Source: Roseivivax isoporae LMG 25204 (lineage in GTDB: Bacteria; Pseudomonadota; Alphaproteobacteria; Rhodobacterales; Rhodobacteraceae). From it: a DNA stretch of 64,000 nt. Position numbers and translations under genes: made by a program. The stretch covers positions 1 through 64,000 of the forward strand of contig NZ_JAME01000015.1 of assembly GCF_000521865.1 (NCBI RefSeq), in the 5' to 3' direction. This document shows positions 1 to 64,000 of this stretch, one piece after another (position 1 is the first letter of the stretch; every line of letters starts with the position of its first letter). The notes under the pieces were generated by a model, which saw nothing but the letters and a program-made list of their open reading frames with translations, had not been told where the DNA came from and made no database searches.

Positions 1-727
1 CCGCGCCCGCCCGCACGATGGCGGGCCAGGCCGCCACCGCGCGCGTCGCGATCGGCGCGAGGCGCAGGAGCTGCGCCTCGGCCTCCATCCGTCCGGCCCC
101 GCGCAGCGCCGCCGCCGCGCGGTCCACGAGACCCGTGATGCCGCCGAGCGTCACCGCAGCGATGCGCCAGGTGCCGCCGACGAAATGCGGCTCCTCGGCA
201 TAGGCGCCCGGCGGCCCGAGCGGCTCGCCCGCGAGACCGTCGCACGAGAACCGCCCCGACCGGCTGTCCTGCATCCCGGCCATGTCCCAGGCGGACGCAT
301 CGTGGCGCGTGCGCTCGTCCGCCGCCACGAGGAAGAGCTGCTGGCCTTCCGCCGTCTCCGCCGTGACGAGCGCGCGCGCCACGTGCCCGAGCCCCGAGGC
401 GAAGCGCTTGGCCCCCCGGAGCCGGCCGCGCGAGGCGCTCACCGGCGTGCGGTCATCCGCGCCCCAGACGCCGAAGAGCATGCCCCGCGCGGCCTCCGCC
501 TCGGCCCGCGCACGCTGCGCGGGGCGCCCGTGCACCGCGATCAGCCGCAGCGCGTTGACATGTCCCTCGTAAAGCCGTCCCAGCGAGAGGTTCTCGGCCG
601 CGACGTCCCGCAGCGACGCTGCCGGAAAGCCGTCCGCGGGATCGAGCCGCCCCGCGTCGCGCAGGCCGGAGAGCCGCAGCGCCATGCCGTCGGTGAGGTC
701 GGAAAACGAGTCGAGCCCTGAATCCAC
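1..727 (-). CDS. Acyl-CoA dehydrogenase family protein (N-terminal part, cut by window edge)
   Basis: This frame stays open from a GTG at 727 to the left window edge, giving about 242 residues without a stop; the C-terminus lies outside. It reads as the helical N-terminal and middle domains of an acyl-CoA dehydrogenase-like flavoprotein, with an Arg-rich helix GRLYEGHVNALRL and the middle-domain run LRGAKRFASG. Family members oxidise acyl-CoA thioesters with FAD, but this divergent version may act on another substrate. The GTG start is uncertain because the frame is open further upstream and no clear ribosome binding site precedes it. It probably follows the FMN split-barrel gene (58-base gap). 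Confidence 0.6.
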   Translation of the reverse strand, partial: MDSGLDSFSDLTDGMALRLSGLRDAGRLDPADGFPAASLRDVAAENLSLGRLYEGHVNALRLIAVHGRPAQRARAEAEAARGMLFGVWGADDRTPVSASRGRLRGAKRFASGLGHVARALVTAETAEGQQLFLVAADERTRHDASAWDMAGMQDSRSGRFSCDGLAGEPLGPPGAYAEEPHFVGGTWRIAAVTLGGITGLVDRAAAALRGAGRMEAEAQLLRLAPIATRAVAAWPAIVRAGA

Positions 728-785
728 GTGAGGTGTCCCGCCAGTAGGTGCCGCGCGGATGCGCGGACCTCCCAACCGCCGGAGG

Positions 786-1331
786 TCACGAAGGTTCCCG
801 CCCCCGCGACCGGGGACGGGGCCCGGCGGGCGGAGGGCCGCCGATGCCGCCCGCGGGGCCCCGGGGCGGTGCCTGCCCGGTCGCAAGGTCGGGACCGGTG
901 CGGAAGAAGCTCGCGTCGTTGGCAAAGACCGTGTCCGGCACGAGGCGGATCAGGCGGCCCGAGGGATCGTCGACCCGCGCGATCTCGTCCACGAACCACG
1001 GGTTCCATGCCTGCGGGGGGCCGAGGTAACGCGTCAGGAGGCGACGGAACAGCGCCGCGTCCATGGGCTCGACCGTCGCGCGGCCGCGCAGGCCCAGGTG
1101 CCGCAGGATCCCGGCCGCGTTGTCGTAGTCGACGATCTCGACCGCAACGCGCGGGTCGCGCGCCACGCGGCGGACCGATGCGCTCTCCGCGCTGCCGAGC
1201 ATCCAGAGCGCGCCCGCCTCCCATGCGAACCAGACCGGCGCGTTGCGCGGGGCGCCGTCCTCGGCCAGCGTGGCGAGGTTCGCCATGAGCGGCAGGCGCA
1301 GGACGTCCTCGGGATCGAACGCGGATTTCAT
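786..1331 (-). CDS. Pyridoxamine 5'-phosphate oxidase-like FMN split-barrel protein
   Basis: This 181-residue protein has the layout of the PNPOx/FMN split-barrel family: an N-terminal LPLMANLATLAEDGAPRNAP strand pair, then PVWFAWEAGALWML and the flavin-site type segment ARDPRVAVEIVDYD. Such proteins bind FMN or F420 and reduce or bind small molecules; the substrate cannot be told. The ATG at 1331 is the first Met after the upstream gene ends. The last 35 residues are a Gly/Pro/Arg-rich low-complexity tail not typical of the family, so the gene may have lost an earlier stop codon. Confidence 0.65.
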   Translation of the reverse strand: MKSAFDPEDVLRLPLMANLATLAEDGAPRNAPVWFAWEAGALWMLGSAESASVRRVARDPRVAVEIVDYDNAAGILRHLGLRGRATVEPMDAALFRRLLTRYLGPPQAWNPWFVDEIARVDDPSGRLIRLVPDTVFANDASFFRTGPDLATGQAPPRGPAGGIGGPPPAGPRPRSRGREPS

Positions 1332-1398
1332 GCCCGCAGGCTGCACGCCCGTACCCGGCCGGTCAATCGCCGGCGCGGCGGCGATCGTCCCCCCCCCG

Positions 1399-2136
1399 TC
1401 AGTCCGCGGGTGCGAGACGCGTCCGCTCGTCCTCGAGCACGCGGGGCCTGTGGCGCGCGGACCCGAGCGCCGCGTCGAGCGCCACGCCCTCGACCGCCGC
1501 CGCGGCGATGCGGGCGAGCGCGTAGGTCGGCACCTGCGCCGCGCCCTCGAGCGCCGCGCGGCCGAGCGACTGCACCGCCAGCAGCGTGCCTTGCGCGCCG
1601 ACGACGCCGGGCCCCCGGGCCGGCAGGCCGCGCGCCACGTCGGCGCAGGCGTCGGCGTCGGGCGAGACATAGGTGCGGCAGATCATCGGCCGCGCCTCGT
1701 AGACGCGGCAGGTGCGGGTCGCGGGGTCGAGCGCGGGGCAGGCGCGGTCGGACCAGGCGCGGCCGTCCGGCGCCCCGGCCAGCGGCGCGAGCGCCGCGTG
1801 CAGCTGCCGCGCCTCCGCCTCGAGGATCACGCCGCCATCCTCGCCCGCGAGGATGCAGCAGAAGGCGCAGCCCGGCGCGCAGGCCGCCTCGGAGAAGGCC
1901 GGCGCGTCCGCCTGTCCCTGCAGTTCCGCGCCGGCGATGCGCAGGGCCGGCAGACCCGCGCGCACCTGTCGCGCGATCTCGGGGAAGGGGACGCCGTGCC
2001 GCTCGGCCTCGGCGAGGTAGAGGTCGAGAAGCCGCCGGGCCCGCGCCACCTGCGGCCCGTCGCCGCCGCGCAGCCGCACCGACGCGACCCGCCGGCGCAG
2101 CCCCGACACGTCGCGTGGAGGCCGCCCCCCGCTCAC
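1399..2136 (-). CDS. YkgJ-family cysteine-cluster protein (UPF0153-like)
   Basis: The 245-residue protein carries a zinc/iron-chelating type cysteine cluster: CxFCC near the middle, then CPALDPATRTC and VYEARPMICRTY. This spacing (C..CC, CPxL, C.VY..RP..C) is the YkgJ/UPF0153 signature; the biochemical role of the family is not established. The GTG start at 2136 overlaps the stop of the upstream gene in a GTGA, which fixes the start and implies translational coupling. The C-terminal half is Ala-rich and helical. Confidence 0.7.
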   Translation of the reverse strand: MSGGRPPRDVSGLRRRVASVRLRGGDGPQVARARRLLDLYLAEAERHGVPFPEIARQVRAGLPALRIAGAELQGQADAPAFSEAACAPGCAFCCILAGEDGGVILEAEARQLHAALAPLAGAPDGRAWSDRACPALDPATRTCRVYEARPMICRTYVSPDADACADVARGLPARGPGVVGAQGTLLAVQSLGRAALEGAAQVPTYALARIAAAAVEGVALDAALGSARHRPRVLEDERTRLAPAD

Positions 2137-3014
2137 GGCGCGATGAACCGGACGCCGGGCAGGCGCGCGATCGCCGCCACGTCCTCCTCGTAGCCCTCGG
2201 TCAGGTCGGACACGTAGTCCTCGTCCCAGCCGGGCAGATCCAGTTCCTCCTCGATCGCCTCGGCGCTCGCGTACTTGTCGAGGAAGGCGCTCATCACCCG
2301 GCGCTTGTGCGCTTCGGACAGATCCTGGTGCTGGTGCAGGTAGGCGCGGAACCGCTTCATGCCCTCGGGCGCCATGATCTCGGACAGGATGTCGAAGGCA
2401 CCGCGGATCTTCCGCCCCGGGGCGAGCCCCGCCATCTCGCGCAGGACCTGCCCCCAGATGAGCGGCGTGTCCTCGTTGCACCAGACCGTCAGGGGCACGT
2501 CGGGATGCGCCGCGCGCAGCCGTGCCACGAGGTCCGACCAGAGGAACGCCATCGGGTCGAGCCCGTCCATCAGCGCCTCCGGCGTGGCCTGCGGCACGTC
2601 GCGGAAGAGCACGGGCAGGAAGGTCGCGGGATCGCGCAGCGCGAGGAACACCTCGATCCCGTCGCCGGCGAAGAGATCCTTCATCGCCGCGATGCGTGCC
2701 TCGGCCTTGGGATAGAGGATGCCGCCCTGCAGCGCGCGCTTCGGCACGCAGAGGAGGTTCGGGTGGCTCAGGACCATGCGCGCGACGTCCTGGGGATCCT
2801 CGGTCAGGATCGTCTCGAGCAGCACCTCGCGCGCCTCGGGCGCCGGGCGGCCCTCGTCGAGCGCGTGCACCGCCTCGGACAGGAGCCGCCGGTAGCGGCT
2901 GGGCCCCGGCACCGCCACGCGCTCGGCGCGCCAGTCGGCGGCGTTGCGGGCGAGGGTGCGCACGATCCGGTCGTCGTCGGTGAAGTGCGCGCCGAGGTGA
3001 AAGATGACCTGCAT
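2133..3014 (-). CDS. Conserved hypothetical protein, possibly sulfotransferase-fold
   Basis: This 293-residue soluble protein begins MQVIFHLGAHFTDDDRIVR, which resembles the first strand and phosphosulfate-binding loop of sulfotransferase-fold proteins (HxGxxKT). The usual Lys-Thr is replaced, so catalysis is doubtful. The rest is mixed alpha/beta with a strongly acidic C-terminal region (EEELDLPGWDEDYVSDL). It overlaps the downstream cysteine-cluster gene by 4 bases, so the two are expressed together. I do not recognise a firm function. Confidence 0.55.
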   Translation of the reverse strand: MQVIFHLGAHFTDDDRIVRTLARNAADWRAERVAVPGPSRYRRLLSEAVHALDEGRPAPEAREVLLETILTEDPQDVARMVLSHPNLLCVPKRALQGGILYPKAEARIAAMKDLFAGDGIEVFLALRDPATFLPVLFRDVPQATPEALMDGLDPMAFLWSDLVARLRAAHPDVPLTVWCNEDTPLIWGQVLREMAGLAPGRKIRGAFDILSEIMAPEGMKRFRAYLHQHQDLSEAHKRRVMSAFLDKYASAEAIEEELDLPGWDEDYVSDLTEGYEEDVAAIARLPGVRFIAP

Positions 3015-3093
3015 GGGGTTCCGAGCATCCGCGCTGCAACTGCCGCACCGGCCTAGCGCCCGGGCGCCCCGGCGTCAATTTTCGGGCGGCGTC

Positions 3094-3396
3094 CTAGCGG
3101 ACCACGACCTCGTCCGTGCGCATGAGCCCGAGCACGTCGCGGGCCTGCTCGTCGAGGAGGTCGAGGTCGAGAAAATCGTCCGAAAGCCGGGTGGTGAGGT
3201 TCTCCATCTCGGCGACCTCGGCCTCGAGCGCGGCCAGCTCGGCCTCGAGCCGCCCGGCCTCCACCTCGATCTCGGCGCGCCGGAAGAGGCCGTAATCGCC
3301 CTGCACGGCGGCAAAGGTGAAATAGGCGCCCATCACCACCGCGCCGGCAAAGTAGAGAAGCGCCCCCAAGGCGGGGCGGTGTCGCATCTGGGTCAT
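3094..3396 (-). CDS. FtsB-like septum formation initiator (DivIC family)
   Basis: The 100-residue protein has a short cytoplasmic N-terminus, one transmembrane segment (about residues 10-30, LGALLYFAGAVVMGAYFTF), then a coiled coil rich in Glu/Leu/Ala (residues 40-75). It ends in the compact LLDEQARDVLGLMRTDEVVV motif typical of FtsB/DivIC. FtsB bridges FtsL and FtsQ in the divisome at the inner membrane. It lies between pgk and the sulfotransferase-like gene on the same strand. The second Met at 3387 is an alternative start. Confidence 0.75.
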   Translation of the reverse strand: MTQMRHRPALGALLYFAGAVVMGAYFTFAAVQGDYGLFRRAEIEVEAGRLEAELAALEAEVAEMENLTTRLSDDFLDLDLLDEQARDVLGLMRTDEVVVR

Positions 3397-3494
3397 CGGG
3401 TTCCGGCTCTGCCTCGCACGCCTCTCGTCGGGCGCTGCCCGCCACTATGCCAGAGACCGCGGGCGCTGGGAATCCCCCATCTGACAGGATGTTG

Positions 3495-3519
3495 CGGGCC
3501 GGAACGCATGTCCGGCCCG
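3495..3519 (-). terminator. Hairpin just downstream of pgk
   Basis: A perfect 9-base-pair stem (CGGGCCGGA / TCCGGCCCG) with a 7-base loop begins 9 bases past the pgk stop codon. It lacks a run of T after it, so it may be a transcript-stabilising or processing hairpin rather than a classical intrinsic terminator. Confidence 0.4.
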
Positions 3520-3527
3520 TGCTCGCC

Positions 3528-4715
<1,188 letters not shown>

Positions 4716-4783
4716 GCGTCGTCCTCCTGAGCTTTCGGCCCGAGGTTTGGCGGCTTGTCGCGCGGACGTCAATGCGCCCCGCC

Positions 4784-4812
4784 TTGTGGCCGCGCCACGG
4801 GAGGGCTAGCTA
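4784..4812 (+). promoter_or_regulatory. Candidate promoter for the cyclophilin pair
   Basis: TTGTGG and TAGCTA are separated by 17 bases, ending 31 bases before the first cyclophilin ATG. The -10 element matches the consensus weakly, so this is only a candidate. Confidence 0.3.
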
Positions 4813-4843
4813 GAGGCCCAGTCACCGCAAGGGAGCGCCGCAC

Positions 4844-5350
4844 ATGGCCGAGATCAAGGACCCCGAGAACACCATCCTGATGGAGCTGAAGGACGGCACC
4901 GTCACCATCGAGCTTCTGCCCGACGTGGCGCCGAAGCACGTGGAGCGCATGAAGGAGCTGGCCCGCGCCGGCGCCTACGACAATGTCTGCTTCCACCGCG
5001 TGATCGAGGGCTTCATGGCCCAGACCGGCGACGTCGCCCACGGCAACATGGAGCAGGACTTCAACATCCGCCGCGCCGGCACGGGCGGCTCGGAGAAGCC
5101 CGACCTGCCGGCGGAGTTCTCGAAGCTGCCGCACGACCGGGGCACGCTCGGCGCGGCGCGCAGCCAGAACCCGAACTCGGCCAACTCGCAGTTCTTCATC
5201 AACTTCAAGGACAACCATTTCCTGAACGGGCAGTACACGGTCTACGGCCGCGTGGTGTCGGGCATGGAGCACGTGGACGCCATCACCCGCGGCGAGCCGC
5301 CCGCCAATCCCGACCGCATGATCAGCGTGAAGGTGGCCGCAGATGCGTGA
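4844..5350 (+). CDS. Cytoplasmic peptidyl-prolyl cis-trans isomerase (cyclophilin)
   Basis: This 168-residue cyclophilin-type isomerase catalyses cis-trans isomerisation at Xaa-Pro bonds. Family hallmarks are VCFHRVIEGFMAQTGD, the PAEFSKLPHDRGTLGAAR stretch and NSANSQFFINF; the catalytic Arg lies in FHRVI. It has no signal peptide, so a cytoplasmic location is expected. AAGGGAG precedes the ATG. It overlaps the next, paralogous cyclophilin gene by 8 bases, so both are made from one transcript. Confidence 0.95.
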   Translation: MAEIKDPENTILMELKDGTVTIELLPDVAPKHVERMKELARAGAYDNVCFHRVIEGFMAQTGDVAHGNMEQDFNIRRAGTGGSEKPDLPAEFSKLPHDRGTLGAARSQNPNSANSQFFINFKDNHFLNGQYTVYGRVVSGMEHVDAITRGEPPANPDRMISVKVAADA

Positions 5351-5888
5351 GGCCCTTCTCGTCCTGATGCTGTCGGCGACACCGGCGCTCGCGACCTCCA
5401 TCGAGATCGACGTCGCGGGCGAGGCGAACGGCACCGTGACCATCGACCTCTTCGAGGACGTGGCGCCCCAGCATGCCGAGCGCATCGCCACCCTCGCCGC
5501 CGAGGGCGCCTATGACGGCGTGGTGTTCCACCGGGTCATCGACGGTTTCATGGCGCAGACCGGCGACGTCGAGTTCGGCCGCGCCGGCGGCGACATGGGC
5601 ATGGCCGGGCGCGGCGGCTCGGACCTGCCGGACCTGCCGGCCGAGTTCTCGGACCGGCCCTTCGAGCGCGGCGTCGTGGGCATGGCCCGCGCGCAGTCGC
5701 CCGACAGCGCGAATTCGCAGTTCTTCATCATGTTCGACCCGGCACCGTTCCTGAACGGCGAATACACCGTCGTGGGCGAGGTGGTTTCGGGCATGGACGT
5801 GGTCGACGCGATCAAGCGCGGGGCGGGCCCGAACGGCGCCGTGATCGGCGCGCCGGACGTGATGCAGGACGTGCGCGTCGTCGACTGA
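5343..5888 (+). CDS. Exported peptidyl-prolyl cis-trans isomerase (cyclophilin)
   Basis: This second cyclophilin (181 residues) starts with a short signal-peptide-like segment, MREALLVLMLSATPALATS, suggesting cleavage after ALA and a periplasmic location. The core motifs FHRVIDGFMAQTGD and SANSQFFIMF are retained. It looks like a tandem duplicate of the preceding gene that gained an export signal, giving a cytoplasm/periplasm pair. It overlaps the upstream gene by 8 bases. Confidence 0.93.
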   Translation: MREALLVLMLSATPALATSIEIDVAGEANGTVTIDLFEDVAPQHAERIATLAAEGAYDGVVFHRVIDGFMAQTGDVEFGRAGGDMGMAGRGGSDLPDLPAEFSDRPFERGVVGMARAQSPDSANSQFFIMFDPAPFLNGEYTVVGEVVSGMDVVDAIKRGAGPNGAVIGAPDVMQDVRVVD

Positions 5889-5914
5889 CGCCCCGCGCGC
5901 GACCGGCGGGGGAT

Positions 5915-5965
5915 GCGAGGGGCCAGCCCCTCGCGCTCCCCGGGATATTTCCGCCAAGAAGAAGG
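5915..5965. repeat. Intergenic hairpin plus AT-richer tail, probable dispersed element
   Basis: Between two convergent genes lies an 8-base-pair hairpin (GCGAGGGG-ccag-CCCCTCGC, 5915-5934). It is followed by CTCCCCGGGATATTT and CGCCAAGAAGAAG. I recall similar hairpin-CCCCGGGATATTT-AAGAAGAAG tails between genes across Rhodobacteraceae genomes. It probably acts as a bidirectional transcript end. No second copy is evident in this window. Confidence 0.45.
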
Positions 5966-5990
5966 GGCGGGGCGGCCGCCATCCCGGCCG

Positions 5991-6839
5991 TCAGGTCCAG
6001 GCACGCGGCAGCCTGCGGGCGAGGGGCGCGAGGGCGCCGGCATGCAGCCAGGTGCCGCCCAGCCTGTGGGCCCGCGCCCCGGTGCCGAGCTTGAACCGCG
6101 CGAGGCCCGGCGCGTCGTCCGTGTTGAGCGTGCCGAGATCGAGCTGCGCGAGCCCGCGCGCCGCCGCCCAGAGCATCGCCCGCCACAGAAGGAGCGGCAT
6201 GGCGCCGGCCTGCCGGCCCTCGGGACCGCTGACGCCGATCTGCCAGGTGGCGGAGCCCTCGTGCACGAGGAGGACGAGGCCCGCGAGGGGCACGCCCGCC
6301 CGCTCCGCCACGAAGAGCTGGGCGCCGCCCGGCGTCGCGGCGGCATAGGCGGCGGCGAGGCGCGGCGGCCAGCCGCGATAGCCCCGCGCCCGCGCCTGCC
6401 GCGCCTCGGCCGCGAGGACCCAGTGGTCCGGGTCGGGCGGCAGCGGCCGGCGCGTCACGCGCATCCCGGCCTCCTCGGCGCGCGCGAGCCGGTTGCGCCA
6501 CTTGCCCGAGAGCCCCGCGCGCAGGCTGTCCGCGTCGCCCAGGGGCAGGAGCGCCACCGTGCCGGGCGTCAGGAGCGGCCACCATCCGGCGGCGCGCAGC
6601 GTGGCCGGATCGGGGCCGTCGGCGTTCAGCACCTTGAGCCCGCCCGGCGCCGCGAGCCAGTCCGCGGCCGCGCCGAGGGGGCCCCGCGAGACGAGCGCCA
6701 CCGCGCCCATGCCGGGCAGGGTGCGGCGCGTCTCGACCCAGCGCAGGCCCGCCGCGGCGCGTTCGTGCACGGGCCAGGCGAGGCGTCGCGCGGCGCGCAC
6801 GAAGGCGCGCGACTGCTGCAGGGGGACAGGCGGGGTCAT
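5991..6839 (-). CDS. GNAT/FemAB-like N-acyltransferase
   Basis: The 282-residue protein has a C-terminal GNAT-type acyltransferase fold. Visible elements are FVAERAGVPLAGLVLLVHEGSA, WQIGVSGPEGRQAGAMPLLLW, and LAQLDLGTLNTDDAPGLARFKLGTG, which resembles the FemAB/BioF2-like core. Donor and acceptor are unknown. The ATG at 6839 was chosen; an in-frame ATG at 6848 adds three residues and neither has a clear ribosome binding site. It is convergent with the cyclophilin pair. Confidence 0.65.
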   Translation of the reverse strand: MTPPVPLQQSRAFVRAARRLAWPVHERAAAGLRWVETRRTLPGMGAVALVSRGPLGAAADWLAAPGGLKVLNADGPDPATLRAAGWWPLLTPGTVALLPLGDADSLRAGLSGKWRNRLARAEEAGMRVTRRPLPPDPDHWVLAAEARQARARGYRGWPPRLAAAYAAATPGGAQLFVAERAGVPLAGLVLLVHEGSATWQIGVSGPEGRQAGAMPLLLWRAMLWAAARGLAQLDLGTLNTDDAPGLARFKLGTGARAHRLGGTWLHAGALAPLARRLPRAWT

Positions 6840-6887
6840 GCCCGCCATTAACCGGATGTCAGGTGAAGACGCGGTAAAGCGCGCGCC

Positions 6888-7028
6888 ATGAGCCGCATCG
6901 AGGGGCGCGCGCCCCGCATCCGCCCGACCCGCCACGCCGCGCTGCTCCTCGCCGGGGCGCTGTCGCTGCCCTGCGCGGCCGCGGCCCTCATCGAGGCCGT
7001 CCTGCGGGCCGTCCGCGCGCTCGGCTGA
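6888..7028 (+). CDS. Small hypothetical membrane-associated protein
   Basis: A 46-codon frame starts at ATG 6888 and ends at TGA 7026-7028. It encodes a basic N-terminus (MSRIEGRAPRIRPTRH) followed by a hydrophobic Ala/Leu segment of about 22 residues that could span the membrane. The ribosome binding site is weak. It fills the space between the acyltransferase and tyrS. It may be a chance open frame in high-GC DNA. Confidence 0.3.
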   Translation: MSRIEGRAPRIRPTRHAALLLAGALSLPCAAAALIEAVLRAVRALG

Positions 7029-7046
7029 GGCGCGGACGGCGGGGGA

Positions 7047-8300
7047 TCACCCGGCGAGCCGCACCAGCGCGTGGCGCTTCTTGCCGGCGGAGAGCCGCAC
7101 CGGGGAGGAGAGCGCGCCCGCGTCGAGCATCATGCCCGGGTCGGTCAGCATGCGGTCGTCCATGCGCGCGCCGTTCTCGGCGATGAGCCGCTTCGCGTCC
7201 TTGCCGGATTTCGCGAGGCCCGCGCGCACCAGCACCTGCACGATGGAGATGCCGGCCGCGACCTCGTCGGCGCCGAGCTCGAGCGTCGGCAGGTCGTCGC
7301 CCGTGCCGCCCTTCTCGAAGACCTCGCGCGCGGTCGCCTCGGCCGCAGCGGCCGCCTCGGCGCCGTGGCAGAGCGTGGTGACGGCGTTCGCCAGAACCAC
7401 CTTGGCCGCGTTGATCTCGGACCCGCCGAGCGCGCCCAGCCGCGCGCATTCGTCGAGGTCCATCTCGGTGTAGAGCCGCAGGAACCGGCCCACGTCGGCA
7501 TCCGTGGTGTTCCGCCAGAACTGCCAGAACGCGTAGGGGCTGAGGAGGTCGGCGTTGAGCCAGATCGCGCCGCCCTGGCTCTTGCCCATCTTGCGGCCGT
7601 CCGACGTGGTCAGCAGCGGCGTCGTCAGCCCGTAGATCTGGGTGTCCAGCACCCGGCGCGTGAGGTCGATGCCGTTGACGATGTTGCCCCACTGGTCCGA
7701 GCCGCCCATCTGCAGCACGCAGCCGTAGCGGCGGTTCAGCTCGAGGAAGTCGTAGGCCTGCAGGATCATGTAGTTGAACTCGAGGAACGACAGCGACTGC
7801 TCGCGGTCGAGCCGCGACTTCACGCTCTCGAAGCTCAGCATGCGGTTGACGCTGAAATGCCGCCCGATGTCGCGCAGGAAGTCGAGGTAGTTGAGCCCGT
7901 CGAGCCATTCGGCGTTGTCGAGCATCATCGCCGCGTTGGGCCCGCGATCGTAGTCGAGGTACTTGGCGAAGACCTGCTTCATCCCGTCGATGTTGGCCGC
8001 GATCTGGTCCGGTCCGAGCAGCGGGCGCTCGTCCGAGCGGAAGGACGGATCGCCCACCTTGGTGGTGCCGCCGCCCATGAGCGTGATCGGGCGGTGGCCG
8101 CATTTCTGCAGCCAGCGCAGCATCATCACGTTCAGGAGGTGTCCCACGTGCAGCGACCGCGCGGTCGCGTCGTAGCCGATATAGGCAGTGACCATGCCGG
8201 CGCTCAGCGCCTCGTCCAGACCCTGGTAATCGGTGCAGTCCGCGAGATAGCCGCGCGACATCATCACGTGCATGAAGTCCGATTTGGGATGGTAGGTCAT
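7047..8300 (-). CDS. tyrS: Tyrosyl-tRNA synthetase
   Basis: This 417-residue class I aminoacyl-tRNA synthetase charges tRNA-Tyr. The ATP-binding HIGH element is HVGH at residues 51-54, and the KMSKS loop is KMGKS at residues 237-241. A C-terminal S4-like RNA-binding domain ([26 protein letters not shown]) follows. Length is normal for the family. It is divergent from anmK, with which it shares a 105-base promoter region. Confidence 0.97.
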
Positions 8301-8330
8301 GGGTCTTCCCTCGTAGAATGACGCCCCGAG

Positions 8331-8359
8331 GCTATACTGCGGCGCGGCGCCACATCCAA
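8331..8359 (-). promoter_or_regulatory. Promoter of tyrS
   Basis: On the minus strand TTGGAT (8359-8354) and TATAGC (8336-8331) are separated by exactly 17 bases and lie about 30 bases upstream of the tyrS ATG. A TATACT on the opposite strand at 8333-8338 could serve anmK. Confidence 0.5.
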
Positions 8360-8405
8360 TGCGGATCTCGCGCGCCGGGACAGGCAAACGGGCGGAGTGC
8401 GGCAC

Positions 8406-9533
8406 ATGACACGCGGACAGGGATCCACGCCGGTCTGGGCGCTCGGCGCCATGTCGGGCACCTCGCTCGACGGCGTCGACGCGGCGATGCTGCTGACCGA
8501 CGGGGAACGCATCCTCGCGTTCGGCGACAGCACCTACCGTCCCTACACCGCGGATGAGACGGCGATCCTGCGCGCGGCGCTCGGGCGCTGGCAGGAGGAT
8601 GCGGGCCTCGGCCCCGCGCTCCGCGTGGTGCAGGAGGCCCATCTCGAGACGCTGTCGCGGTTGGCGGGGGCCGAGGTCGCGGGCTTCCACGGCCAGACGC
8701 TCGCCCACGATCCGCGCGGCCGCGGCACGCACCAGCTGGGCGACGGCGCGGCGCTGGCCGAGGCGCTGGGCATCCCCGTGGTCTGGGACTTCCGCTCGGC
8801 CGACGTGCGGCTCGGCGGCGAGGGCGCGCCGCTGGCGCCGTTCTACCACTTCGCCTGCGCGCGCCACATCGGCGCGACCGCGCCGGTCGCCTTCCTGAAT
8901 CTCGGCGGCGTCGGCAACCTCACCTGGATCGATCCCGCCCGCGCGCGGCCCGAGGATGCGGGCGCGCTCCTGGCCTTCGACACCGGGCCCGCCAACGCGC
9001 CGATCAACGACCTGATGACCGAACGCCGCGGGCTGCCCTACGACCGGGGCGGCGCGCTCGCGGCGCGGGGACAGGTGGTCGACGGCGCGCTCGAGCTCTT
9101 CCTCGAGGAGGGCTACTTCCTCAAGACGCCGCCCAAGTCGCTCGACCGCGACGATTTCTCGCTGATGCTCGACCTCGTGCGCGAACTCGACGACGAGGAC
9201 GCGGCGGCCACCATGACGGCGATGTCGGCGGCGGCGGTGATGCGCGGGATCGAGCACTGCCCGGTCCCGCCCGAACGGATCCTCGTGACCGGCGGTGGCC
9301 GGCACAACCCGGTGATGATGGCGATGCTCTCGGCGGGGCTCGACTGCCCGGTCGAGCCGGTCGAGGCGGCGGGCCTCGACGGCGACATGCTCGAGGCGCA
9401 GGCCTTCGCCTTCCTCGCGGTGCGGGTGATGCGGGGCCTGCCGACCTCGTGTCCCGGCACGACGGGCGTGCGCACGGCGGTCGGCGGCGGCGAGATCAGC
9501 CGCCCGGCCGGTGCGCGCCGGACGGCGACCTGA
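8406..9533 (+). CDS. anmK: Anhydro-N-acetylmuramic acid kinase
   Basis: The 375-residue kinase phosphorylates and opens 1,6-anhydro-N-acetylmuramic acid during murein recycling. Signature segments are [14 protein letters not shown] at the N-terminus, [20 protein letters not shown], and [20 protein letters not shown] lies at a good distance before the ATG at 8406; a GTG at 8397 would add three residues. It is divergent from tyrS, an arrangement I associate with Rhodobacteraceae. Confidence 0.95.
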
Positions 9534-9543
9534 CGCGGGCGCG

Positions 9544-10266
9544 CTACTCGGTGTCGGTGCCGCGCAGCGCCAGCACCGCGACGATGCCGAGCGCCGCGAG
9601 TCCCGCCACCGCGGCGTTGAAGGGGGCGGCGTTCGCCACGATGACCGCGACCAGCGCCCAGATCACCGTGATCCCGTATTCCGGCGCCCGGTGCAGGCGG
9701 TACTGCACGGTCAGCGCGATGGCGACCGCGAGCGCCAGCGCCGCCAGCGCCGCCGGGGTCTCGGACATCACGCCGTAGCCGCCCAGCATCAGGCCGACCG
9801 ACACGCAGGCCGCCGCGGTCAGCCAGCCCGCGTAGATCGCGACGGGCGAAAGCTGCCACCAGCGGTCGGTGTCGCCGATCCGCCAGAGCGCGGCCAGCGC
9901 GGTCATGAGCATCCCCCAGATCAGGAGCGTCGCCGCCGGCACCGAGGTCTGCGCCACCGGCAGCCAGATCGACCCGAGCGCCAGCGACAGGAACAGCCAG
10001 GGCCGCGCCGGGTCCCAGTCCTCGTCGGTCGCGCGCATGAGGAGGCCGAACGCGGTGCCCGCGATCAGCCAGACGTAGATGAGCCCCCAGATGGCGAAGG
10101 CGTAACCCGCCGGCTGCACCGCGGGGTCGTCCTGCGGCACCGGGAACTGGCCCGGGTCGAAGCCGTTGAAGCCCTGGTTGAACAGCGGCGACAGCGCGAA
10201 GACCAGCGCCGAAACCAGCACCAGAAGCGCCCGCATCCTCTGCATCGTCTCGCGTCCCAGCTTCAT
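9544..10266 (-). CDS. TspO/MBR-like tryptophan-rich membrane protein
   Basis: The 240-residue integral membrane protein has about seven hydrophobic segments and the TspO-like [23 protein letters not shown] and [17 protein letters not shown] stretches. Family members bind tetrapyrroles and cholesterol-like ligands. It is longer than typical TspO (about 160 residues), so it belongs to the distant TspO-related group. GGAAGGAG is only one base before the ATG at 10266; the Met at 10245 is an alternative. It ends 11 bases from the convergent anmK stop. Confidence 0.6.
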
Positions 10267-10303
10267 TCTCCTTCCGCGACGGGGCGCCGCGACGCCGGCC
10301 CGG

Positions 10304-11596
10304 TCAGGCCAGCACGCCGTCGGCGCCGAGCCGCGTCTTGCCCCGCAACCAGGGATGCAACGCCTCGGGAAGCTCGACGGATCCGTCTTCCTGCTGACCG
10401 TTCTCGAGGATCGCGATCAGGCAGCGGCCGACGGCCAGCCCCGAGCCGTTCAGCGTGTGCACGTGCACGGGCTTGCCGCCGTCCGCGGGCTTCATCCGCG
10501 CGTTCATCCGCCGCGCCTGGAAATCGCCGCAGACCGAGACCGAGCTGATCTCGCGGTAGCGGTCCTGCCCGGGCAGCCAGACCTCGATGTCGTGGGTGCG
10601 CTGCGCGCCGAAGCCCATGTCGCCGGTGCACAGCACCACCGTGCGGAAGGGCAGGCCCAGCTTCTCGAGGATGCCCTCGGCGCAGGCGGTCATGCGCGCG
10701 TGCTCCTCGAGGCTCGTCTCGGGATGCGTGACCGACACCATCTCGACCTTCTCGAACTGGTGCTGGCGCAGCATGCCGCGCACGTCCTTGCCCGCGCTGC
10801 CCGCCTCCGAGCGGAAGCACTGGGTGTGCGCCACGTAGCGGCGGGGCAGGCTGTGCTCGTCCACGGTCAGCCCGTTCACGATGTTGGTCAGCGTGACCTC
10901 GGCGGTCGGCACCAGCCACCAGCCGTCGCTCGTGCGGTAGCTGTCCTCACCGAATTTCGGCAACTGGCCCGTGCCCACCATCATCTCGTCGCGGACGAGG
11001 ACAGGCGTCCACGTCTCGGTCAGGCCGTTCTCCTCCACGTGGGTGTCGAGCATGAACTGCGCGAGCGCCCGGTGGATCCGCGCGAGCGCGCCCGACAGGA
11101 CCACGAAACGCGCGCCCGACAGCTTCGCCGCCACCTCGAAATCCATCAGCGGCGCGACCGAGGCGATCTCGAAATGCTCCTTCGGCGCGAAGTCGAAGCT
11201 GCGCGGCGTGCCCCAGCGACGGATCTCGACATTGTCGCTCTCGTCCGCGCCGTCCGGCACGTCCGCGCCGGGCAGGTTCGGCAGGCCCATGAGTTCGGCC
11301 TCGAGCGCCGCGTCGAGCCGCTTGGCCTCGGCCTGCATCTCGGCGACCTCGGCCTTCTTGGCGGCGACCTCGGCGCGCAGGCGCTCGAACGCGGCCTCGT
11401 CGCCCGACGCCTTTGCGGCGCCGATCTCCTTGGCGGCACGGTTCTGATCGGCCTGCGCGGTCTCCGCGGCATGGATCGCCGCGCGCCGCCGCTCGTCCAT
11501 GTCGAGCAGGCGCGGCGACACCGGGTCCATCCCGCGACGCGACAGCGCCGCGTCGAAGGCGGCGGGGTTCTCGCGGATGGCGCGGATGTCGTGCAT
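10304..11596 (-). CDS. serS: Seryl-tRNA synthetase
   Basis: The 430-residue class II synthetase charges tRNA-Ser (and initiates selenocysteine charging where present). It begins with the antiparallel coiled-coil tRNA-binding arm (about residues 30-100). Motif 2 follows with [19 protein letters not shown] (Arg262), and motif 3 is [17 protein letters not shown] near the C-terminus. It lies downstream of the secreted protease gene on the same strand with an 84-base gap. Confidence 0.97.
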
Positions 11597-11680
11597 CTTG
11601 CATGCTCCCGGATGGTGCGCGTTGGACAGGTCGAACCGGTCGCGGGGCCGGAGCCCGCGCGATTCCCGGGGCGTTATGCC

Positions 11681-12346
11681 TCAATCGGCGGACGAGGTGT
11701 AGGGTTCGGCGAGCCGCGCGCGCGCCCAGCCGTCGACCGGGACAACCAGCGCGCCGCCCTCGGTCCGGGCCGAGATGACCGCGACGACACGTCGCGCCGC
11801 ACCGGTCCCGTAGATCACCGGCCCGCCCGACTGCCCGTGCTCGATGGTGCAGCCGACCCGCCAGAGCGTGCCGTCGGCGGTGCCCGCGCAATCCTCCGTC
11901 ACGCTCAGCCGGTGGGGGCGCGACCGCGTGTAGCCGGCGAGCGCAAGCGGCCCCGCGGGTCCCGCGCTGCCCACCTCGAGCGTCGGCCCCTCGATCGGGC
12001 GCACGAGGTCGATCACCGCGAGGTCGTGGCGCACGTCGATCCGCCCGTCGGCCAGCGCCCGGGGATGCAGCGCCACCGATGCCGCCCGGGCCGCACCCGC
12101 ATGACCCGCACCGTCCCAGCCCGCCACGAACACGATGTCCGACACCTGCCGCTCCCGCCCGTCGGGCCACAGCACGCAGTGCGCCGCGGTCAGCACGCGG
12201 CCGGGCGCGACAAGCGTGCCGGTGCACATGGACCGCGTGTCGAACCCGCCCGCGTTCACCCGCCCGACCGCGTCGTCGGCGCGCGCCGTCCCGGCGACGG
12301 GCGCCGCGAGGAGAAGGGCAGCGAGAAGGGGCAGGGCGCGCGGCAT
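11681..12346 (-). CDS. Secreted trypsin-like serine protease
   Basis: The 221-residue protein has a signal peptide (MPRALPLLAALLLAAPVAGTARA) and a chymotrypsin-fold domain. The catalytic triad is visible: His56 in LTAAHCV, Asp108 in RHDLAVIDL, and Ser173 in EHGQSGGPV. It contains four or more cysteines that could form disulfides after export. The start at 12346 follows from the signal peptide. Substrate is unknown; the pattern is close to the V8/glutamyl-endopeptidase-like bacterial trypsins. Confidence 0.85.
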   Translation of the reverse strand: MPRALPLLAALLLAAPVAGTARADDAVGRVNAGGFDTRSMCTGTLVAPGRVLTAAHCVLWPDGRERQVSDIVFVAGWDGAGHAGAARAASVALHPRALADGRIDVRHDLAVIDLVRPIEGPTLEVGSAGPAGPLALAGYTRSRPHRLSVTEDCAGTADGTLWRVGCTIEHGQSGGPVIYGTGAARRVVAVISARTEGGALVVPVDGWARARLAEPYTSSAD

Positions 12347-12459
12347 GGAGCCGAAGGTATGCCGCCCGCGCGGGCGCGCAAGGGCGCCGCACGGGAGCTG
12401 CAGGGGCGCCGCGCCGGGCCATGCGACAGCCATACCCATGCCATGCGCATGCCAGCCGC

Positions 12460-12488
12460 TTGCATCGCCCCCAACCGCACCATAGGTT
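12460..12488 (+). promoter_or_regulatory. Candidate promoter for yajC-secD-secF
   Basis: TTGCAT (12460-12465) and TAGGTT (12483-12488) are 17 bases apart and lie about 77 bases upstream of yajC. The rest of the 219-base gap upstream of yajC is GC-rich and shows nothing else I can name. Confidence 0.3.
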
Positions 12489-12565
12489 CCGCCCAATCTC
12501 GCGGGGGCCTCCCCGCCGGTCAGCCGACCCGACGACTCGCCCACGACCCGCAAAGGAGCCCGGCC

Positions 12566-12859
12566 ATGGAAGGCAGCGCGATCGCCCAGTTCATCCCGCT
12601 CATCCTGATCTTCGCGATCATGTATTTCCTGCTGATCCGACCCCAGCAGAAGAAGATCAAGGAACACCAGAAGATGGTGGAGAGCCTGCGCCGCGGCGAC
12701 CAGGTGGTCACCCAGGGCGGCCTCATCGGCAAGGTCGTGAAGGTGAAGGAGAACAACGAGCTCGACGTCGAGATCGCCGAGGGCGTGAAGGTGCGCGTGG
12801 TGCAGTCCACCGTCGCGCAGGTCCTCTCCAAGACCGAGCCGGCCAAGGCCGAGAGCTGA
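12566..12859 (+). CDS. yajC: Preprotein translocase subunit YajC
   Basis: The 97-residue protein has one N-terminal transmembrane segment (FIPLILIFAIMYFLLIRPQQKK) followed by the conserved RRGDQVVTQGGLIGKVVKV domain. YajC joins SecDF at the Sec translocon in the inner membrane. AAAGGAG precedes the ATG at 12566. It is first in the yajC-secD-secF operon, 38 bases before secD. Confidence 0.96.
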   Translation: MEGSAIAQFIPLILIFAIMYFLLIRPQQKKIKEHQKMVESLRRGDQVVTQGGLIGKVVKVKENNELDVEIAEGVKVRVVQSTVAQVLSKTEPAKAES

Positions 12860-12897
12860 GCTTCTCCCTCTAACGTCCCGTTTCAAGGCGGTTTTCC

Positions 12898-14568
12898 ATG
12901 CTGCAGATCGATCTCTGGAAGCGTCTCCTGATCTGGGGCGTGGTGCTGGCGGGCGTGCTTCTCGCGACGCCGAACGTGTTCTACGGCCGCGTCGAGCGGC
13001 ACAATGACGCAGTCGCCGCCATCGAGCGGGAGGGTGCGACCGAGGCGCTCCGGGAGGATGCAGCCGCCTGGCCGTCCTGGGCGCCCTCGGGGCTCGTGAA
13101 CCTCGGGCTCGACCTGCGGGGCGGCGCGCATCTTCTCGCCGAGGTGCAGGTCGAGGACGTCTATGCCAGCCGGCTCGAGGCGCTCTGGCCCGAGATCCGC
13201 GATGCCCTGCGCGACCTGCGCGACACGGTCGGAACCGTGCGCCTGCAGGACGGCCCGGCCGACGAACTGCGGGTCGCGATCTCGGAACCCGCCGGCATGG
13301 CGCAGGCGCTCGAGGCGATCCGCGCCCTGGCGAGCCCCGTCTCGTCGTCCACGGCGCTGGCCCAGGGCGGCTCCAACGACATCGAGGTGTCGGGTTCGGA
13401 CGGCGTCATCACGGTCACCCTGTCCGACGCCGAGCGCGCCGCGGTGGACGAGAGGACGCTGCAGCAAGCACTTGAAATCATTCGGCGCCGCATCGACGAG
13501 GTCGGCACGCGCGAGCCGACGATCCAGCGCCAGGGCGCCGACCGCATCCTGATCCAGGTGCCCGGCGTCGGCTCCGCGCAGGAGCTCAAGGACATCATCG
13601 GCACCACCGCGCAGCTGACATTCCAGCCGGTCGTGGGCCGCGCCAGCGATGCCGACGCGCAGCCCGGCGTGGGCGAGGAGGTGCTGCCCTCGATGGACGA
13701 GGAGGGCGTCTACTACACGCTCGACCGTTCGCCCGTGGTGACCGGCGAGGAACTGGTCGACGCGCAGCCCTCCTTCGACCAGAATGGCCGGCCGGCGGTC
13801 ACCTTCCGCTTCGACGCGACCGGCGCGCGGCGCTTCGGCGACTACACCGCGCAAAACATCGGCTCGCCCTTCGCCATCGTGCTCGACGACGAGGTGATCT
13901 CGGCCCCCGTGATCCAGAGCCACATCCCGGGCGGCTCGGGCATCATCACCGGCAATTTCACCATCGAGGAATCGACGAACCTCGCCGTCCTCCTGCGCGC
14001 GGGCGCACTGCCCGCGGGGCTCGAGTTCCTCGAGGAACGCACCATCGGACCCGAGCTCGGCGCGGATTCGATCGAGGCGGGCAAACTCGCCACCGGCGTC
14101 GCCTTTGCGCTCGTTCTCATATACATGGCAGCGGCTTACGGGCTCTTCGGGATATTCGCCAACATCGCGCTGATCCTCAACATCGGGCTGCTGTTCGGGC
14201 TGCTGAGCCTGATCGGCGCCACGCTGACGCTGCCGGGCATCGCCGGGATCGTCCTTACCGTGGGCATGGCGGTCGACGCCAACGTGCTGGTGTTCGAACG
14301 CATCCGAGAGGAACTGAAGACCGCCCGCGGCCCCGCCCGCGCCATTGAGCTCGGCTACGAGAAGGCCCTGTCGGCAATCGTCGACGCCAACATCACCACG
14401 ATCATCACGGCCATCATCCTGTTCGCCATGGGCTCGGGTCCGGTGCGGGGCTTCGCGATCACGCTCGGCTTCGGCATCCTGACCTCGGTCTTCACGGCGA
14501 TCTTCGTGACCCGCCTGCTGATCGTCACCTGGTACGAGCGCCGCCGCCCCAAGACCATCACCGTCTGA
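12898..14568 (+). CDS. secD: Protein-export membrane protein SecD
   Basis: SecD (556 residues) uses the proton motive force to help late steps of Sec-dependent export. It has an N-terminal transmembrane segment, a large periplasmic P1 region starting with the LGLDLRGGAHLL motif, and six transmembrane helices in total. The C-terminal membrane block contains GMAVDANVLVFERIREEL. It is followed after 18 bases by secF, as expected. Confidence 0.97.
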   Translation: MLQIDLWKRLLIWGVVLAGVLLATPNVFYGRVERHNDAVAAIEREGATEALREDAAAWPSWAPSGLVNLGLDLRGGAHLLAEVQVEDVYASRLEALWPEIRDALRDLRDTVGTVRLQDGPADELRVAISEPAGMAQALEAIRALASPVSSSTALAQGGSNDIEVSGSDGVITVTLSDAERAAVDERTLQQALEIIRRRIDEVGTREPTIQRQGADRILIQVPGVGSAQELKDIIGTTAQLTFQPVVGRASDADAQPGVGEEVLPSMDEEGVYYTLDRSPVVTGEELVDAQPSFDQNGRPAVTFRFDATGARRFGDYTAQNIGSPFAIVLDDEVISAPVIQSHIPGGSGIITGNFTIEESTNLAVLLRAGALPAGLEFLEERTIGPELGADSIEAGKLATGVAFALVLIYMAAAYGLFGIFANIALILNIGLLFGLLSLIGATLTLPGIAGIVLTVGMAVDANVLVFERIREELKTARGPARAIELGYEKALSAIVDANITTIITAIILFAMGSGPVRGFAITLGFGILTSVFTAIFVTRLLIVTWYERRRPKTITV

Positions 14569-14586
14569 GCTGAAGGACCGATCCCC

Positions 14587-15555
14587 ATGCGCCTGAAAAT
14601 GGTCCCGGACAACACGACGTTCGATTTCTTTACCCGCTGGAAACTCTGGCTCGGTATCTCGGCCACGCTGATCGTGGTGGCGCTCGCGTCTTTCGCGATC
14701 CAGGGGCTCAATTTCGGGATCGATTTCCGCGGAGGCACCACGATCCGCACGGAAAGCGCCGAACCGCTCGATGTCGGTGCCTACCGCACCGCGCTGCAGG
14801 AACTCGACCTCGGCGACGTGGTGATCTCCGAGGTGTTCGACCCGTCCTTCGGGCCGGACGAGAACGTCGCGATGATCCGCATCGCGCCGCAGGACGACGC
14901 CGAGGCGGTCAGCCAGGCGACGATCGACTCCGTGCGCACCGCGCTTGCCGAGGTCGCGCCGGACATCGAGTTCACCTCGGTCTCCTCGGTCGGCCCCAAG
15001 GTGTCGGGCGAGCTGATCCAGACCGCGGTCATCGCGGTGCTGCTCGCCATCGGGGCGGTACTCGTCTACATCTGGCTGCGCTTCGAATGGCAGTTCGCGG
15101 TGGGCGCGGTCGTGGCGCTGGTCCACGACGTGGCGCTGACCATCGGCATCTTCTCGGAGCTGCAGATCCGCTTCGACCTCGCGATCATCGCGGCGCTGCT
15201 GACCATCGTCGGCTACTCGCTGAACGACACCGTGGTGGTGTTCGACCGGGTGCGCGAGAACCTCATCAAGTACAAGCAGCGCCCGCTCAAGGAGGTGCTG
15301 AACATCTCCATCAACGAGACGCTGAGCCGCACGCTCATGACCTCGTTCACCACGCTGCTGGCGCTGCTGGCGCTGCTCGCGCTCGGCGGCGACGTGATCC
15401 GCGGCTTCGTCTTCGCCATGACCTGGGGCGTGATCGTCGGCACCTACTCGTCGATCTTCGTGGCCTCGGTCATCCTGTTCTGGCTCGGCGTCAAGCGCGA
15501 CTGGTCGAAGCCCGATAACGCCGCGGGCAACCAGTTCGCCAACGTGGATGCCTGA
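14587..15555 (+). CDS. secF: Protein-export membrane protein SecF
   Basis: SecF (322 residues) partners SecD in the inner membrane. It has an N-terminal helix, the periplasmic LNFGIDFRGGTTIR segment, and a C-terminal membrane block with the GYSLNDTVVVFDRVREN motif. It overlaps the following permease gene by 8 bases, which implies co-translation. Confidence 0.97.
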   Translation: MRLKMVPDNTTFDFFTRWKLWLGISATLIVVALASFAIQGLNFGIDFRGGTTIRTESAEPLDVGAYRTALQELDLGDVVISEVFDPSFGPDENVAMIRIAPQDDAEAVSQATIDSVRTALAEVAPDIEFTSVSSVGPKVSGELIQTAVIAVLLAIGAVLVYIWLRFEWQFAVGAVVALVHDVALTIGIFSELQIRFDLAIIAALLTIVGYSLNDTVVVFDRVRENLIKYKQRPLKEVLNISINETLSRTLMTSFTTLLALLALLALGGDVIRGFVFAMTWGVIVGTYSSIFVASVILFWLGVKRDWSKPDNAAGNQFANVDA

Positions 15556-16300
15556 GGCGCTGGCCCAGACGCTGGCGCTGCCGGGACTGGGCTGGATCGT
15601 TGTCGTCACCGTTGCGGCGGGGATCGTCTACGGCTTCGCGGGCTTCGGCTCGGCGCTGATCTTCATGCCGGCGGCGGCGGCGGTGATCCCTCTGCAGGTG
15701 GCGGTCGCGGCCTTTGCTGTCACGGCGCTGTCCTCCCTCGTCACCGTCGTGCCGGGTGCCTTCCGCGAGGCCGACCGCAGCGGGCTCTGGGTGCTGATCC
15801 CCACCGCCGCGCTCGGCGCCTGGATCGGTCTCTGGGTGCTGCAGACCGCGGATCTCCTCTGGCTGCGCTGGGCCGTGGTGGGCGTCACCGCCCTGACGCT
15901 TCTCGCGCTCGTCTCGGGCTGGCGCATGCGGACCGAACCCACGCGTGCGGCGCACGCGGGCATCGGCCTCGGTACCGGGTTCCTCGGCGGTGCCGTGGGG
16001 CTTCTGGGGCCTGTCATGGTGCTGTTCCAGTTGGCCGGGCGGGGCGGCGCGGCGCGGACCCGCGCGACGACGCTCGTGTTCCTGTCGGCGACGAGCACGC
16101 TGATCCTGCCGCTCATGGCGCTTCGCGGCATGCTGACGGTGCCGGCGCTGCTGACCGGTGCCGTGCTGATGCTGCCCTACGCCATCGGCTCGCGCATCGG
16201 CGCCATGCTTTTTCAACCTCAACGTGAGGGACTTTACCGCGGCGTGGCCTACGTGGTCATCGCGTGTGCGATCGCTGTCGGTTTGCCCATCCGGGACTGA
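15548..16300 (+). CDS. TauE/SafE family sulfite/organosulfonate exporter-like permease
   Basis: The 250-residue protein is almost wholly hydrophobic, with about seven or eight membrane helices. It has the TauE/SafE hallmarks: an N-terminal GFAGFGSALIFMP and the repeated GLGTGFLGGAVGLLGPVMVLFQ. The family exports sulfite, sulfoacetate or related anions; the substrate here is unknown. It overlaps secF by 8 bases, so it is part of that operon, sitting between secF and the Mth938-domain gene that usually follows secF in alphaproteobacteria. Confidence 0.85.
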   Translation: MPEALAQTLALPGLGWIVVVTVAAGIVYGFAGFGSALIFMPAAAAVIPLQVAVAAFAVTALSSLVTVVPGAFREADRSGLWVLIPTAALGAWIGLWVLQTADLLWLRWAVVGVTALTLLALVSGWRMRTEPTRAAHAGIGLGTGFLGGAVGLLGPVMVLFQLAGRGGAARTRATTLVFLSATSTLILPLMALRGMLTVPALLTGAVLMLPYAIGSRIGAMLFQPQREGLYRGVAYVVIACAIAVGLPIRD

Positions 16301-16311
16301 AGGGGATGACC

Positions 16312-16665
16312 ATGCGTCTGAACGAGATAACCTATACCGATGCGCAGCCGGTCGACGGCTACGGACCCGGCTTCTTCCGCATCGGCGGACAGGCCATCGA
16401 CGGCCCGCTGTTCCTGTCCGCGCGCGGCACCCGCGCCTGGGGCGGGTTCGAGGATCCCGCACCGCTCATGGAAATGGCAAGCGAGATCGACGTGCTGTTC
16501 GTGGGCACCGGCGCCGAGATCGCCCACCTTCCGCGCGCGCTGCGCGAGGAACTCGAGGCGGCCGGCATCGGGGTCGAGGTCATGAGTTCGCCCTCCGCCT
16601 GCCGGACCTACAACGTGCTCCTGTCCGAGGGCCGGCGCGTGGCCTTGGCGGTGCTGCCGGTCTGA
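16312..16665 (+). CDS. Mth938-like domain-containing protein
   Basis: The 117-residue protein matches the Mth938/NDUFAF3-like fold: RLNEITYTDAQPVDGYGPG, then a central VLFVGTGAEIAHLP and a C-terminal VEVMSSPSACRTYNVLLSEGRRVALAVLP. The family is tied to respiratory complex I assembly in mitochondria; the bacterial role is unclear. AAGGGG fits the ATG at 16312 better than the ATG at 16306. It is 11 bases past the permease stop and ends 4 bases from a convergent flavoprotein gene. Confidence 0.85.
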   Translation: MRLNEITYTDAQPVDGYGPGFFRIGGQAIDGPLFLSARGTRAWGGFEDPAPLMEMASEIDVLFVGTGAEIAHLPRALREELEAAGIGVEVMSSPSACRTYNVLLSEGRRVALAVLPV

Positions 16666-16669
16666 GGCC

Positions 16670-18034
16670 TCAGGGCCGCGCCATGCCGGCGGCCCGTCCC
16701 AGCACCACCGCGGCAAGGAGCCCGTTGCCCGACAGGTATCCGCTGTCGCGCGATCCCGAGACCCCGCAGGCCGCGCCGCCCGCGGCATAGAGATTGGGCA
16801 TCGGCCGGCCGGAGGAATCCTGCACGCGGCCCGTACCGTCGGTCACGAGCCCGCCTTGCGTGTGGAACAGCGCGCCGGTCACCCGCACCCCGCAGAAGGA
16901 CGGCGACAGCCGTTCGCCCCTCCACACCCGCCCGAACGCGTCCGCGCCTGCCTCGGGCACCGCGTCGAGCGTGTCGCGCAGCGCCGGTCCCGGCAGACCG
17001 AGCGCGCGGGCCAGCGCCTCGACCGTCGGCGCCTCGCGCACGGCGCCCTGCGCCTCCGCGTTGCGGAAATCCTCGAACTGGCGCGCGATCCGCGCGATCC
17101 GGGCGTCGAAGACGGCGAAGGCCTCGCCGCCCTCCTGCGCCAGGACCGCCCGCGCGGCCTCGGAATAGCCCTGGCTCTCGTTCCAGAACCGCGCCCCGGC
17201 GCGGTTCACCTGCACGCCGCCCGCGGTGATCACCGCCCAGGTGATCAGGATCCCGTGCGGGTGCGCCACGTTGCCATGACCCTGGTAGGCGCCCATGTGC
17301 CGCGTTGCGGCGCCGAGGGCCGCCCCCCAGCGCATGGCCTCGCCGCGGTTGCCGTCGTGGCCGAACCACAGCGCGTCTGCGATGGCGGGCATGTGCTCGG
17401 CCACCATGGCGCGGTTGCCGCCGAAGCCGTTGCAGGCAAGGATCAGCCGCCGGCAGCCCACGCGCTCGGTGCCGCCGTCCGGCAGGCGCAGGGTCACGCC
17501 GGTGACGCGCGGCCCGTCGTGGTGCAGCACCATCGCGCGGCGCCCGCAGATCACGGGGATGTCCTCCGCCTCGGCCGTGGCGCGCAGCGTGTCGATCAGC
17601 TCGCGCCCGGACCGCGACGGCAGGCCGTGCATGCGCCGCCGCGAATGGCCGGGATAGTCGAAGTCGCCGACAAGGGAGAAGTCGAGGCCGTGACGTTCCG
17701 CCAGCCATTCGACGGCGGGCGCGGCGCCTTCGGCCAGCGCCTGCACCAGCGCCGCGTCGTTCTCGCCCCCGGCCTTGTGCTGGATGTCCTCGGCGAAGCG
17801 GGCAGGGGCGTCGTCGATTCCCGCCTCGCGCTGGAACCTCGTGCCGGCGGCAGGGATCAGCCCGGCGGACAGTGCCGTCGATCCCTGCGGCACCGCGTCG
17901 GCCTCGGCCACCAGCACCTCCTGGCCCGCCTCCTGCGCGGCCAGCGCCGCGACGAGCCCGCAGGCGCCGCCGCCGACGACCAGCGTCTCGACCTCGAGGT
18001 CGAACGCGACGGGACCCTCCGCCGTCTCAGCCAT
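16670..18034 (-). CDS. FAD-dependent oxidoreductase, fumarate reductase/tricarballylate dehydrogenase-like
   Basis: The 454-residue flavoprotein starts with a dinucleotide-binding motif (VVGGGACGLVAALAAQEAG) and a TALSAGLIPAAGTRFQ loop. It ends in the flavin-site segment PNLYAAGGAACGVSG..SGYLSGNGL. This is the fumarate reductase/succinate dehydrogenase flavoprotein superfamily, which includes tricarballylate dehydrogenase and 3-ketosteroid dehydrogenases, so a dehydrogenation next to a carboxylate is likely. It is the last gene of the minus catabolic arm and overlaps the lyase gene by 8 bases. Confidence 0.8.
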   Translation of the reverse strand: MAETAEGPVAFDLEVETLVVGGGACGLVAALAAQEAGQEVLVAEADAVPQGSTALSAGLIPAAGTRFQREAGIDDAPARFAEDIQHKAGGENDAALVQALAEGAAPAVEWLAERHGLDFSLVGDFDYPGHSRRRMHGLPSRSGRELIDTLRATAEAEDIPVICGRRAMVLHHDGPRVTGVTLRLPDGGTERVGCRRLILACNGFGGNRAMVAEHMPAIADALWFGHDGNRGEAMRWGAALGAATRHMGAYQGHGNVAHPHGILITWAVITAGGVQVNRAGARFWNESQGYSEAARAVLAQEGGEAFAVFDARIARIARQFEDFRNAEAQGAVREAPTVEALARALGLPGPALRDTLDAVPEAGADAFGRVWRGERLSPSFCGVRVTGALFHTQGGLVTDGTGRVQDSSGRPMPNLYAAGGAACGVSGSRDSGYLSGNGLLAAVVLGRAAGMARP

Positions 18035-18893
18035 CGCCGCGTTCCCAGCGCCGCCCCGCCTCAAGCATCGCGGGCGTGCCCACGACCTCGTTCAACCCGT
18101 CGAAATCGAACATGCGCTCCGCGAACGGGCGGTTCGACCCGTGCGCCCTGAGGCTCGCGTAATAGTCCTGCGCGGTCCGGGCCAGCGCCCGCACGATGCC
18201 GCCCGGGAAGATCACGATCGAGAATCCCATCGCCTCGAGGTCGCCCGCGGCCGAGATCGGCGTCGCACCGCCCTCGACCATGTTGGCCAGCAGCGGGATG
18301 CGCGCGCCGAAGCTGTCGGCCACGCGGCGCAACTCGTCCCCCGAGCGCGGCGCCTCGATGAACAGCGCGTCGGCCCCGGCGTCGATATAGGCCTCGGCCC
18401 GGGCGAAGGCGGCGTCGATCCCCTCGACCGCCACGGCGTCGGTGCGCGCCACGATCAGCGTGTCGTCCGAGGCGCGCGCATCCGCCATGGCGGCGATCTT
18501 GCCCGCCATCTCGGTGGCCGGGATCAGCGACTTGTCGGCGAGGTGGCCGCAGCGCTTGGGGTAGGTCTGGTCCTCGACCTGCAGCGCGGCGGCGCCGGCG
18601 CGTTCGTACATGCGCATGGTGCGCTGCGCGTTCAACGCGTTGCCGAACCCGGTATCGGCATCGACGATCACCGGCAGGGCGACCCGGTCCGCGATCAGCG
18701 CCATGGTGTCGGCCATCTCGGTCGCGCTCGTGAGCCCGATATCGGGCCGGCCGAGCCGCGTATAGGCGACGGCGGCGCCCGAGAGGTAGAGCGCCTCGAA
18801 CCCCGCATCGGCGGCGAGCGCGGCGGTCAGCGCGTCGTAGACGCCCGGGGCCACGAGGATGTCGCGTCGGGCGAGCCGCGCGCGCAGGGTCAT
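18027..18893 (-). CDS. Isocitrate lyase/PEP mutase superfamily C-C lyase
   Basis: The 288-residue TIM-barrel protein has the superfamily markers: metal ligands in VDADTGFG (Asp78, Asp80), VEDQ at 106-109, and PKRCGH with catalytic-type Cys115. The K(K/R)CGH loop is what true lyases (isocitrate, 2-methylisocitrate, 2,3-dimethylmalate lyase) carry, so retro-aldol cleavage of a 2-hydroxy-dicarboxylate or tricarboxylate is expected. Its place beside a LeuCD-type hydro-lyase supports that. It overlaps its upstream neighbour by 4 bases (ATGA). Confidence 0.85.
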   Translation of the reverse strand: MTLRARLARRDILVAPGVYDALTAALAADAGFEALYLSGAAVAYTRLGRPDIGLTSATEMADTMALIADRVALPVIVDADTGFGNALNAQRTMRMYERAGAAALQVEDQTYPKRCGHLADKSLIPATEMAGKIAAMADARASDDTLIVARTDAVAVEGIDAAFARAEAYIDAGADALFIEAPRSGDELRRVADSFGARIPLLANMVEGGATPISAAGDLEAMGFSIVIFPGGIVRALARTAQDYYASLRAHGSNRPFAERMFDFDGLNEVVGTPAMLEAGRRWERGDG

Positions 18894-19507
18894 GACGTGC
18901 CCTCCGCCAGGACCTGCATGTCGGCGCAGGTCATCTGCGTGCCGAGCGAGCCGAGCGAGACCAGCGTTGCGTCGTGCACCTCTTGCCGGAAGGCGGCGCA
19001 GCCGTCGCCGAGGAGGATCGTGTCGATGTCGCGCAGATGCGCGTCCCTGACCGTCGAGGCCACGCCGCCATTCGTGACGATGCCGCCGATCACCAGCACG
19101 TCGATCCTGAGCTTGCGCAGGATGAACTCGAGCCGCGTCTGGAAGAAGGCGGAATAGGCGACCTTCTCGATCGTGTAGTCGGCCGGGGACAGGTCATCGA
19201 CCAGCGCGTGGCCGAAGGCGCCGGGCGCGAAGTCGCCGGCGCCGAGGAAGGGACGCAGCGCCTTGAGGTGCGGCGCGATCAGGGGCGCACCGCCCGGTCC
19301 CGGCACCAGCGTGAACTGGGCCGAGATGTAGGGGCAACCCGCCCGGCGCATGGCATCCCGCAGCGGCGCGATGCGCGCGGGCAGCGCCGCGATGGCCTCC
19401 GCGCGTTGTCCGGCCCGGCCATAGGCGCCGTCAGGATGCAGGAAGTCGTTCTGCAGGTCGATGGTCAGGAGCGCCGTGCGCGCGGGGTCGAAGCTGTCAG
19501 GCGCCAT
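18890..19507 (-). CDS. Isochorismatase-fold hydrolase lacking the catalytic cysteine
   Basis: The 205-residue protein has the isochorismatase/cysteine-hydrolase fold: TIDLQNDFLHPDGAYG (catalytic Asp) and EKVAYSAFFQT (catalytic Lys). The third motif reads VIGGIVTNGGVASTVRDA, where family amidases have TNxCV: the nucleophilic Cys is Gly. PhzD-type isochorismatases also have a non-Cys residue here and hydrolyse enol ethers instead of amides. The start at 19507 overlaps the hydantoinase A stop by 11 bases. Confidence 0.8.
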   Translation of the reverse strand: MAPDSFDPARTALLTIDLQNDFLHPDGAYGRAGQRAEAIAALPARIAPLRDAMRRAGCPYISAQFTLVPGPGGAPLIAPHLKALRPFLGAGDFAPGAFGHALVDDLSPADYTIEKVAYSAFFQTRLEFILRKLRIDVLVIGGIVTNGGVASTVRDAHLRDIDTILLGDGCAAFRQEVHDATLVSLGSLGTQMTCADMQVLAEGTS

Positions 19508-21569
19508 CGCCGTTCCTCCGTTCGATGATCGTGTTGCCGAAGCGGTCGACGCGGGCCACGAGCCCGGGATCGACCAGCACGGTGGTGTCGGGCTGCTCGA
19601 GGATCGCGGGGCCCGCGATCTCCGCGCCGACGGGCAGGGCGAGCCGGTCGTAGATCGCCGTCTCGTGCCACGCATCGCCGAAATGCACCTGCCGGTGCCG
19701 CCGCAGCGCGGCCGCGAGGGTGCCGGCGGCCGGAGCGAGCGTGCCGAGGTCGAATTTCGGCCGGCGGCCGATCACCGCGCTCCGCAGGTTCATGACCCGC
19801 CGCGTGCCCTTGGGCAGGAGCCGGCCATAGGCGGCGCGGTAGGTGTCGTCGAAGGCGCGCGCGATGGTCGCCGCGTCCGGCGCCTCGGCCCGGCCGTCGG
19901 TGACGCGCACGGGGATCGGCACGGCGACGGTATGGGTCTGCCCCACATAGGCCATGTCGAGCTCGAACACCGTGTCGCGCGCCTCGAACCGGGTGGCGGC
20001 GGCGTCGAGCATCGCCATGCCGCGGTCGAGGTGATCATGCAGGAAGTCGGTCAGCCGCCCGGCATCGAGGTCCCCGGCCAGCACGTTCAGCGTCTGCACG
20101 AAATCCTGCCGCATGTCCGCGATCACGCAGCCCATGGCCGAGGTCACGCCGGGATAGCGCGGCACGATGGCGCGCCCGATCCCCACGTCGGCCAGCATGG
20201 CGCCCGTGTGCAGCGCGCCGCCGCCGCCGAAGGGCATGAAGGCGAACCGCTTGGGATCGAAGCCGCGCTCGATCGACACGAGCCGGATGGCGCCCGCCAT
20301 GCGCGAGTTGGCGACGCGCAGGATCGCCTCGGCCGCCTGCGTGGTCGAAAGACCGAGGGGCGCGCCCACATGGGCGTCGATGGCGGCGCCCGCCGCCTCC
20401 ACGTCGAGGCGGTCAAGCTTTCCGCCGATCGGGTTGTCGGGGTCGATCCGCCCCAGCACCACGTTCGCGTCGGTCACCGTCGGGCGCGTGTTGCCCTGCC
20501 CGTAGGCCACCGGTCCGGGGGTCGAGCCCGCGCTTTCCGGCCCGATGTTCAGGAGCCCGCCGCCGTCGACCCAGGCGATCGATCCGCCGCCCGCACCGAT
20601 GGTCGTGATCTCGATCATGGGCGTCCGGACGACCATGCCGAAATCGATGGAGGTCTCGGGCGCGAGCATCGACCGCCCGCCCGCGATCAGCGACACGTCG
20701 AAGCTGGTGCCGCCCATGTCGCCGGTGATGATGTCGGGAAAGCCTGCCTCGGCCGCGATGAACCCCGCGGCGATCACGCCGGCGGCGGGGCCGGACAGCG
20801 CGGTGCGCACGGGCCGCGCGCAGGCGGTCGCCACGTCCATCACGCCGCCGTTCGACTGCACGATCATGAATTCCGACCCGAAGCCGCCCGAGCGCAGCGC
20901 ATCCTCGAGGCGCTTGAGGTAGCCCGAGACCTCGGGCTGCAGGTAGGCGTTGAGCGCGGTGGTCGAGAACCGCTCGAATTCCCGGATCTCGGGCAGGATC
21001 TCGGACGAGGCCGAGACGTGCGGGTTGGGCCAGAGCGCGCGGAGCGCCTCGACAGCCCGAACCTCGTTCTCGGGGTTCGCGTAGGCATTGGCGAAGAGGA
21101 CCGCCACCGCGGCGCAGCCGTCCTCCAGCAGCTGCCGTCCCGCCCTGCGCACCGCCTCGACGTCGACGGGCACGCGGATGGTCCCGCAGGCAAGCGTCCG
21201 CTCGGGCACCTCGATCCGCCGCTCGCGCGGAACCACGGGGTCGAAGTCGCCGCGCAGGCCCCATGTCCGGGGCCGGTCGCGGCGGCGCATCTCGAGCACG
21301 TCGCGCAGGCCTTGCGTGGTGATGATGCCGATCCGCGCGCCCTTGCGTTCGAGCAGCGCGTTGGTGCCCGCCGTCGTGCCGTGGATGACCGCGGACACCT
21401 GGCTCAGGTCTGCGACCTCGCGCCCGATCCCGTCGAGGAAGCCGCCCGATTGGTCCGGCCGCGTGGTCGGGACCTTGGCCACGCGCGCTGTGCCGGCGCC
21501 CTCGTCCAGCACGAAGACGTCGGTGAAGGTCCCGCCCACGTCGACGCCGATGGTCACCTTGCCGCTCAT
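19497..21569 (-). CDS. Hydantoinase/oxoprolinase family protein, A subunit
   Basis: The 690-residue protein starts KVTIGVDVGGTFTDVFVLDEG and has a second phosphate-binding element ITGDMGGTSFDVSLIAGG, both hallmarks of the ATP-dependent hydantoinase A/5-oxoprolinase/acetone carboxylase beta family. These enzymes couple ATP hydrolysis to opening of cyclic imides or lactams, or to carboxylation. The ATG at 21569 overlaps the B-subunit stop in an ATGA. Length is normal for the family. The substrate is unknown. Confidence 0.9.
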   Translation of the reverse strand: MSGKVTIGVDVGGTFTDVFVLDEGAGTARVAKVPTTRPDQSGGFLDGIGREVADLSQVSAVIHGTTAGTNALLERKGARIGIITTQGLRDVLEMRRRDRPRTWGLRGDFDPVVPRERRIEVPERTLACGTIRVPVDVEAVRRAGRQLLEDGCAAVAVLFANAYANPENEVRAVEALRALWPNPHVSASSEILPEIREFERFSTTALNAYLQPEVSGYLKRLEDALRSGGFGSEFMIVQSNGGVMDVATACARPVRTALSGPAAGVIAAGFIAAEAGFPDIITGDMGGTSFDVSLIAGGRSMLAPETSIDFGMVVRTPMIEITTIGAGGGSIAWVDGGGLLNIGPESAGSTPGPVAYGQGNTRPTVTDANVVLGRIDPDNPIGGKLDRLDVEAAGAAIDAHVGAPLGLSTTQAAEAILRVANSRMAGAIRLVSIERGFDPKRFAFMPFGGGGALHTGAMLADVGIGRAIVPRYPGVTSAMGCVIADMRQDFVQTLNVLAGDLDAGRLTDFLHDHLDRGMAMLDAAATRFEARDTVFELDMAYVGQTHTVAVPIPVRVTDGRAEAPDAATIARAFDDTYRAAYGRLLPKGTRRVMNLRSAVIGRRPKFDLGTLAPAAGTLAAALRRHRQVHFGDAWHETAIYDRLALPVGAEIAGPAILEQPDTTVLVDPGLVARVDRFGNTIIERRNGDGA

Positions 21570-23260
21570 GTCCGCGCCTCCCGCCATGCCGTGCCGTAGG
21601 CCCGGTCCGCCGCCTCGGCGCCGAGCACGCCCCGTGCCACGTCGCGCGCGACGTCCGCCGCCGCCCGTGCGCTCGCCGAGCCGTAGCCGCCGCCCCCCGG
21701 CGTCTCGAGCCGCACGGCCTGTCCCTGTCGCAATGTCAGCCCGCGCATCTTCGACACCATGGCCGGGGTCTGCCAGCCCTCGGGCGTCTCGTAGAAGAAG
21801 GCGTTGACCGCGGCCTCGCCGCCGCCCGCGACGCCCTTCGGCGCGAAGCGCCCGCGTTCGCCGAAGAGAAACACCTCGGCGCCGTTCTCCTCCAGCACCT
21901 CGATCTCGTAGATGGCGCCCAGCCCGCCGCGGTGCCGCCCGGCGCCGGCGCTGTCGGGGCGCAGCGCCCATTGCCGGAACATCACCGGGTAGGCGGCCTC
22001 GAGGATTTCCATCGGCGGGATCGTGGCGGTCGAGATCGGCGCGTTGCCGTGGTTCAGCCCGTCGCTCTCGACCGAGGCGCCGTGCCCGCCGCCGTAGAAC
22101 GAGAACATGACCCAGGGCCGCCCGTCCGACCGCCGCCCGGCGAGGGACAGCGCGTTGATGGTGCCGTAGGCGTTGGCCACCACGCGGTCGGGCGCGGCCT
22201 GCGAGGCGGCGCAGAAGATCACGTCGATCATGCGCAGGATGGTCTCGGTGTAGCCGCCCACCGGAGCCGGGAACTCCGCCGCGAGCAGGGAGCCCTCGGG
22301 GATGCGCACGTCGATGGCGCGCATCACGCCGGCATTGGCGGGCAGGGCGGGAAAGATGTGCTTGATCGCGACATAGGCGGTCGCGACCGCGGTCGGCAGC
22401 GCGATGTTCACCGGCCCCTCGCAGCGCGGCGCGCTGCCCGCGAAGTCGAGCACCATCCGGTCGCCCGAGATCTCCAGGGCGACGCGGATGGGGAGGGGCG
22501 TGTCGGTGATCCCGTCATTGTCGAGGAAATCCTCGGCCTCCCAGCGCCCGTCTGGCAGCGCGGTCAGTTCCGCCCGCATCAGGGTGTCGGCGCGGTCCGA
22601 CAGGGCCTCGAGCGCCGCCGCGACCGTGTCGCCACCGTATTCCGACAGAAGCTCGTCCATCCGCCGCACGCCGAGGTCGAGCGCGCCCAGCTGGCCGTTG
22701 AGGTCGCCCTCCGCCGATTGCGGCAGGCGGGTGTTGCGCATCAGGATGTCGATGATGCCGCGGTCGATCTCGCCGGCCCGCGAGAGCCGTACTGGCGGCA
22801 GCACGAACGCCTCCTGGAAGGCGTCGCGGGCCGCGGGGTTGTAGTTCCCTGGCGCGCCGCCGCCGAGGTCGTGCCAGTGGCCCACCGAGGCCAGCCAGCA
22901 GAACAGCTTGCCCTCGTGAAAATACGGCCGCACGAGCCGCATGTCGTTGAGATGCGTGCCCCCGAGATGCGCGTCGTTGAAGATCCAGATGTCGCCATTC
23001 TGCGGTTCGCCGGTCTCGGCGACCTTGTCGATGACCGCCCGCACGGCAAAGGACATGACGCCCACGAAGATCGGCAGCCCGGACTTTCCCTGCACCAGCG
23101 TGTCGCCGGTCGTCGCATGGTAGAGCCCGTGGCTCGCGTCATGCGCCTCGGCGATGATGGGGTTGAAGGCGGAGCGGAACAGCGTCGCGTCCATCTCGTC
23201 GGCGATCTGTTCCATGCGGCCGGCCAGCACGGCCAGCGTGATCGGGTCGATGTCGCTCAT
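21566..23260 (-). CDS. Hydantoinase B/oxoprolinase family protein
   Basis: The 564-residue protein is the usual partner of hydantoinase A. It begins with IDPITLAVLAGRMEQIADEM and contains HASHGLYHATTGDTLVQG-like metal-region residues, FNDAHLGGTHLNDM and a Gly-rich C-terminal SFYGGGHGA stretch. A and B form the ring-opening or carboxylating complex. It overlaps both flanking genes by 4 bases, so the arm is one tightly coupled transcript. Confidence 0.92.
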   Translation of the reverse strand: MSDIDPITLAVLAGRMEQIADEMDATLFRSAFNPIIAEAHDASHGLYHATTGDTLVQGKSGLPIFVGVMSFAVRAVIDKVAETGEPQNGDIWIFNDAHLGGTHLNDMRLVRPYFHEGKLFCWLASVGHWHDLGGGAPGNYNPAARDAFQEAFVLPPVRLSRAGEIDRGIIDILMRNTRLPQSAEGDLNGQLGALDLGVRRMDELLSEYGGDTVAAALEALSDRADTLMRAELTALPDGRWEAEDFLDNDGITDTPLPIRVALEISGDRMVLDFAGSAPRCEGPVNIALPTAVATAYVAIKHIFPALPANAGVMRAIDVRIPEGSLLAAEFPAPVGGYTETILRMIDVIFCAASQAAPDRVVANAYGTINALSLAGRRSDGRPWVMFSFYGGGHGASVESDGLNHGNAPISTATIPPMEILEAAYPVMFRQWALRPDSAGAGRHRGGLGAIYEIEVLEENGAEVFLFGERGRFAPKGVAGGGEAAVNAFFYETPEGWQTPAMVSKMRGLTLRQGQAVRLETPGGGGYGSASARAAADVARDVARGVLGAEAADRAYGTAWREART

Positions 23261-23814
23261 GGGCGGACCTCCGCGATGTCGTTCCAGACGTCCTGCCGGG
23301 TGATGAGGCCGTCCTGCAGCTCGAACCGGTCGATGAAGCGGACCCCCTCGAAGCTGTCGCCATCGGGCCAGGCCCCCGAGAGCGTGCCGCGCGCGTAGAC
23401 GGTGACCGGGCCCGGCGACGGGCAGACATCCATGCCTTCGTAGGTCTTGGTCACGTGGCGGTAGCGGGGGCGCGACCAGGCGACGAGTTCCGCGAGGTCG
23501 GTCATGGGGCCCGTGCCCGGAAAGTTCATGGAAAAGCGCGGCCCAAGCATCGCGCGCGCCGCGTCGAGGTCGCGCGCCTCCATCGCGTCGAGATAGCGGC
23601 GCACGGTGGCGCAGGGATCGGGCAGCGGGGCCGCACCCTGCCGGGAGATGCGGCCGCGCATGTAGTTCGCTGCCGGCACGTCCTCGATCATCACGGTGAC
23701 GGCGTCGGGATCGGCAGGGATCACCGTGCGCACCGCGTCCGTCAGCGCCTCGCCGAGCCGCCGCTTCGCGGCCTCGTCGTATCCGTCCAGAAGATGCACC
23801 CGCACGACCGGCAT
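23257..23814 (-). CDS. Tautomerase (4-OT-like) fused to SnoaL/NTF2-like domain
   Basis: The 185-residue protein joins two small domains. Residues 1-62 look like a 4-oxalocrotonate tautomerase: Pro directly after the initiator Met (MPVVRVHLLDG), which would become the catalytic N-terminal proline, and the VTVMIEDVPAANYMRGR segment. Residues 70-185 look like a SnoaL/NTF2-like barrel (RRYLDAMEARDLDAARAMLG, GVRFIDRFELQDGLI). AGGAGG precedes the ATG at 23814, which sets the start and exposes the proline. It is first in the minus arm. The fusion is unusual. Confidence 0.75.
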   Translation of the reverse strand: MPVVRVHLLDGYDEAAKRRLGEALTDAVRTVIPADPDAVTVMIEDVPAANYMRGRISRQGAAPLPDPCATVRRYLDAMEARDLDAARAMLGPRFSMNFPGTGPMTDLAELVAWSRPRYRHVTKTYEGMDVCPSPGPVTVYARGTLSGAWPDGDSFEGVRFIDRFELQDGLITRQDVWNDIAEVRP

Positions 23815-23845
23815 GGCCCGGACCTCCTGCTCACCCTCGTTCAAA

Positions 23846-23865
23846 CTGTATCTTTTGTAATACAG
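23846..23865. promoter_or_regulatory. Candidate GntR operator (inverted repeat)
   Basis: A perfect inverted repeat CTGTAT-N8-ATACAG sits between the divergent tautomerase and gntR genes and covers the likely -10 region of the minus arm. HutC-type GntR regulators bind repeats of this sort near their own genes, so this is the natural candidate site. Confidence 0.5.
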
Positions 23866-23888
23866 CATATGCTCTGTCGAAAGGTCAA
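23859..23888 (-). promoter_or_regulatory. Candidate promoter of the minus catabolic arm
   Basis: On the minus strand TTGACC (23888-23883) and TGTATT (23864-23859) are 18 bases apart. The -10 element overlaps the inverted repeat, which suits repression. Confidence 0.4.
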
Positions 23889-23916
23889 ATAATCGCGCGA
23901 CCATTAGCCAAGTTTC

Positions 23917-23944
23917 TTGCATTTCGGGTTGGACCGCCTAAGCT
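23917..23944 (+). promoter_or_regulatory. Candidate promoter of gntR and the plus arm
   Basis: TTGCAT (23917-23922) and TAAGCT (23939-23944) are 16 bases apart, 23 bases upstream of the gntR ATG. It lies outside the inverted repeat. Confidence 0.35.
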
Positions 23945-23967
23945 CGTGGCGGGAATCGAGGGATGCC

Positions 23968-24765
23968 ATGCGCGATCACGTGCGATCCAACCTGCCGGAA
24001 GGCGGCAAGGCCCGCAGGGTCTATCTGCTCCTGCGCGACGACATCCTGTCGGGCGTGCACCCGCAGGGTTCGGTGATTCCGGGCGAACAGAAGCTGGCCG
24101 AGACGCTGGGCGTGAGCCGGGTCACGGTCCGCCGGGCGCTCGACGCCCTGGCGGAGGATGGCCTGATCGAGCGGCGGGCCGGCAGCGGCACGCGCGTGCG
24201 GGCGGGCGAGGGGGGGCGGACCATGTCGGCCGACCTGACCACGCTGATCCCGCAACTGGTCGAGATGGGGCGCCATTCGGCGCGGCTCCTGTCGTTCTCC
24301 TACGGTCCGGCCCCGGCGCAGGTCGCGCAGGCCATGGGGCTTTCCGACGGCGACCGCGTGCAGATCGCGGTGCGCGTGCGCCTCGCCGACGGCGAGCCGT
24401 TCTCGCACCTGACGACGCACGTGCCCGAGGACATCGCCAGCAGCTATTCCGAAGCCGACCTTGCCGGAACGCCCCTCTACCAGCTGCTCGAACGATCGGG
24501 CGTGACGGTCCAGGACGCGCACCAGTCGGTGAGCGCGACGCTCGCCTCGCCGCAGGTGGCCGAGGCGCTGGGCGTGGCCACCGGCACCGCGCTCCTGTCG
24601 CTGCGGCGGGTGGTGCGCGACGATTCGGGGCGCGGGGTCGAGCACCTGCAGGCGCTCTACCGGCCCGACCGGTTCGAGCTGAACATGGCGCTGGCGCGCG
24701 TCGGCACGGGCGACGCGCGCCACTGGGAACCCGCGATCGGCCCGCGGCCGGAGACGGCACCATGA
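23968..24765 (+). CDS. GntR family transcriptional regulator (HutC/UTRA type)
   Basis: The 265-residue protein has an N-terminal winged helix-turn-helix (about residues 14-80, with IPGEQKLAETLGVSRVTVRRALDALAEDGLIERR AGSGT pattern) and a C-terminal UTRA ligand-binding domain (about 95-250). HutC-type regulators usually repress nearby catabolic genes until a pathway metabolite binds. GAGGGA precedes the ATG at 23968. It overlaps the LeuC-like gene by 4 bases, so it is transcribed with the plus arm. Confidence 0.92.
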   Translation: MRDHVRSNLPEGGKARRVYLLLRDDILSGVHPQGSVIPGEQKLAETLGVSRVTVRRALDALAEDGLIERRAGSGTRVRAGEGGRTMSADLTTLIPQLVEMGRHSARLLSFSYGPAPAQVAQAMGLSDGDRVQIAVRVRLADGEPFSHLTTHVPEDIASSYSEADLAGTPLYQLLERSGVTVQDAHQSVSATLASPQVAEALGVATGTALLSLRRVVRDDSGRGVEHLQALYRPDRFELNMALARVGTGDARHWEPAIGPRPETAP

Positions 24766-26159
24766 GCCGGACGCTTCTCGACCGGCTGTGGGACGCGCAC
24801 GAGATCGTGCGGTCCCCCGAAGGCGCATCGCTTCTCTGGGTCGACCGGCACCTGGTGCACGAGGGATCGCACCACGCCTTCGCCAAGCTTGCCGAGCGCG
24901 GACTGCCGGTGGCCGAACCCGCGCTGACCTTCGGCGTCGCGGACCATTACGCGCCGACGCGCGGCCGCGACCGCATCGGCGACCCGGCCATCGCAAAGAT
25001 GCTCGACCGTCTGACCGAGAACACGCGCGCGCATGGCGTGCGTCTTTTCGGGCTCGACGATCCGCGGCAGGGCATCGTGCACGTCCTGGGGCCGGAGCAG
25101 GGGCTGACGCTGCCGGGGCTCCTCGTGACCTGCGGCGACAGCCATACCTCGACCCACGGCGCCTTCGGGGCGCTCGCGTTTGGTGTCGGCGCGACGCAGG
25201 TGGCGCATGTGCTGGCGACGCAGACCGTCTGGCAGACGAAGCCGCGTGCCATGCGCATCACGATCGAGGGCACGCTCGGCCCCGCGGTCACGGCCAAGGA
25301 CGTGGCGCTGCACTGGATCGCGGCGCTCGGCACCGGCGGCGCCACGGGCCACGCGGTCGAATATGCCGGCAGCGCCGTGCGCGCGCTGTCGATGGAGGGG
25401 CGGATGACGCTCTGCAACCTTTCGATCGAGGGCGGCGCACGTTTCGGGATGATCGCCCCCGACGAGACCACGCTCGCCTATGTCGCGGGCAGGCCGTTCG
25501 CGCCCGAGGGCGCCGCCCTCGACCGTGCAGCCGAGGATTGGGCCGCGCTGCGGTCCGACCCCGATGCGCGCTTCGACCGGGACGCGCGGTTCGACGCGGC
25601 CGACATCGCGCCGACCGTGACGTGGGGCACGACACCCGAACAGGCGCTGCCCATCACCGGCACCGTACCCGATCCCGCCCGCCTCGACGGGGCACGGGCA
25701 GAGGCGGCGCGGGCCGCGCTCGACTACATGGGGCTCGTGCCGGGGCGCCCGCTCGACGGCACGCCGGTCGACCAGGTGTTCCTCGGGTCCTGCACCAATG
25801 CGCGGATCGAGGACCTGCGCGCGGCGGCCCGCGTGCTGGAAGGCCGCCGCGCCAAGGTGCCGGGCACGGTCAGTCCCGGATCGATGCTGGTGCGCGCGCA
25901 GGCCGAGGCCGAGGGACTCGACCGCGTCTTCCGCGCGGCAGGGCTCGACTGGGTGGCCTCGGGCTGTTCCATGTGCGTCGGCATGAACGGCGACACCGTG
26001 GCACCCGGAAAGCGCTGCGCCTCCTCCACCAACCGCAATTTCCGGGGCCGGCAGGGGCGGGGCGCGCGCACCCATCTCATGTCTCCCGTCATGGTCGCCG
26101 CGGCCGCCGTCACCGGCACGCTGACCGACGTGCGTCCGCTCCTAGAGGGGCGCGCGTGA
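24762..26159 (+). CDS. Aconitase-family hydro-lyase large subunit (LeuC-like)
   Basis: The 465-residue protein is full-length for 3-isopropylmalate dehydratase large subunits. It has VTCGDSHTSTHGAFGALAFG and the [4Fe-4S] ligands Cys344 (GSCTNARIEDL), Cys402 and Cys405 (GCSMCVGMNGD). Family members hydrate unsaturated di- or tricarboxylates, including isopropylmalate, citraconate/maleate and dimethylmaleate. Setting in a GntR-TRAP catabolic cluster argues against the leucine pathway. It overlaps gntR by 4 bases and the small subunit by 1 base. Confidence 0.9.
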   Translation: MSRTLLDRLWDAHEIVRSPEGASLLWVDRHLVHEGSHHAFAKLAERGLPVAEPALTFGVADHYAPTRGRDRIGDPAIAKMLDRLTENTRAHGVRLFGLDDPRQGIVHVLGPEQGLTLPGLLVTCGDSHTSTHGAFGALAFGVGATQVAHVLATQTVWQTKPRAMRITIEGTLGPAVTAKDVALHWIAALGTGGATGHAVEYAGSAVRALSMEGRMTLCNLSIEGGARFGMIAPDETTLAYVAGRPFAPEGAALDRAAEDWAALRSDPDARFDRDARFDAADIAPTVTWGTTPEQALPITGTVPDPARLDGARAEAARAALDYMGLVPGRPLDGTPVDQVFLGSCTNARIEDLRAAARVLEGRRAKVPGTVSPGSMLVRAQAEAEGLDRVFRAAGLDWVASGCSMCVGMNGDTVAPGKRCASSTNRNFRGRQGRGARTHLMSPVMVAAAAVTGTLTDVRPLLEGRA

Positions 26160-26746
26160 TGGCGGGGTGGGTCGAACACGAGGGCCGGGCGGTGGCGCTG
26201 CCCCGGAGCGACATCGACACCGACCAGATCATCCCCGCGCGGTTCATGTCCGCGAGCAGGTCCGAGGGCTATGGCGGCTTCCTGTTCGCCGACCTCCGCG
26301 AGGGTGACGCGGCCTTTCCGCTCGACCGGCACCCCGGCGCCTCCGTGCTGGTGACGGGCCCAAACTTCGGCTGCGGCTCCTCGCGCGAGGCGGCGGTCTA
26401 CGCGCTTGTCGATGCGGGCATCCGTGTCGTCGTGGCCGAAAGCTTCGCCGACATCTTCGCGGGCAATGCCGTGAACAACGGGCTCCTGCCCGCGCGGGTG
26501 GCCGAGACGGGGGCGATCCTCGACGCGCTGGGCACCGGCACCGCGCCGGCACGCGTCGACCTCGAGCGCGGGACGCTCACCGTGGGCGGGCGGGACCATC
26601 CCGTCGAGCTGCCCGACATCTGGCGGCGCAAGCTCATCAACGGCTGGGACGACATCGATCTCACCCGCGCCCATGCAGACGACATCGCGGCCTTCCGCGA
26701 GACGCGCGCGGCCCGGGCGCCCTGGGCCATGCCCCGCGGCGCCTGA
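26159..26746 (+). CDS. Aconitase-family hydro-lyase small subunit (LeuD-like)
   Basis: The 195-residue swivelling-domain subunit has the family motifs SDIDTDQIIPARFM, GPNFGCGSSREAAVYAL and NAVNNGLLPA. It pairs with the preceding large subunit to form the Fe-S hydro-lyase. The ATG shares one base with the upstream TGA (TGATG). The substrate-recognition loop after PARF (MSASRSEGYGGFLFADL) follows the usual pattern, so it does not settle the substrate. Confidence 0.9.
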   Translation: MAGWVEHEGRAVALPRSDIDTDQIIPARFMSASRSEGYGGFLFADLREGDAAFPLDRHPGASVLVTGPNFGCGSSREAAVYALVDAGIRVVVAESFADIFAGNAVNNGLLPARVAETGAILDALGTGTAPARVDLERGTLTVGGRDHPVELPDIWRRKLINGWDDIDLTRAHADDIAAFRETRAARAPWAMPRGA

Positions 26747-26804
26747 GCGGCGGACCGAAACCATAACAAGAACGACACCGAAAAGACCGACAAGGAGTGA
26801 CCAC

Positions 26805-27830
26805 ATGAAGATGACGTTCAGGGCTCTCGCCGGCTCCGCCTGCGCGGGATTTCTCTCGCTCGCCTCCGCCGCCCAGGCGCAGGACACGCTGACGGCGGTG
26901 CACGCCTTTCCCGAGACGCTGATCTACACCCAGAGCTTCCTCGAATTCGTCGACAAGGTGAACGAACGCGGCGAGGGCGTCGTCCAGATCGACGTGCGCG
27001 GCGGCCCCGAGGCGATCGGCATGTTCCAGCAGGCCGACGCGGTCCGCAACGGCGTGGTCGACATGGTCTACACGCCGGGGTCGTTCTACGGTGGCGCTCT
27101 GCCCGAGAAGGACGCGCTCGTCGCCTCGAACCTGACGGCCGTGGAGACGCGCGAGAACGGCGGGATCGAGCTGATCGACAGCATCCACCAGGAAAAGATG
27201 GGGGTGAAGTATCTCGGCTGGTTCGATTCGGGGGTCTGCTACAACCTCTGGACCCGCAACGCGCCCGAGCTCGACGCCGACGGCAATCTCGACGTGACCG
27301 GCCTCAAGCTGCGGGGCAACGCGGTCTACAACGCCTTCTTCACCGACTATCTCGGCGCGCAGGTGATCGACCTGCCCACCACCGACGTCTATTCCGCGCT
27401 CGAGCGGGGTGTCGTCGACGCCACCGGCTGGACGCAGATCGGCCTCATCGACCTCAAGTGGAACGAGTTCCTGAACTACCGCGTCGAGCCCTGCTTCTTC
27501 TCGACCGATCTCGGGGTGATCGTGAACCTCGACGCCTGGAACGGCCTCTCGGAAGAGGCGCGGACCGTCCTGCAGGAGGTCGCGATCGAGCACGAGGCCG
27601 CATCGGTCGAGGCGCTCAAGGAAAAGCGCGACGCGGACTTCGCCCAGCTCGAGGAGCAGGGGATGCAGGTGGTCGAGCTCGAGGGGCAGGCCCGGGCCGA
27701 TTACCTCGCCGCCGCGCGCGAGAAGACCTGGGCGCGCATGAAGGGCCTCATGGAGGAGCACCCGATGGGCGCAGGCAACTACGAGGCGCTGATCGAACGC
27801 TTCTACGATCCCGCCGCCGACGCGCAGTGA
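26805..27830 (+). CDS. TRAP transporter substrate-binding protein (DctP family)
   Basis: The 341-residue periplasmic protein has a signal peptide ending ASAAQAQ and the DctP fold. The likely carboxylate-binding Arg lies in LKLRGNAVYNAFF, matching the conserved RxxxxxxxxxxF region. TRAP systems use a sodium gradient to import carboxylates. CAAGGAG precedes the ATG at 26805. It is 58 bases after the LeuD-like gene and heads the transporter genes. Confidence 0.92.
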   Translation: MKMTFRALAGSACAGFLSLASAAQAQDTLTAVHAFPETLIYTQSFLEFVDKVNERGEGVVQIDVRGGPEAIGMFQQADAVRNGVVDMVYTPGSFYGGALPEKDALVASNLTAVETRENGGIELIDSIHQEKMGVKYLGWFDSGVCYNLWTRNAPELDADGNLDVTGLKLRGNAVYNAFFTDYLGAQVIDLPTTDVYSALERGVVDATGWTQIGLIDLKWNEFLNYRVEPCFFSTDLGVIVNLDAWNGLSEEARTVLQEVAIEHEAASVEALKEKRDADFAQLEEQGMQVVELEGQARADYLAAAREKTWARMKGLMEEHPMGAGNYEALIERFYDPAADAQ

Positions 27831-27900
27831 CCGCGTCCCGTTGACCGCAACGGCCGTGGCGGACACCCCGCCACGGCCCGTCGAACCGGAAGGCCCGCCC

Positions 27901-28407
27901 ATGCGCCCCCTTGTCCGTGCCTACGAGGCCGTGCTGACATCCATGGCCGTCGTCGCCGGCAGCATGCTGGTCTGGCTCATGGTGTCGATCGTGTGGTCGG
28001 TCACCATGCGCAATTTCGGCATGCAGCCGCCCGCCTGGCTCTTCACCTCGTCGGAATACGCGCTGCTCTACATGACGATGCTGGGCGCGCCCTGGCTCGT
28101 GCGCGAAAAGGGGCACGTGCATATCGAGCTCGTCACCGCCGCGCTGCCGGAACCCGCGCAGCGCGTTGTGAGCCGCACGGTGGCCGCGCTCTGCGTCGCG
28201 GTCTCGCTCGTCCTCGCCTGGAAGGGGGCGGAGCTCTTCCTCACCAATGTCGAGAGATCGGATTACGACGTGCGCGCCTACTACACGCCGAAATGGATCC
28301 TGACGATCGCCTTCCCGGTCAGCTTCTCGCTCATGGCCGTGGAATTCGCGCGCTTCGTCATCGGACCCGAGCTGTTGCATTCGGGCGAGGCCGGGGTGCA
28401 CGAGTGA
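27901..28407 (+). CDS. TRAP transporter small permease (DctQ family)
   Basis: The 168-residue inner membrane protein has four predicted membrane helices, typical for DctQ, with SSEYALLYMTMLGAPWLVREKGHVHIELV as the conserved central region. GGAAGG precedes the ATG at 27901; an upstream in-frame TTG at 27841 would add 20 Pro-rich residues and is less likely. It overlaps the large permease gene by 1 base. Confidence 0.9.
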   Translation: MRPLVRAYEAVLTSMAVVAGSMLVWLMVSIVWSVTMRNFGMQPPAWLFTSSEYALLYMTMLGAPWLVREKGHVHIELVTAALPEPAQRVVSRTVAALCVAVSLVLAWKGAELFLTNVERSDYDVRAYYTPKWILTIAFPVSFSLMAVEFARFVIGPELLHSGEAGVHE

Positions 28408-29714
28408 TGGAATGGTACGGTGCGCTCGCGGTCCTTCTGGGATCGATCATGGTGCTCATGGCCGTCGGCATGCCGGTGGCGCTGGCCTTCCTCGCCGCCA
28501 ACATCCTCGGCGCTTGGATGTTCATGGGCGGCGGCGCAGGGGTCACGCAGCTTCTCAACAACGGCTTCGGATCGCTGACGAGCTTCGCGCTGGTGCCGAT
28601 CCCGCTCTTCCTCCTGATGGGCGAGATCTTCTTCTTCACCGGGCTCGGCGCGCGGATGTTCAACGCGATCGACAAGCTGCTGGGCCGGTTGCCCGGGCGG
28701 CTCAGCTACGTGACGGTGATCGGCGGCACGGGCTTTTCCACGCTGTCGGGCTCGTCCATGGGATCGACCGCGCTCCTCGGCTCGCTGATGGTGCCCGAGA
28801 TGATCCAGCGCGGCTACAAGAAGCACATGTCGATCGGCCCGATCCTCGGGACCGGGGGCCTTGCCATCATCATCCCCCCCTCGGCGCTGGCAGTGCTCCT
28901 GGCGACGCTCGCGCAGATCGACGTGGGGGCGCTGCTCATCGCGGGGATCGTGCCGGGGCTGATCCTTGCGGGCCTCTACATCGGGCTCATCTGGCTGCAG
29001 ACGCGGCTCGATCCCGCGGCCGCGCCGGCCTACGAGGTGACGCCCCTCGGCGCCGGAGAGAAGGTCATGCTGATCCTGCGCGACGTGGTGCCGATGCTGT
29101 CGGTCATGGTGCTGACGGTGGCGGGCATGATCGGCGGCATCTTCACCCCGTCCGAGGCAGCGGCCTTCGGGGCGCTGGGCGTGCTGATCCTCGCCGTGCT
29201 CTATGGCGGGTTGACCATGGATGCGTTGCGGAAGTCGATCACCGGCGCGCTCAAGGTCACGCTGATGGCCTACCTGATCGTCTTCGGCTCGGCCACGTTC
29301 TCCCAGCTTCTCGCCTTCTCGGGCGCCTCGCGCGGGCTCATCGACTGGGCCACGGGGTTCGAACTCGCGCCGGTGGCGATGCTGCTCGTGATGTTCGCGG
29401 TGCTGCTCGTGCTCGGCATGTTCATGGAGCAGATCTCGATGATGCTGCTGACCGTGCCGATCTTCTTTCCGCTCGCCACAAATCTCGGCTTCGATCCGGT
29501 CTGGTTCGGGCTCATCATGCTGCTCGCCCTCGAGATCAGCTTCACCACGCCGCCCTTCGGGCTCCTGCTCTTCGTGATGAAGGGGGTGGCGCCGCCCGAG
29601 ACGACCATGCGTGACATCTACACCGCGGCCTTTCCCTTCATCCTCTGCTCGCTCGTGCTCGTGGCTCTGCTGATCGTGTTTCCCGCGCTCGCGCTCTGGC
29701 TTCCGGGCCGGTGA
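28407..29714 (+). CDS. TRAP transporter large permease (DctM family)
   Basis: The 435-residue protein has about twelve membrane helices and the DctM signatures GMPVALAFLAANILG, STLSGSSMGSTALLGSLMVPEM and LEISFTTPPFGLLLFV. It forms the transport channel with DctQ and receives substrate from DctP. It ends the plus arm and faces the glycogen operon tail; a 12-base palindrome, CGGGCGCGCCCG (29718-29729), lies in the short gap. Confidence 0.95.
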   Translation: MEWYGALAVLLGSIMVLMAVGMPVALAFLAANILGAWMFMGGGAGVTQLLNNGFGSLTSFALVPIPLFLLMGEIFFFTGLGARMFNAIDKLLGRLPGRLSYVTVIGGTGFSTLSGSSMGSTALLGSLMVPEMIQRGYKKHMSIGPILGTGGLAIIIPPSALAVLLATLAQIDVGALLIAGIVPGLILAGLYIGLIWLQTRLDPAAAPAYEVTPLGAGEKVMLILRDVVPMLSVMVLTVAGMIGGIFTPSEAAAFGALGVLILAVLYGGLTMDALRKSITGALKVTLMAYLIVFGSATFSQLLAFSGASRGLIDWATGFELAPVAMLLVMFAVLLVLGMFMEQISMMLLTVPIFFPLATNLGFDPVWFGLIMLLALEISFTTPPFGLLLFVMKGVAPPETTMRDIYTAAFPFILCSLVLVALLIVFPALALWLPGR

Positions 29715-29730
29715 GCGCGGGCGCGCCCGG

Positions 29731-32106
29731 TCAGCGGGTCTTGCGGGTAAAGACGAGCGCCATGGAATCGCGCAGGACGATCGGGCCCGAGAGGTAGTCC
29801 TCGCCGATCCCGGGAGAGCGCAGCACGCATTCCCAGCCGAAGCCGTCGATGCCCGGCACCTTGAGCCTGAGCGGGTCGAGGTCGCCGGTCTCCTTGCCCT
29901 CCATGTGGATGACGCAATAGACCTGTTCGCCGTCCGGGCCGTGCCGCAGTGCGGTGAACACCGTGCGGCCGTTCAGTGGCTCGATGTAGCCGAAATGGTC
30001 TTTCGGTCCGTAGTTGTTCCGCAGCCACGGCCGCGCCGCGCGGAACTCGCGCAGCGCGAGGGTGTAGGCCGACTGTACCGGGTCGAGCGAGCCCAGCGAA
30101 TGGCCGATGTTGCAGTAGTCGTGCATGTCGTCCATCCACGCCCGCGCCACCTCCTTGAGGTTCGCGACGGTGTAGCGCTCGGGCCCGGCCAGCTTCGGAT
30201 CGGTGGCGTTCAGCAGCCGCGCGATGTCCTCGAGATCGTATTCGGTCACGTCCACAAGGGCCGGAAGGAACGTGCAGAACCGCGCAAGGTCCGCGCGCGT
30301 CTCGAACCCGAGCGATTTCAGCCGGGTAAAGTTCGCCGGGATCGAATAGGAATACTCGTCCACCTGCCAGCGCAGCGAGATCGCCTCCTCGGCCACGACC
30401 TTGACGCCGTAGCGGTCGTCCTGGTTGCGGATGAAGCCCCAGGACGCGCGCGCCATGGCGTTGAGGAAATCCATCGGCACGCCCGGCAGCGCCGCGTAGG
30501 TCAGCGTGTGCGCGGCGGGATTGTCGTAGGCCTTGTCGAGGATCTCCATCCGCGTCTGGCCGAGGCGGGTGTTGATGTTGAGCTCGGGGCTGACCTGCGT
30601 GCCGCGCCGCAGCGTGTCGTGGTTGGAGGTGCCCATGATCCAGTGCGCGCCGACCGAGAGGCATTCGCGGATCCGCCAGTACTTCGACAGCCAGTAGGTG
30701 TAGAGGAACGGCGTGTTGTGCGCGAAGGTCAGCGGCCCCCACTGGAACACGTCGTCGTCGCGCTGGTGCTCGGTCACCCAGCGATAGGTCGAGCTGAGCT
30801 CCCAGTCCTCGTCCGGCCAGGGGCGGCCGTCCTCGAAGATGAACCAGGGCCGGTAGCGCGTGCCGGCGACCTCCTGTTCGACATCGGCCATGGATTGCAG
30901 GTAATCGTCGTCATGGCGCAGCATCTGCGCGCCGGAATCCCAGTACTTGAAATCCTGCGCGCCATCGACGCGCACGCCGTCCGCGCCGAAATCCACCTTG
31001 CGCCGCTGCATCTCGAGCAGGATCGCCCGCACGGCGGGGTTCTGGTAGTCGAGGTTCTGCCCGTACATGTTCGGCCCAGCGAAGAAATGGCCGTTCAGCG
31101 CCCGCAGGCCCTGGTTGTCGGAATGGCCGTAGACCACGTCGAAGATCAGCTTCTTCGGCTTGCCGGGAAAAGAGTGCAGGACGCTCGCGAGGTCGACGAG
31201 TTCGTCGGGCCGCCCGCTCTCGAGCAGGACGGGGTTCACCGTCGCCATTCCCGCGATGACGTTGTCGTAACCCCAGTTCGTCGTGTCGGGGCGCAGCAGC
31301 GACACCGTCACGCCGGTATCGGACGCATCGGTTTCCTGCCAGAAATCCGGGCCGGCCTCGTAGACGGTGGTCGGCTCGACCGGCAGGGGCTGCACCGCGT
31401 CGTACCCGAGAAAGAGCTGGTCGGCCGGTTCCATCGGCAGGTTGCGGCTGACCCGCTCGGCCAGGCGCTCGAACTGGCGGGTCAGCGCGGCGATGGTGCC
31501 GCCCGAGGTCGCGGTCGGGATGTGGATCTGCAGGATGTTGGTGACCGGGCCGAACTTGTGCGGCGTCTCGCCTCTGAGGCTTTCCCAGTATGACCGGTCG
31601 CCGCGCTGGGCCTGCATGGCGGCCACGTCGTAAAGCTCGGCCGGCGCCATCGCGCCGAATGGGAGCGACATGGCGAGCGGGTCGAGGATTCGGTGCCAGG
31701 TGTCCTCGGCGTCGCGGTACACGAGCGCGTAGAAGTCGCCGATCGTCTCGCGGGTGCCCGCGCGCATGCCGCGCACGCAGGCGAAACAGTGGTTCTCGGT
31801 CCGGATCACCGGGACGAAGGCGCGGTCGAAGCGCACGTCCTGATGTGCGCGCGTCAGGTCGAGCGGTTCCGAGGGCCGCAGGATCTCGAGAAAGATGTCG
31901 CCCGACGGCACCCGCAGGTCCTGCAGTTCCGGCACCCAGAAGCCGAAGCTCGCCAGTCCGTCCGCGTCGACCTGCCCCCCGAGCGTGCGGGCGATGGACT
32001 GCTCCGCCTCGAACCGCGTCTGCGCGGTCATGAGCGCCTCCTCGCAGGCGCGGGCGCGTGCTTCGGCGGCGGTTTCCTCGATGGCGATCAGGTCGGCAAG
32101 GGGCAT
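29731..32106 (-). CDS. GH13-like glycosidase, possibly glucosylglycerol hydrolase
   Basis: The 791-residue protein carries a (beta/alpha)8 glycoside hydrolase 13-type core. The predicted nucleophile is Asp381 (GVRVDGAQD), the acid/base Glu425 (FIFEDGRPW), and the transition-state Asp497 (GTSNHDTLRR). It has an unusually long N-terminal domain of over 250 residues and lacks the standard amylase DAVxNH motif. Its layout brings to mind the glucosylglycerol hydrolase of cyanobacteria, but that is memory, not proof. AAGGAGA precedes the ATG. It is the last gene of the glycogen operon, so it may act on a compatible solute or storage glucoside. Confidence 0.6.
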   Translation of the reverse strand: MPLADLIAIEETAAEARARACEEALMTAQTRFEAEQSIARTLGGQVDADGLASFGFWVPELQDLRVPSGDIFLEILRPSEPLDLTRAHQDVRFDRAFVPVIRTENHCFACVRGMRAGTRETIGDFYALVYRDAEDTWHRILDPLAMSLPFGAMAPAELYDVAAMQAQRGDRSYWESLRGETPHKFGPVTNILQIHIPTATSGGTIAALTRQFERLAERVSRNLPMEPADQLFLGYDAVQPLPVEPTTVYEAGPDFWQETDASDTGVTVSLLRPDTTNWGYDNVIAGMATVNPVLLESGRPDELVDLASVLHSFPGKPKKLIFDVVYGHSDNQGLRALNGHFFAGPNMYGQNLDYQNPAVRAILLEMQRRKVDFGADGVRVDGAQDFKYWDSGAQMLRHDDDYLQSMADVEQEVAGTRYRPWFIFEDGRPWPDEDWELSSTYRWVTEHQRDDDVFQWGPLTFAHNTPFLYTYWLSKYWRIRECLSVGAHWIMGTSNHDTLRRGTQVSPELNINTRLGQTRMEILDKAYDNPAAHTLTYAALPGVPMDFLNAMARASWGFIRNQDDRYGVKVVAEEAISLRWQVDEYSYSIPANFTRLKSLGFETRADLARFCTFLPALVDVTEYDLEDIARLLNATDPKLAGPERYTVANLKEVARAWMDDMHDYCNIGHSLGSLDPVQSAYTLALREFRAARPWLRNNYGPKDHFGYIEPLNGRTVFTALRHGPDGEQVYCVIHMEGKETGDLDPLRLKVPGIDGFGWECVLRSPGIGEDYLSGPIVLRDSMALVFTRKTR

Positions 32107-32222
32107 CGTGTCTCCTTCCGGGGATGGGGCGGGCCGGACGGCCGGGGATGATGGGGTCCCCGGGGCCGCTGCCTGCCGGGGCGCGGTCTTCCGGGGTCGC
32201 CGCGCTGCGCGCGGGTGCGGCG

Positions 32223-35744
<3,522 letters not shown>

Positions 35745-35752
<8 letters not shown>

Positions 35753-37844
35753 CTTGGTCCTCCAGCGGTTCCAGCACGAACACGAGCACGGAATGCGCCG
35801 AAAGCGTCGTTGTTCCGCCGGCCCGCTCGGGCGGGGCCTCGGGGGCGGCGGTGTCGATGTCGCGCGTCCACGCGAACCCGGCGGGCGGGGCGGGCAGGGT
35901 CAGGGTCAGCGCGGGGCCGGAATTGAACGCCAGAAAGATCGCGTCCTCGCGCTGGGCATAGGGGGGCGTGCCCGAGGCCATGCGCATCTCGGCGCAGCAG
36001 ACGCGCCGGTCCGGGTCGGTCCAGTCGTCCGGCGTCATCTCCTCGCCGTCCTCGCGCCACCAGAACAGGTCCTCGAGCCCGTCCACGAGCCGCTCGCGGG
36101 CATGCAGGAAGCGTTTCTGCCGCAGGATCGGATGCGCCTTGCGGAACGCGATGAGCCGCCGCACGAAGGCTGTCAGGTCCGCGTCGGCGCTGTCCCAGTC
36201 GAGCCACCCGATCTCGTTGTCCTGGCAATAGGCGTTGTTGTTGCCGAGCTGCGAATTGCCGAACTCGTCGCCCGCAAGCAGCATGGGCGTGCCCTGGCTC
36301 AGAAGGAGCGTCGCCAGCATGTTGCGCCGCCGCTGGAGCCGCGCGCCGCGGATGTCCGGATCGTCGGTCGGCCCCTCGATGCCGAAGTTGTCGGAATGGT
36401 TGTTCCCGTGGCCGTCGCGGTTGCCCTCGCCGTTGGCCTCGTTGTGGCGCTCCACATACGAGGTGACGTCGGTCAGCGTGTATCCGTCATGGGCGGTGAT
36501 GAAGTTGACCGACGAGGTGGCGGGGCGGCCGGAATGGTCGAACTGACCCGCCGAGCCGCAGATGCGGGTGGCAAGCTCGGCGGCGGTGCCCGCGTCGCCC
36601 CGCCAGAACCGGCGCACGTCGTCGCGGAACTTGTCGTTCCACTCGGCGAAGGGCGGGGGAAACGCGCCCACCTGGTAGCCGCCCGGACCGATGTCCCATG
36701 GCTCGGCGATGAGCTTGACCCCGGCCAGAACCGGGTCCTGGCGCACCGCGTCGAAGAAGGCCGCGCCGGGATCGAAGCCCGCGGCGGTCCGCCCGAGCGT
36801 CACCCCGAGGTCGAAGCGGAAGCCGTCGACGCCCATCACCTCGACCCAGTAGCGCAGCGAATCCATCACCATGCGCAGGACCATCGGATGGTCCAAGTTC
36901 ATGGTGTTGCCGGTGCCGGTGTCGTTGATGCAGTAGCGCGGATTGTCCGCCAGCCGGTAGTAGGAGCGGTTGTCGAGCCCGCGGAACGCCAGCGTCGGCC
37001 CTGTCTCGTCGCCCTCGCCGGTGTGGTTGTAGACCACGTCGAGGATCACCTCGATGCCGGCCGCGTGCAGCCGCGCGACCATGTGCTGGAACTCCCAGAG
37101 CCGCCCCTGCGACAGGTAGCGCGGATCGGGCGCGAAGAAGCCGAGCGTCTGGTAGCCCCAGTAGTTCGACAGCCCCTTGTCGACCAGGAAACGGTCGTCG
37201 AGGAAGGCGTGGACCGGCAGCAGTTCGAGCGCGGTGATCCCGAGCCCGGTCAGGTAGTCGAGCATCGGCTCGGAGGCGAGAGCGAGAAAGCCGCCCTTGG
37301 GGCCGGCCGCCGGGTGGCGCTGGGCGAGCCCCTTGACGTGCGCCTCGTAGAGGATCGTCTCCTCCATCGGCCGGTTCGGCCGCCGCGCGGAGCCCCAGGT
37401 GAAGCACGGATCCTCGACCACCGATTTCGGCATGTAAGGGGCCGAGTTCCGGGTGTCGAAGGACAGGTCGCCGTCGCGGTGGTCGGCGCGGTAGCCGTAG
37501 AGCGCGTCGTGCCAGACCGGATGCCCGGTCAGACGCTTCGCGTAGGGGTCGATCAGCAGCTTGTTGGCGTTGAAGCGGTGCCCCTCCTCGGGCGCATAGG
37601 GGCCGTCCGCGCGGTAGCCGTAGAGCTGGCCCGGCCTTATGCCCGGCAGGTAGCCGTGCCACACGTCGCCGTCCCGTTCGGGCAGGTCGATGCGGTGGGT
37701 CTCCGTCAGGCCGTCGTCCGAGAACAGGCAGAGCGTCATCCGCTGGGCGTGCTGGCTGAAGACGGCGAAGTTCGTGCCCTCGCCGTCGAAGGTCGCCCCC
37801 AGGGGGTGTGCAAGCCCGGGACCCGGAGCGGCAATGTCTGTCAT
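35745..37844 (-). CDS. glgX: Glycogen debranching enzyme GlgX
   Basis: The 699-residue protein has an N-terminal CBM48-type domain (LGATFDGEGTNFAVFSQHA) and a GH13_11 catalytic barrel. Motifs are EVILDVVYNHTGEG, GVDGFRFDLGVTLGR (nucleophile), KLIAEPWDIG (acid/base) and FITAHDGYTL. It removes alpha-1,6 branches from glycogen. It overlaps glgA by 4 bases and malQ by 8. Confidence 0.95.
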
Positions 37845-39247
37845 GCGGTCTTACTGAGGCTCGCGTAGAGGTCGGCATAGGCGCGGGCCGACACGTCCCA
37901 GCCCACCGGATGTGCCATAGCGTTGCGCATCATCTTTTGCCAGAGCGCGCGGTCCGCCCAGAGGGTGGTCAGCTTGACCAGCGCCTGCGTCAGCGTGTCG
38001 GCGTTGACCGGGTAGAACTGCAGGCCGGTGGCCGCGCCGGCCGCGAGACCCGCGGGGCTCGCGTTGATGACGGTGTCGGCGAGGCCTCCGGTCAGCGCCA
38101 CGAGCGGCAGCGTGCCGTAGCGCAGCCCGTAGAGCTGCGTCAGGCCGCAGGGCTCGAACCGCGAGGGCACGAGGATCGCGTCGCCGCCGGCGAGCATGCG
38201 CCGCGACAGCGCCTCGTTGTAGCCGATGCGCACGGAGACGTGCGGGTGCGCGGCCGCAAGGTCGCGGTAGGCCGACTCGAGCCGCGTGTCGCCCGAGCCC
38301 AGCAGTGCCAGCTGGCCGCCGCCGTCGAGCAGTGCCGGCAGCGCGTCGAGCAGCATGTCGAGCCCCTTCTGCTCGGTCAGGCGCGAGATGACGACGCAGA
38401 GCGGCCCCTCGCGCTCGGGCAGGCCGAACTCGTCGCGGAGCGCGCGGGTGTGCTTGGCCTTGCCGCGGGCGTTGCGGTAGGGCGGCGTCCACGCCTCCTC
38501 GTCGATGCCGTTCAGGATGCCGCAGAGCTTCGACTGCCGGCTGCGCAGCAGCCCGTCGAGGCCCATGCCGAAATCCTGGGTCAGAAGCTCGCTGGCATAG
38601 GTCGGGCTGACGGTGTTGATGGCGTCGGCGTAGACGAGCCCGGCCTTCAGCGCGCTGATCTGGCCCCAGTACTCGAAACCTTCGGGAGTGAACCCCGTGC
38701 GCGGCAGGCGCAGGACATCCATGAGCGAGGCGGGCGCGAGGCCCTGGAAGGCGACGTTGTGGATGGTGACGAGCGTGGCGACGCGGGCGGTCGCGTCCAT
38801 CTCGGACAGGTAGACCGGCGCGAGCCCCGCCTGCCAGTCGTGCAGGTGCAGCACGTCGGGCCGCCAGTCGTCGGTGCCTTCGGCCGCGAGGCGTGCCGCG
38901 GTCATCGACAGCGCGGCGAAGCGCTGCGGGTTGTCCGGCCAGTCGCGGCCGTCGGGACCCGCGTAGATCGTGCCGTCGCGGTCGTAGAGATGCGGCGCGT
39001 CGAGCGCGTAGAGCACGGTGTCGCCGAGCCGCCCCTCGACGAGCCGCGCGGGCCCGCCGAAGAGCGATCCGAGGTCGCGCGCGCGGCCGCCGTCCGCCTC
39101 CGCCATGACCGCGGGATAGCCGGGCAAGAGCGTGCGCATCTCAACGCCGTGCCGTGCCAGCGCGCCGGGCAGCGCGCCCGCGACATCGGCGAGGCCCCCG
39201 GTCTTGACCAGGGGCACGCATTCCGACGCGACCGAGAGGACCTTCAT
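37841..39247 (-). CDS. glgA: Glycogen synthase (ADP-glucose)
   Basis: The 468-residue GT5 enzyme extends alpha-1,4-glucan from ADP-glucose. It opens with VLSVASECVPLVKTGGLADVAG, which carries the KTGGL nucleotide-site motif, and has VPSRFEPCGLTQLYGLRYGTLPL in the C-terminal half. The ATG at 39247 shares one base with the glgC stop (TGATG), so synthesis of the two is coupled. Confidence 0.96.
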   Translation of the reverse strand: MKVLSVASECVPLVKTGGLADVAGALPGALARHGVEMRTLLPGYPAVMAEADGGRARDLGSLFGGPARLVEGRLGDTVLYALDAPHLYDRDGTIYAGPDGRDWPDNPQRFAALSMTAARLAAEGTDDWRPDVLHLHDWQAGLAPVYLSEMDATARVATLVTIHNVAFQGLAPASLMDVLRLPRTGFTPEGFEYWGQISALKAGLVYADAINTVSPTYASELLTQDFGMGLDGLLRSRQSKLCGILNGIDEEAWTPPYRNARGKAKHTRALRDEFGLPEREGPLCVVISRLTEQKGLDMLLDALPALLDGGGQLALLGSGDTRLESAYRDLAAAHPHVSVRIGYNEALSRRMLAGGDAILVPSRFEPCGLTQLYGLRYGTLPLVALTGGLADTVINASPAGLAAGAATGLQFYPVNADTLTQALVKLTTLWADRALWQKMMRNAMAHPVGWDVSARAYADLYASLSKTA

Positions 39248-40512
39248 CAAAGCGCCTCCGCCCGCTTGTCGAGCATCGCCTGCGTGATGAGCGTCACGCC
39301 GCCGTCCGAGACGCGGAACCACTTCGCGTCCTCCTCCGGGTCCTCGCCCACGACGAGCCCCTCGGGGATGTGCACGCCGCGGTCGATGACCACGTCCTTG
39401 AGCCGCGCGTGCCGCGACACGTAGACATAGGGCAGCACCACCGCACGCTCGAGCGAGGAGAACGAGTTGGTGTGCACCTGCGTGAAGAGCAGCGATTCCC
39501 GGATCTCTGTGCCCGAGACGATGCAGCCGCCCGACACCAGCGAGGACACGGCCGATCCGCGGCGGTTTTCCTCGTCGTGGATGAACTTTGCGGGCGGCAC
39601 GCTTTCCGAATAGGTCCAGATCGGCCAGTCGCGGTCCCAGAGGTCGAGCTCGGGCGCAAAGTTGGTGAGGTCGATGTTCGCCTTCCAGAACGCGTCCACC
39701 GTGCCGACGTCGCGCCAGTAAGCCGTCGCCTCGGTGGAGCTGCGCACGCAGGACTTCTCGAACCGGTGCGCCTGCGCCTTTCCGTTCTTGACGATGTCGG
39801 GGATCAGGTCGTTGCCGAAATCGTGGCTCGACGACGGGTCGTCCGCATCGCGCTGCAGCAGGTCGCGCAGGAAATCCCAGCGGAACACGTAGATACCCAT
39901 CGAGGCGAGCGTCACGTCCGGGTTGTCGGGCGTGCCCGGGGGGTCCTTGGGCTTTTCGAGGAACGAGGTGATCACGTCCTTCTCGTCGATGGCCATGACG
40001 CCGAAGGCCGACGCCTCGGCGCGCGGCACGGTCAGGCACCCGATCGTCACGTCTGCACCCGAGTCGACGTGGTGCTCGATCATCTTCTCGTAGTCCATCT
40101 TGTAGATGTGGTCGCCGGCGAGGATGAGCACGTAGTCGACGCCGTAGCTGTCGATGATGTCGATGTTCTGCGCCACGGCATCCGCCGTCCCGCGGTACCA
40201 CATCGCCTCGTCGGTGCGCTGCGACGCGGGCAGGATGTCGAGGAACTCGTTGCGCTCGGCGCGGAAGAAGTTCCAGCCGCGCTGGCAGTGGCGGATCAGG
40301 CTGTGCGCCTTGTACTGGGTGGCGATCGCCATCTTGCGGATGCCCGAATTCAGGGCATTCGACAGCGCGAAGTCGATGATCCGGGTCTTGCCGCCGAAAT
40401 ACACGGCCGGCTTCACCCGTCGGTCGGTCAGTTCGCGCAGGCGCGAGCCGCGACCGCCGGCCAGCACGAAGGCCATGGACCGGCGCGCGAGGCGCTTCTT
40501 GTTCGGGTTCAT
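39247..40512 (-). CDS. glgC: Glucose-1-phosphate adenylyltransferase
   Basis: The 421-residue ADP-glucose pyrophosphorylase makes the first committed precursor of glycogen. Visible are the nucleotide loop [22 protein letters not shown], the [17 protein letters not shown] region, WYRGTADAV and the glucose-1-phosphate-site [10 protein letters not shown] left-handed beta-helix follows at the C-terminus. GGGAGGA precedes the ATG at 40512. It is the first gene of the operon; no glgB or glgP follows within the window. Confidence 0.97.
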
Positions 40513-40649
40513 CGCTTGTCCTCCCGTTGCGCGGGGCCTCGAGACCCCGTTCCGCGGCCGAGTGTGGCAGGCCGCCGTCACTGAGACTAGGGGGCGCGCG
40601 CCGCTCAGCCAGCGCGCCGGCGCAACGACGGATCGCGCGCGAAAGGCGC

Positions 40650-40674
40650 GGAACTTTCGATGCCTCCGTTCGTT
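40650..40674 (+). promoter_or_regulatory. EcfG-type (general stress) promoter motif
   Basis: GGAAC (40650-40654) and CGTT (40671-40674) are separated by exactly 16 bases, 37 bases before the ATG of the DUF883-like gene. This matches the consensus GGAAC-N16/17-CGTT of alphaproteobacterial EcfG general-stress sigma factors. Confidence 0.5.
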
Positions 40675-40710
40675 ACAATCGACCATAAAGGTGATGCCAA
40701 GGGGGAAGAC

Positions 40711-41061
40711 ATGGCCGAGGCACGAGTGAAGGACGCTGATGTCCAGGGTGCGGAGACACGCATGAAACGGGATACCGAGGCGCTGGCCGCCCAGATCGAC
40801 ACGCTCCGCAATGACCTGTCCGAGGTCACGAGCCTGCTCACGGAGATGGGCCTGCGCCGCCGCGACGAGACCGTCGCCGCCGCGAAGGAGCGCGTGGACG
40901 CCCTGCGCCGCGAAGGCAGCGAGCGGCTGCACGATGCGCAGCGCCGTGCCACCGACGCGCAGGACCAGGTGCTGGAATCGATCCGCCGCCAGCCCGGCAC
41001 GGCGATGGGCATCGCCGTCGCGGTCGGCTTCCTCGCGGGACTGCTGACAAGCCGTCGCTGA
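40711..41061 (+). CDS. DUF883/ElaB-YqjD-like membrane-anchored protein
   Basis: The 116-residue protein is highly charged and helical (about residues 15-90, with [24 protein letters not shown]). It ends in the short hydrophobic anchor [23 protein letters not shown], the hallmark of the ElaB/YgaM/YqjD family. In enterobacteria these are stationary-phase, ribosome-associated inner membrane proteins. GGGGGAAG precedes the ATG. It stands 1 base from the next gene and behind a stress-type promoter motif. Confidence 0.8.
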
Positions 41062-41062
41062 C

Positions 41063-41431
41063 ATGGCGCTTCTCGCGCAGTACGAGGCGATCCTGCGCCG
41101 CAAGGCGCAGGCCGCGGCGTTTTCGCTGACCGGGATCGTGTTCCTGGGGCTCGGCACCGTGTTTCTGACGGCCGCGCTCTGGATGGTCCTCGCGGAACTC
41201 CGCGACCCGAAATTCGCGGCACAGGTGATCGGCGCGGGCTTCGTCGCGCTGGGCTTCCTGTTCCTCGGCATCGGCCGGATCATCGGCCGGCGACGGGTCG
41301 TGGTGGCGCCGGTGACGACGGGGGCGGCCGTGGCGCTGCCCATCGCGCAGATCGTGGAGGGCTTCGTCCTCGGGATGAACGCCGGGCGGCGCACGCGCCG
41401 CGGACGCGGGTCCGACCGGGACCGCGATTGA
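41063..41431 (+). CDS. Holin-X-like small membrane protein
   Basis: The 122-residue protein has two close membrane helices (about residues 20-45 and 55-75) and a basic, Arg/Gly/Asp-rich tail. This resembles the phage holin superfamily III/YqjE proteins found next to YqjD-like genes. That YqjD-YqjE pairing, and the 1-base gap, support the call. The function is unknown. A 7-base-pair hairpin follows at 41456-41473. Confidence 0.6.
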
Positions 41432-41497
41432 AATCCGGCACTGCCGGGCTTCACAACCCGGCGGGGGCCGGGTCTCTAGAAACGGGGGCATTCCACG

Positions 41498-42568
41498 ATG
41501 GCGACATCGTCTGCGGGGTTACGCACCCCGCTTATCATCATCGCGACCGTCCTGTGCGGCGCGGTGCTCTGGATCGCACGCGACGTCGCGGCGCCCATCA
41601 CCCTTGCGATCGTGATCGGGGTGATCGCGGCGCCACTGCTCGACCTTTTCAAGCGGATCCGCATCCCGGAATCGTACGGGGCGCTGGTGATCCTGCTTGC
41701 GACGCTATTGGGCTTCGCGGCTCTGATCCTCGCACTCGAACCGCTGGTCTGGCGCATCGTCGACCAGATGCCCAGCATCCGGCTCGAGCTGCGGTCGCTC
41801 GTCTACGAGTTCCAGGGCGTGATCCGTGGCCTCGACGACATGAACGAGCAGATGAAGGAGGCGCTGGGCGCCGCCAAGGAGGCCTCCGAGGAGGAGGCCG
41901 AGGGCGGGGCGCAACTTCCGACCGTGACCGACGCGCTCTTCGTGGCGCCGATCATCATCGGGCAAATGCTGATCTTCGCGGGCACCTTCTACTTCTTCCT
42001 CGTCAACCGCAGCCGCGTCTACACGGCGCTGGCCGGCCGGCTCGCCCAGAAGGGCGAGGGCGCGGTGCTGCAGGCACGGTTCCGCCGTGCGGAATACCTC
42101 GTCTCGCGCTACTTCGCGACCATCTCGATCATCAACTTCGCGCTCGGCACCGCGCTCGCGGGCTATCTGGGCCTCATCGGCCTGCCGCTGCCGGTGGTCT
42201 GGGGCGTCGGCGCCGCGCTGATGAACTACGTGCTCTACGTCGGCCCGGCCTGCGTCGCCGCCGGACTGCTCTTGGCCGGCATCATCAACTTCGAGGGGCT
42301 GATGGTGGTCGCACCCATGGCGGGCTATCTCTGCATCAACATGATCGAGGCGCAGTTCGTGACCCCTTCGCTCGTGGGCAAGCACGTGTCGATCAACCCG
42401 CTCGCGGTGTTCATCGCGCTGGTCTTCGGGCTCTGGTTCTGGGGACCGATCGGCGGCATCGTGTCGATCCCGATCATGGTGATCGTGATGGCGCTGCTGG
42501 ACGATCCGGCGAGCCGCGCGGCGGATGTCCCGCCGCCCACGCCCTCGCCGCGCTCGGCGCGCGCCTGA
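41498..42568 (+). CDS. AI-2E family transporter (putative permease)
   Basis: The 356-residue protein has about eight membrane helices in the AI-2E/YdgG pattern: two at the N-terminus (ITLAIVIGVIAAPLLDLFKR), a soluble amphipathic middle region (residues 95-150), then a block ending PLAVFIALVFGLWFWGPIGGIVSIPIM, the family signature. Members export small molecules or ions; the AI-2 label is historical. It stands 66 bases after the holin-like gene, so it may or may not share that transcript. Confidence 0.85.
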   Translation: MATSSAGLRTPLIIIATVLCGAVLWIARDVAAPITLAIVIGVIAAPLLDLFKRIRIPESYGALVILLATLLGFAALILALEPLVWRIVDQMPSIRLELRSLVYEFQGVIRGLDDMNEQMKEALGAAKEASEEEAEGGAQLPTVTDALFVAPIIIGQMLIFAGTFYFFLVNRSRVYTALAGRLAQKGEGAVLQARFRRAEYLVSRYFATISIINFALGTALAGYLGLIGLPLPVVWGVGAALMNYVLYVGPACVAAGLLLAGIINFEGLMVVAPMAGYLCINMIEAQFVTPSLVGKHVSINPLAVFIALVFGLWFWGPIGGIVSIPIMVIVMALLDDPASRAADVPPPTPSPRSARA

Positions 42569-42573
42569 CCAGC

Positions 42574-42618
42574 GGGGTCCGTCATGTGCGGCAACTTTGC
42601 ATGACACCGGCGGACCCC
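42574..42618 (+). terminator. Two-tier hairpin after the AI-2E gene
   Basis: Outer arms GGGGTCC (42574-42580) and GGACCCC (42612-42618) enclose an inner stem GTCATG (42581-42586) / CATGAC (42600-42605). It starts 6 bases after the AI-2E stop codon. Only two T follow, so it may be a terminator or a leader structure for the methyltransferase gene. Confidence 0.4.
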
Positions 42619-42706
42619 TTGCAAATGTGACCTTCCGCGGATTGTCGATCCCCCCCGACTGTGGCACAAGCCATCGAGGGAGCCCGGAACGGAAGAGCAA
42701 CGGCAC

Positions 42707-43360
42707 ATGGCTGATCAAGCAACGCGCCGCCGGATGATGGTGGACACGCAGGTTCGCCCCGCGGACGTCACCAAGTTTCCGATCATCGCCGCCCTGTTGA
42801 AGATCCCGCGCGAGGCGTTCCTGCCCGCGGATCGCAGCGAGGCTGCCTATATCAGCGAGAACGTGCCGCTTGCCGAGGGTCGCGTGCTGCTCGAGCCGCG
42901 TACCTTCGCCAAGATGCTCGACGCCCTGGCGATCACGCAGGACATGCTCGTCCTCGACGTGGGCGCGGGCATGGGATATTCCTCGGCGGTCATTGCGGAA
43001 CTGGCCGAGGCCGTCGTGGCGCTCGAGGAGGACGAGGACCTGGCCAAGGAGGCCGAGTCGCTGCTCGTGGAGCACCATGCCGACAACGCCATCCTGCACC
43101 GGGGGCCTCTTGCCGAGGGCGCGGCCGAGCACGGTCCCTACGACGCCATCATCATCGAGGGCGCGGTCGAGACGGTGCCGCCGGCGCTGATCGACCAGCT
43201 CAAGGACGAGGGGCGCATCGCGGTCCTCTTTCAGGAAGGACGCCTGGGCGTCGTGCGCATCGGGTACAAGCTCGACGGGCACGTGTCGTGGCGGTTCGTC
43301 TTCAACGCCGGGGCGCCAGTGATCCCGGGATTCGAAAAAGAGACATCATTCGCGCTCTGA
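42707..43360 (+). CDS. Protein-L-isoaspartate O-methyltransferase family protein
   Basis: The 217-residue methyltransferase has the AdoMet-binding motif MLVLDVGAGMGYSSAVIAELA and the PCMT-type N-terminus MMVDTQVRPADVTKFPIIAAL. It would repair isoaspartyl residues, though this short alphaproteobacterial subgroup may have another substrate. Its position before a TolC-type gene and a PopZ-like gene is an arrangement I recall from other alphaproteobacteria. Confidence 0.85.
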   Translation: MADQATRRRMMVDTQVRPADVTKFPIIAALLKIPREAFLPADRSEAAYISENVPLAEGRVLLEPRTFAKMLDALAITQDMLVLDVGAGMGYSSAVIAELAEAVVALEEDEDLAKEAESLLVEHHADNAILHRGPLAEGAAEHGPYDAIIIEGAVETVPPALIDQLKDEGRIAVLFQEGRLGVVRIGYKLDGHVSWRFVFNAGAPVIPGFEKETSFAL

Positions 43361-43372
43361 CCGGTCGCGGAG

Positions 43373-43392
43373 CCGGTCCGGGTCCGGACCGG
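43373..43392. other. Strong GC hairpin between the methyltransferase and TolC genes
   Basis: Arms CCGGTCCGG and CCGGACCGG are separated by only GT, giving a tight stem. No T-run follows, so it may attenuate rather than end transcription before the TolC-type gene. Confidence 0.35.
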
Positions 43393-43430
43393 GGACGGGC
43401 AGGGCGGCGCAACACGGGGCAGTGAGCGAG

Positions 43431-44840
43431 ATGGCAGCACGGCGGATCAGGACTTGGCTCGCGGCAGGCGCCGCGGCATTGGCGCTGGGCGCGCCGGCAA
43501 TGGCGGACACGCTGGCCGACGCGATGGTGGGGGCCTACCGCACGAGCGGTCTTCTGGAGCAGAACCGCGCCGTTCTGCGCGCTGCGGACGAGGACGTGGC
43601 CCAGGCGATCGCCGAACTGCGGCCGGTGCTGAACTGGACCGCGGACATCACCCGCCAGTTCCAGACCTCGCGCAGCTCCCAGACCCTGAACACGGTGCAG
43701 GGCAGCGTCACGAATTCCGGCTCCATCGGGCTGTCCGCCCAGTGGCTGCTGTTCGATTTCGGCCGCACCCGGCTCGGGATCGACGTGGCCAAGGAATCCG
43801 TCCTGGCGGCCCGGCACGGGCTGGTCTCGGTCGAGCAGCAGGTCCTGCTGCGCGCGGTCCAGGCCTTCTGGGAGGTGCGCCGCGCCCAGCAGACCGTCGA
43901 TCTGCGCCAGAACAACCTGCGCCTGATCGAGCAGGAGCTGCAGGCCGCGCGCGACCGCTTCGAGGTCGGCGAGGTGACCCGCACCGACGTGGCGCTCGCC
44001 GAGGCGCGGCTTGCCGAAACGCGAAGCCAGCTCGCCATCGCGCAGGGCAACCTCGTCATCGCGATCGAGGAATACCTGGGCGCGGTCGGCCGCCGGCCAG
44101 GCGACCTCGTGGTGCCGCGAACCGTCCCGTCGGTGCCCGCCACGGTCGACCAGGCGACGCAGACCGCGCTGCGCCTGCACCCCGACATCATCGCCCAGCA
44201 GCACGCCGTGACGGTGGCAGAACTGTCCATCAAGATCGCCGAGGCGGCGATGAAACCCACCGTGAGCCTCGGCGGCACGCTGGGCTACACCCGGAACCTC
44301 GACGATTCCGACGTGTTCAGCCGCTCGGGCTCGGTCGGCATCGAGGCCTCGGGCCCGATCTACCAGGGCGGCGCCCTGTCCTCGCTCGTGCGCCAGTCGA
44401 TGGCACGCCGCGACCAGGAACGCGCGGTCCTGCTGACGACGACGCGCCAGGTGCGCCAGAACGTCGCCAACGCCTATGTGCAGCTGCAGGTCGCGCGCTC
44501 GTCGATCTCGTCCGGCAACAACCAGGTCAGCGCCGCGCAGGTCGCCTTCGATGGCGTGCGCGAGGAGGCGACGCTCGGCGCGCGCACCACGCTCGACGTG
44601 CTCGACGCGGAGCAGGACCTGCTCGACGCCCGGACCCTGCTGATCTCGGCGCAGGTCGACGAGTACATCGCCGCCTACACCGTCATCGCGTCCATGGGGC
44701 TGCTGACGGTCGAACAGCTGGATCTGCCGGTGCAGCGCTATGACCCTTCGGTCTACTACAACCTCGTGAAGGACGCGCCGACCCTGTCCTCGCAGGGCGA
44801 GGATCTCGATCGTGTCCTGCGGGCCTTGGGAAAACAGTAG
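43431..44840 (+). CDS. TolC family outer membrane channel protein
   Basis: The 469-residue protein has a signal peptide (RTWLAAGAAALALGAPAMA) and two repeats of the outer membrane efflux domain, rich in long amphipathic helices with RAVLRAADEDVAQAIAELRPVL and GARTTLDVLDAEQDLLDARTLL (the second-repeat hallmark). It would form the trimeric exit duct for type I secretion or drug efflux. The ATG at 43431 was preferred to a GTG at 43422 with no room for a ribosome binding site. Confidence 0.92.
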   Translation: MAARRIRTWLAAGAAALALGAPAMADTLADAMVGAYRTSGLLEQNRAVLRAADEDVAQAIAELRPVLNWTADITRQFQTSRSSQTLNTVQGSVTNSGSIGLSAQWLLFDFGRTRLGIDVAKESVLAARHGLVSVEQQVLLRAVQAFWEVRRAQQTVDLRQNNLRLIEQELQAARDRFEVGEVTRTDVALAEARLAETRSQLAIAQGNLVIAIEEYLGAVGRRPGDLVVPRTVPSVPATVDQATQTALRLHPDIIAQQHAVTVAELSIKIAEAAMKPTVSLGGTLGYTRNLDDSDVFSRSGSVGIEASGPIYQGGALSSLVRQSMARRDQERAVLLTTTRQVRQNVANAYVQLQVARSSISSGNNQVSAAQVAFDGVREEATLGARTTLDVLDAEQDLLDARTLLISAQVDEYIAAYTVIASMGLLTVEQLDLPVQRYDPSVYYNLVKDAPTLSSQGEDLDRVLRALGKQ

Positions 44841-44855
44841 AATCCTCACCATCTG

Positions 44856-44884
44856 TTGTGCGGAATTCCGCCGCGGTCTACACT
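44856..44884 (+). promoter_or_regulatory. Promoter of the PopZ-like gene
   Basis: TTGTGC (44856-44861) and TACACT (44879-44884) are 17 bases apart and end 28 bases before the ATG. The spacing is ideal, so the PopZ-like gene probably has its own promoter. Confidence 0.5.
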
Positions 44885-44912
44885 CGACGCCAGAGGTGAG
44901 AGTGGTGCGGCA

Positions 44913-45809
44913 ATGACAAATCACGTGAAAAACGTGGACATCGAGGATGTGCTGTCGTCGATCCGCCGTCTTGTGGCGGAAGACGGCGGTCTCGGGCTCG
45001 ACCGTCCGCGCGCGGAGCCACGCGCAGACGCGCGGCCCGAAGCGCCAGAGGCGCTGATCCTGACACCGCAGCAGCGCGTGCCCGAGGACGAGCCGGACGC
45101 GACCGAGGACGCGCCGGCGACGCGCCGCGACACGAATGAGGGGTCCGATGCCGACGGGTCGCGCGAGGCCATCGTGTCCGGGCTCGGCGGCATGGTGCGC
45201 GAGGAGTTCGAGTTCCTGCTGAAGCGGCTCGAGGCCGACGAGGCCGCCACGACACGCGGAGCGCCCGGAGTCGCGGGCGCCGAGGCGCCGACGCCGCCAG
45301 CCCGCGATCTGCCCCGCCCGACGCTCGTGGACCTGCCCGACACCGCCGCGCCGGAGGATGAGGAGGAGGCCGATCCCGAACCCCTGCGCCTTCTGCGGCC
45401 GGCGCTGCGCGTCAGGGACGAATCCGCGCCAGACGACGTGCCCGAAGCCGAGGCGCCCCGAAGCGCCCGCCGGCTCGAGCAGAAGATCGCGGAGCTCGAG
45501 GCGATGATCGCCGAGACCGACGGCGACTGGGAACCCGAACCGCTCTCGCCGGTGGCCGAACCCCTGCGCCCCGCGGAGCCGCCGCGCCCCGCAGCCGCCG
45601 CCCCGCGCGAGGAGCCGAAGCCACAGCCGCAGGCACGGGCCGCGAACGACGACGCCCCCATGTTCGACGAGGACATGCTGCGCGAGATGGTCGCCGAGAT
45701 CGTGCGGAGCGAGCTGCAGGGCGCGCTTGGCGAACGCATCACCCGCAATGTCAGGAAACTGGTCCGGCGGGAAATCCACCGCGCGCTGAACGGCCAGAGC
45801 TTCGACTGA
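44913..45809 (+). CDS. PopZ-like (DUF2497) polar organising protein candidate
   Basis: The 298-residue protein has the three-part PopZ plan. First comes a short N-terminal helix VDIEDVLSSIRRLVAEDGG, matching the PopZ EEILASIRRIISEDE region. A long Pro/Glu/Ala-rich acidic linker follows (residues 25-245). A C-terminal helical block, MLREMVAEIVRSELQGALGE then RKLVRREIHRAL, ends it. PopZ self-assembles into a polar condensate that tethers the chromosome origin. Position after a methyltransferase and tolC agrees with the usual popZ context. It is longer than Caulobacter PopZ (177 residues). Confidence 0.6.
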   Translation: MTNHVKNVDIEDVLSSIRRLVAEDGGLGLDRPRAEPRADARPEAPEALILTPQQRVPEDEPDATEDAPATRRDTNEGSDADGSREAIVSGLGGMVREEFEFLLKRLEADEAATTRGAPGVAGAEAPTPPARDLPRPTLVDLPDTAAPEDEEEADPEPLRLLRPALRVRDESAPDDVPEAEAPRSARRLEQKIAELEAMIAETDGDWEPEPLSPVAEPLRPAEPPRPAAAAPREEPKPQPQARAANDDAPMFDEDMLREMVAEIVRSELQGALGERITRNVRKLVRREIHRALNGQSFD

Positions 45810-45874
45810 CGGGGCCGCTTCGTGCTTCGTGCATCGCGGCAGGCAGGGCGCGCAAGTGCGCGATCTCCCATAAG

Positions 45875-45906
45875 AAAAGAGCGCGCCCCTCGGGGCGCGC
45901 TCTTTT
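45875..45906. terminator. Bidirectional intrinsic terminator
   Basis: A 15-base-pair perfect stem, AAAAGAGCGCGCCCC (45875-45889) with GGGGCGCGCTCTTTT (45892-45906), has A and T runs at its two ends. It can end transcription from both the PopZ-like gene and the convergent short conserved gene. Confidence 0.85.
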
Positions 45907-45939
45907 CCCTCCGGCAGTGCCGGACATGATCGCTTGTCG

Positions 45940-46269
45940 TCAGGCGGCCTCGGCGGCCTCGGCCAGCAGCGCGGCATTGCGGCGCTCGCTCTCCTCGCGC
46001 GACAGCGCGACGGAGGTGCGGACACCCTTGGCCACGAATTCCATCAGGCCGGACACGACCCGCTCGTTGGGGTCGATCCCGGCGCAGGACAGCACTTCCC
46101 GGCCGTCCCGCGAACGGGCCCAGCGGGCGATCTGCTCGGGGCCGTTGCCGTACTTCTTGTCGTCGGCAATGGCATCGTCCAGAGCGGCGAGAACAACGGC
46201 AGCGAACAGTTTGCGGGCACGATTGCCCTGTTCGGCGTTGAACGCCGTTCCATCCACGAAATCTCGCAT
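45940..46269 (-). CDS. Short conserved hypothetical protein (DUF6280-like)
   Basis: The 109-residue soluble protein (MRDFVDGTAFNAEQGNRARK) is helical and shows a well-ordered composition (LFAAVVLAALDDAIADDKKYG, GPEQIARWARSRDGREVL). I recall close relatives in other Rhodobacteraceae, possibly under DUF6280, but no function. AAGGA precedes the ATG at 46269, favouring this over the longer frame. It has its own upstream region shared with efp and its own terminator. Confidence 0.65.
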   Translation of the reverse strand: MRDFVDGTAFNAEQGNRARKLFAAVVLAALDDAIADDKKYGNGPEQIARWARSRDGREVLSCAGIDPNERVVSGLMEFVAKGVRTSVALSREESERRNAALLAEAAEAA

Positions 46270-46330
46270 CTTTCGTCCTTGTTTTATTGGTCTTGTAATT
46301 CCGGGCGTGAGGGGCGTTATGAAGTATTCG

Positions 46331-46343
46331 GTTCGATTCGAAC
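46331..46343. repeat. 13-base perfect palindrome upstream of the short conserved gene
   Basis: GTTCGA-T-TCGAAC lies 62 bases upstream of the DUF6280-like ATG. It contains a GATTC, the GANTC site of the CcrM methyltransferase. It is one of two odd-centred palindromes in this intergenic region. Confidence 0.4.
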
Positions 46344-46366
46344 ACCCCGAACTTGCATGTCTCCGT

Positions 46367-46379
46367 TGCACCAGGTGCA
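46367..46379. repeat. Second 13-base palindrome in the same intergenic region
   Basis: TGCACC-A-GGTGCA is centred 36 bases from the first palindrome. Both have 6-base arms around a single base, as expected of small dimeric regulator sites. Confidence 0.35.
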
Positions 46380-46415
46380 TGGCTCGGGTTCCGGTAACCA
46401 CGAGATATGGTGATC

Positions 46416-46444
46416 TTGCAGGGTCGTCAGAGCCAAGATATAGG
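46416..46444 (+). promoter_or_regulatory. Promoter of efp
   Basis: TTGCAG (46416-46421) and TATAGG (46439-46444) are 17 bases apart, 42 bases before the efp ATG. This is the clearest sigma-70-type promoter in the window. Confidence 0.55.
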
Positions 46445-46486
46445 AGCGGGCGAATTCCGGTCAACCTATCGCCAGAGTGAAGCCAC

Positions 46487-47050
46487 ATGCCCAAGATCAA
46501 CGGTAACGAGATCCGTCCCGGAAACGTCCTTGAACATGACGGCGGCCTCTGGGCCGCGGTGAAGGTCGATCACGTCAAGCCCGGCAAGGGCGGCGCGTTC
46601 GCCCAGGTCGAGATGCGCAACCTGCGCACCGGCACCAAGCTGAACGAACGCTTCCGGTCGGCCGACAAGGTCGAGCGCGTCCGGCTCGAGCAGCGCGACA
46701 TGCAGTTCCTCTTCGAGACCGACGGGATGCTGACCTTCATGGACGCCGAGACCTTCGACCAGGTCGAGCTTCCGGCGGACATCCTCGGCGAACGGCGCCC
46801 GTTCCTGCAGGACGGCATGACCATCGTCGTGGAATTCCACGACAGCGAGGCGCTGAACGCGACGCTGCCGCAGAAGGTGACCTGCACCATCACCGAGACC
46901 GAGCCGGTGGTGAAGGGCCAGACCGCGGCGAACTCGTTCAAGCCCGCGGTGCTGGACAACGGCGTGCGCATCCTCGTGCCGCCCTTCGTCGGCCAGGACG
47001 AGCGCATCATCGTCAACACCGAGACGATGGAATATTCCGAACGCGCCTGA
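46487..47050 (+). CDS. efp: Elongation factor P
   Basis: The 187-residue factor relieves ribosome stalling at consecutive prolines. It has the three-domain length of EF-P. The tip of the first loop reads VKPGKGGAF with Lys34 at the position that EpmA/EpmB lysylate in E. coli, so modification through that route is possible. It ends 9 bases from the convergent STAND gene, whose tail contains a 6-base-pair GGGGGC/GCCCCC hairpin (47064-47078). Confidence 0.96.
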
Positions 47051-47059
47051 TCGCGGGCG

Positions 47060-50000
47060 TCAGGGGGGCGCAGCCCCCAGCACCGCGTCGAGCGTCCCCC
47101 GCGCGTGATCGAGCAGCGCGCGCGAGTCGTCGAAGAACGGCTGCACGATGATGTCGCCGGTATTGTTGCCGGTGGCGATCCGCACGCCCGCGGCGGACGG
47201 CTTCACGTCGAGCGCGTTCAGGCTCTGCTCGAACCCCGCGTATTCGAGGAAGGGCTCGCCTGTCGCGGCATCCCAGACGATCATGCGCTCGTCGGCCGAT
47301 ACGGTGACCGCGTGTCGGCCCGAGGGCGCGAAATGGATCGCGTCGACCGCCGACCGGTGCCCTTGCTGCACGGCGGAGCCTGTCAGGCGCACGACCGCGC
47401 CGGTCGCCGGCGTCCAGAGGCTGCCGGTCCAGTCGGCGGAGGCCGCGGCGACCATGCTGCCATCCGCCGAGATGTCGAGCGCGGTGATGTTGCCCACGTG
47501 GCGGTCCATGAGGCGCGGCGCGTCGTCGGGCGCCGCCACGTCGTGCAGCCGGACGGTGCAGTCGTCGCCGCCTGCCGCCAAGAGCCTGCCGTCGTCGGAA
47601 AGGGCGAGCGCCGTAGGGCTCGCCCGCGCGCGGCAGGCATCGGGGGCCGGCGCGTCGGCGGCGAAGCCGATATAGGCGATATGGGCGCCGGGCGCCGTTC
47701 CGCAGAGCGCCGCGTCTACCGCGCAGACGAGAAAGCCGCGCACGTCGGGGGCCAGCACCTCGACCGCGTAGCGCGCGCCGTCCGCGGCCACCGCGATCAG
47801 GCGGCGGCTGAGGTTCCCCGCAGCCCCGTCGAGCGTGATGACGCGCCCGTGCCAGGCGCCGTCCTCGCCGCGCTCCCAGGCGTGGACCTCGGGGCCGCGC
47901 ATCGCCGCGAGCAGGATGTCGCGGCCTTCGGGGGCGGCAAGCGCGCTCGGCGGCCCGGCCTGCGCGGTGGCCTCCGCCGGCGCGCCGGTCAGGACGAGAC
48001 GGCCACCCTCGTCGGGCGGGGCTCCCTTGCTGACCCCTGGCGCGGGCGCCAGCACGGCGAGCGGCCCGCCGCGCGATTTCAGCCAGATGGTCCGCCGGTC
48101 GGTCGCCGCGACCCAGCCCGCGTCCCGGCCAAGCGCGACCGAGGACAGGATCCCCGGCGTCTCGCGTCCGAGCCAGGTCTGCGCGGCGAGCCCGTAATCG
48201 GACAGCCGCGATGTGAACGGCGACCAGAGCCGCGCGGTGTGGTCGAGCGAGCCCGTCAGGATCTCGCTGCCGCCCGGCGCGAAGGCCACGGTGCGCAGGG
48301 TCTGCTCGTGCCCCCGCAGAGTCCGGAGCGGGCGCCAGCGGTCGGTGCGATAGACCTGCACCGTACCGTCCCACGTGGCGGTCGCCACAAGCTTGCCGGT
48401 GTCGTCGTAGGCCACGTCCCAGAGATCGGATTCGTGCCAGAGCACGGCGGGCGACAAGTCCGGCTGCGGCATCTCGAGCCCCGGCCGCCACGGCGCGAGG
48501 GACCAGATGCGCAGCGTGTCGTCGTTGCCGCCAGAGACCAGCGTGGTGGCGTCAGGCGAAAAGGCCAGGGCCTTGACCGGCGCGTCGTGCGCGCCGCTGC
48601 GGCAGGCGGCGGCGTCGGTGCGCGTGGCGAAGACGCAGACCCGACCGTCACCGAGGCCCACCGCCCCGCGCGCGCCGTCCGCGTCGAGCGCCACGGACCA
48701 TGCCGCGAGCCCGTTGTCCGACAGCACCTCCTGCCCGTCGCTGGGCCGCGCGCGGTCGGCGGGGTCGTTCGACAGGAGCGCGCGGGTCGTCAGGATGCGG
48801 TGCGCGCCCCACGCACCGTCCGGCCCGCGCTGCCAGAGATGCACGTGCCCGGTGAGCGAGGAGGCGGCCAGCGTCGCGCCGTCGCGCGAGAACGCGATCT
48901 TGCCGATCGTGTCCCGCGCACCGAAACGCGCGCGGCCGGGATAGAGTTCGCCGAGACGCGGCGCGGCCCCGCCGGACAGCCCCTCGGCGAGGAGGAGCGC
49001 GCCGCGCTCGGTGCCCACGGCGACGGTGCCGTCCGGTCCGACCGCCATCGCGCGGGCGTTCCGCGCCGCGCTGTCGGTCTGGACCTCGGCCAACTGCACG
49101 GTGCGGGGCGCGCCCGCCTGCGCGCGCGTGTCCCAGATCGTGAGCGTGAGGTCGCGCGCCAGCACCGCGACCTCGGTGCCGCCGGGCAGGAAGTCCGCGG
49201 CGTAGACCTGCCGCGCCGCGCCGGGGCCGAGGTCGAGGCGGCGCAGCTCGTGGGTGAAGTTCAGCGCGCGCACGGTGGTCGCGCGGGCGAGCGGTTCCCG
49301 CGGCACGGCCTCGGCGAGGACCTGCGCCAGGACCTCGGTCGCGTCCCGCGCCACGGCCACCGGGGCGGCCGCGCGCGGGGAGGGGTTGAGCGACGCCAGC
49401 CGCTCGGCGATCTCCTGCCGCGCCTGCGCCTTGGCGCGGTCGCGCTCGGCCTCGGCGCTGGCGATGCGCTTGTTCGTCTGCAGGGTCACCGTCAGTGCGA
49501 CGAGCCCCACCATGACCAGCGCGACAGTCGCGAGGCCGACGCGCTTGTAGGTCAGGAAGCGGCGCGAATCCGCGACGAAGCGTTCGATCCGGGCAAAGGT
49601 GCCGCCGGTCGCCGCCGCGCCCGCGGCGCCGCGGTCGAGGTAGCGCGCGGCCCAGGCCGCGTTCGGGCGCCGCGTCTTCCACCACCGCGAATAACGGTCG
49701 AGGGTCGGCCCGCTCAGGAGCCCGCTGCCGAGAAGTTTTTCCAGCGGGCCGCCGCGCAGGTTCTCCTCGCGCTCGAGCGCCCGCTTTGCGAGAAAGCGGA
49801 TGTCCTCGGCAGCGCGCTCCTCCTCGGGCAGCCATTTCTCCTGCAGGCTGCGCCAGAGCCGCAGCACGCATTCGTGGCTCACGTCCACCGTGTCGCCCGC
49901 GTCGATGCCATCATGTTCGCCGACGATGCGCAGGTAGCCTTCGGACCCTTCGCGGAACACCTCGATCACCCGGACGAGGTCCTCGAAACCGCAGTCGAGC

Positions 50001-51109
50001 ACCGCCTGCGCCTCGCCCAGCCGGACGGGGCGGCGGATGTCGCGGTCGCGGCTCTCGGTCGTTGTCAGCGCGCAGAAGAGCCCGCGCGCGATGCGCCGGT
50101 CCGCCGAGGGCATGCGCCGGTAGAGCGTGTCGAGCCGGTGCGACAGCGACATGCGCAGAGCATCGTGGCTGCCGGCGCCGGCAATGGACGTCCCCTGAGG
50201 GATGTCGAAGGCCTCGAAGAAGTCCTCGAGCGCGATGGTGACGTGTCCCGTGGGCTGCCGGTCGCGTGCCTTGCGGTAGAGGATGCGCAGCGCGTGCTGC
50301 ATCAGCGGCAGCTTGTCGAGCTGCTCCTCGAGCCCGTTCAGCATCCATGCCGAAAGCCTGGGGTCGATCGTCGCGTCGTGCAGCACCGCAGGCCCCTCGA
50401 TGGCCTCCTGCATCTGGAAGCGGTCGAGCGTGGGCGTCAGGAACTGGCTCTCGTTGATCGCCCGGGCGAGCCCCGCGTAGCGGGCGCACTTGGCCAGCTC
50501 GTCGGTGCGGATGGTGATGACCACGTAGACGTCGCCCCGCGCCGCCGAGGTGCGCAGCAGCACGTCGACGAAACGCGACGCGGCCTCGGGGTCGTCCTGC
50601 GCGTAGCGGAAGATCTCCTCGAACTGGTCGATGAGGATCATGATCGGCCGCCCGCCGATCAGCCGCACCTTGTCGAGCGCCCCGGTCAGATCGCTCGACC
50701 GCTCGGCGATGTGGTTCTGGAAGAGCGTGGCGAGGTGGCCGATATCCTCGGTCTGCTCGTGATCGGGATCGGGCGCGCCAGCGCCGCTTTCGCCCAGCAC
50801 GATGGCGGTCGCGAGCGCATCGCAGAGCCGGTCGAGCGGATCGGTCTCGGGATGCATGTCGCAGAAGATCCAGTCCGACCCGCGTCCCGGCAGGAACCCG
50901 GCCTCGAGCGAGTTGAAGAGCCCCGTGCGCGCCAGCGAGGACTTGCCGCAGCCCGATGGGCCGGTCACGCAGAGAAAGCCGTGGCGCGCGAGCTTGGCCA
51001 GCATGTCGGCGACGTGGCCCGTGCGTCCGAAGAAGATCGCGAATTCCGAGCGCCGGAACGAGCGCAGGCCGGGATAGGGCGCGTCGCGCGACGGATCCCC
51101 GACGGTCAT
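47060..51109 (-). CDS. nSTAND1 NTPase with transmembrane segment and WD40 repeats
   Basis: This 1349-residue protein is a multidomain switch. Residues 11-30 (PYPGLRSFRRSEFAIFFGR) are the nSTAND1 entry motif; Walker A is GPSGCGKSS (50-58), Walker B IMILIDQFEE (156-165), and the STAND LPLMQHAL follows at 267-274. VDVSHECVLRLWRSL (408-422) ends the winged-helix region. One membrane helix spans about 524-543. About 750 residues of WD40 repeats follow (for example LVSGGNDDTLRIWSL and ILTGSLDHTARLW), presumably forming one or two propellers. STAND proteins oligomerise on ligand sensing. It overlaps the TIR gene by 4 bases, so the pair is one system. Confidence 0.9.
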   Translation of the reverse strand: MTVGDPSRDAPYPGLRSFRRSEFAIFFGRTGHVADMLAKLARHGFLCVTGPSGCGKSSLARTGLFNSLEAGFLPGRGSDWIFCDMHPETDPLDRLCDALATAIVLGESGAGAPDPDHEQTEDIGHLATLFQNHIAERSSDLTGALDKVRLIGGRPIMILIDQFEEIFRYAQDDPEAASRFVDVLLRTSAARGDVYVVITIRTDELAKCARYAGLARAINESQFLTPTLDRFQMQEAIEGPAVLHDATIDPRLSAWMLNGLEEQLDKLPLMQHALRILYRKARDRQPTGHVTIALEDFFEAFDIPQGTSIAGAGSHDALRMSLSHRLDTLYRRMPSADRRIARGLFCALTTTESRDRDIRRPVRLGEAQAVLDCGFEDLVRVIEVFREGSEGYLRIVGEHDGIDAGDTVDVSHECVLRLWRSLQEKWLPEEERAAEDIRFLAKRALEREENLRGGPLEKLLGSGLLSGPTLDRYSRWWKTRRPNAAWAARYLDRGAAGAAATGGTFARIERFVADSRRFLTYKRVGLATVALVMVGLVALTVTLQTNKRIASAEAERDRAKAQARQEIAERLASLNPSPRAAAPVAVARDATEVLAQVLAEAVPREPLARATTVRALNFTHELRRLDLGPGAARQVYAADFLPGGTEVAVLARDLTLTIWDTRAQAGAPRTVQLAEVQTDSAARNARAMAVGPDGTVAVGTERGALLLAEGLSGGAAPRLGELYPGRARFGARDTIGKIAFSRDGATLAASSLTGHVHLWQRGPDGAWGAHRILTTRALLSNDPADRARPSDGQEVLSDNGLAAWSVALDADGARGAVGLGDGRVCVFATRTDAAACRSGAHDAPVKALAFSPDATTLVSGGNDDTLRIWSLAPWRPGLEMPQPDLSPAVLWHESDLWDVAYDDTGKLVATATWDGTVQVYRTDRWRPLRTLRGHEQTLRTVAFAPGGSEILTGSLDHTARLWSPFTSRLSDYGLAAQTWLGRETPGILSSVALGRDAGWVAATDRRTIWLKSRGGPLAVLAPAPGVSKGAPPDEGGRLVLTGAPAEATAQAGPPSALAAPEGRDILLAAMRGPEVHAWERGEDGAWHGRVITLDGAAGNLSRRLIAVAADGARYAVEVLAPDVRGFLVCAVDAALCGTAPGAHIAYIGFAADAPAPDACRARASPTALALSDDGRLLAAGGDDCTVRLHDVAAPDDAPRLMDRHVGNITALDISADGSMVAAASADWTGSLWTPATGAVVRLTGSAVQQGHRSAVDAIHFAPSGRHAVTVSADERMIVWDAATGEPFLEYAGFEQSLNALDVKPSAAGVRIATGNNTGDIIVQPFFDDSRALLDHARGTLDAVLGAAPP

Positions 51110-52590
51110 GCGACCCGCGCGGCCTCGCCCCGCAGCTTGGCGAGGAACGCCTCCATCGACGCGCGGTCGATGTCGTCCCCGATGCGGATGATGTGCACGT
51201 TCGGCCCCTTGGGGCAGGGCTGCGCGGTCACCGGCGACGCGTCGCCCACCGCGATCTCGAACCGCTGCCGGGCGCTGTTCCAGATCGCCGCGCGCGATTG
51301 CTGGAAGATCTCGAAATGCGCCTTGGCGCGTTTCTGGCCAGCGGGCTTGTCGCCGTAGACCAGCACGATCGCGTTCTTGTTGCGCATGGTGTCGGTCAGC
51401 ATGGCATGGTCCACGTCGTCGTCGATGCAGGTGACGTTCACGTGTTCGGCCAGCGCCGTCACGATGCGGTCGCGGAGCACCGCGTCGCCCGGGTCTGCGT
51501 CGATCGACACGACCGGCGCGAAATAGCCCGTGTCGGCGTCGACGGAGGCCAGGGGCGGCGGCGCGCGCCGCGTCTCGATCATGGGGATGCTGTACTGCTC
51601 GAAATCCTCGGCGCTGGCGCTCTGCGCGGCGATGCCCGACAGGAAGGCGGCGTAATCCGCGTCGACCTCCTCGGGGTCGAGCTCGAGCGGCGTCCAGACC
51701 AGGGTATCGAGGCCCGCGGCGACCGCGGCGTCATGCTGGGCGATGGCGCTCGGCCGGTCGCCGAAGGCCGGCAGCCGCTTTCCCGCCACGGTGCCGAGGA
51801 CCTGCACGAAGACCGCGCCGCGGGTCAGCGCCGCGTCGAGCGTCCCGGGCGTCATCTCGCCCGGCAGCCGGTCGAGCCGGCGGACGACGAAGCCGTGCGC
51901 GACATAGCCGTTCTCGAGCCTGTCGGTGCGCAGCACCGCGTCGCGGGTGGGGGCGGCGAGGATCACGTCGACCTCGGTCTCGGGCGCGCGCTCCCCGGCC
52001 ACGACCGGCGGGGCGGCGGCCTCGGGTGCGGGCAGCTCGTCCGCCGCGTCGATGATCTGCGCCGCGAGTCGCTCCAGCGCGTCCGTGAAGTCGGCCTTGG
52101 AGTCTCCCTTGGCGGCGCTCGGAACGGGCGTGCCGAACAGCCGGACGGTGCCGCTGTCCTCGGCCCAGAAGCGGCAGGTTAGGATCTTCTTCACCCGCTC
52201 GCGCAGGTCCTCGAAACGCGAGGTCTTCTCGCGGTCCCAGAACGGGTCCAGCTCGACGATGCAGAGCCGCTTGCCGAGCGCCAGGAGCTCGCGCAGCTCC
52301 TTCTCGCAGCTCTCGGATTCGCAATAGGCGCGCGACAGGAAGATCAGCCCGATATCCGCCTCGCGTAGGTGCTCTCCGATGCGGTCGTCGATGACGTCGC
52401 CCACCCGCAGCATGCCCTGCTTGTCGAGGAGGAAGCGGAAGCGACCGTAATCGTTGTCCGCGCCGAGCTTGTAGGCGAGCTTTTCCATCAGTTCGGCGAG
52501 CCGCGAGGTGTCGAGCGCGCGGATGGGCGCGGTGTCCCTGTGGGAATAGCTCACGAAAAGGGAAAGACGTCGCGCCGCGCCGGCCGTCAT
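51106..52590 (-). CDS. TIR-domain protein, partner of the STAND-WD40 gene
   Basis: The 494-residue protein has an N-terminal TIR domain (about 9-145): LFVSYSHRD, LLDKQGMLRVGDVIDDRI, IGLIFLSRAYCESESCEKEL. Glu98 three residues after Cys95 matches the catalytic Glu of TIR NADases. Residues 205-330 (VDVILAAPTRD, VFVQVLGTVAG) and 365-490 (VVSIDADPGDAVLRDRIV, NAIVLVYGDKPAGQ) look like two further Rossmann-type modules, possibly degenerate TIR copies. No membrane segment is seen. It is likely the effector or signalling arm of the operon, if the downstream STAND protein senses an attack; this is inference. Confidence 0.85.
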   Translation of the reverse strand: MTAGAARRLSLFVSYSHRDTAPIRALDTSRLAELMEKLAYKLGADNDYGRFRFLLDKQGMLRVGDVIDDRIGEHLREADIGLIFLSRAYCESESCEKELRELLALGKRLCIVELDPFWDREKTSRFEDLRERVKKILTCRFWAEDSGTVRLFGTPVPSAAKGDSKADFTDALERLAAQIIDAADELPAPEAAAPPVVAGERAPETEVDVILAAPTRDAVLRTDRLENGYVAHGFVVRRLDRLPGEMTPGTLDAALTRGAVFVQVLGTVAGKRLPAFGDRPSAIAQHDAAVAAGLDTLVWTPLELDPEEVDADYAAFLSGIAAQSASAEDFEQYSIPMIETRRAPPPLASVDADTGYFAPVVSIDADPGDAVLRDRIVTALAEHVNVTCIDDDVDHAMLTDTMRNKNAIVLVYGDKPAGQKRAKAHFEIFQQSRAAIWNSARQRFEIAVGDASPVTAQPCPKGPNVHIIRIGDDIDRASMEAFLAKLRGEAARVA

Positions 52591-52643
52591 AATGCAGATC
52601 CGCTTCGAGAACTTTGAAATAAAAACTTTCGCCCGAGAGTTGC

Positions 52644-52672
52644 AGGCTACTGAACAAAGGTCCGCGGATCAA
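52644..52672 (-). promoter_or_regulatory. Candidate promoter of the TIR-STAND operon
   Basis: TTGATC (52672-52667) and TAGCCT (52649-52644) are 17 bases apart on the minus strand. The following 54-base leader to the TIR ATG is clearly more AT-rich than the surrounding genes. Confidence 0.4.
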
Positions 52673-52711
52673 CGACAGCGTTACGCAGGGTAAGGCTAAC
52701 CCGTCCCCGCG

Positions 52712-53524
52712 TCAGATTCCGATCTCGTCGAGCAGCCCCGCGATCATCGCGTGGTAGCCGCCGCCGAAGAGGCGCAGGTGCACCATGGCCGGCCACAGCT
52801 GGTAGACCGGGCGGCGTTCCTCCCAGCCGGGCTCGGGCTTGCCGTAGCCGCGCCAGAACGCGGTGTCGGGATTGCCGAAGAGCGTCAGCATGGCGAGGTC
52901 GACCTCGGAATGGCCATAATAGCTTGCCGGGTCGATCATCACCGCGCGGCCGTCGGTGAAGTGGATGTTGCCGCCCCAGAGGTCACCGTGCAGGAGCGAG
53001 GCCTTGGGGGCGCCGGGCAAGAGGTCTGCGGCGCGCGCTGCGAGCCGCTCGACGCGCGGGCGGAGGTCCGCCGGCAGCGCGGCGGGGTCGGAGAGGAGCC
53101 GCCGCTCGGCCCAGAAGGACGGCCAGTCGTCGGTGGCCGCGTTCGGGATCGGCACGGACCCGAAGGCGTAGTCCTCGTTCCAGCCATAGGTGCCGCCGTC
53201 CCAGCCGTGCATCTGCGCCAGCGCGGTGCCGAAGTCCCGCCACGTGCCGGACGTGGGCGCGACCTCCGGCAGGTGTTCGAGGCAGAGGAGGCGATGCTCG
53301 ACATGCACGACCTGCGGCACCGGCGCGTGCAGGAGCGCCATGGCCGACAGCATGCGCGCCTCGACGTGCACGAGCGGCCCGGTCTTGACCACCATCTCGC
53401 GCCCGTCCTCGAGGCGGACGAACCTGACCTCCGACAGATCGCCCCCCGACAGCGCGCGGGTCTCGGCGATCTCGGAGCCGAATGTGTCGAGCAGCGGGCG
53501 GGGCAGGGCGTCGCCGTCGGTCAT
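52712..53524 (-). CDS. Fructosamine/ketosamine-3-kinase family protein
   Basis: The 270-residue protein has the APH-like kinase fold of the fructosamine-3-kinase family: an N-terminal GGDLSEVRFVRLEDGREMVVKT, LLHGDLWGGNIHF with the catalytic Asp, and VMIDPASYYGHSEVDLAMLTLFG with the metal-binding Asp. These enzymes phosphorylate sugars bound to protein amines so that the adduct falls off (protein deglycation). It overlaps the YgfZ gene by 4 bases. Confidence 0.9.
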   Translation of the reverse strand: MTDGDALPRPLLDTFGSEIAETRALSGGDLSEVRFVRLEDGREMVVKTGPLVHVEARMLSAMALLHAPVPQVVHVEHRLLCLEHLPEVAPTSGTWRDFGTALAQMHGWDGGTYGWNEDYAFGSVPIPNAATDDWPSFWAERRLLSDPAALPADLRPRVERLAARAADLLPGAPKASLLHGDLWGGNIHFTDGRAVMIDPASYYGHSEVDLAMLTLFGNPDTAFWRGYGKPEPGWEERRPVYQLWPAMVHLRLFGGGYHAMIAGLLDEIGI

Positions 53525-54276
53525 GCCGAAAGCCTCAGCCGCGCGTCGCCAGCGACCATGTCGCCGGCGGCGCGGTCAAAGCGCAGGTAGGCGATGCCGG
53601 CGCCGCCCGCCTGCGTGTAGAGCGTGCCCGCGGCCTTGCCGTCCGCCTCGATCGGGGTGCCGACTGGCACCGAGCCGGTGACGGCGACCCGCGCGAGGCC
53701 CTTCTTGAGTTCGGTCTTGTGCTTCATGCGGGCGGTGACCTCCTGTCCCACGTAGCATCCCTTGCGGAAATCGACGCCGTTCAGACGCTCGAAGCCCGCC
53801 TCGAGGATGAAGGTGTCCGGGGTCAGCTCGATGCCGCTTTCGGGCACGAGCTGCGCGACCCTCAGCGCGTCCCAGTCGACGCCCTGCTCGGAGGGGCGGC
53901 CGTCATAGGCCCGCCAGCCCATCGCCGGGTCGCGCGGATCGGCGAACGCGCCCTCGGGTGCGGGTCCGAGCCCGCGGGCCACGCGGATGTCCGTCGGCTC
54001 GAGCGTGACGCGGGCGCGCAGCTTGTACAGGGACAGCGCCTTCATCAGCCCCTCGGCGAGCGGTGTCGCAACGTCGAGAAGGATGTCGTGCCCGTCGGGC
54101 GCCATGAAGAAATCCGCCCGGTACTTGCCCTGGGGCGTCAGGAGCGCGGCGTAGACGAGGCCTTGGGCCACGCGCTCGACATCGTTCGTGACCAGTCCCT
54201 GCAGGAAGTGGCTCGTGTCCTCGCCCGAGACGCGGATCACGGTGCGCGCGTCGCTGGCAGTACCGTCGGTGCTCAT
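53521..54276 (-). CDS. YgfZ/GcvT-like folate-binding protein
   Basis: The 251-residue protein has the YgfZ signature KGCYVGQEV with Cys174, which is needed for its role in Fe-S cluster assembly or repair with tetrahydrofolate. The N-terminal FLQGLVTNDV stretch also fits. GGAGA lies well before the ATG at 54276; an ATG at 54291 adds five residues. Context with a deglycase kinase does not suggest a shared pathway, only coupling. Confidence 0.88.
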   Translation of the reverse strand: MSTDGTASDARTVIRVSGEDTSHFLQGLVTNDVERVAQGLVYAALLTPQGKYRADFFMAPDGHDILLDVATPLAEGLMKALSLYKLRARVTLEPTDIRVARGLGPAPEGAFADPRDPAMGWRAYDGRPSEQGVDWDALRVAQLVPESGIELTPDTFILEAGFERLNGVDFRKGCYVGQEVTARMKHKTELKKGLARVAVTGSVPVGTPIEADGKAAGTLYTQAGGAGIAYLRFDRAAGDMVAGDARLRLSA

Positions 54277-54369
54277 GCTGTCTCCGGTCATCCCTGTCCT
54301 CGGCCGTCGCTGCCGGGCCCCGACTATAACATCTCGTCCGCCGGACGACAGGGGGCGCCGGCCCGCGTT

Positions 54370-56145
54370 TCAGTCGTCGGCGAATTGCAGGCGGTGAAGG
54401 TCCGCATAGGCGCCGCCCCGAGCCAGCAATTCGTCGTGGGTGCCCTGGTCGACCACGCGGCCCCCGTCCATCACGACGATCTTGTGCGCGTTGCGCACCG
54501 TCGAGAGCCGGTGCGCGATCACGAGCGTGGTGCGCCCCTCGGACAGCTCGTTGAGCGCGGCCTGCACAACCGCCTCGCTCGCCGCGTCGAGGGCCGAGGT
54601 CGCCTCGTCGAGCAGCAGGATCGGTGTGTCGCGCAGGACCGCGCGCGCGATCGCCACGCGCTGCCGCTGGCCGCCCGACAGGTTCGACCCGCGCGGCCCC
54701 ACGGGACTGTCGAGGCCGTCGGGCAGGCGCGGCAGGAAATCGGTCACGTGCGCCGCGTCGAGCGCCGCCTGCAGCCGGTCCTCGGGCACGTCCTGCCCCA
54801 GCACGATGTTCTCGCGCAGGGATTCGTCGAAGAGGAGCGCATCCTGGCTCACCACCGAGAAGAGGCGTCGCAGATCGGCCAGCCGCATCTCCGCGACCCC
54901 GGTGCCGCCGATCTCGACCCGGCCGCTTTCGACTTCGACGAGGCGCGTCAGGAGGTTGAACACCGTGGACTTTCCGGCGCCCGACGGTCCGACCAGGGCG
55001 GTCACCTGGCCGGCTTCGGCGGTGAAGCTCGTGCCGTTCAGCACCGCGGTGTCGCCGTAGGTCACGTACACGTCGTCGAGCACCACCTGGGGCACGCCCT
55101 CGGGCGCGGGGCGCGGGTTCTCCGGGTCGCCGATCGCGGGGGTCGTGTCCATCAGTTCCTTGATCCGCTCGAGGCCCGCCGCCGCGACCTGCAGGACGCC
55201 CGAGGTCGCGCCGAGACGGCGCAGCGGCTCGAAGGCGAGCCCGATCGCGGTGAAGAAGGCCATGAAGTCGCCGACCGTCTTGCCGCCCGACAGGATCTCG
55301 CCGCCGCCGTAGAGCAGCACGCCGGCGAAGCCGAGACCGGACATGAGGTCGATGAGGCCGGGGATCGACGCCTGTCCGGCAGAGGAGCGTATCTCGGTCC
55401 GGATGCGCTCGCGCGTCAGGCGGCGGTAACGCTTGGCCTGGTAGGCCTCGAGCGTGTTGAGCTTGACCGGCACGATGCCGTGAAAGATCTCGTTCAGCCG
55501 CACCGAGAGCCGCGCCGCGAGGTCGCGGGCATGGCGTGCGTTGCCGCGCACGTAGCGTTGCACGATGAGCGCCGGCGCGACCAGGAGGGGGGCGCCGATG
55601 AGCGCGATCAGCGTCCAGCGCCAGTCGATTGCGAAGGCCACGCCGAAGAGCGAGACGAGCGCGATCACGTCGCGCCCGGCGCCCGTGATCAGCGCGCGCC
55701 AGACCTTGTTCACGCTTTCGACGTCGCCCTCGATGCGCTGCATCAGGTAGCCCGGCGGGTTCAGCTGGTGGAACCCACCGTCGAGCGACATCAGGTGCGC
55801 CACGAGGTCCTGCCGGATATGGGACACGCTTTCCTGGCTGACCTTGGACAAGACCACCTTCTGCACCACGCTCGCGACCGCCCGGATCGCGAAGATTCCG
55901 AAGAAGGCCAGCCCGACGATCGGCAGGAGCTCGGCCGAACCGCCGACGAAGACCCGGTCGAACATCGGCTTCATCATGTAGGAGAGCGCGCCGAACATGG
56001 CGCCCTCAAGCGACATGAACAGGACGGCCACGAGGATGAGCGGCCAGTGCCGCCGGAGGTAGTTCCGCCAGACCCAGAGGATGAGCGCGGTGCGCTCGCC
56101 CGCGGTGCTGTCGGGACGGTCGATTCGGTCGACGTCGTGCGTCAT
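54370..56145 (-). CDS. MsbA-like ABC exporter (fused permease and ATPase)
   Basis: The 591-residue half-transporter has six membrane helices at the N-terminus and one ATPase domain: Walker [10 protein letters not shown] (386-394), LSGGQRQRVAIARA, Walker B PILLLDEATSALD and the IAHRLSTV switch. Homodimers of this type export lipids, lipid-linked sugars or drugs. It overlaps the upstream phosphatase gene by 4 bases; that pairing suggests an envelope lipid or glycan role, which is inference. Confidence 0.93.
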   Translation of the reverse strand: MTHDVDRIDRPDSTAGERTALILWVWRNYLRRHWPLILVAVLFMSLEGAMFGALSYMMKPMFDRVFVGGSAELLPIVGLAFFGIFAIRAVASVVQKVVLSKVSQESVSHIRQDLVAHLMSLDGGFHQLNPPGYLMQRIEGDVESVNKVWRALITGAGRDVIALVSLFGVAFAIDWRWTLIALIGAPLLVAPALIVQRYVRGNARHARDLAARLSVRLNEIFHGIVPVKLNTLEAYQAKRYRRLTRERIRTEIRSSAGQASIPGLIDLMSGLGFAGVLLYGGGEILSGGKTVGDFMAFFTAIGLAFEPLRRLGATSGVLQVAAAGLERIKELMDTTPAIGDPENPRPAPEGVPQVVLDDVYVTYGDTAVLNGTSFTAEAGQVTALVGPSGAGKSTVFNLLTRLVEVESGRVEIGGTGVAEMRLADLRRLFSVVSQDALLFDESLRENIVLGQDVPEDRLQAALDAAHVTDFLPRLPDGLDSPVGPRGSNLSGGQRQRVAIARAVLRDTPILLLDEATSALDAASEAVVQAALNELSEGRTTLVIAHRLSTVRNAHKIVVMDGGRVVDQGTHDELLARGGAYADLHRLQFADD

Positions 56146-56945
56146 TCCGGGCTCTGGGCCGACTGTGCGGCAGGGACGGGGACGCGCACCGGGTCGGCGC
56201 CCTCGGCCAGGGACCGCGCGGCCTCGGCGACGGGCGTGCGGGCGTCGAAGGCCGCCTGCAGGCGCTTGGCCGCGTATTCGGTGCGGATCCACTGCTCGAA
56301 GCCGATCTCACCCAAGGCCTGGCGCGCCTCGAACACGTCGATGATGTAGTCCTGGACGCCGGTCGCGGTGTGGCGCGAATGGAGGTACTTGAGCCCGAGC
56401 TGGCGTCGCGCGACCGAGATGGGCGCGTTCTCGAAGATCAGCAGGTAGAGTGCGCCCACGAACCCGGTGCGGTCCGCGCCCGACTTGCAGTGGAAGACAA
56501 GCGGCCGTTCGGCGGCGCGCAGCGCGTCGATCACGTCGGTGATGCGGTCGCGACTGGCGGCCTTGCGCGCCATGAGCTTGGCATCCACGAGTTCGAGCCC
56601 GTACGCCTCGCAGGCCTCCTTCTCGAAGAGGTAGTAGGAATACTTGTCCTCGCCGCGCAGGTTGATGACCGTGCGGATGCCGCGTTTCGCCGCCATCCGC
56701 GCGAAGCGGAACCGCGTCGGCTGGTTCGAGCGGTAGACCTCGGGCGCGACCTCGTAGAAGTTGGTCCAGAACGTCCGCAGGAATGCGTGGTCGAACACGT
56801 GGTAGTGCACCCAGGCCAGCGCGCGGCCGATCGGCGTCGCGATGTCACGACCGAAGGAGCGGCGGAAGCGCCGCTCGGCTTTCTCGATCCGGGTCCAGAG
56901 GGTCGCGAGCATGGGGTCGGGGTCCGGGTCTCTCGTGGTCGTCAT
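56142..56945 (-). CDS. Dual-specificity/tyrosine phosphatase-like protein
   Basis: The 267-residue protein has the cysteine-phosphatase loop FHCKSGADRTGF (Cys153, Arg159) and an earlier GIRTVINLRGEDKYSYY region typical of the DSP/PTP group that includes bacterial inositol and lipid phosphatases. N-terminal FRRSFGRDIATPIGRAL looks membrane-proximal. It is coupled to the MsbA-like exporter. No ribosome binding site is seen; an 18-base palindrome lies 7 bases before the ATG. Confidence 0.8.
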   Translation of the reverse strand: MTTTRDPDPDPMLATLWTRIEKAERRFRRSFGRDIATPIGRALAWVHYHVFDHAFLRTFWTNFYEVAPEVYRSNQPTRFRFARMAAKRGIRTVINLRGEDKYSYYLFEKEACEAYGLELVDAKLMARKAASRDRITDVIDALRAAERPLVFHCKSGADRTGFVGALYLLIFENAPISVARRQLGLKYLHSRHTATGVQDYIIDVFEARQALGEIGFEQWIRTEYAAKRLQAAFDARTPVAEAARSLAEGADPVRVPVPAAQSAQSPE

Positions 56946-56952
56946 GTGCTGC

Positions 56953-56970
56953 GCCGGGACATGTCCCGGC
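56953..56970. promoter_or_regulatory. 18-base perfect palindrome in the phosphatase leader
   Basis: GCCGGGACATGTCCCGGC is a perfect palindrome sitting 8-25 bases upstream of the phosphatase ATG, where a ribosome binding site should be. It may be a regulator site or a hairpin that limits translation. Confidence 0.4.
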
Positions 56971-57132
56971 TTGGGGTGGTCTAGAGCGGTTGGCGCCCGG
57001 TGGAAACCGTTTTCAGGCCCCGGCCGGCCACATGCCGCCGCGCGCCGGATCGCGTTGACGCCGCATCGGAGCCGGATAGGTTGGGCGCCGCGCCCGCCGG
57101 TTCAAGGGGCGCGGCCATCCCGGAGTTCCCGC

Positions 57133-58329
57133 ATGTCGCTTGCCCACGGCCGTCCGTACCTCGCCATTCCCGGCCCGTCGGTGATCCCCGACGCGGTGCT
57201 GGCCGCGATGCACCGGGCCTCGCCCAACATCTACGAGGGCGACCTCGTCGACATGGCCGCGGGGCTGGTGCCGGACCTCAAGCGGGTGGCGCGGACCGAG
57301 GGCCACGTGGCGATCTACATCGCGAACGGCCACGGCGCGTGGGAGGCGGCGCTGGCCAACACCGTGGCGCCGGGCGGGCGGGTGCTCGTCTGCGCGACGG
57401 GCCGCTTCGGCCATGGCTGGGCCGAGATGGCGGAGGCCATGGGGATCGCGACCGAGATCGTCGATTTCGGCCGCAAGACCCCCTTCGAGCCCGCACGGCT
57501 TGCCGAGGCCGTGGCGCGCGATGCCGGACAGGAGATCGCCGCGGTGCTGGCGGTCCACACCGACACCTCGACGTCGCTCCGCAGCGACATCGCCGAGATG
57601 CGCCGCGTGCTCGACGAGGCCGGGCATCCCGCGCTCCTCATGGTCGACTGCATCGCGTCGCTCGGCTGCGACGTCTACGAGATGGACCTGTGGGGCGCCG
57701 ACGTCACGGTCACGGGCTCGCAGAAGGGGCTGATGGTGCCGCCGGGGCTCGGCTTCGTCTTCTTCAACGACCGCGCGGCCGAGGTGCGCCGCCGCCTGCC
57801 GCGGGTCTCGCGCTACTGGGACTGGGCGCCGCGCGCCGACCCCGAGGCGTTCTACCAGTATTTCGGCGGCACCGCGCCCACCCACCACCTGTTCGGGCTG
57901 CGCACCGCGCTCGACATCATCCACGCCGAAGGCATCGAGGCGGTCTGGGCGCGACACGCGACGCTCGCCCGCGCGATCTGGGCCGCGGCCGAGGTCTGGG
58001 GCGAGGGCGGGCCACTCACGCTCAACGTCGCCGATCCGCGCCACCGCAGCCACGCCGTGACGGCCATGCGGCTCGGCACGCCGCACGGCGCGCGCCTGCG
58101 CGAATGGACCGAACGCGAGGCCGGCGTGACGCTCGGCATCGGGCTTGGCATGTCCGAGGAGGGCGATCCGCAGGGACGCGGCTATTTCCGCTTCGGTCAC
58201 ATGGGACACGTGAACGCCCACATGGTGATGGGGCTTCTCGGCACCGTCGAGGCGGGGCTCGCGGCGCTGCAGATCCCGCACGGGCGCGGCGGCGTCATGG
58301 CCGCGGCCGAGGTGATCGCGGGCGGCTGA
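57133..58329 (+). CDS. Class V aminotransferase (serine-/alanine-glyoxylate aminotransferase-like)
   Basis: The 398-residue PLP enzyme has the class V pattern: an N-terminal AIPGPSVIPDAVLAAMHRASPNIYEGD, VDCIASLGCDVYEMD and the cofactor lysine Lys198 in TVTGSQKGLMVPPGLG. In methylotrophs and phototrophs such enzymes make hydroxypyruvate from serine and glyoxylate. GGAG precedes the ATG at 57133. It is divergent from the phosphatase gene. Alanine as donor is equally possible. Confidence 0.9.
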   Translation: MSLAHGRPYLAIPGPSVIPDAVLAAMHRASPNIYEGDLVDMAAGLVPDLKRVARTEGHVAIYIANGHGAWEAALANTVAPGGRVLVCATGRFGHGWAEMAEAMGIATEIVDFGRKTPFEPARLAEAVARDAGQEIAAVLAVHTDTSTSLRSDIAEMRRVLDEAGHPALLMVDCIASLGCDVYEMDLWGADVTVTGSQKGLMVPPGLGFVFFNDRAAEVRRRLPRVSRYWDWAPRADPEAFYQYFGGTAPTHHLFGLRTALDIIHAEGIEAVWARHATLARAIWAAAEVWGEGGPLTLNVADPRHRSHAVTAMRLGTPHGARLREWTEREAGVTLGIGLGMSEEGDPQGRGYFRFGHMGHVNAHMVMGLLGTVEAGLAALQIPHGRGGVMAAAEVIAGG

Positions 58330-58332
58330 GGC

Positions 58333-58512
58333 TCAGGCGCGCCGCGCCGCGAGCGCGTCGATGCCGCGGTTGAGCGCGAGCGCCACGAGCACCACGACGG
58401 GAAGGCCGAAAAGCGCCCAGATCAGGCCGAAGATCCACACGAGGTTCACAAGCGCCATCGCGAGCGTGGCGTTGGTGTAGTCGGGCGCGGGACGGCGCGG
58501 GTCTGTCTGCAT
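58333..58512 (-). CDS. Small two-helix membrane protein of unknown function
   Basis: The 59-residue protein has a Pro-rich N-terminus (MQTDPRRPAPDYTNA) followed by a hydrophobic region LAMALVNLVWIFGLIWALFGLPVVVLVALALN that could form a helical hairpin. It ends 3 bases from the convergent aminotransferase. The composition is protein-like and not a shadow of another gene. The ribosome binding site is weak. Confidence 0.55.
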   Translation of the reverse strand: MQTDPRRPAPDYTNATLAMALVNLVWIFGLIWALFGLPVVVLVALALNRGIDALAARRA

Positions 58513-58580
58513 CGCTGGGGTTCCGCTGACGGCAGGTCCGCGCGGAAGAATAATGCCGAATCGGCGCGTGCAAAGGGGGC

Positions 58581-59702
58581 TCAGACGGTCTCCGCGCCGC
58601 GCGCTTCCGCCAGCGCCTCGGGCAGCGCCGCCTCGAGCGCATCGAGCTCGGGCGACGTGCCGCAGCTCAGGCGGATGCAGCGGTCCTGCGGCGCGCTGAA
58701 CGGCATCCGCACGAAGATGCCGCGGGCGAGCAGCGCCTTCAGTACCGCGCGCGCGAAGGTGCCGTCGCGCCCGCAATCGACAGTGACGAAATTCGTGGCG
58801 GAGGGCAGCGGCGCAAGACCGTTCGCGCGGGCGATGGTGCCGATGCGCGCACGCGCGGCCGCCACCTCGGCGCGCACGCGGTCGAGCCAGGCATCGTCAC
58901 CGAGTGCGGCAACCGCGCCGGCCTGCGCGGGACGGTTCATGCCGAAATGGTCGCGCACCTTGTCGAAGGTCCGGATCAGGTCCCGGGCGCCCACGCCGTA
59001 TCCCACCCGCGCACCTGCCATGCCGTAGGCCTTGGAGAAGGTGCGGAAGCGGATCACCCGCGGATCCTCGGGGTCGATCTCGGGCGCGGTGCCCTCGGGC
59101 GCGAACTCGACATAGGCCTCGTCGAGGATCATCAGCGTGCCCTCGGGCATCCGGTCGACCATGTCCCGCACCGCGGCGGCCGGGTGGTGGCTGCCCATCG
59201 GGTTGTCGGGGTTCGAGAGGTAGACGAGCTTTGCCCCCGTCTCGGCCGCGCGGGCCAGGAGCACGTCCGGATCCTCGCGGTCGTCCGCCCGGAACGGCAC
59301 CTTGTGCAGCACCCCGCCGAACCCGTTCACGTGGTAGTTGAAGGTCGGGTAGGCGCCATCGGTGGTCACCACCGCGTCGCCGGGCGCCACCACCATGCGC
59401 ACGAGATTGCCGAGAAGCCCGTCGATCCCGCTGCCCACGATCACCTGGTCCGGGCCGCACCCCATCCGTGCGGCGAGCGCGACGCGGAGCTCGAGGTTCG
59501 TCGCGTCGGCGTATTTCCAGACATCGGAGGCCGCGCGCGCCATCGCCTCGGCGGCGCGGGGCGAGGGGCCGAAATTGTTCTCGTTGGCGCCGATCCGCGC
59601 CGCGAAGGGAAAGCCCTGGTCGCGCTCCATGCCCTCGGGGCCCACGAAGGGCACGTCTGCGGGCAGGGCGGCGACGATGTCGGTATAGCGCGGTCCGGTC
59701 AT
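58581..59702 (-). CDS. HisC-like PLP aminotransferase
   Basis: The 373-residue fold-type I enzyme has IGANENNFGPSPRAAEAM, VYLSNPDNPMGSHHP, MILDEAYVEF and the cofactor lysine Lys224 in FRTFSKAYGMAGARVGYGV, all as in histidinol-phosphate aminotransferases. It could equally be a broad aromatic or alanine-type aminotransferase, since no other his gene is near. Confidence 0.85.
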   Translation of the reverse strand: MTGPRYTDIVAALPADVPFVGPEGMERDQGFPFAARIGANENNFGPSPRAAEAMARAASDVWKYADATNLELRVALAARMGCGPDQVIVGSGIDGLLGNLVRMVVAPGDAVVTTDGAYPTFNYHVNGFGGVLHKVPFRADDREDPDVLLARAAETGAKLVYLSNPDNPMGSHHPAAAVRDMVDRMPEGTLMILDEAYVEFAPEGTAPEIDPEDPRVIRFRTFSKAYGMAGARVGYGVGARDLIRTFDKVRDHFGMNRPAQAGAVAALGDDAWLDRVRAEVAAARARIGTIARANGLAPLPSATNFVTVDCGRDGTFARAVLKALLARGIFVRMPFSAPQDRCIRLSCGTSPELDALEAALPEALAEARGAETV

Positions 59703-59773
59703 GCCCCGTGACTATGCGCAAGCCGGCCGTCGCCGCAAGGGGCGCGACCGCCGCGCCGCGGCGCCGGGATGCG

Positions 59774-60100
59774 TCAGCCGCGCCGGCGCCGGCGCTGTTC
59801 CACCGCCATCGCGTGGCGCATGCCGAGTTCCGCGATCCGCGTCATGAGCCGGGCCTTTTCCTCGGAGTCCTCGGCGCGCTGCCAGGCCGCGCGGGCCTCC
59901 TGCAGGGCGCGCGCGAGACGCACCTCCTCGGGCACCGCTCCCGCCTCGGCCATGACCCGGTAGCCGAAGGCCGTCACCGCGTCCTCCTGTCCCGCCTCGG
60001 GGAGGTTCAGCGGCTTGCCCGAACCGGGCAGGTTGTCGAAGACGCCATCCTCCTGCGCCTCCTGGATGCGCTGCTCGGTGAGGAGGGGAAAGAGCGCCAA
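59774..60100 (-). CDS. DUF1992 (DnaJ-C28-like) domain protein
   Basis: The 108-residue protein matches DUF1992: RIQEAQEDGVFDNLPGSGKPLNL is its conserved core, seen in DnaJC28 and bacterial YhdN-like proteins. The C-terminal half is a charged helix ending in a poly-Arg run. The role is unknown. It shares a strand and short gap with the following NAD(P)-binding gene. Confidence 0.8.
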   Translation of the reverse strand: MALFPLLTEQRIQEAQEDGVFDNLPGSGKPLNLPEAGQEDAVTAFGYRVMAEAGAVPEEVRLARALQEARAAWQRAEDSEEKARLMTRIAELGMRHAMAVEQRRRRRG

Positions 60101-60113
60101 GGCCGTGTCCGCC

Positions 60114-60755
60114 TCAGCGGGTCAGGACCGGCGCCGCGCCGACGAGACTGTCGTCCTCGGCCGCGCGGATCAGGAAATCAGCCACGTCCGCCCGGCTGAT
60201 GAGGCCGAGCCGCCACTCGTCCGGGTTCGTCAGCACGCGGTAGCGTCCGGTGAAGCCCCCGTTCGTCAGGATCACCGGCCGCGCGAAGGTCCAGCGCAGC
60301 GACGAGGCGCGGATCATCTCCTCCTGCCGGGTCTTGTCCTGATAGGGCTTGCCCAGCACGACGGAATGGCCGAGCCGCTCGATCCGGCTGAAGGCGCTGA
60401 CGCTCTCGCCGGTGCCGATCCCCGTGAGGCAGACCAGCCGGTCGACGCCCGCCGCCTCCATCGCCGGGATCAGCGCACGGGTCGCATCCGAAAAGAGCGT
60501 GACCTCCTTCCAGAGCATGGCGACGCTTTCCTTGATCCCGAGCGTCAGGATCACCGCATCGATCCCGTCGAGCGCGCGCTTCAGGTCCTCGGGGTTGGTG
60601 GCGTCCCCGGGGAAGGGCGCGAAACTTGGGTCGGCGATGTCCATCGACGCGGCCGAGCGCGCGAAGCCCCGGATGCGGTGGCCGAGCGCCAGCCCGCGCT
60701 TCACGGTCTGCAGGCCGATGCCCTTGCTTGCGCCGATCACGAGGAAATGAGCCAT
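60114..60755 (-). CDS. NAD(P)-binding (SDR-like) protein
   Basis: The 213-residue protein has an N-terminal Rossmann motif FLVIGASKGIGLQTVKRGL and the atypical short-chain dehydrogenase pattern of NAD(P)H-binding NmrA/YwnB-like proteins, with DVADFLIRAAED near the C-terminus. There is no classical YxxxK catalytic pair, so it may be a sensor or an epimerase-like enzyme. AAGGA precedes the ATG at 60755. Confidence 0.75.
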   Translation of the reverse strand: MAHFLVIGASKGIGLQTVKRGLALGHRIRGFARSAASMDIADPSFAPFPGDATNPEDLKRALDGIDAVILTLGIKESVAMLWKEVTLFSDATRALIPAMEAAGVDRLVCLTGIGTGESVSAFSRIERLGHSVVLGKPYQDKTRQEEMIRASSLRWTFARPVILTNGGFTGRYRVLTNPDEWRLGLISRADVADFLIRAAEDDSLVGAAPVLTR

Positions 60756-60911
60756 GGCGGGTATCCTTTCGTGCGCCTTCACGTAAGCGCGGCGGACCGG
60801 CGTTCAACACCGGCAGGACGTCGCGGGCCCTGCTTGCATCCCGGGCCGGGCCGGGTCACTTATGCGCCCGGGCCGGCGGCCACGTCCGGCCCCCTTGTCC
60901 AGAGGCAGGCC

Positions 60912-62219
60912 ATGACCCGACCGACGACCCGGCGCACCGCGCCCTTCGCGCCCTTCGAGTGGATGATCGCGTGGCGCTACCTGCGCGCGAAGCGCGCCGA
61001 GGGAGGGGTCAGCGTGATGACCTGGATCAGCCTCGTGGGCATCACGCTCGCGGTCTTCGCGCTGATCGCGACGCTCGCGGTGCGCTCGGGCTTCCGGGCG
61101 GAATTCGTCGACACGATCCTTGGCGCAAACGCCCATGTCACGGTGTACACCGCCGGGGTGCGCGACGCGGGCACCGGAATCGTCGACCGTTCGATCCCCG
61201 AATATGCCGAGATGGCCGAGAGGGTGCGCGCGGTCGAGGGCGTCGAGCGCGTGGCGCCCCTGGTCAAGGGCCAGGTCATGGCCACCGCGAACCAGCGCAA
61301 TGCGGGCGTCGAGGTGCACGGGATCGCGCCAGAGGATCTGGCCGGCATCCCGCGCATCGCGGATCCCGAGACCGCGCAGGGCGCACTCGAGGATTTCGGC
61401 ACCGCGGACGGCATCGCCATCGGGTCGGGCATCGCGCGCGAGCTGCAGCTGGAACTCGGCGACCAGTTGCGGCTCATTTCGCCCGACGGGGTCAAGACGG
61501 CCTTCGGCACCTCGCCGAGGGTCAAGGCCTACGACATCGTCTACATCTTCACCGCCGGGCGCTACGACATCGACCGGACGCGGGTCTACATGCCCTTCGG
61601 TGAGGCGCAGCTCTACTTCAACCGCGACGCGGCGGCGGACGAGCTCGAGGTCATGGTCGACGATCCCGAGGCCGTCGACACGATCGTGCCGCGCATCCTG
61701 CAGGCGTCGGGCGAGAACACGTATGCCTGGACGTGGATGGACGCGAGCGGCAGTTTCCTGCGCGCGCTCGAGATCGAGGACAACGTGATGTTCGTGATCC
61801 TCTCGGTCCTCGTGCTGATCGCCGCCATGAACATCGTGTCGGGGCTCATCATGCTGGTCAAGAACAAGGGGCGCGACATCGGCATCCTGCGCACGATGGG
61901 CCTCACCGAGGGCTCGGTGCTGCGCGTCTTCTTCATCTGCGGGGCGTTCACCGGGCTCATCGGCACCGTGGCGGGGGTGATCCTCGGCTGCCTGTTCGCG
62001 ATCTACATCGACCCGATCTTCAGCCTCGTGAACTACCTCTCGGGCGGCGGGGTCTGGGACCCGGCGGTGCGCGGCATCTACGCGCTGCCCGCCAAGCTGC
62101 AGGCGGCGGACGTCCTGTCCGCGGTGGCGCTGTCGCTCGGGCTGTCGTTCATCGTGACCATATTCCCTGCGCGCCGTGCCGCGCGCATGAACCCCGTGGA
62201 GGCGCTGCGCTATGAATGA
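60912..62219 (+). CDS. lolC: Lipoprotein-releasing ABC transporter permease LolC/E
   Basis: The 435-residue inner membrane protein has four membrane helices: one near residue 40, a large periplasmic domain, then three at the C-terminus. The C-terminal [26 protein letters not shown] is the LolC/E coupling-helix signature. It extracts outer membrane lipoproteins with LolD. As in many alphaproteobacteria one permease gene may supply both subunits. It overlaps lolD by 8 bases. Confidence 0.93.
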
Positions 62220-62904
62220 CGCGGGTTCCGCCGTCCTTCGGCTCTCTGGGGTATCCAAGAGCTACAACAAGGGCTTGCCGGGCGAAATTCATGTCCTGCG
62301 CGGGGTCGACCTGACGCTGGCTCCGGGCGAGGTGACGGCGCTCGTCGCACCTTCGGGGGCGGGCAAGTCGACGCTCCTGCACATTGCGGGGCTTCTCGAC
62401 ACGCCCGATGCGGGCATCGTCGAGATCGCGGGCGAGGACATGACCGGCCGCCCCGACCGCCGCCGCACCGCGGTGCGGCGCGAGGCGGTGGGCTTCGTCT
62501 ACCAGTTCCACCACCTTCTCCCGGAATTCACCGCGGTCGAGAACATCGTTCTGCCGCAGCTCGCGAACGGCGCCACCCGCGCCGAGGCCGAGGACCGGGC
62601 GCGCGCGCTCCTCGACAGCGTCGGGCTCGCGCCCCGCGCCACGCACCGTCCCGCGGCGCTGTCGGGTGGCGAGCAGCAGCGCGTGGCGTTCTGCCGCGCC
62701 ATGGCGAACGCGCCGCGGCTCCTTCTCGCCGACGAGCCGACCGGCAACCTCGACCCCGAGACCTCGGGGCGGGTGTTCGACGCGCTCATGACGCTGGTGC
62801 GCGAGACCGGGCTCTCGGCCCTGATCGCGACCCACAACCTCGAGCTGGCCGCACGCATGGACCGGCAGCTCCACCTCGACCAGGGAAACCTGCGGGAGGG
62901 CTGA
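62212..62904 (+). CDS. lolD: Lipoprotein-releasing ABC transporter ATPase LolD
   Basis: The 230-residue ATPase has Walker A PSGAGKST (the usual first Gly is Ala), signature [15 protein letters not shown] and Walker [13 protein letters not shown]. It drives release of lipoproteins from the inner membrane to LolA. It overlaps the permease by 8 bases, as is common for this pair. Confidence 0.95.
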
Positions 62905-62991
62905 GCGCACGCCGCCTCACGACAAGGTGGCCGGCGCGGGGCGCACACCGCGCTACCCTCGGACGGTCACGATCCGAACGGAGGTTTCCCG

Positions 62992-63651
62992 ATGTCCCGT
63001 GCGCCAGCCAACGCCTGCGCGATCCTGTCCTGCCTGCTCCTGTCCGCCGGTGGCGCCGCGACCGATCCCGTGCCCTTCGACGGCGCGTGGAAGACGCAGC
63101 GGCTGACGCTGTTCGGCCCGCAGAACGATTACGGCTTCGGCGGCGACACGCTGCGCGTCACCTCGCAGGACGCAGTGTCGCTCGCCTACCGCGAGCTCGA
63201 CCCGTCGCTCTGGGGCGCGCGCCGCGCTGCGTGGTCCTGGGCCGTCGATGCGGGCGTGCCGCCGACGGATCTCACGCGCAAGGGCGGCGACGACCGGGAT
63301 CTCTCGCTCTACTTCATGTTCCTGCCCGAGGACCGGGCGCGCGAACTGCGCGGCGCCAACGCCACGGCGCTTCTGAACGAGGAGGCGGCGCGCATCCTCG
63401 TCTACGTCTGGGGCGGCGACCATGCGCCGGGCGAGATGCTGGAGAGCCCCTACCTGAACGCCCGCGGGCGCACGGTGGTGCTGCAGCCCGCGGGCACAGG
63501 CAGCGCGGCGGCAGAGGTGGACCTCGCGGGAGACTACGCGCGCGCCTTCGGCGGCGCTCCGGAGGCGCTGGTGGGCATCGCCGTCTCGGCCGACAGCGAC
63601 GACACCGACAGCCGCATCGACGCGCGGATTTCGGACCTCAGGGTCGACTGA
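62992..63651 (+). CDS. Exported DUF3047-like protein
   Basis: The 219-residue protein has a signal peptide (CAILSCLLLSAGGAATD) and a DUF3047-like body with WAVDAGVPPTDLTRKGGDDRDLSLYFMF and RILVYVWGGDHAPGEMLESPY, ending VGIAVSADSDDTDSRIDARISDLRV. The same fold is seen in carbohydrate-binding-type beta sandwiches. The function is unknown. It lies between lolD and the cytochrome gene. Confidence 0.75.
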   Translation: MSRAPANACAILSCLLLSAGGAATDPVPFDGAWKTQRLTLFGPQNDYGFGGDTLRVTSQDAVSLAYRELDPSLWGARRAAWSWAVDAGVPPTDLTRKGGDDRDLSLYFMFLPEDRARELRGANATALLNEEAARILVYVWGGDHAPGEMLESPYLNARGRTVVLQPAGTGSAAAEVDLAGDYARAFGGAPEALVGIAVSADSDDTDSRIDARISDLRVD

Positions 63652-63741
63652 CCCGCAGCCGCCCCTTGCCAGAACGCCCCCGCCGCGCGACACAAGGAGG
63701 GAGAACGGGCCGGAACGGCCGGACAGAGGGAGCAGCGCAGA

Positions 63742-64000
63742 ATGAGACCCTTGCGGACAGCCGTGATGGTGGCCGGGTGCCTTGCGGCACTTGCCGCCTG
63801 CGACGAGACGGGACGCGGCGCGGCCGGCGGGGACCCCGCGGCGATGCCCGCGGCCTCGGACGGTGCCGGCCTCTACGCCGAGTACTGCGCGGCGTGCCAC
63901 GGGGCCGGCGGGCGCGGTGACGGGCCGCTCGCCCGCGCCATGTCGAAGCCGCCGAAGGACCTGACGCTGCTGGCGCTGCGCCACGGCGACACCTTCCCGA
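63742..64000 (+). CDS. Cytochrome c lipoprotein (cut by window edge)
   Basis: The visible 86 codons encode a lipoprotein signal with lipobox LAAC (Cys20) and a class I cytochrome c start with the haem-binding CAACH at 49-53 in GLYAEYCAACHGAGGRGDGP. It would be a membrane-anchored periplasmic monohaem electron carrier or a domain of a larger enzyme. GGGAG precedes the ATG. The rest is outside the window. Confidence 0.85.
   Translation, partial: MRPLRTAVMVAGCLAALAACDETGRGAAGGDPAAMPAASDGAGLYAEYCAACHGAGGRGDGPLARAMSKPPKDLTLLALRHGDTFP

Follow-up and report, generated by a model that had tools for sequence, protein, structure and literature searches.

A conserved EcfG-type promoter motif ahead of a DUF883 and YqjE-like membrane gene pair in Roseivivax isoporae

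Results

Promoter Motif and Start Codon

An exact EcfG-type motif, GGAAC-N16-CGTT, was identified at positions 40650–40674 on the plus strand of a 64,000-nucleotide stretch of the Roseivivax isoporae LMG 25204 genome (hereafter, the window), ahead of a gene pair encoding a DUF883_C (YqjD/ElaB-type) protein and a YqjE-like membrane protein. Judged from sequence comparison, the site is very probably a working EcfG promoter for this pair, and its best reading is that of a predicted conserved EcfG target, often located directly behind phyR. The evidence computed here comprises the site itself, the sigma system encoded in the genome, and their conservation, co-occurrence, and linkage. The promoter type is ordinary; the interesting part is the breadth of the pair's link with the PhyR-NepR-EcfG system.

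The −35 element GGAAC occupies 40650–40654 and the −10 element CGTT occupies 40671–40674 of the plus strand with a spacer of 16 nt, and both are kept in relatives. The site hence has the boxes and spacing of an EcfG-dependent promoter (GGAAC, a 16–17-nt spacer, and CGTT or GGTT). In the accessible text of earlier studies, GGAAC-N16-CGTT is reported as the general stress response (GSR) motif of Sphingopyxis granuli (PMC7083833), GGAAC-N16-17-C/GGTT was applied for Rubellimicrobium thermophilum (PMC12148442), and the motif of Sphingomonas melonis is written GGAAC-N17-20-GTT (PMC6599016). The start codon that fits the site is ATG 40711, which lies 36 nt past the −10 box and behind AGGGGGAAGA at 40700–40709. 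A longer reading frame starting at 40660 was rejected, because it would place the −10 box within the coding region. The first-pass annotation, which had proposed an exact site ahead of a YqjD/YqjE-like pair, was correct as to both the motif and its position. The number of motifs in the 64-kb window was not significant, as 2 matches to GGAAC-N15-18-CGTT were found against 1.38 expected and 40 of 100 shuffles reached 2. The second match, at 10143, lies opposite a predicted gene and was set aside. The significance of the site is therefore derived from its conservation upstream of the same gene and not from its count in the window.

Gene Pair and Its Neighbors

The first gene (40711–41061, plus strand) encodes a 116-residue protein composed of a charged body and a C-terminal, hydrophobic glycine-zipper tail, for which hydropathy gave a single helix. 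This protein scored 28.8 bits against the C-terminal glycine-zipper model DUF883_C (Pfam PF19029, cut-off 27), which also matches E. coli and 24 of the 24 members of our DUF883 alignment, consisting of the window protein and 23 relatives with the site in place (six relatives were left out). The N-terminal domain PF05957 was not recognized in it (13.4 bits, cut-off 25.4); at E 0.01 this model matched 1 of the 24 aligned members, leaving 23 without a recognized N-terminal domain. The predicted product is a DUF883_C protein that resembles YqjD and is not YqjD itself.

The second gene (41063–41431, plus strand), separated from the first by one base, encodes a 122-residue protein with two main hydrophobic stretches on hydropathy, plus a third that is weaker. 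Its match to PF07332 (Phage_holin_3_6) was below the cut-off (E 0.0046; 17.4 bits, cut-off 28.4), and it is absent from the genome-wide PF07332 matches at E 0.001. When it was aligned with the membrane ORFs following the DUF883 gene in 19 of 22 relatives, the aligned partners all matched PF07332 at E 0.01 (20/20, best 9.7e-12). The predicted product is named YqjE-like only. The earlier assignment of a YqjD/YqjE-like pair is supported in this form, as DUF883_C plus YqjE-like, by PF19029 and by the PF07332 matches of the aligned partners. A membrane ORF was located directly 3′ of the DUF883 gene in 22 of 26 relatives under a lenient rule preferring hydrophobic ORFs, and tblastn (E 0.001) detected a YqjE-like partner in 11 of 29 family loci.

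We infer that the pair is co-transcribed as an operon. A possible third gene of the unit, which follows after a 66-nt gap, encodes an AI-2E family transporter (41498–42568, plus strand; PF01594, 1.3e-36), and in 5 of the 29 family loci such a transporter gene also occurs close to DUF883. A GC-rich inverted repeat (ACCCGGC/GCCGGGT) is present between the YqjE-like and transporter genes at 41431–41497, and it could limit read-through into the latter. The opposite strand carries glgC at 39247–40512, which scored 680.8 bits against the glucose-1-phosphate adenylyltransferase model.

General Stress System in the Genome

The genome to which the window belongs (4.90 Mb, 203 contigs, 99.85% complete) contains one NepR (59.1 bits, cut-off 25.7). 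A GSR locus on contig 36 has nepR and the gene of a 185-residue ECF factor on one strand, with phyR facing away. This ECF factor (EcfG) scored 327.5 bits against NF009198 (cut-off 270), and PhyR scored 352.8 bits against NF006623 (cut-off 240). The title of NF009198 is only "RNA polymerase sigma factor"; we read it as an EcfG-type model from the position of its match beside nepR and phyR. The kinase adjoining ecfG has HisKA_2 and HWE domains and resembles PhyK below the model cut-off (199 bits against 750). The search for phyR, nepR, and ecfG that the first-pass annotation had suggested thus recovered all three, on a contig other than that of the window. Absence of ecfG had been named there as an objection to the promoter, and this objection fails because the genome encodes nepR, ecfG, phyR, and a PhyK-like kinase. 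The DUF883 copy of the window adjoins glgC and not the GSR locus, which sits on another contig; this was counted against our reading.

The gap between nepR and phyR holds a GGAAC-N16-CGTT site ahead of phyR (2659–2683 of the GSR locus) and a GGAAC-N17-AGTT site ahead of nepR on the other strand (2690 down to 2665). These two overlapping, opposed EcfG-type sites form a near-palindrome at 2659–2690. Two further genes with partial resemblance to PhyR were also observed. One of them (contig 13, minus strand, locus L055, 355–933) encodes a receiver-like N-terminus and a PhyR_sigma2-like C-terminus, both below the cut-off and in the reverse of the PhyR domain order; the gene is preceded, at 50 nt, by an exact EcfG-type site. 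The other (contig 9, minus strand, locus L027, 1157–1453) encodes a 99-residue protein that matches PhyR_sigma2 weakly, and an exact EcfG-type site is located 47 nt upstream.

Conservation of the Site in Rhodobacteraceae

A DUF883 protein was found in 33 of 120 genomes of the family, and upstream regions were scanned in 29 of the 32 such genomes other than R. isoporae, weaker matches being given no locus. An exact site was present within 300 bp upstream in 20 of the 29 relatives, against a mean of 0.07 and a largest value of 2 in 100 dinucleotide shuffles. Allowing up to one mismatch over the same 300 bp gave 25 of 29, against 2.17 expected from dinucleotide shuffles. Approximately 200 permuted motifs gave at most 1 exact match each across the 29 relatives. 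The exact sites were also specific in spacer length: 13 had a spacer of 16 nt and 7 had 17 nt, none was found for 15 and 18 nt, and the other spacers tried gave 0 or 1.

The site was in place just ahead of the gene in 23 relatives, exactly in 19 and with one mismatch in 4. The first in-frame ATG, chosen by a mechanical rule, was located 31–41 nt past the −10 box in 18 of these 23, and in the other five at 1, 9, 10, 24, and 49 nt. Hand-chosen starts, picked after the sites were known and including the R. isoporae gene, fell at 31–41 nt in 21 of 24. Six of the 29 family loci (L099, L100, L101, L102, L105, and L109) had no site in place; the exact site of L100 is 293 nt from the match and was not counted. 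Among relatives, the site was thus kept exactly in front of this gene in 20 cases, and four of the six genomes without a site in place have NepR. On the opposite strand of the upstream regions (L081–L109), exact sites were found in 7 of 29 loci and sites with up to one mismatch in 16 of 29, which may reflect divergent stress genes.

Co-Occurrence and Linkage with NepR and PhyR

The PhyR-NepR-EcfG system had been described beforehand as patchy in Rhodobacteraceae, and this was borne out, with NepR matches in 53 of the 120 genomes, which by our tally represent one genome per genus. NepR was present in 30 of the 33 family genomes with DUF883 versus 23 of the 87 without it (Fisher 1.2e-10, a value that overstates independence because the genomes are related). 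The three genomes with DUF883 and no NepR (G074, G076, and G080) gave partial PhyR-model matches among those listed, none over the cut-off, and the loci of two NepR-lacking genomes (L105 and L102) had no site within one mismatch. In 18 of the 30 family genomes with both, no more than 10 kb separated DUF883 from nepR, in G037 via a second copy. Furthermore, phyR was seen in 10 of the 29 family loci (each locus reaching about 1.5 kb from the match), always upstream of DUF883 and codirectional with it. These co-occurrence and linkage counts were read by eye from match lists.

A profile of the 24 DUF883 members was then searched against 190 genomes of the class Alphaproteobacteria. A DUF883 relative was detected in 47 and NepR in 30 of them, with both in 25; NepR was present in 25 of the 47 DUF883-positive genomes versus 5 of the 143 others (Fisher 9e-14). 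Ten of the 25 genomes having both, including G055 of the same family, encode DUF883 and nepR within about 2 kb of each other. Among 28 class loci, an exact site occurred within 300 bp in 6 of 15 NepR-positive and 2 of 13 called NepR-negative, the latter being an unreliable set; with up to one mismatch, the figures were 10 of 15 and 5 of 13, not all at the usual distance. The exact site of L152, a NepR-positive locus, is 284 nt off. In Algimonas arctica (L140), an exact site with a 17-nt spacer was located no more than 300 bp from the DUF883 match. Outside the family, a lack of NepR was rejected as a reliable negative control, because genomes called NepR-negative carry related components: a PhyR match over the cut-off in G199, a full-length PhyR match below it in G293 (214.6 bits, cut-off 240), and, in G262, an ECF-type match located roughly 2 kb from the DUF883 gene.

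Motif Sites across the Genome

The R. isoporae genome contains 82 GGAAC-N16/17-CGTT sites, and the reversed pattern occurs 26 times. With wrong spacers (N19/20) between these boxes, 57 sites were found, and 20 for the reversed pattern; many of the 82 real-spacer sites are therefore chance. Positions were compared for the first 30 of the 82 real and the first 30 of the 57 wrong-spacer sites: 10 of 30 distinct real-spacer sites versus 0 of 30 control sites were outside predicted genes with a start 5–120 nt downstream. The genome scan proposed in the first-pass annotation hence revealed enrichment just ahead of genes in these samples. Of 80 classified sites (82 in total), 42 were outside genes and 29 passed the start-distance filter, as assigned by a crude gene finder that wrongly extended glgC across the DUF883 gene, thus classing the window site as intragenic, and that may err on other starts.

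Pfam was scanned with 28 of the 29 filter-passing proteins, all except PhyR. Those fitting a stress regulon in our judgement were a trehalose-phosphate synthase family protein, Pmp3, PRC-barrel, DJ-1/PfpI, DUF2383, OmpA with a YMGG zipper, PLDc_N, a zinc alcohol dehydrogenase, an alpha/beta hydrolase, and a formate/nitrite transporter. No obvious stress fit was seen for TetR, cytochrome c, acyltransferase, OMP decarboxylase, DUF533, and DUF3616, and eight of the 28 had no match at E 0.001. Separately, a second YqjE-family gene (85.3 bits to PF07332) was observed on contig 14 (locus L212, 1775–4874) downstream of a gene resembling manganese catalase (334.5 bits, cut-off 350) that is itself preceded, at about 130 nt, by GGAAC-N16-TGTT. 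The gene after this second YqjE-family gene has a weak DUF883-like match, and the cluster is possibly a second stress operon.

Discussion

In the mechanism proposed for the window site, stress would activate the HWE/HisKA2 kinase, leading to phosphorylation of PhyR, which would then pull NepR off EcfG. The EcfG-RNA polymerase would initiate a few nucleotides past CGTT, giving a leader of approximately 30 nt, and the predicted transcript would be translated into both proteins of the pair. The DUF883 protein would be anchored in the inner membrane via its C-terminal glycine-zipper tail with the charged part in the cytoplasm, and YqjE would be an integral membrane partner. The likeliest role would be that, under stress or when growth has ceased, the pair adjusts the membrane surface, perhaps through ribosome retention at the membrane as by E. 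coli YqjD. This biochemical role is the weakest step of the explanation, and the ribosome role is not simply transferable because the N-terminal DUF883 domain was unrecognized in 23 of 24 members.

A different role under the same EcfG-dependent promoter is that the pair protects the envelope rather than parks ribosomes, to which we assign an even chance. The YqjD/YqjE-like genes PA3040-3042 of Pseudomonas are AlgU-controlled and induced by envelope stress (PMC11302039), PhyR of Rhodobacter sphaeroides is reported to matter in membrane/UV stress and not in oxidative, heat, or salt stress (PMC5830050), and the unrecognized N-terminal domain also speaks for such a role. E. coli YqjD, ElaB, and YgaM, however, bring ribosomes to the membrane (PMC10746276), and a DUF883 protein was found among ribosomal proteins in Paracoccus PHB granules (PMC11150862), though the latter is a weak point.

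As for regulation, a genuine promoter recognized chiefly by another ECF sigma factor of this genome, for example the EcfG-like paralogue encoded on contig 13 (locus L041, 1798–2427), is improbable. The genome has ten PhyR_sigma2-type matches, PhyR and EcfG among them, and this paralogue, which scored 162.5 bits against NF009198 (327.5 for EcfG, cut-off 270), has an exact site about 318 nt upstream. However, across the family the presence of the site follows that of NepR, and DUF883 is often encoded next to phyR, which points to the NepR-controlled factor. A chance motif, with the genes expressed from another promoter, is scarcely credible: although the window count is not above chance, this reading is contradicted by conservation upstream of DUF883 in relatives, far beyond the shuffles and with spacers of 16 or 17 nt only.

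If the site is an EcfG promoter, it would supply a concrete conserved output for the GSR of Rhodobacteraceae, whose distribution is patchy and which has received little study, and would tie an obscure membrane pair to the PhyR-NepR-EcfG system. We moderately favor the view that DUF883-YqjE, co-inherited with the alphaproteobacterial GSR, is one of its core outputs, often built into the ecfG-nepR-phyR locus, and that the pair, separately placed under RpoS, AlgU, and EcfG, represents a membrane-surface module serving as a shared end point of stress programmes. In a limited search of openly accessible main texts, neither its link to PhyR-NepR-EcfG nor its control by three stress sigma factors was found stated, and two studies of EcfG regulons (PMC7083833 and PMC6599016) mention YqjD, ElaB, or a holin nowhere in their main text. 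Either membrane protection or ribosome parking by the pair could offer a partial explanation for the membrane/UV-specific effect of the R. sphaeroides phyR mutant (PMC5830050).

Comparison with Known Systems

Among EcfG/RpoE2/SigT promoters of Alphaproteobacteria, the window motif is identical to the GSR motif given for Sphingopyxis (PMC7083833), whereas the window site comes from Rhodobacteraceae, a family with few regulon data. The E. coli yqjCDEK operon similarly has adjacent yqjD and yqjE genes under a general-stress sigma factor, and both PF19029 and PF07332 match E. coli. According to the accessible text of PMC10746276, the 5′ ends of yqjC and yqjD are RpoS-dependent, YqjD is a tail-anchored protein, and overexpression of YqjD or YqjE halts growth. 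The present pair differs in its proposed dependence on EcfG instead of RpoS and in the lack of a recognized N-terminal DUF883 domain. Pseudomonas PA3040-3042 also has closely spaced YqjD-like and YqjE-like genes, in that order, controlled by a stress sigma factor, in this case AlgU and not EcfG. These genes are induced by phage and in stationary phase as well; their deletion or overexpression is reported to leave growth unchanged, and PA3042 to be found in few other species (PMC11302039). With RpoS in E. coli, AlgU in Pseudomonas, and, as predicted, EcfG here, different stress sigma factors would reach the same pair, so that the question of why these three control the same two genes becomes testable.
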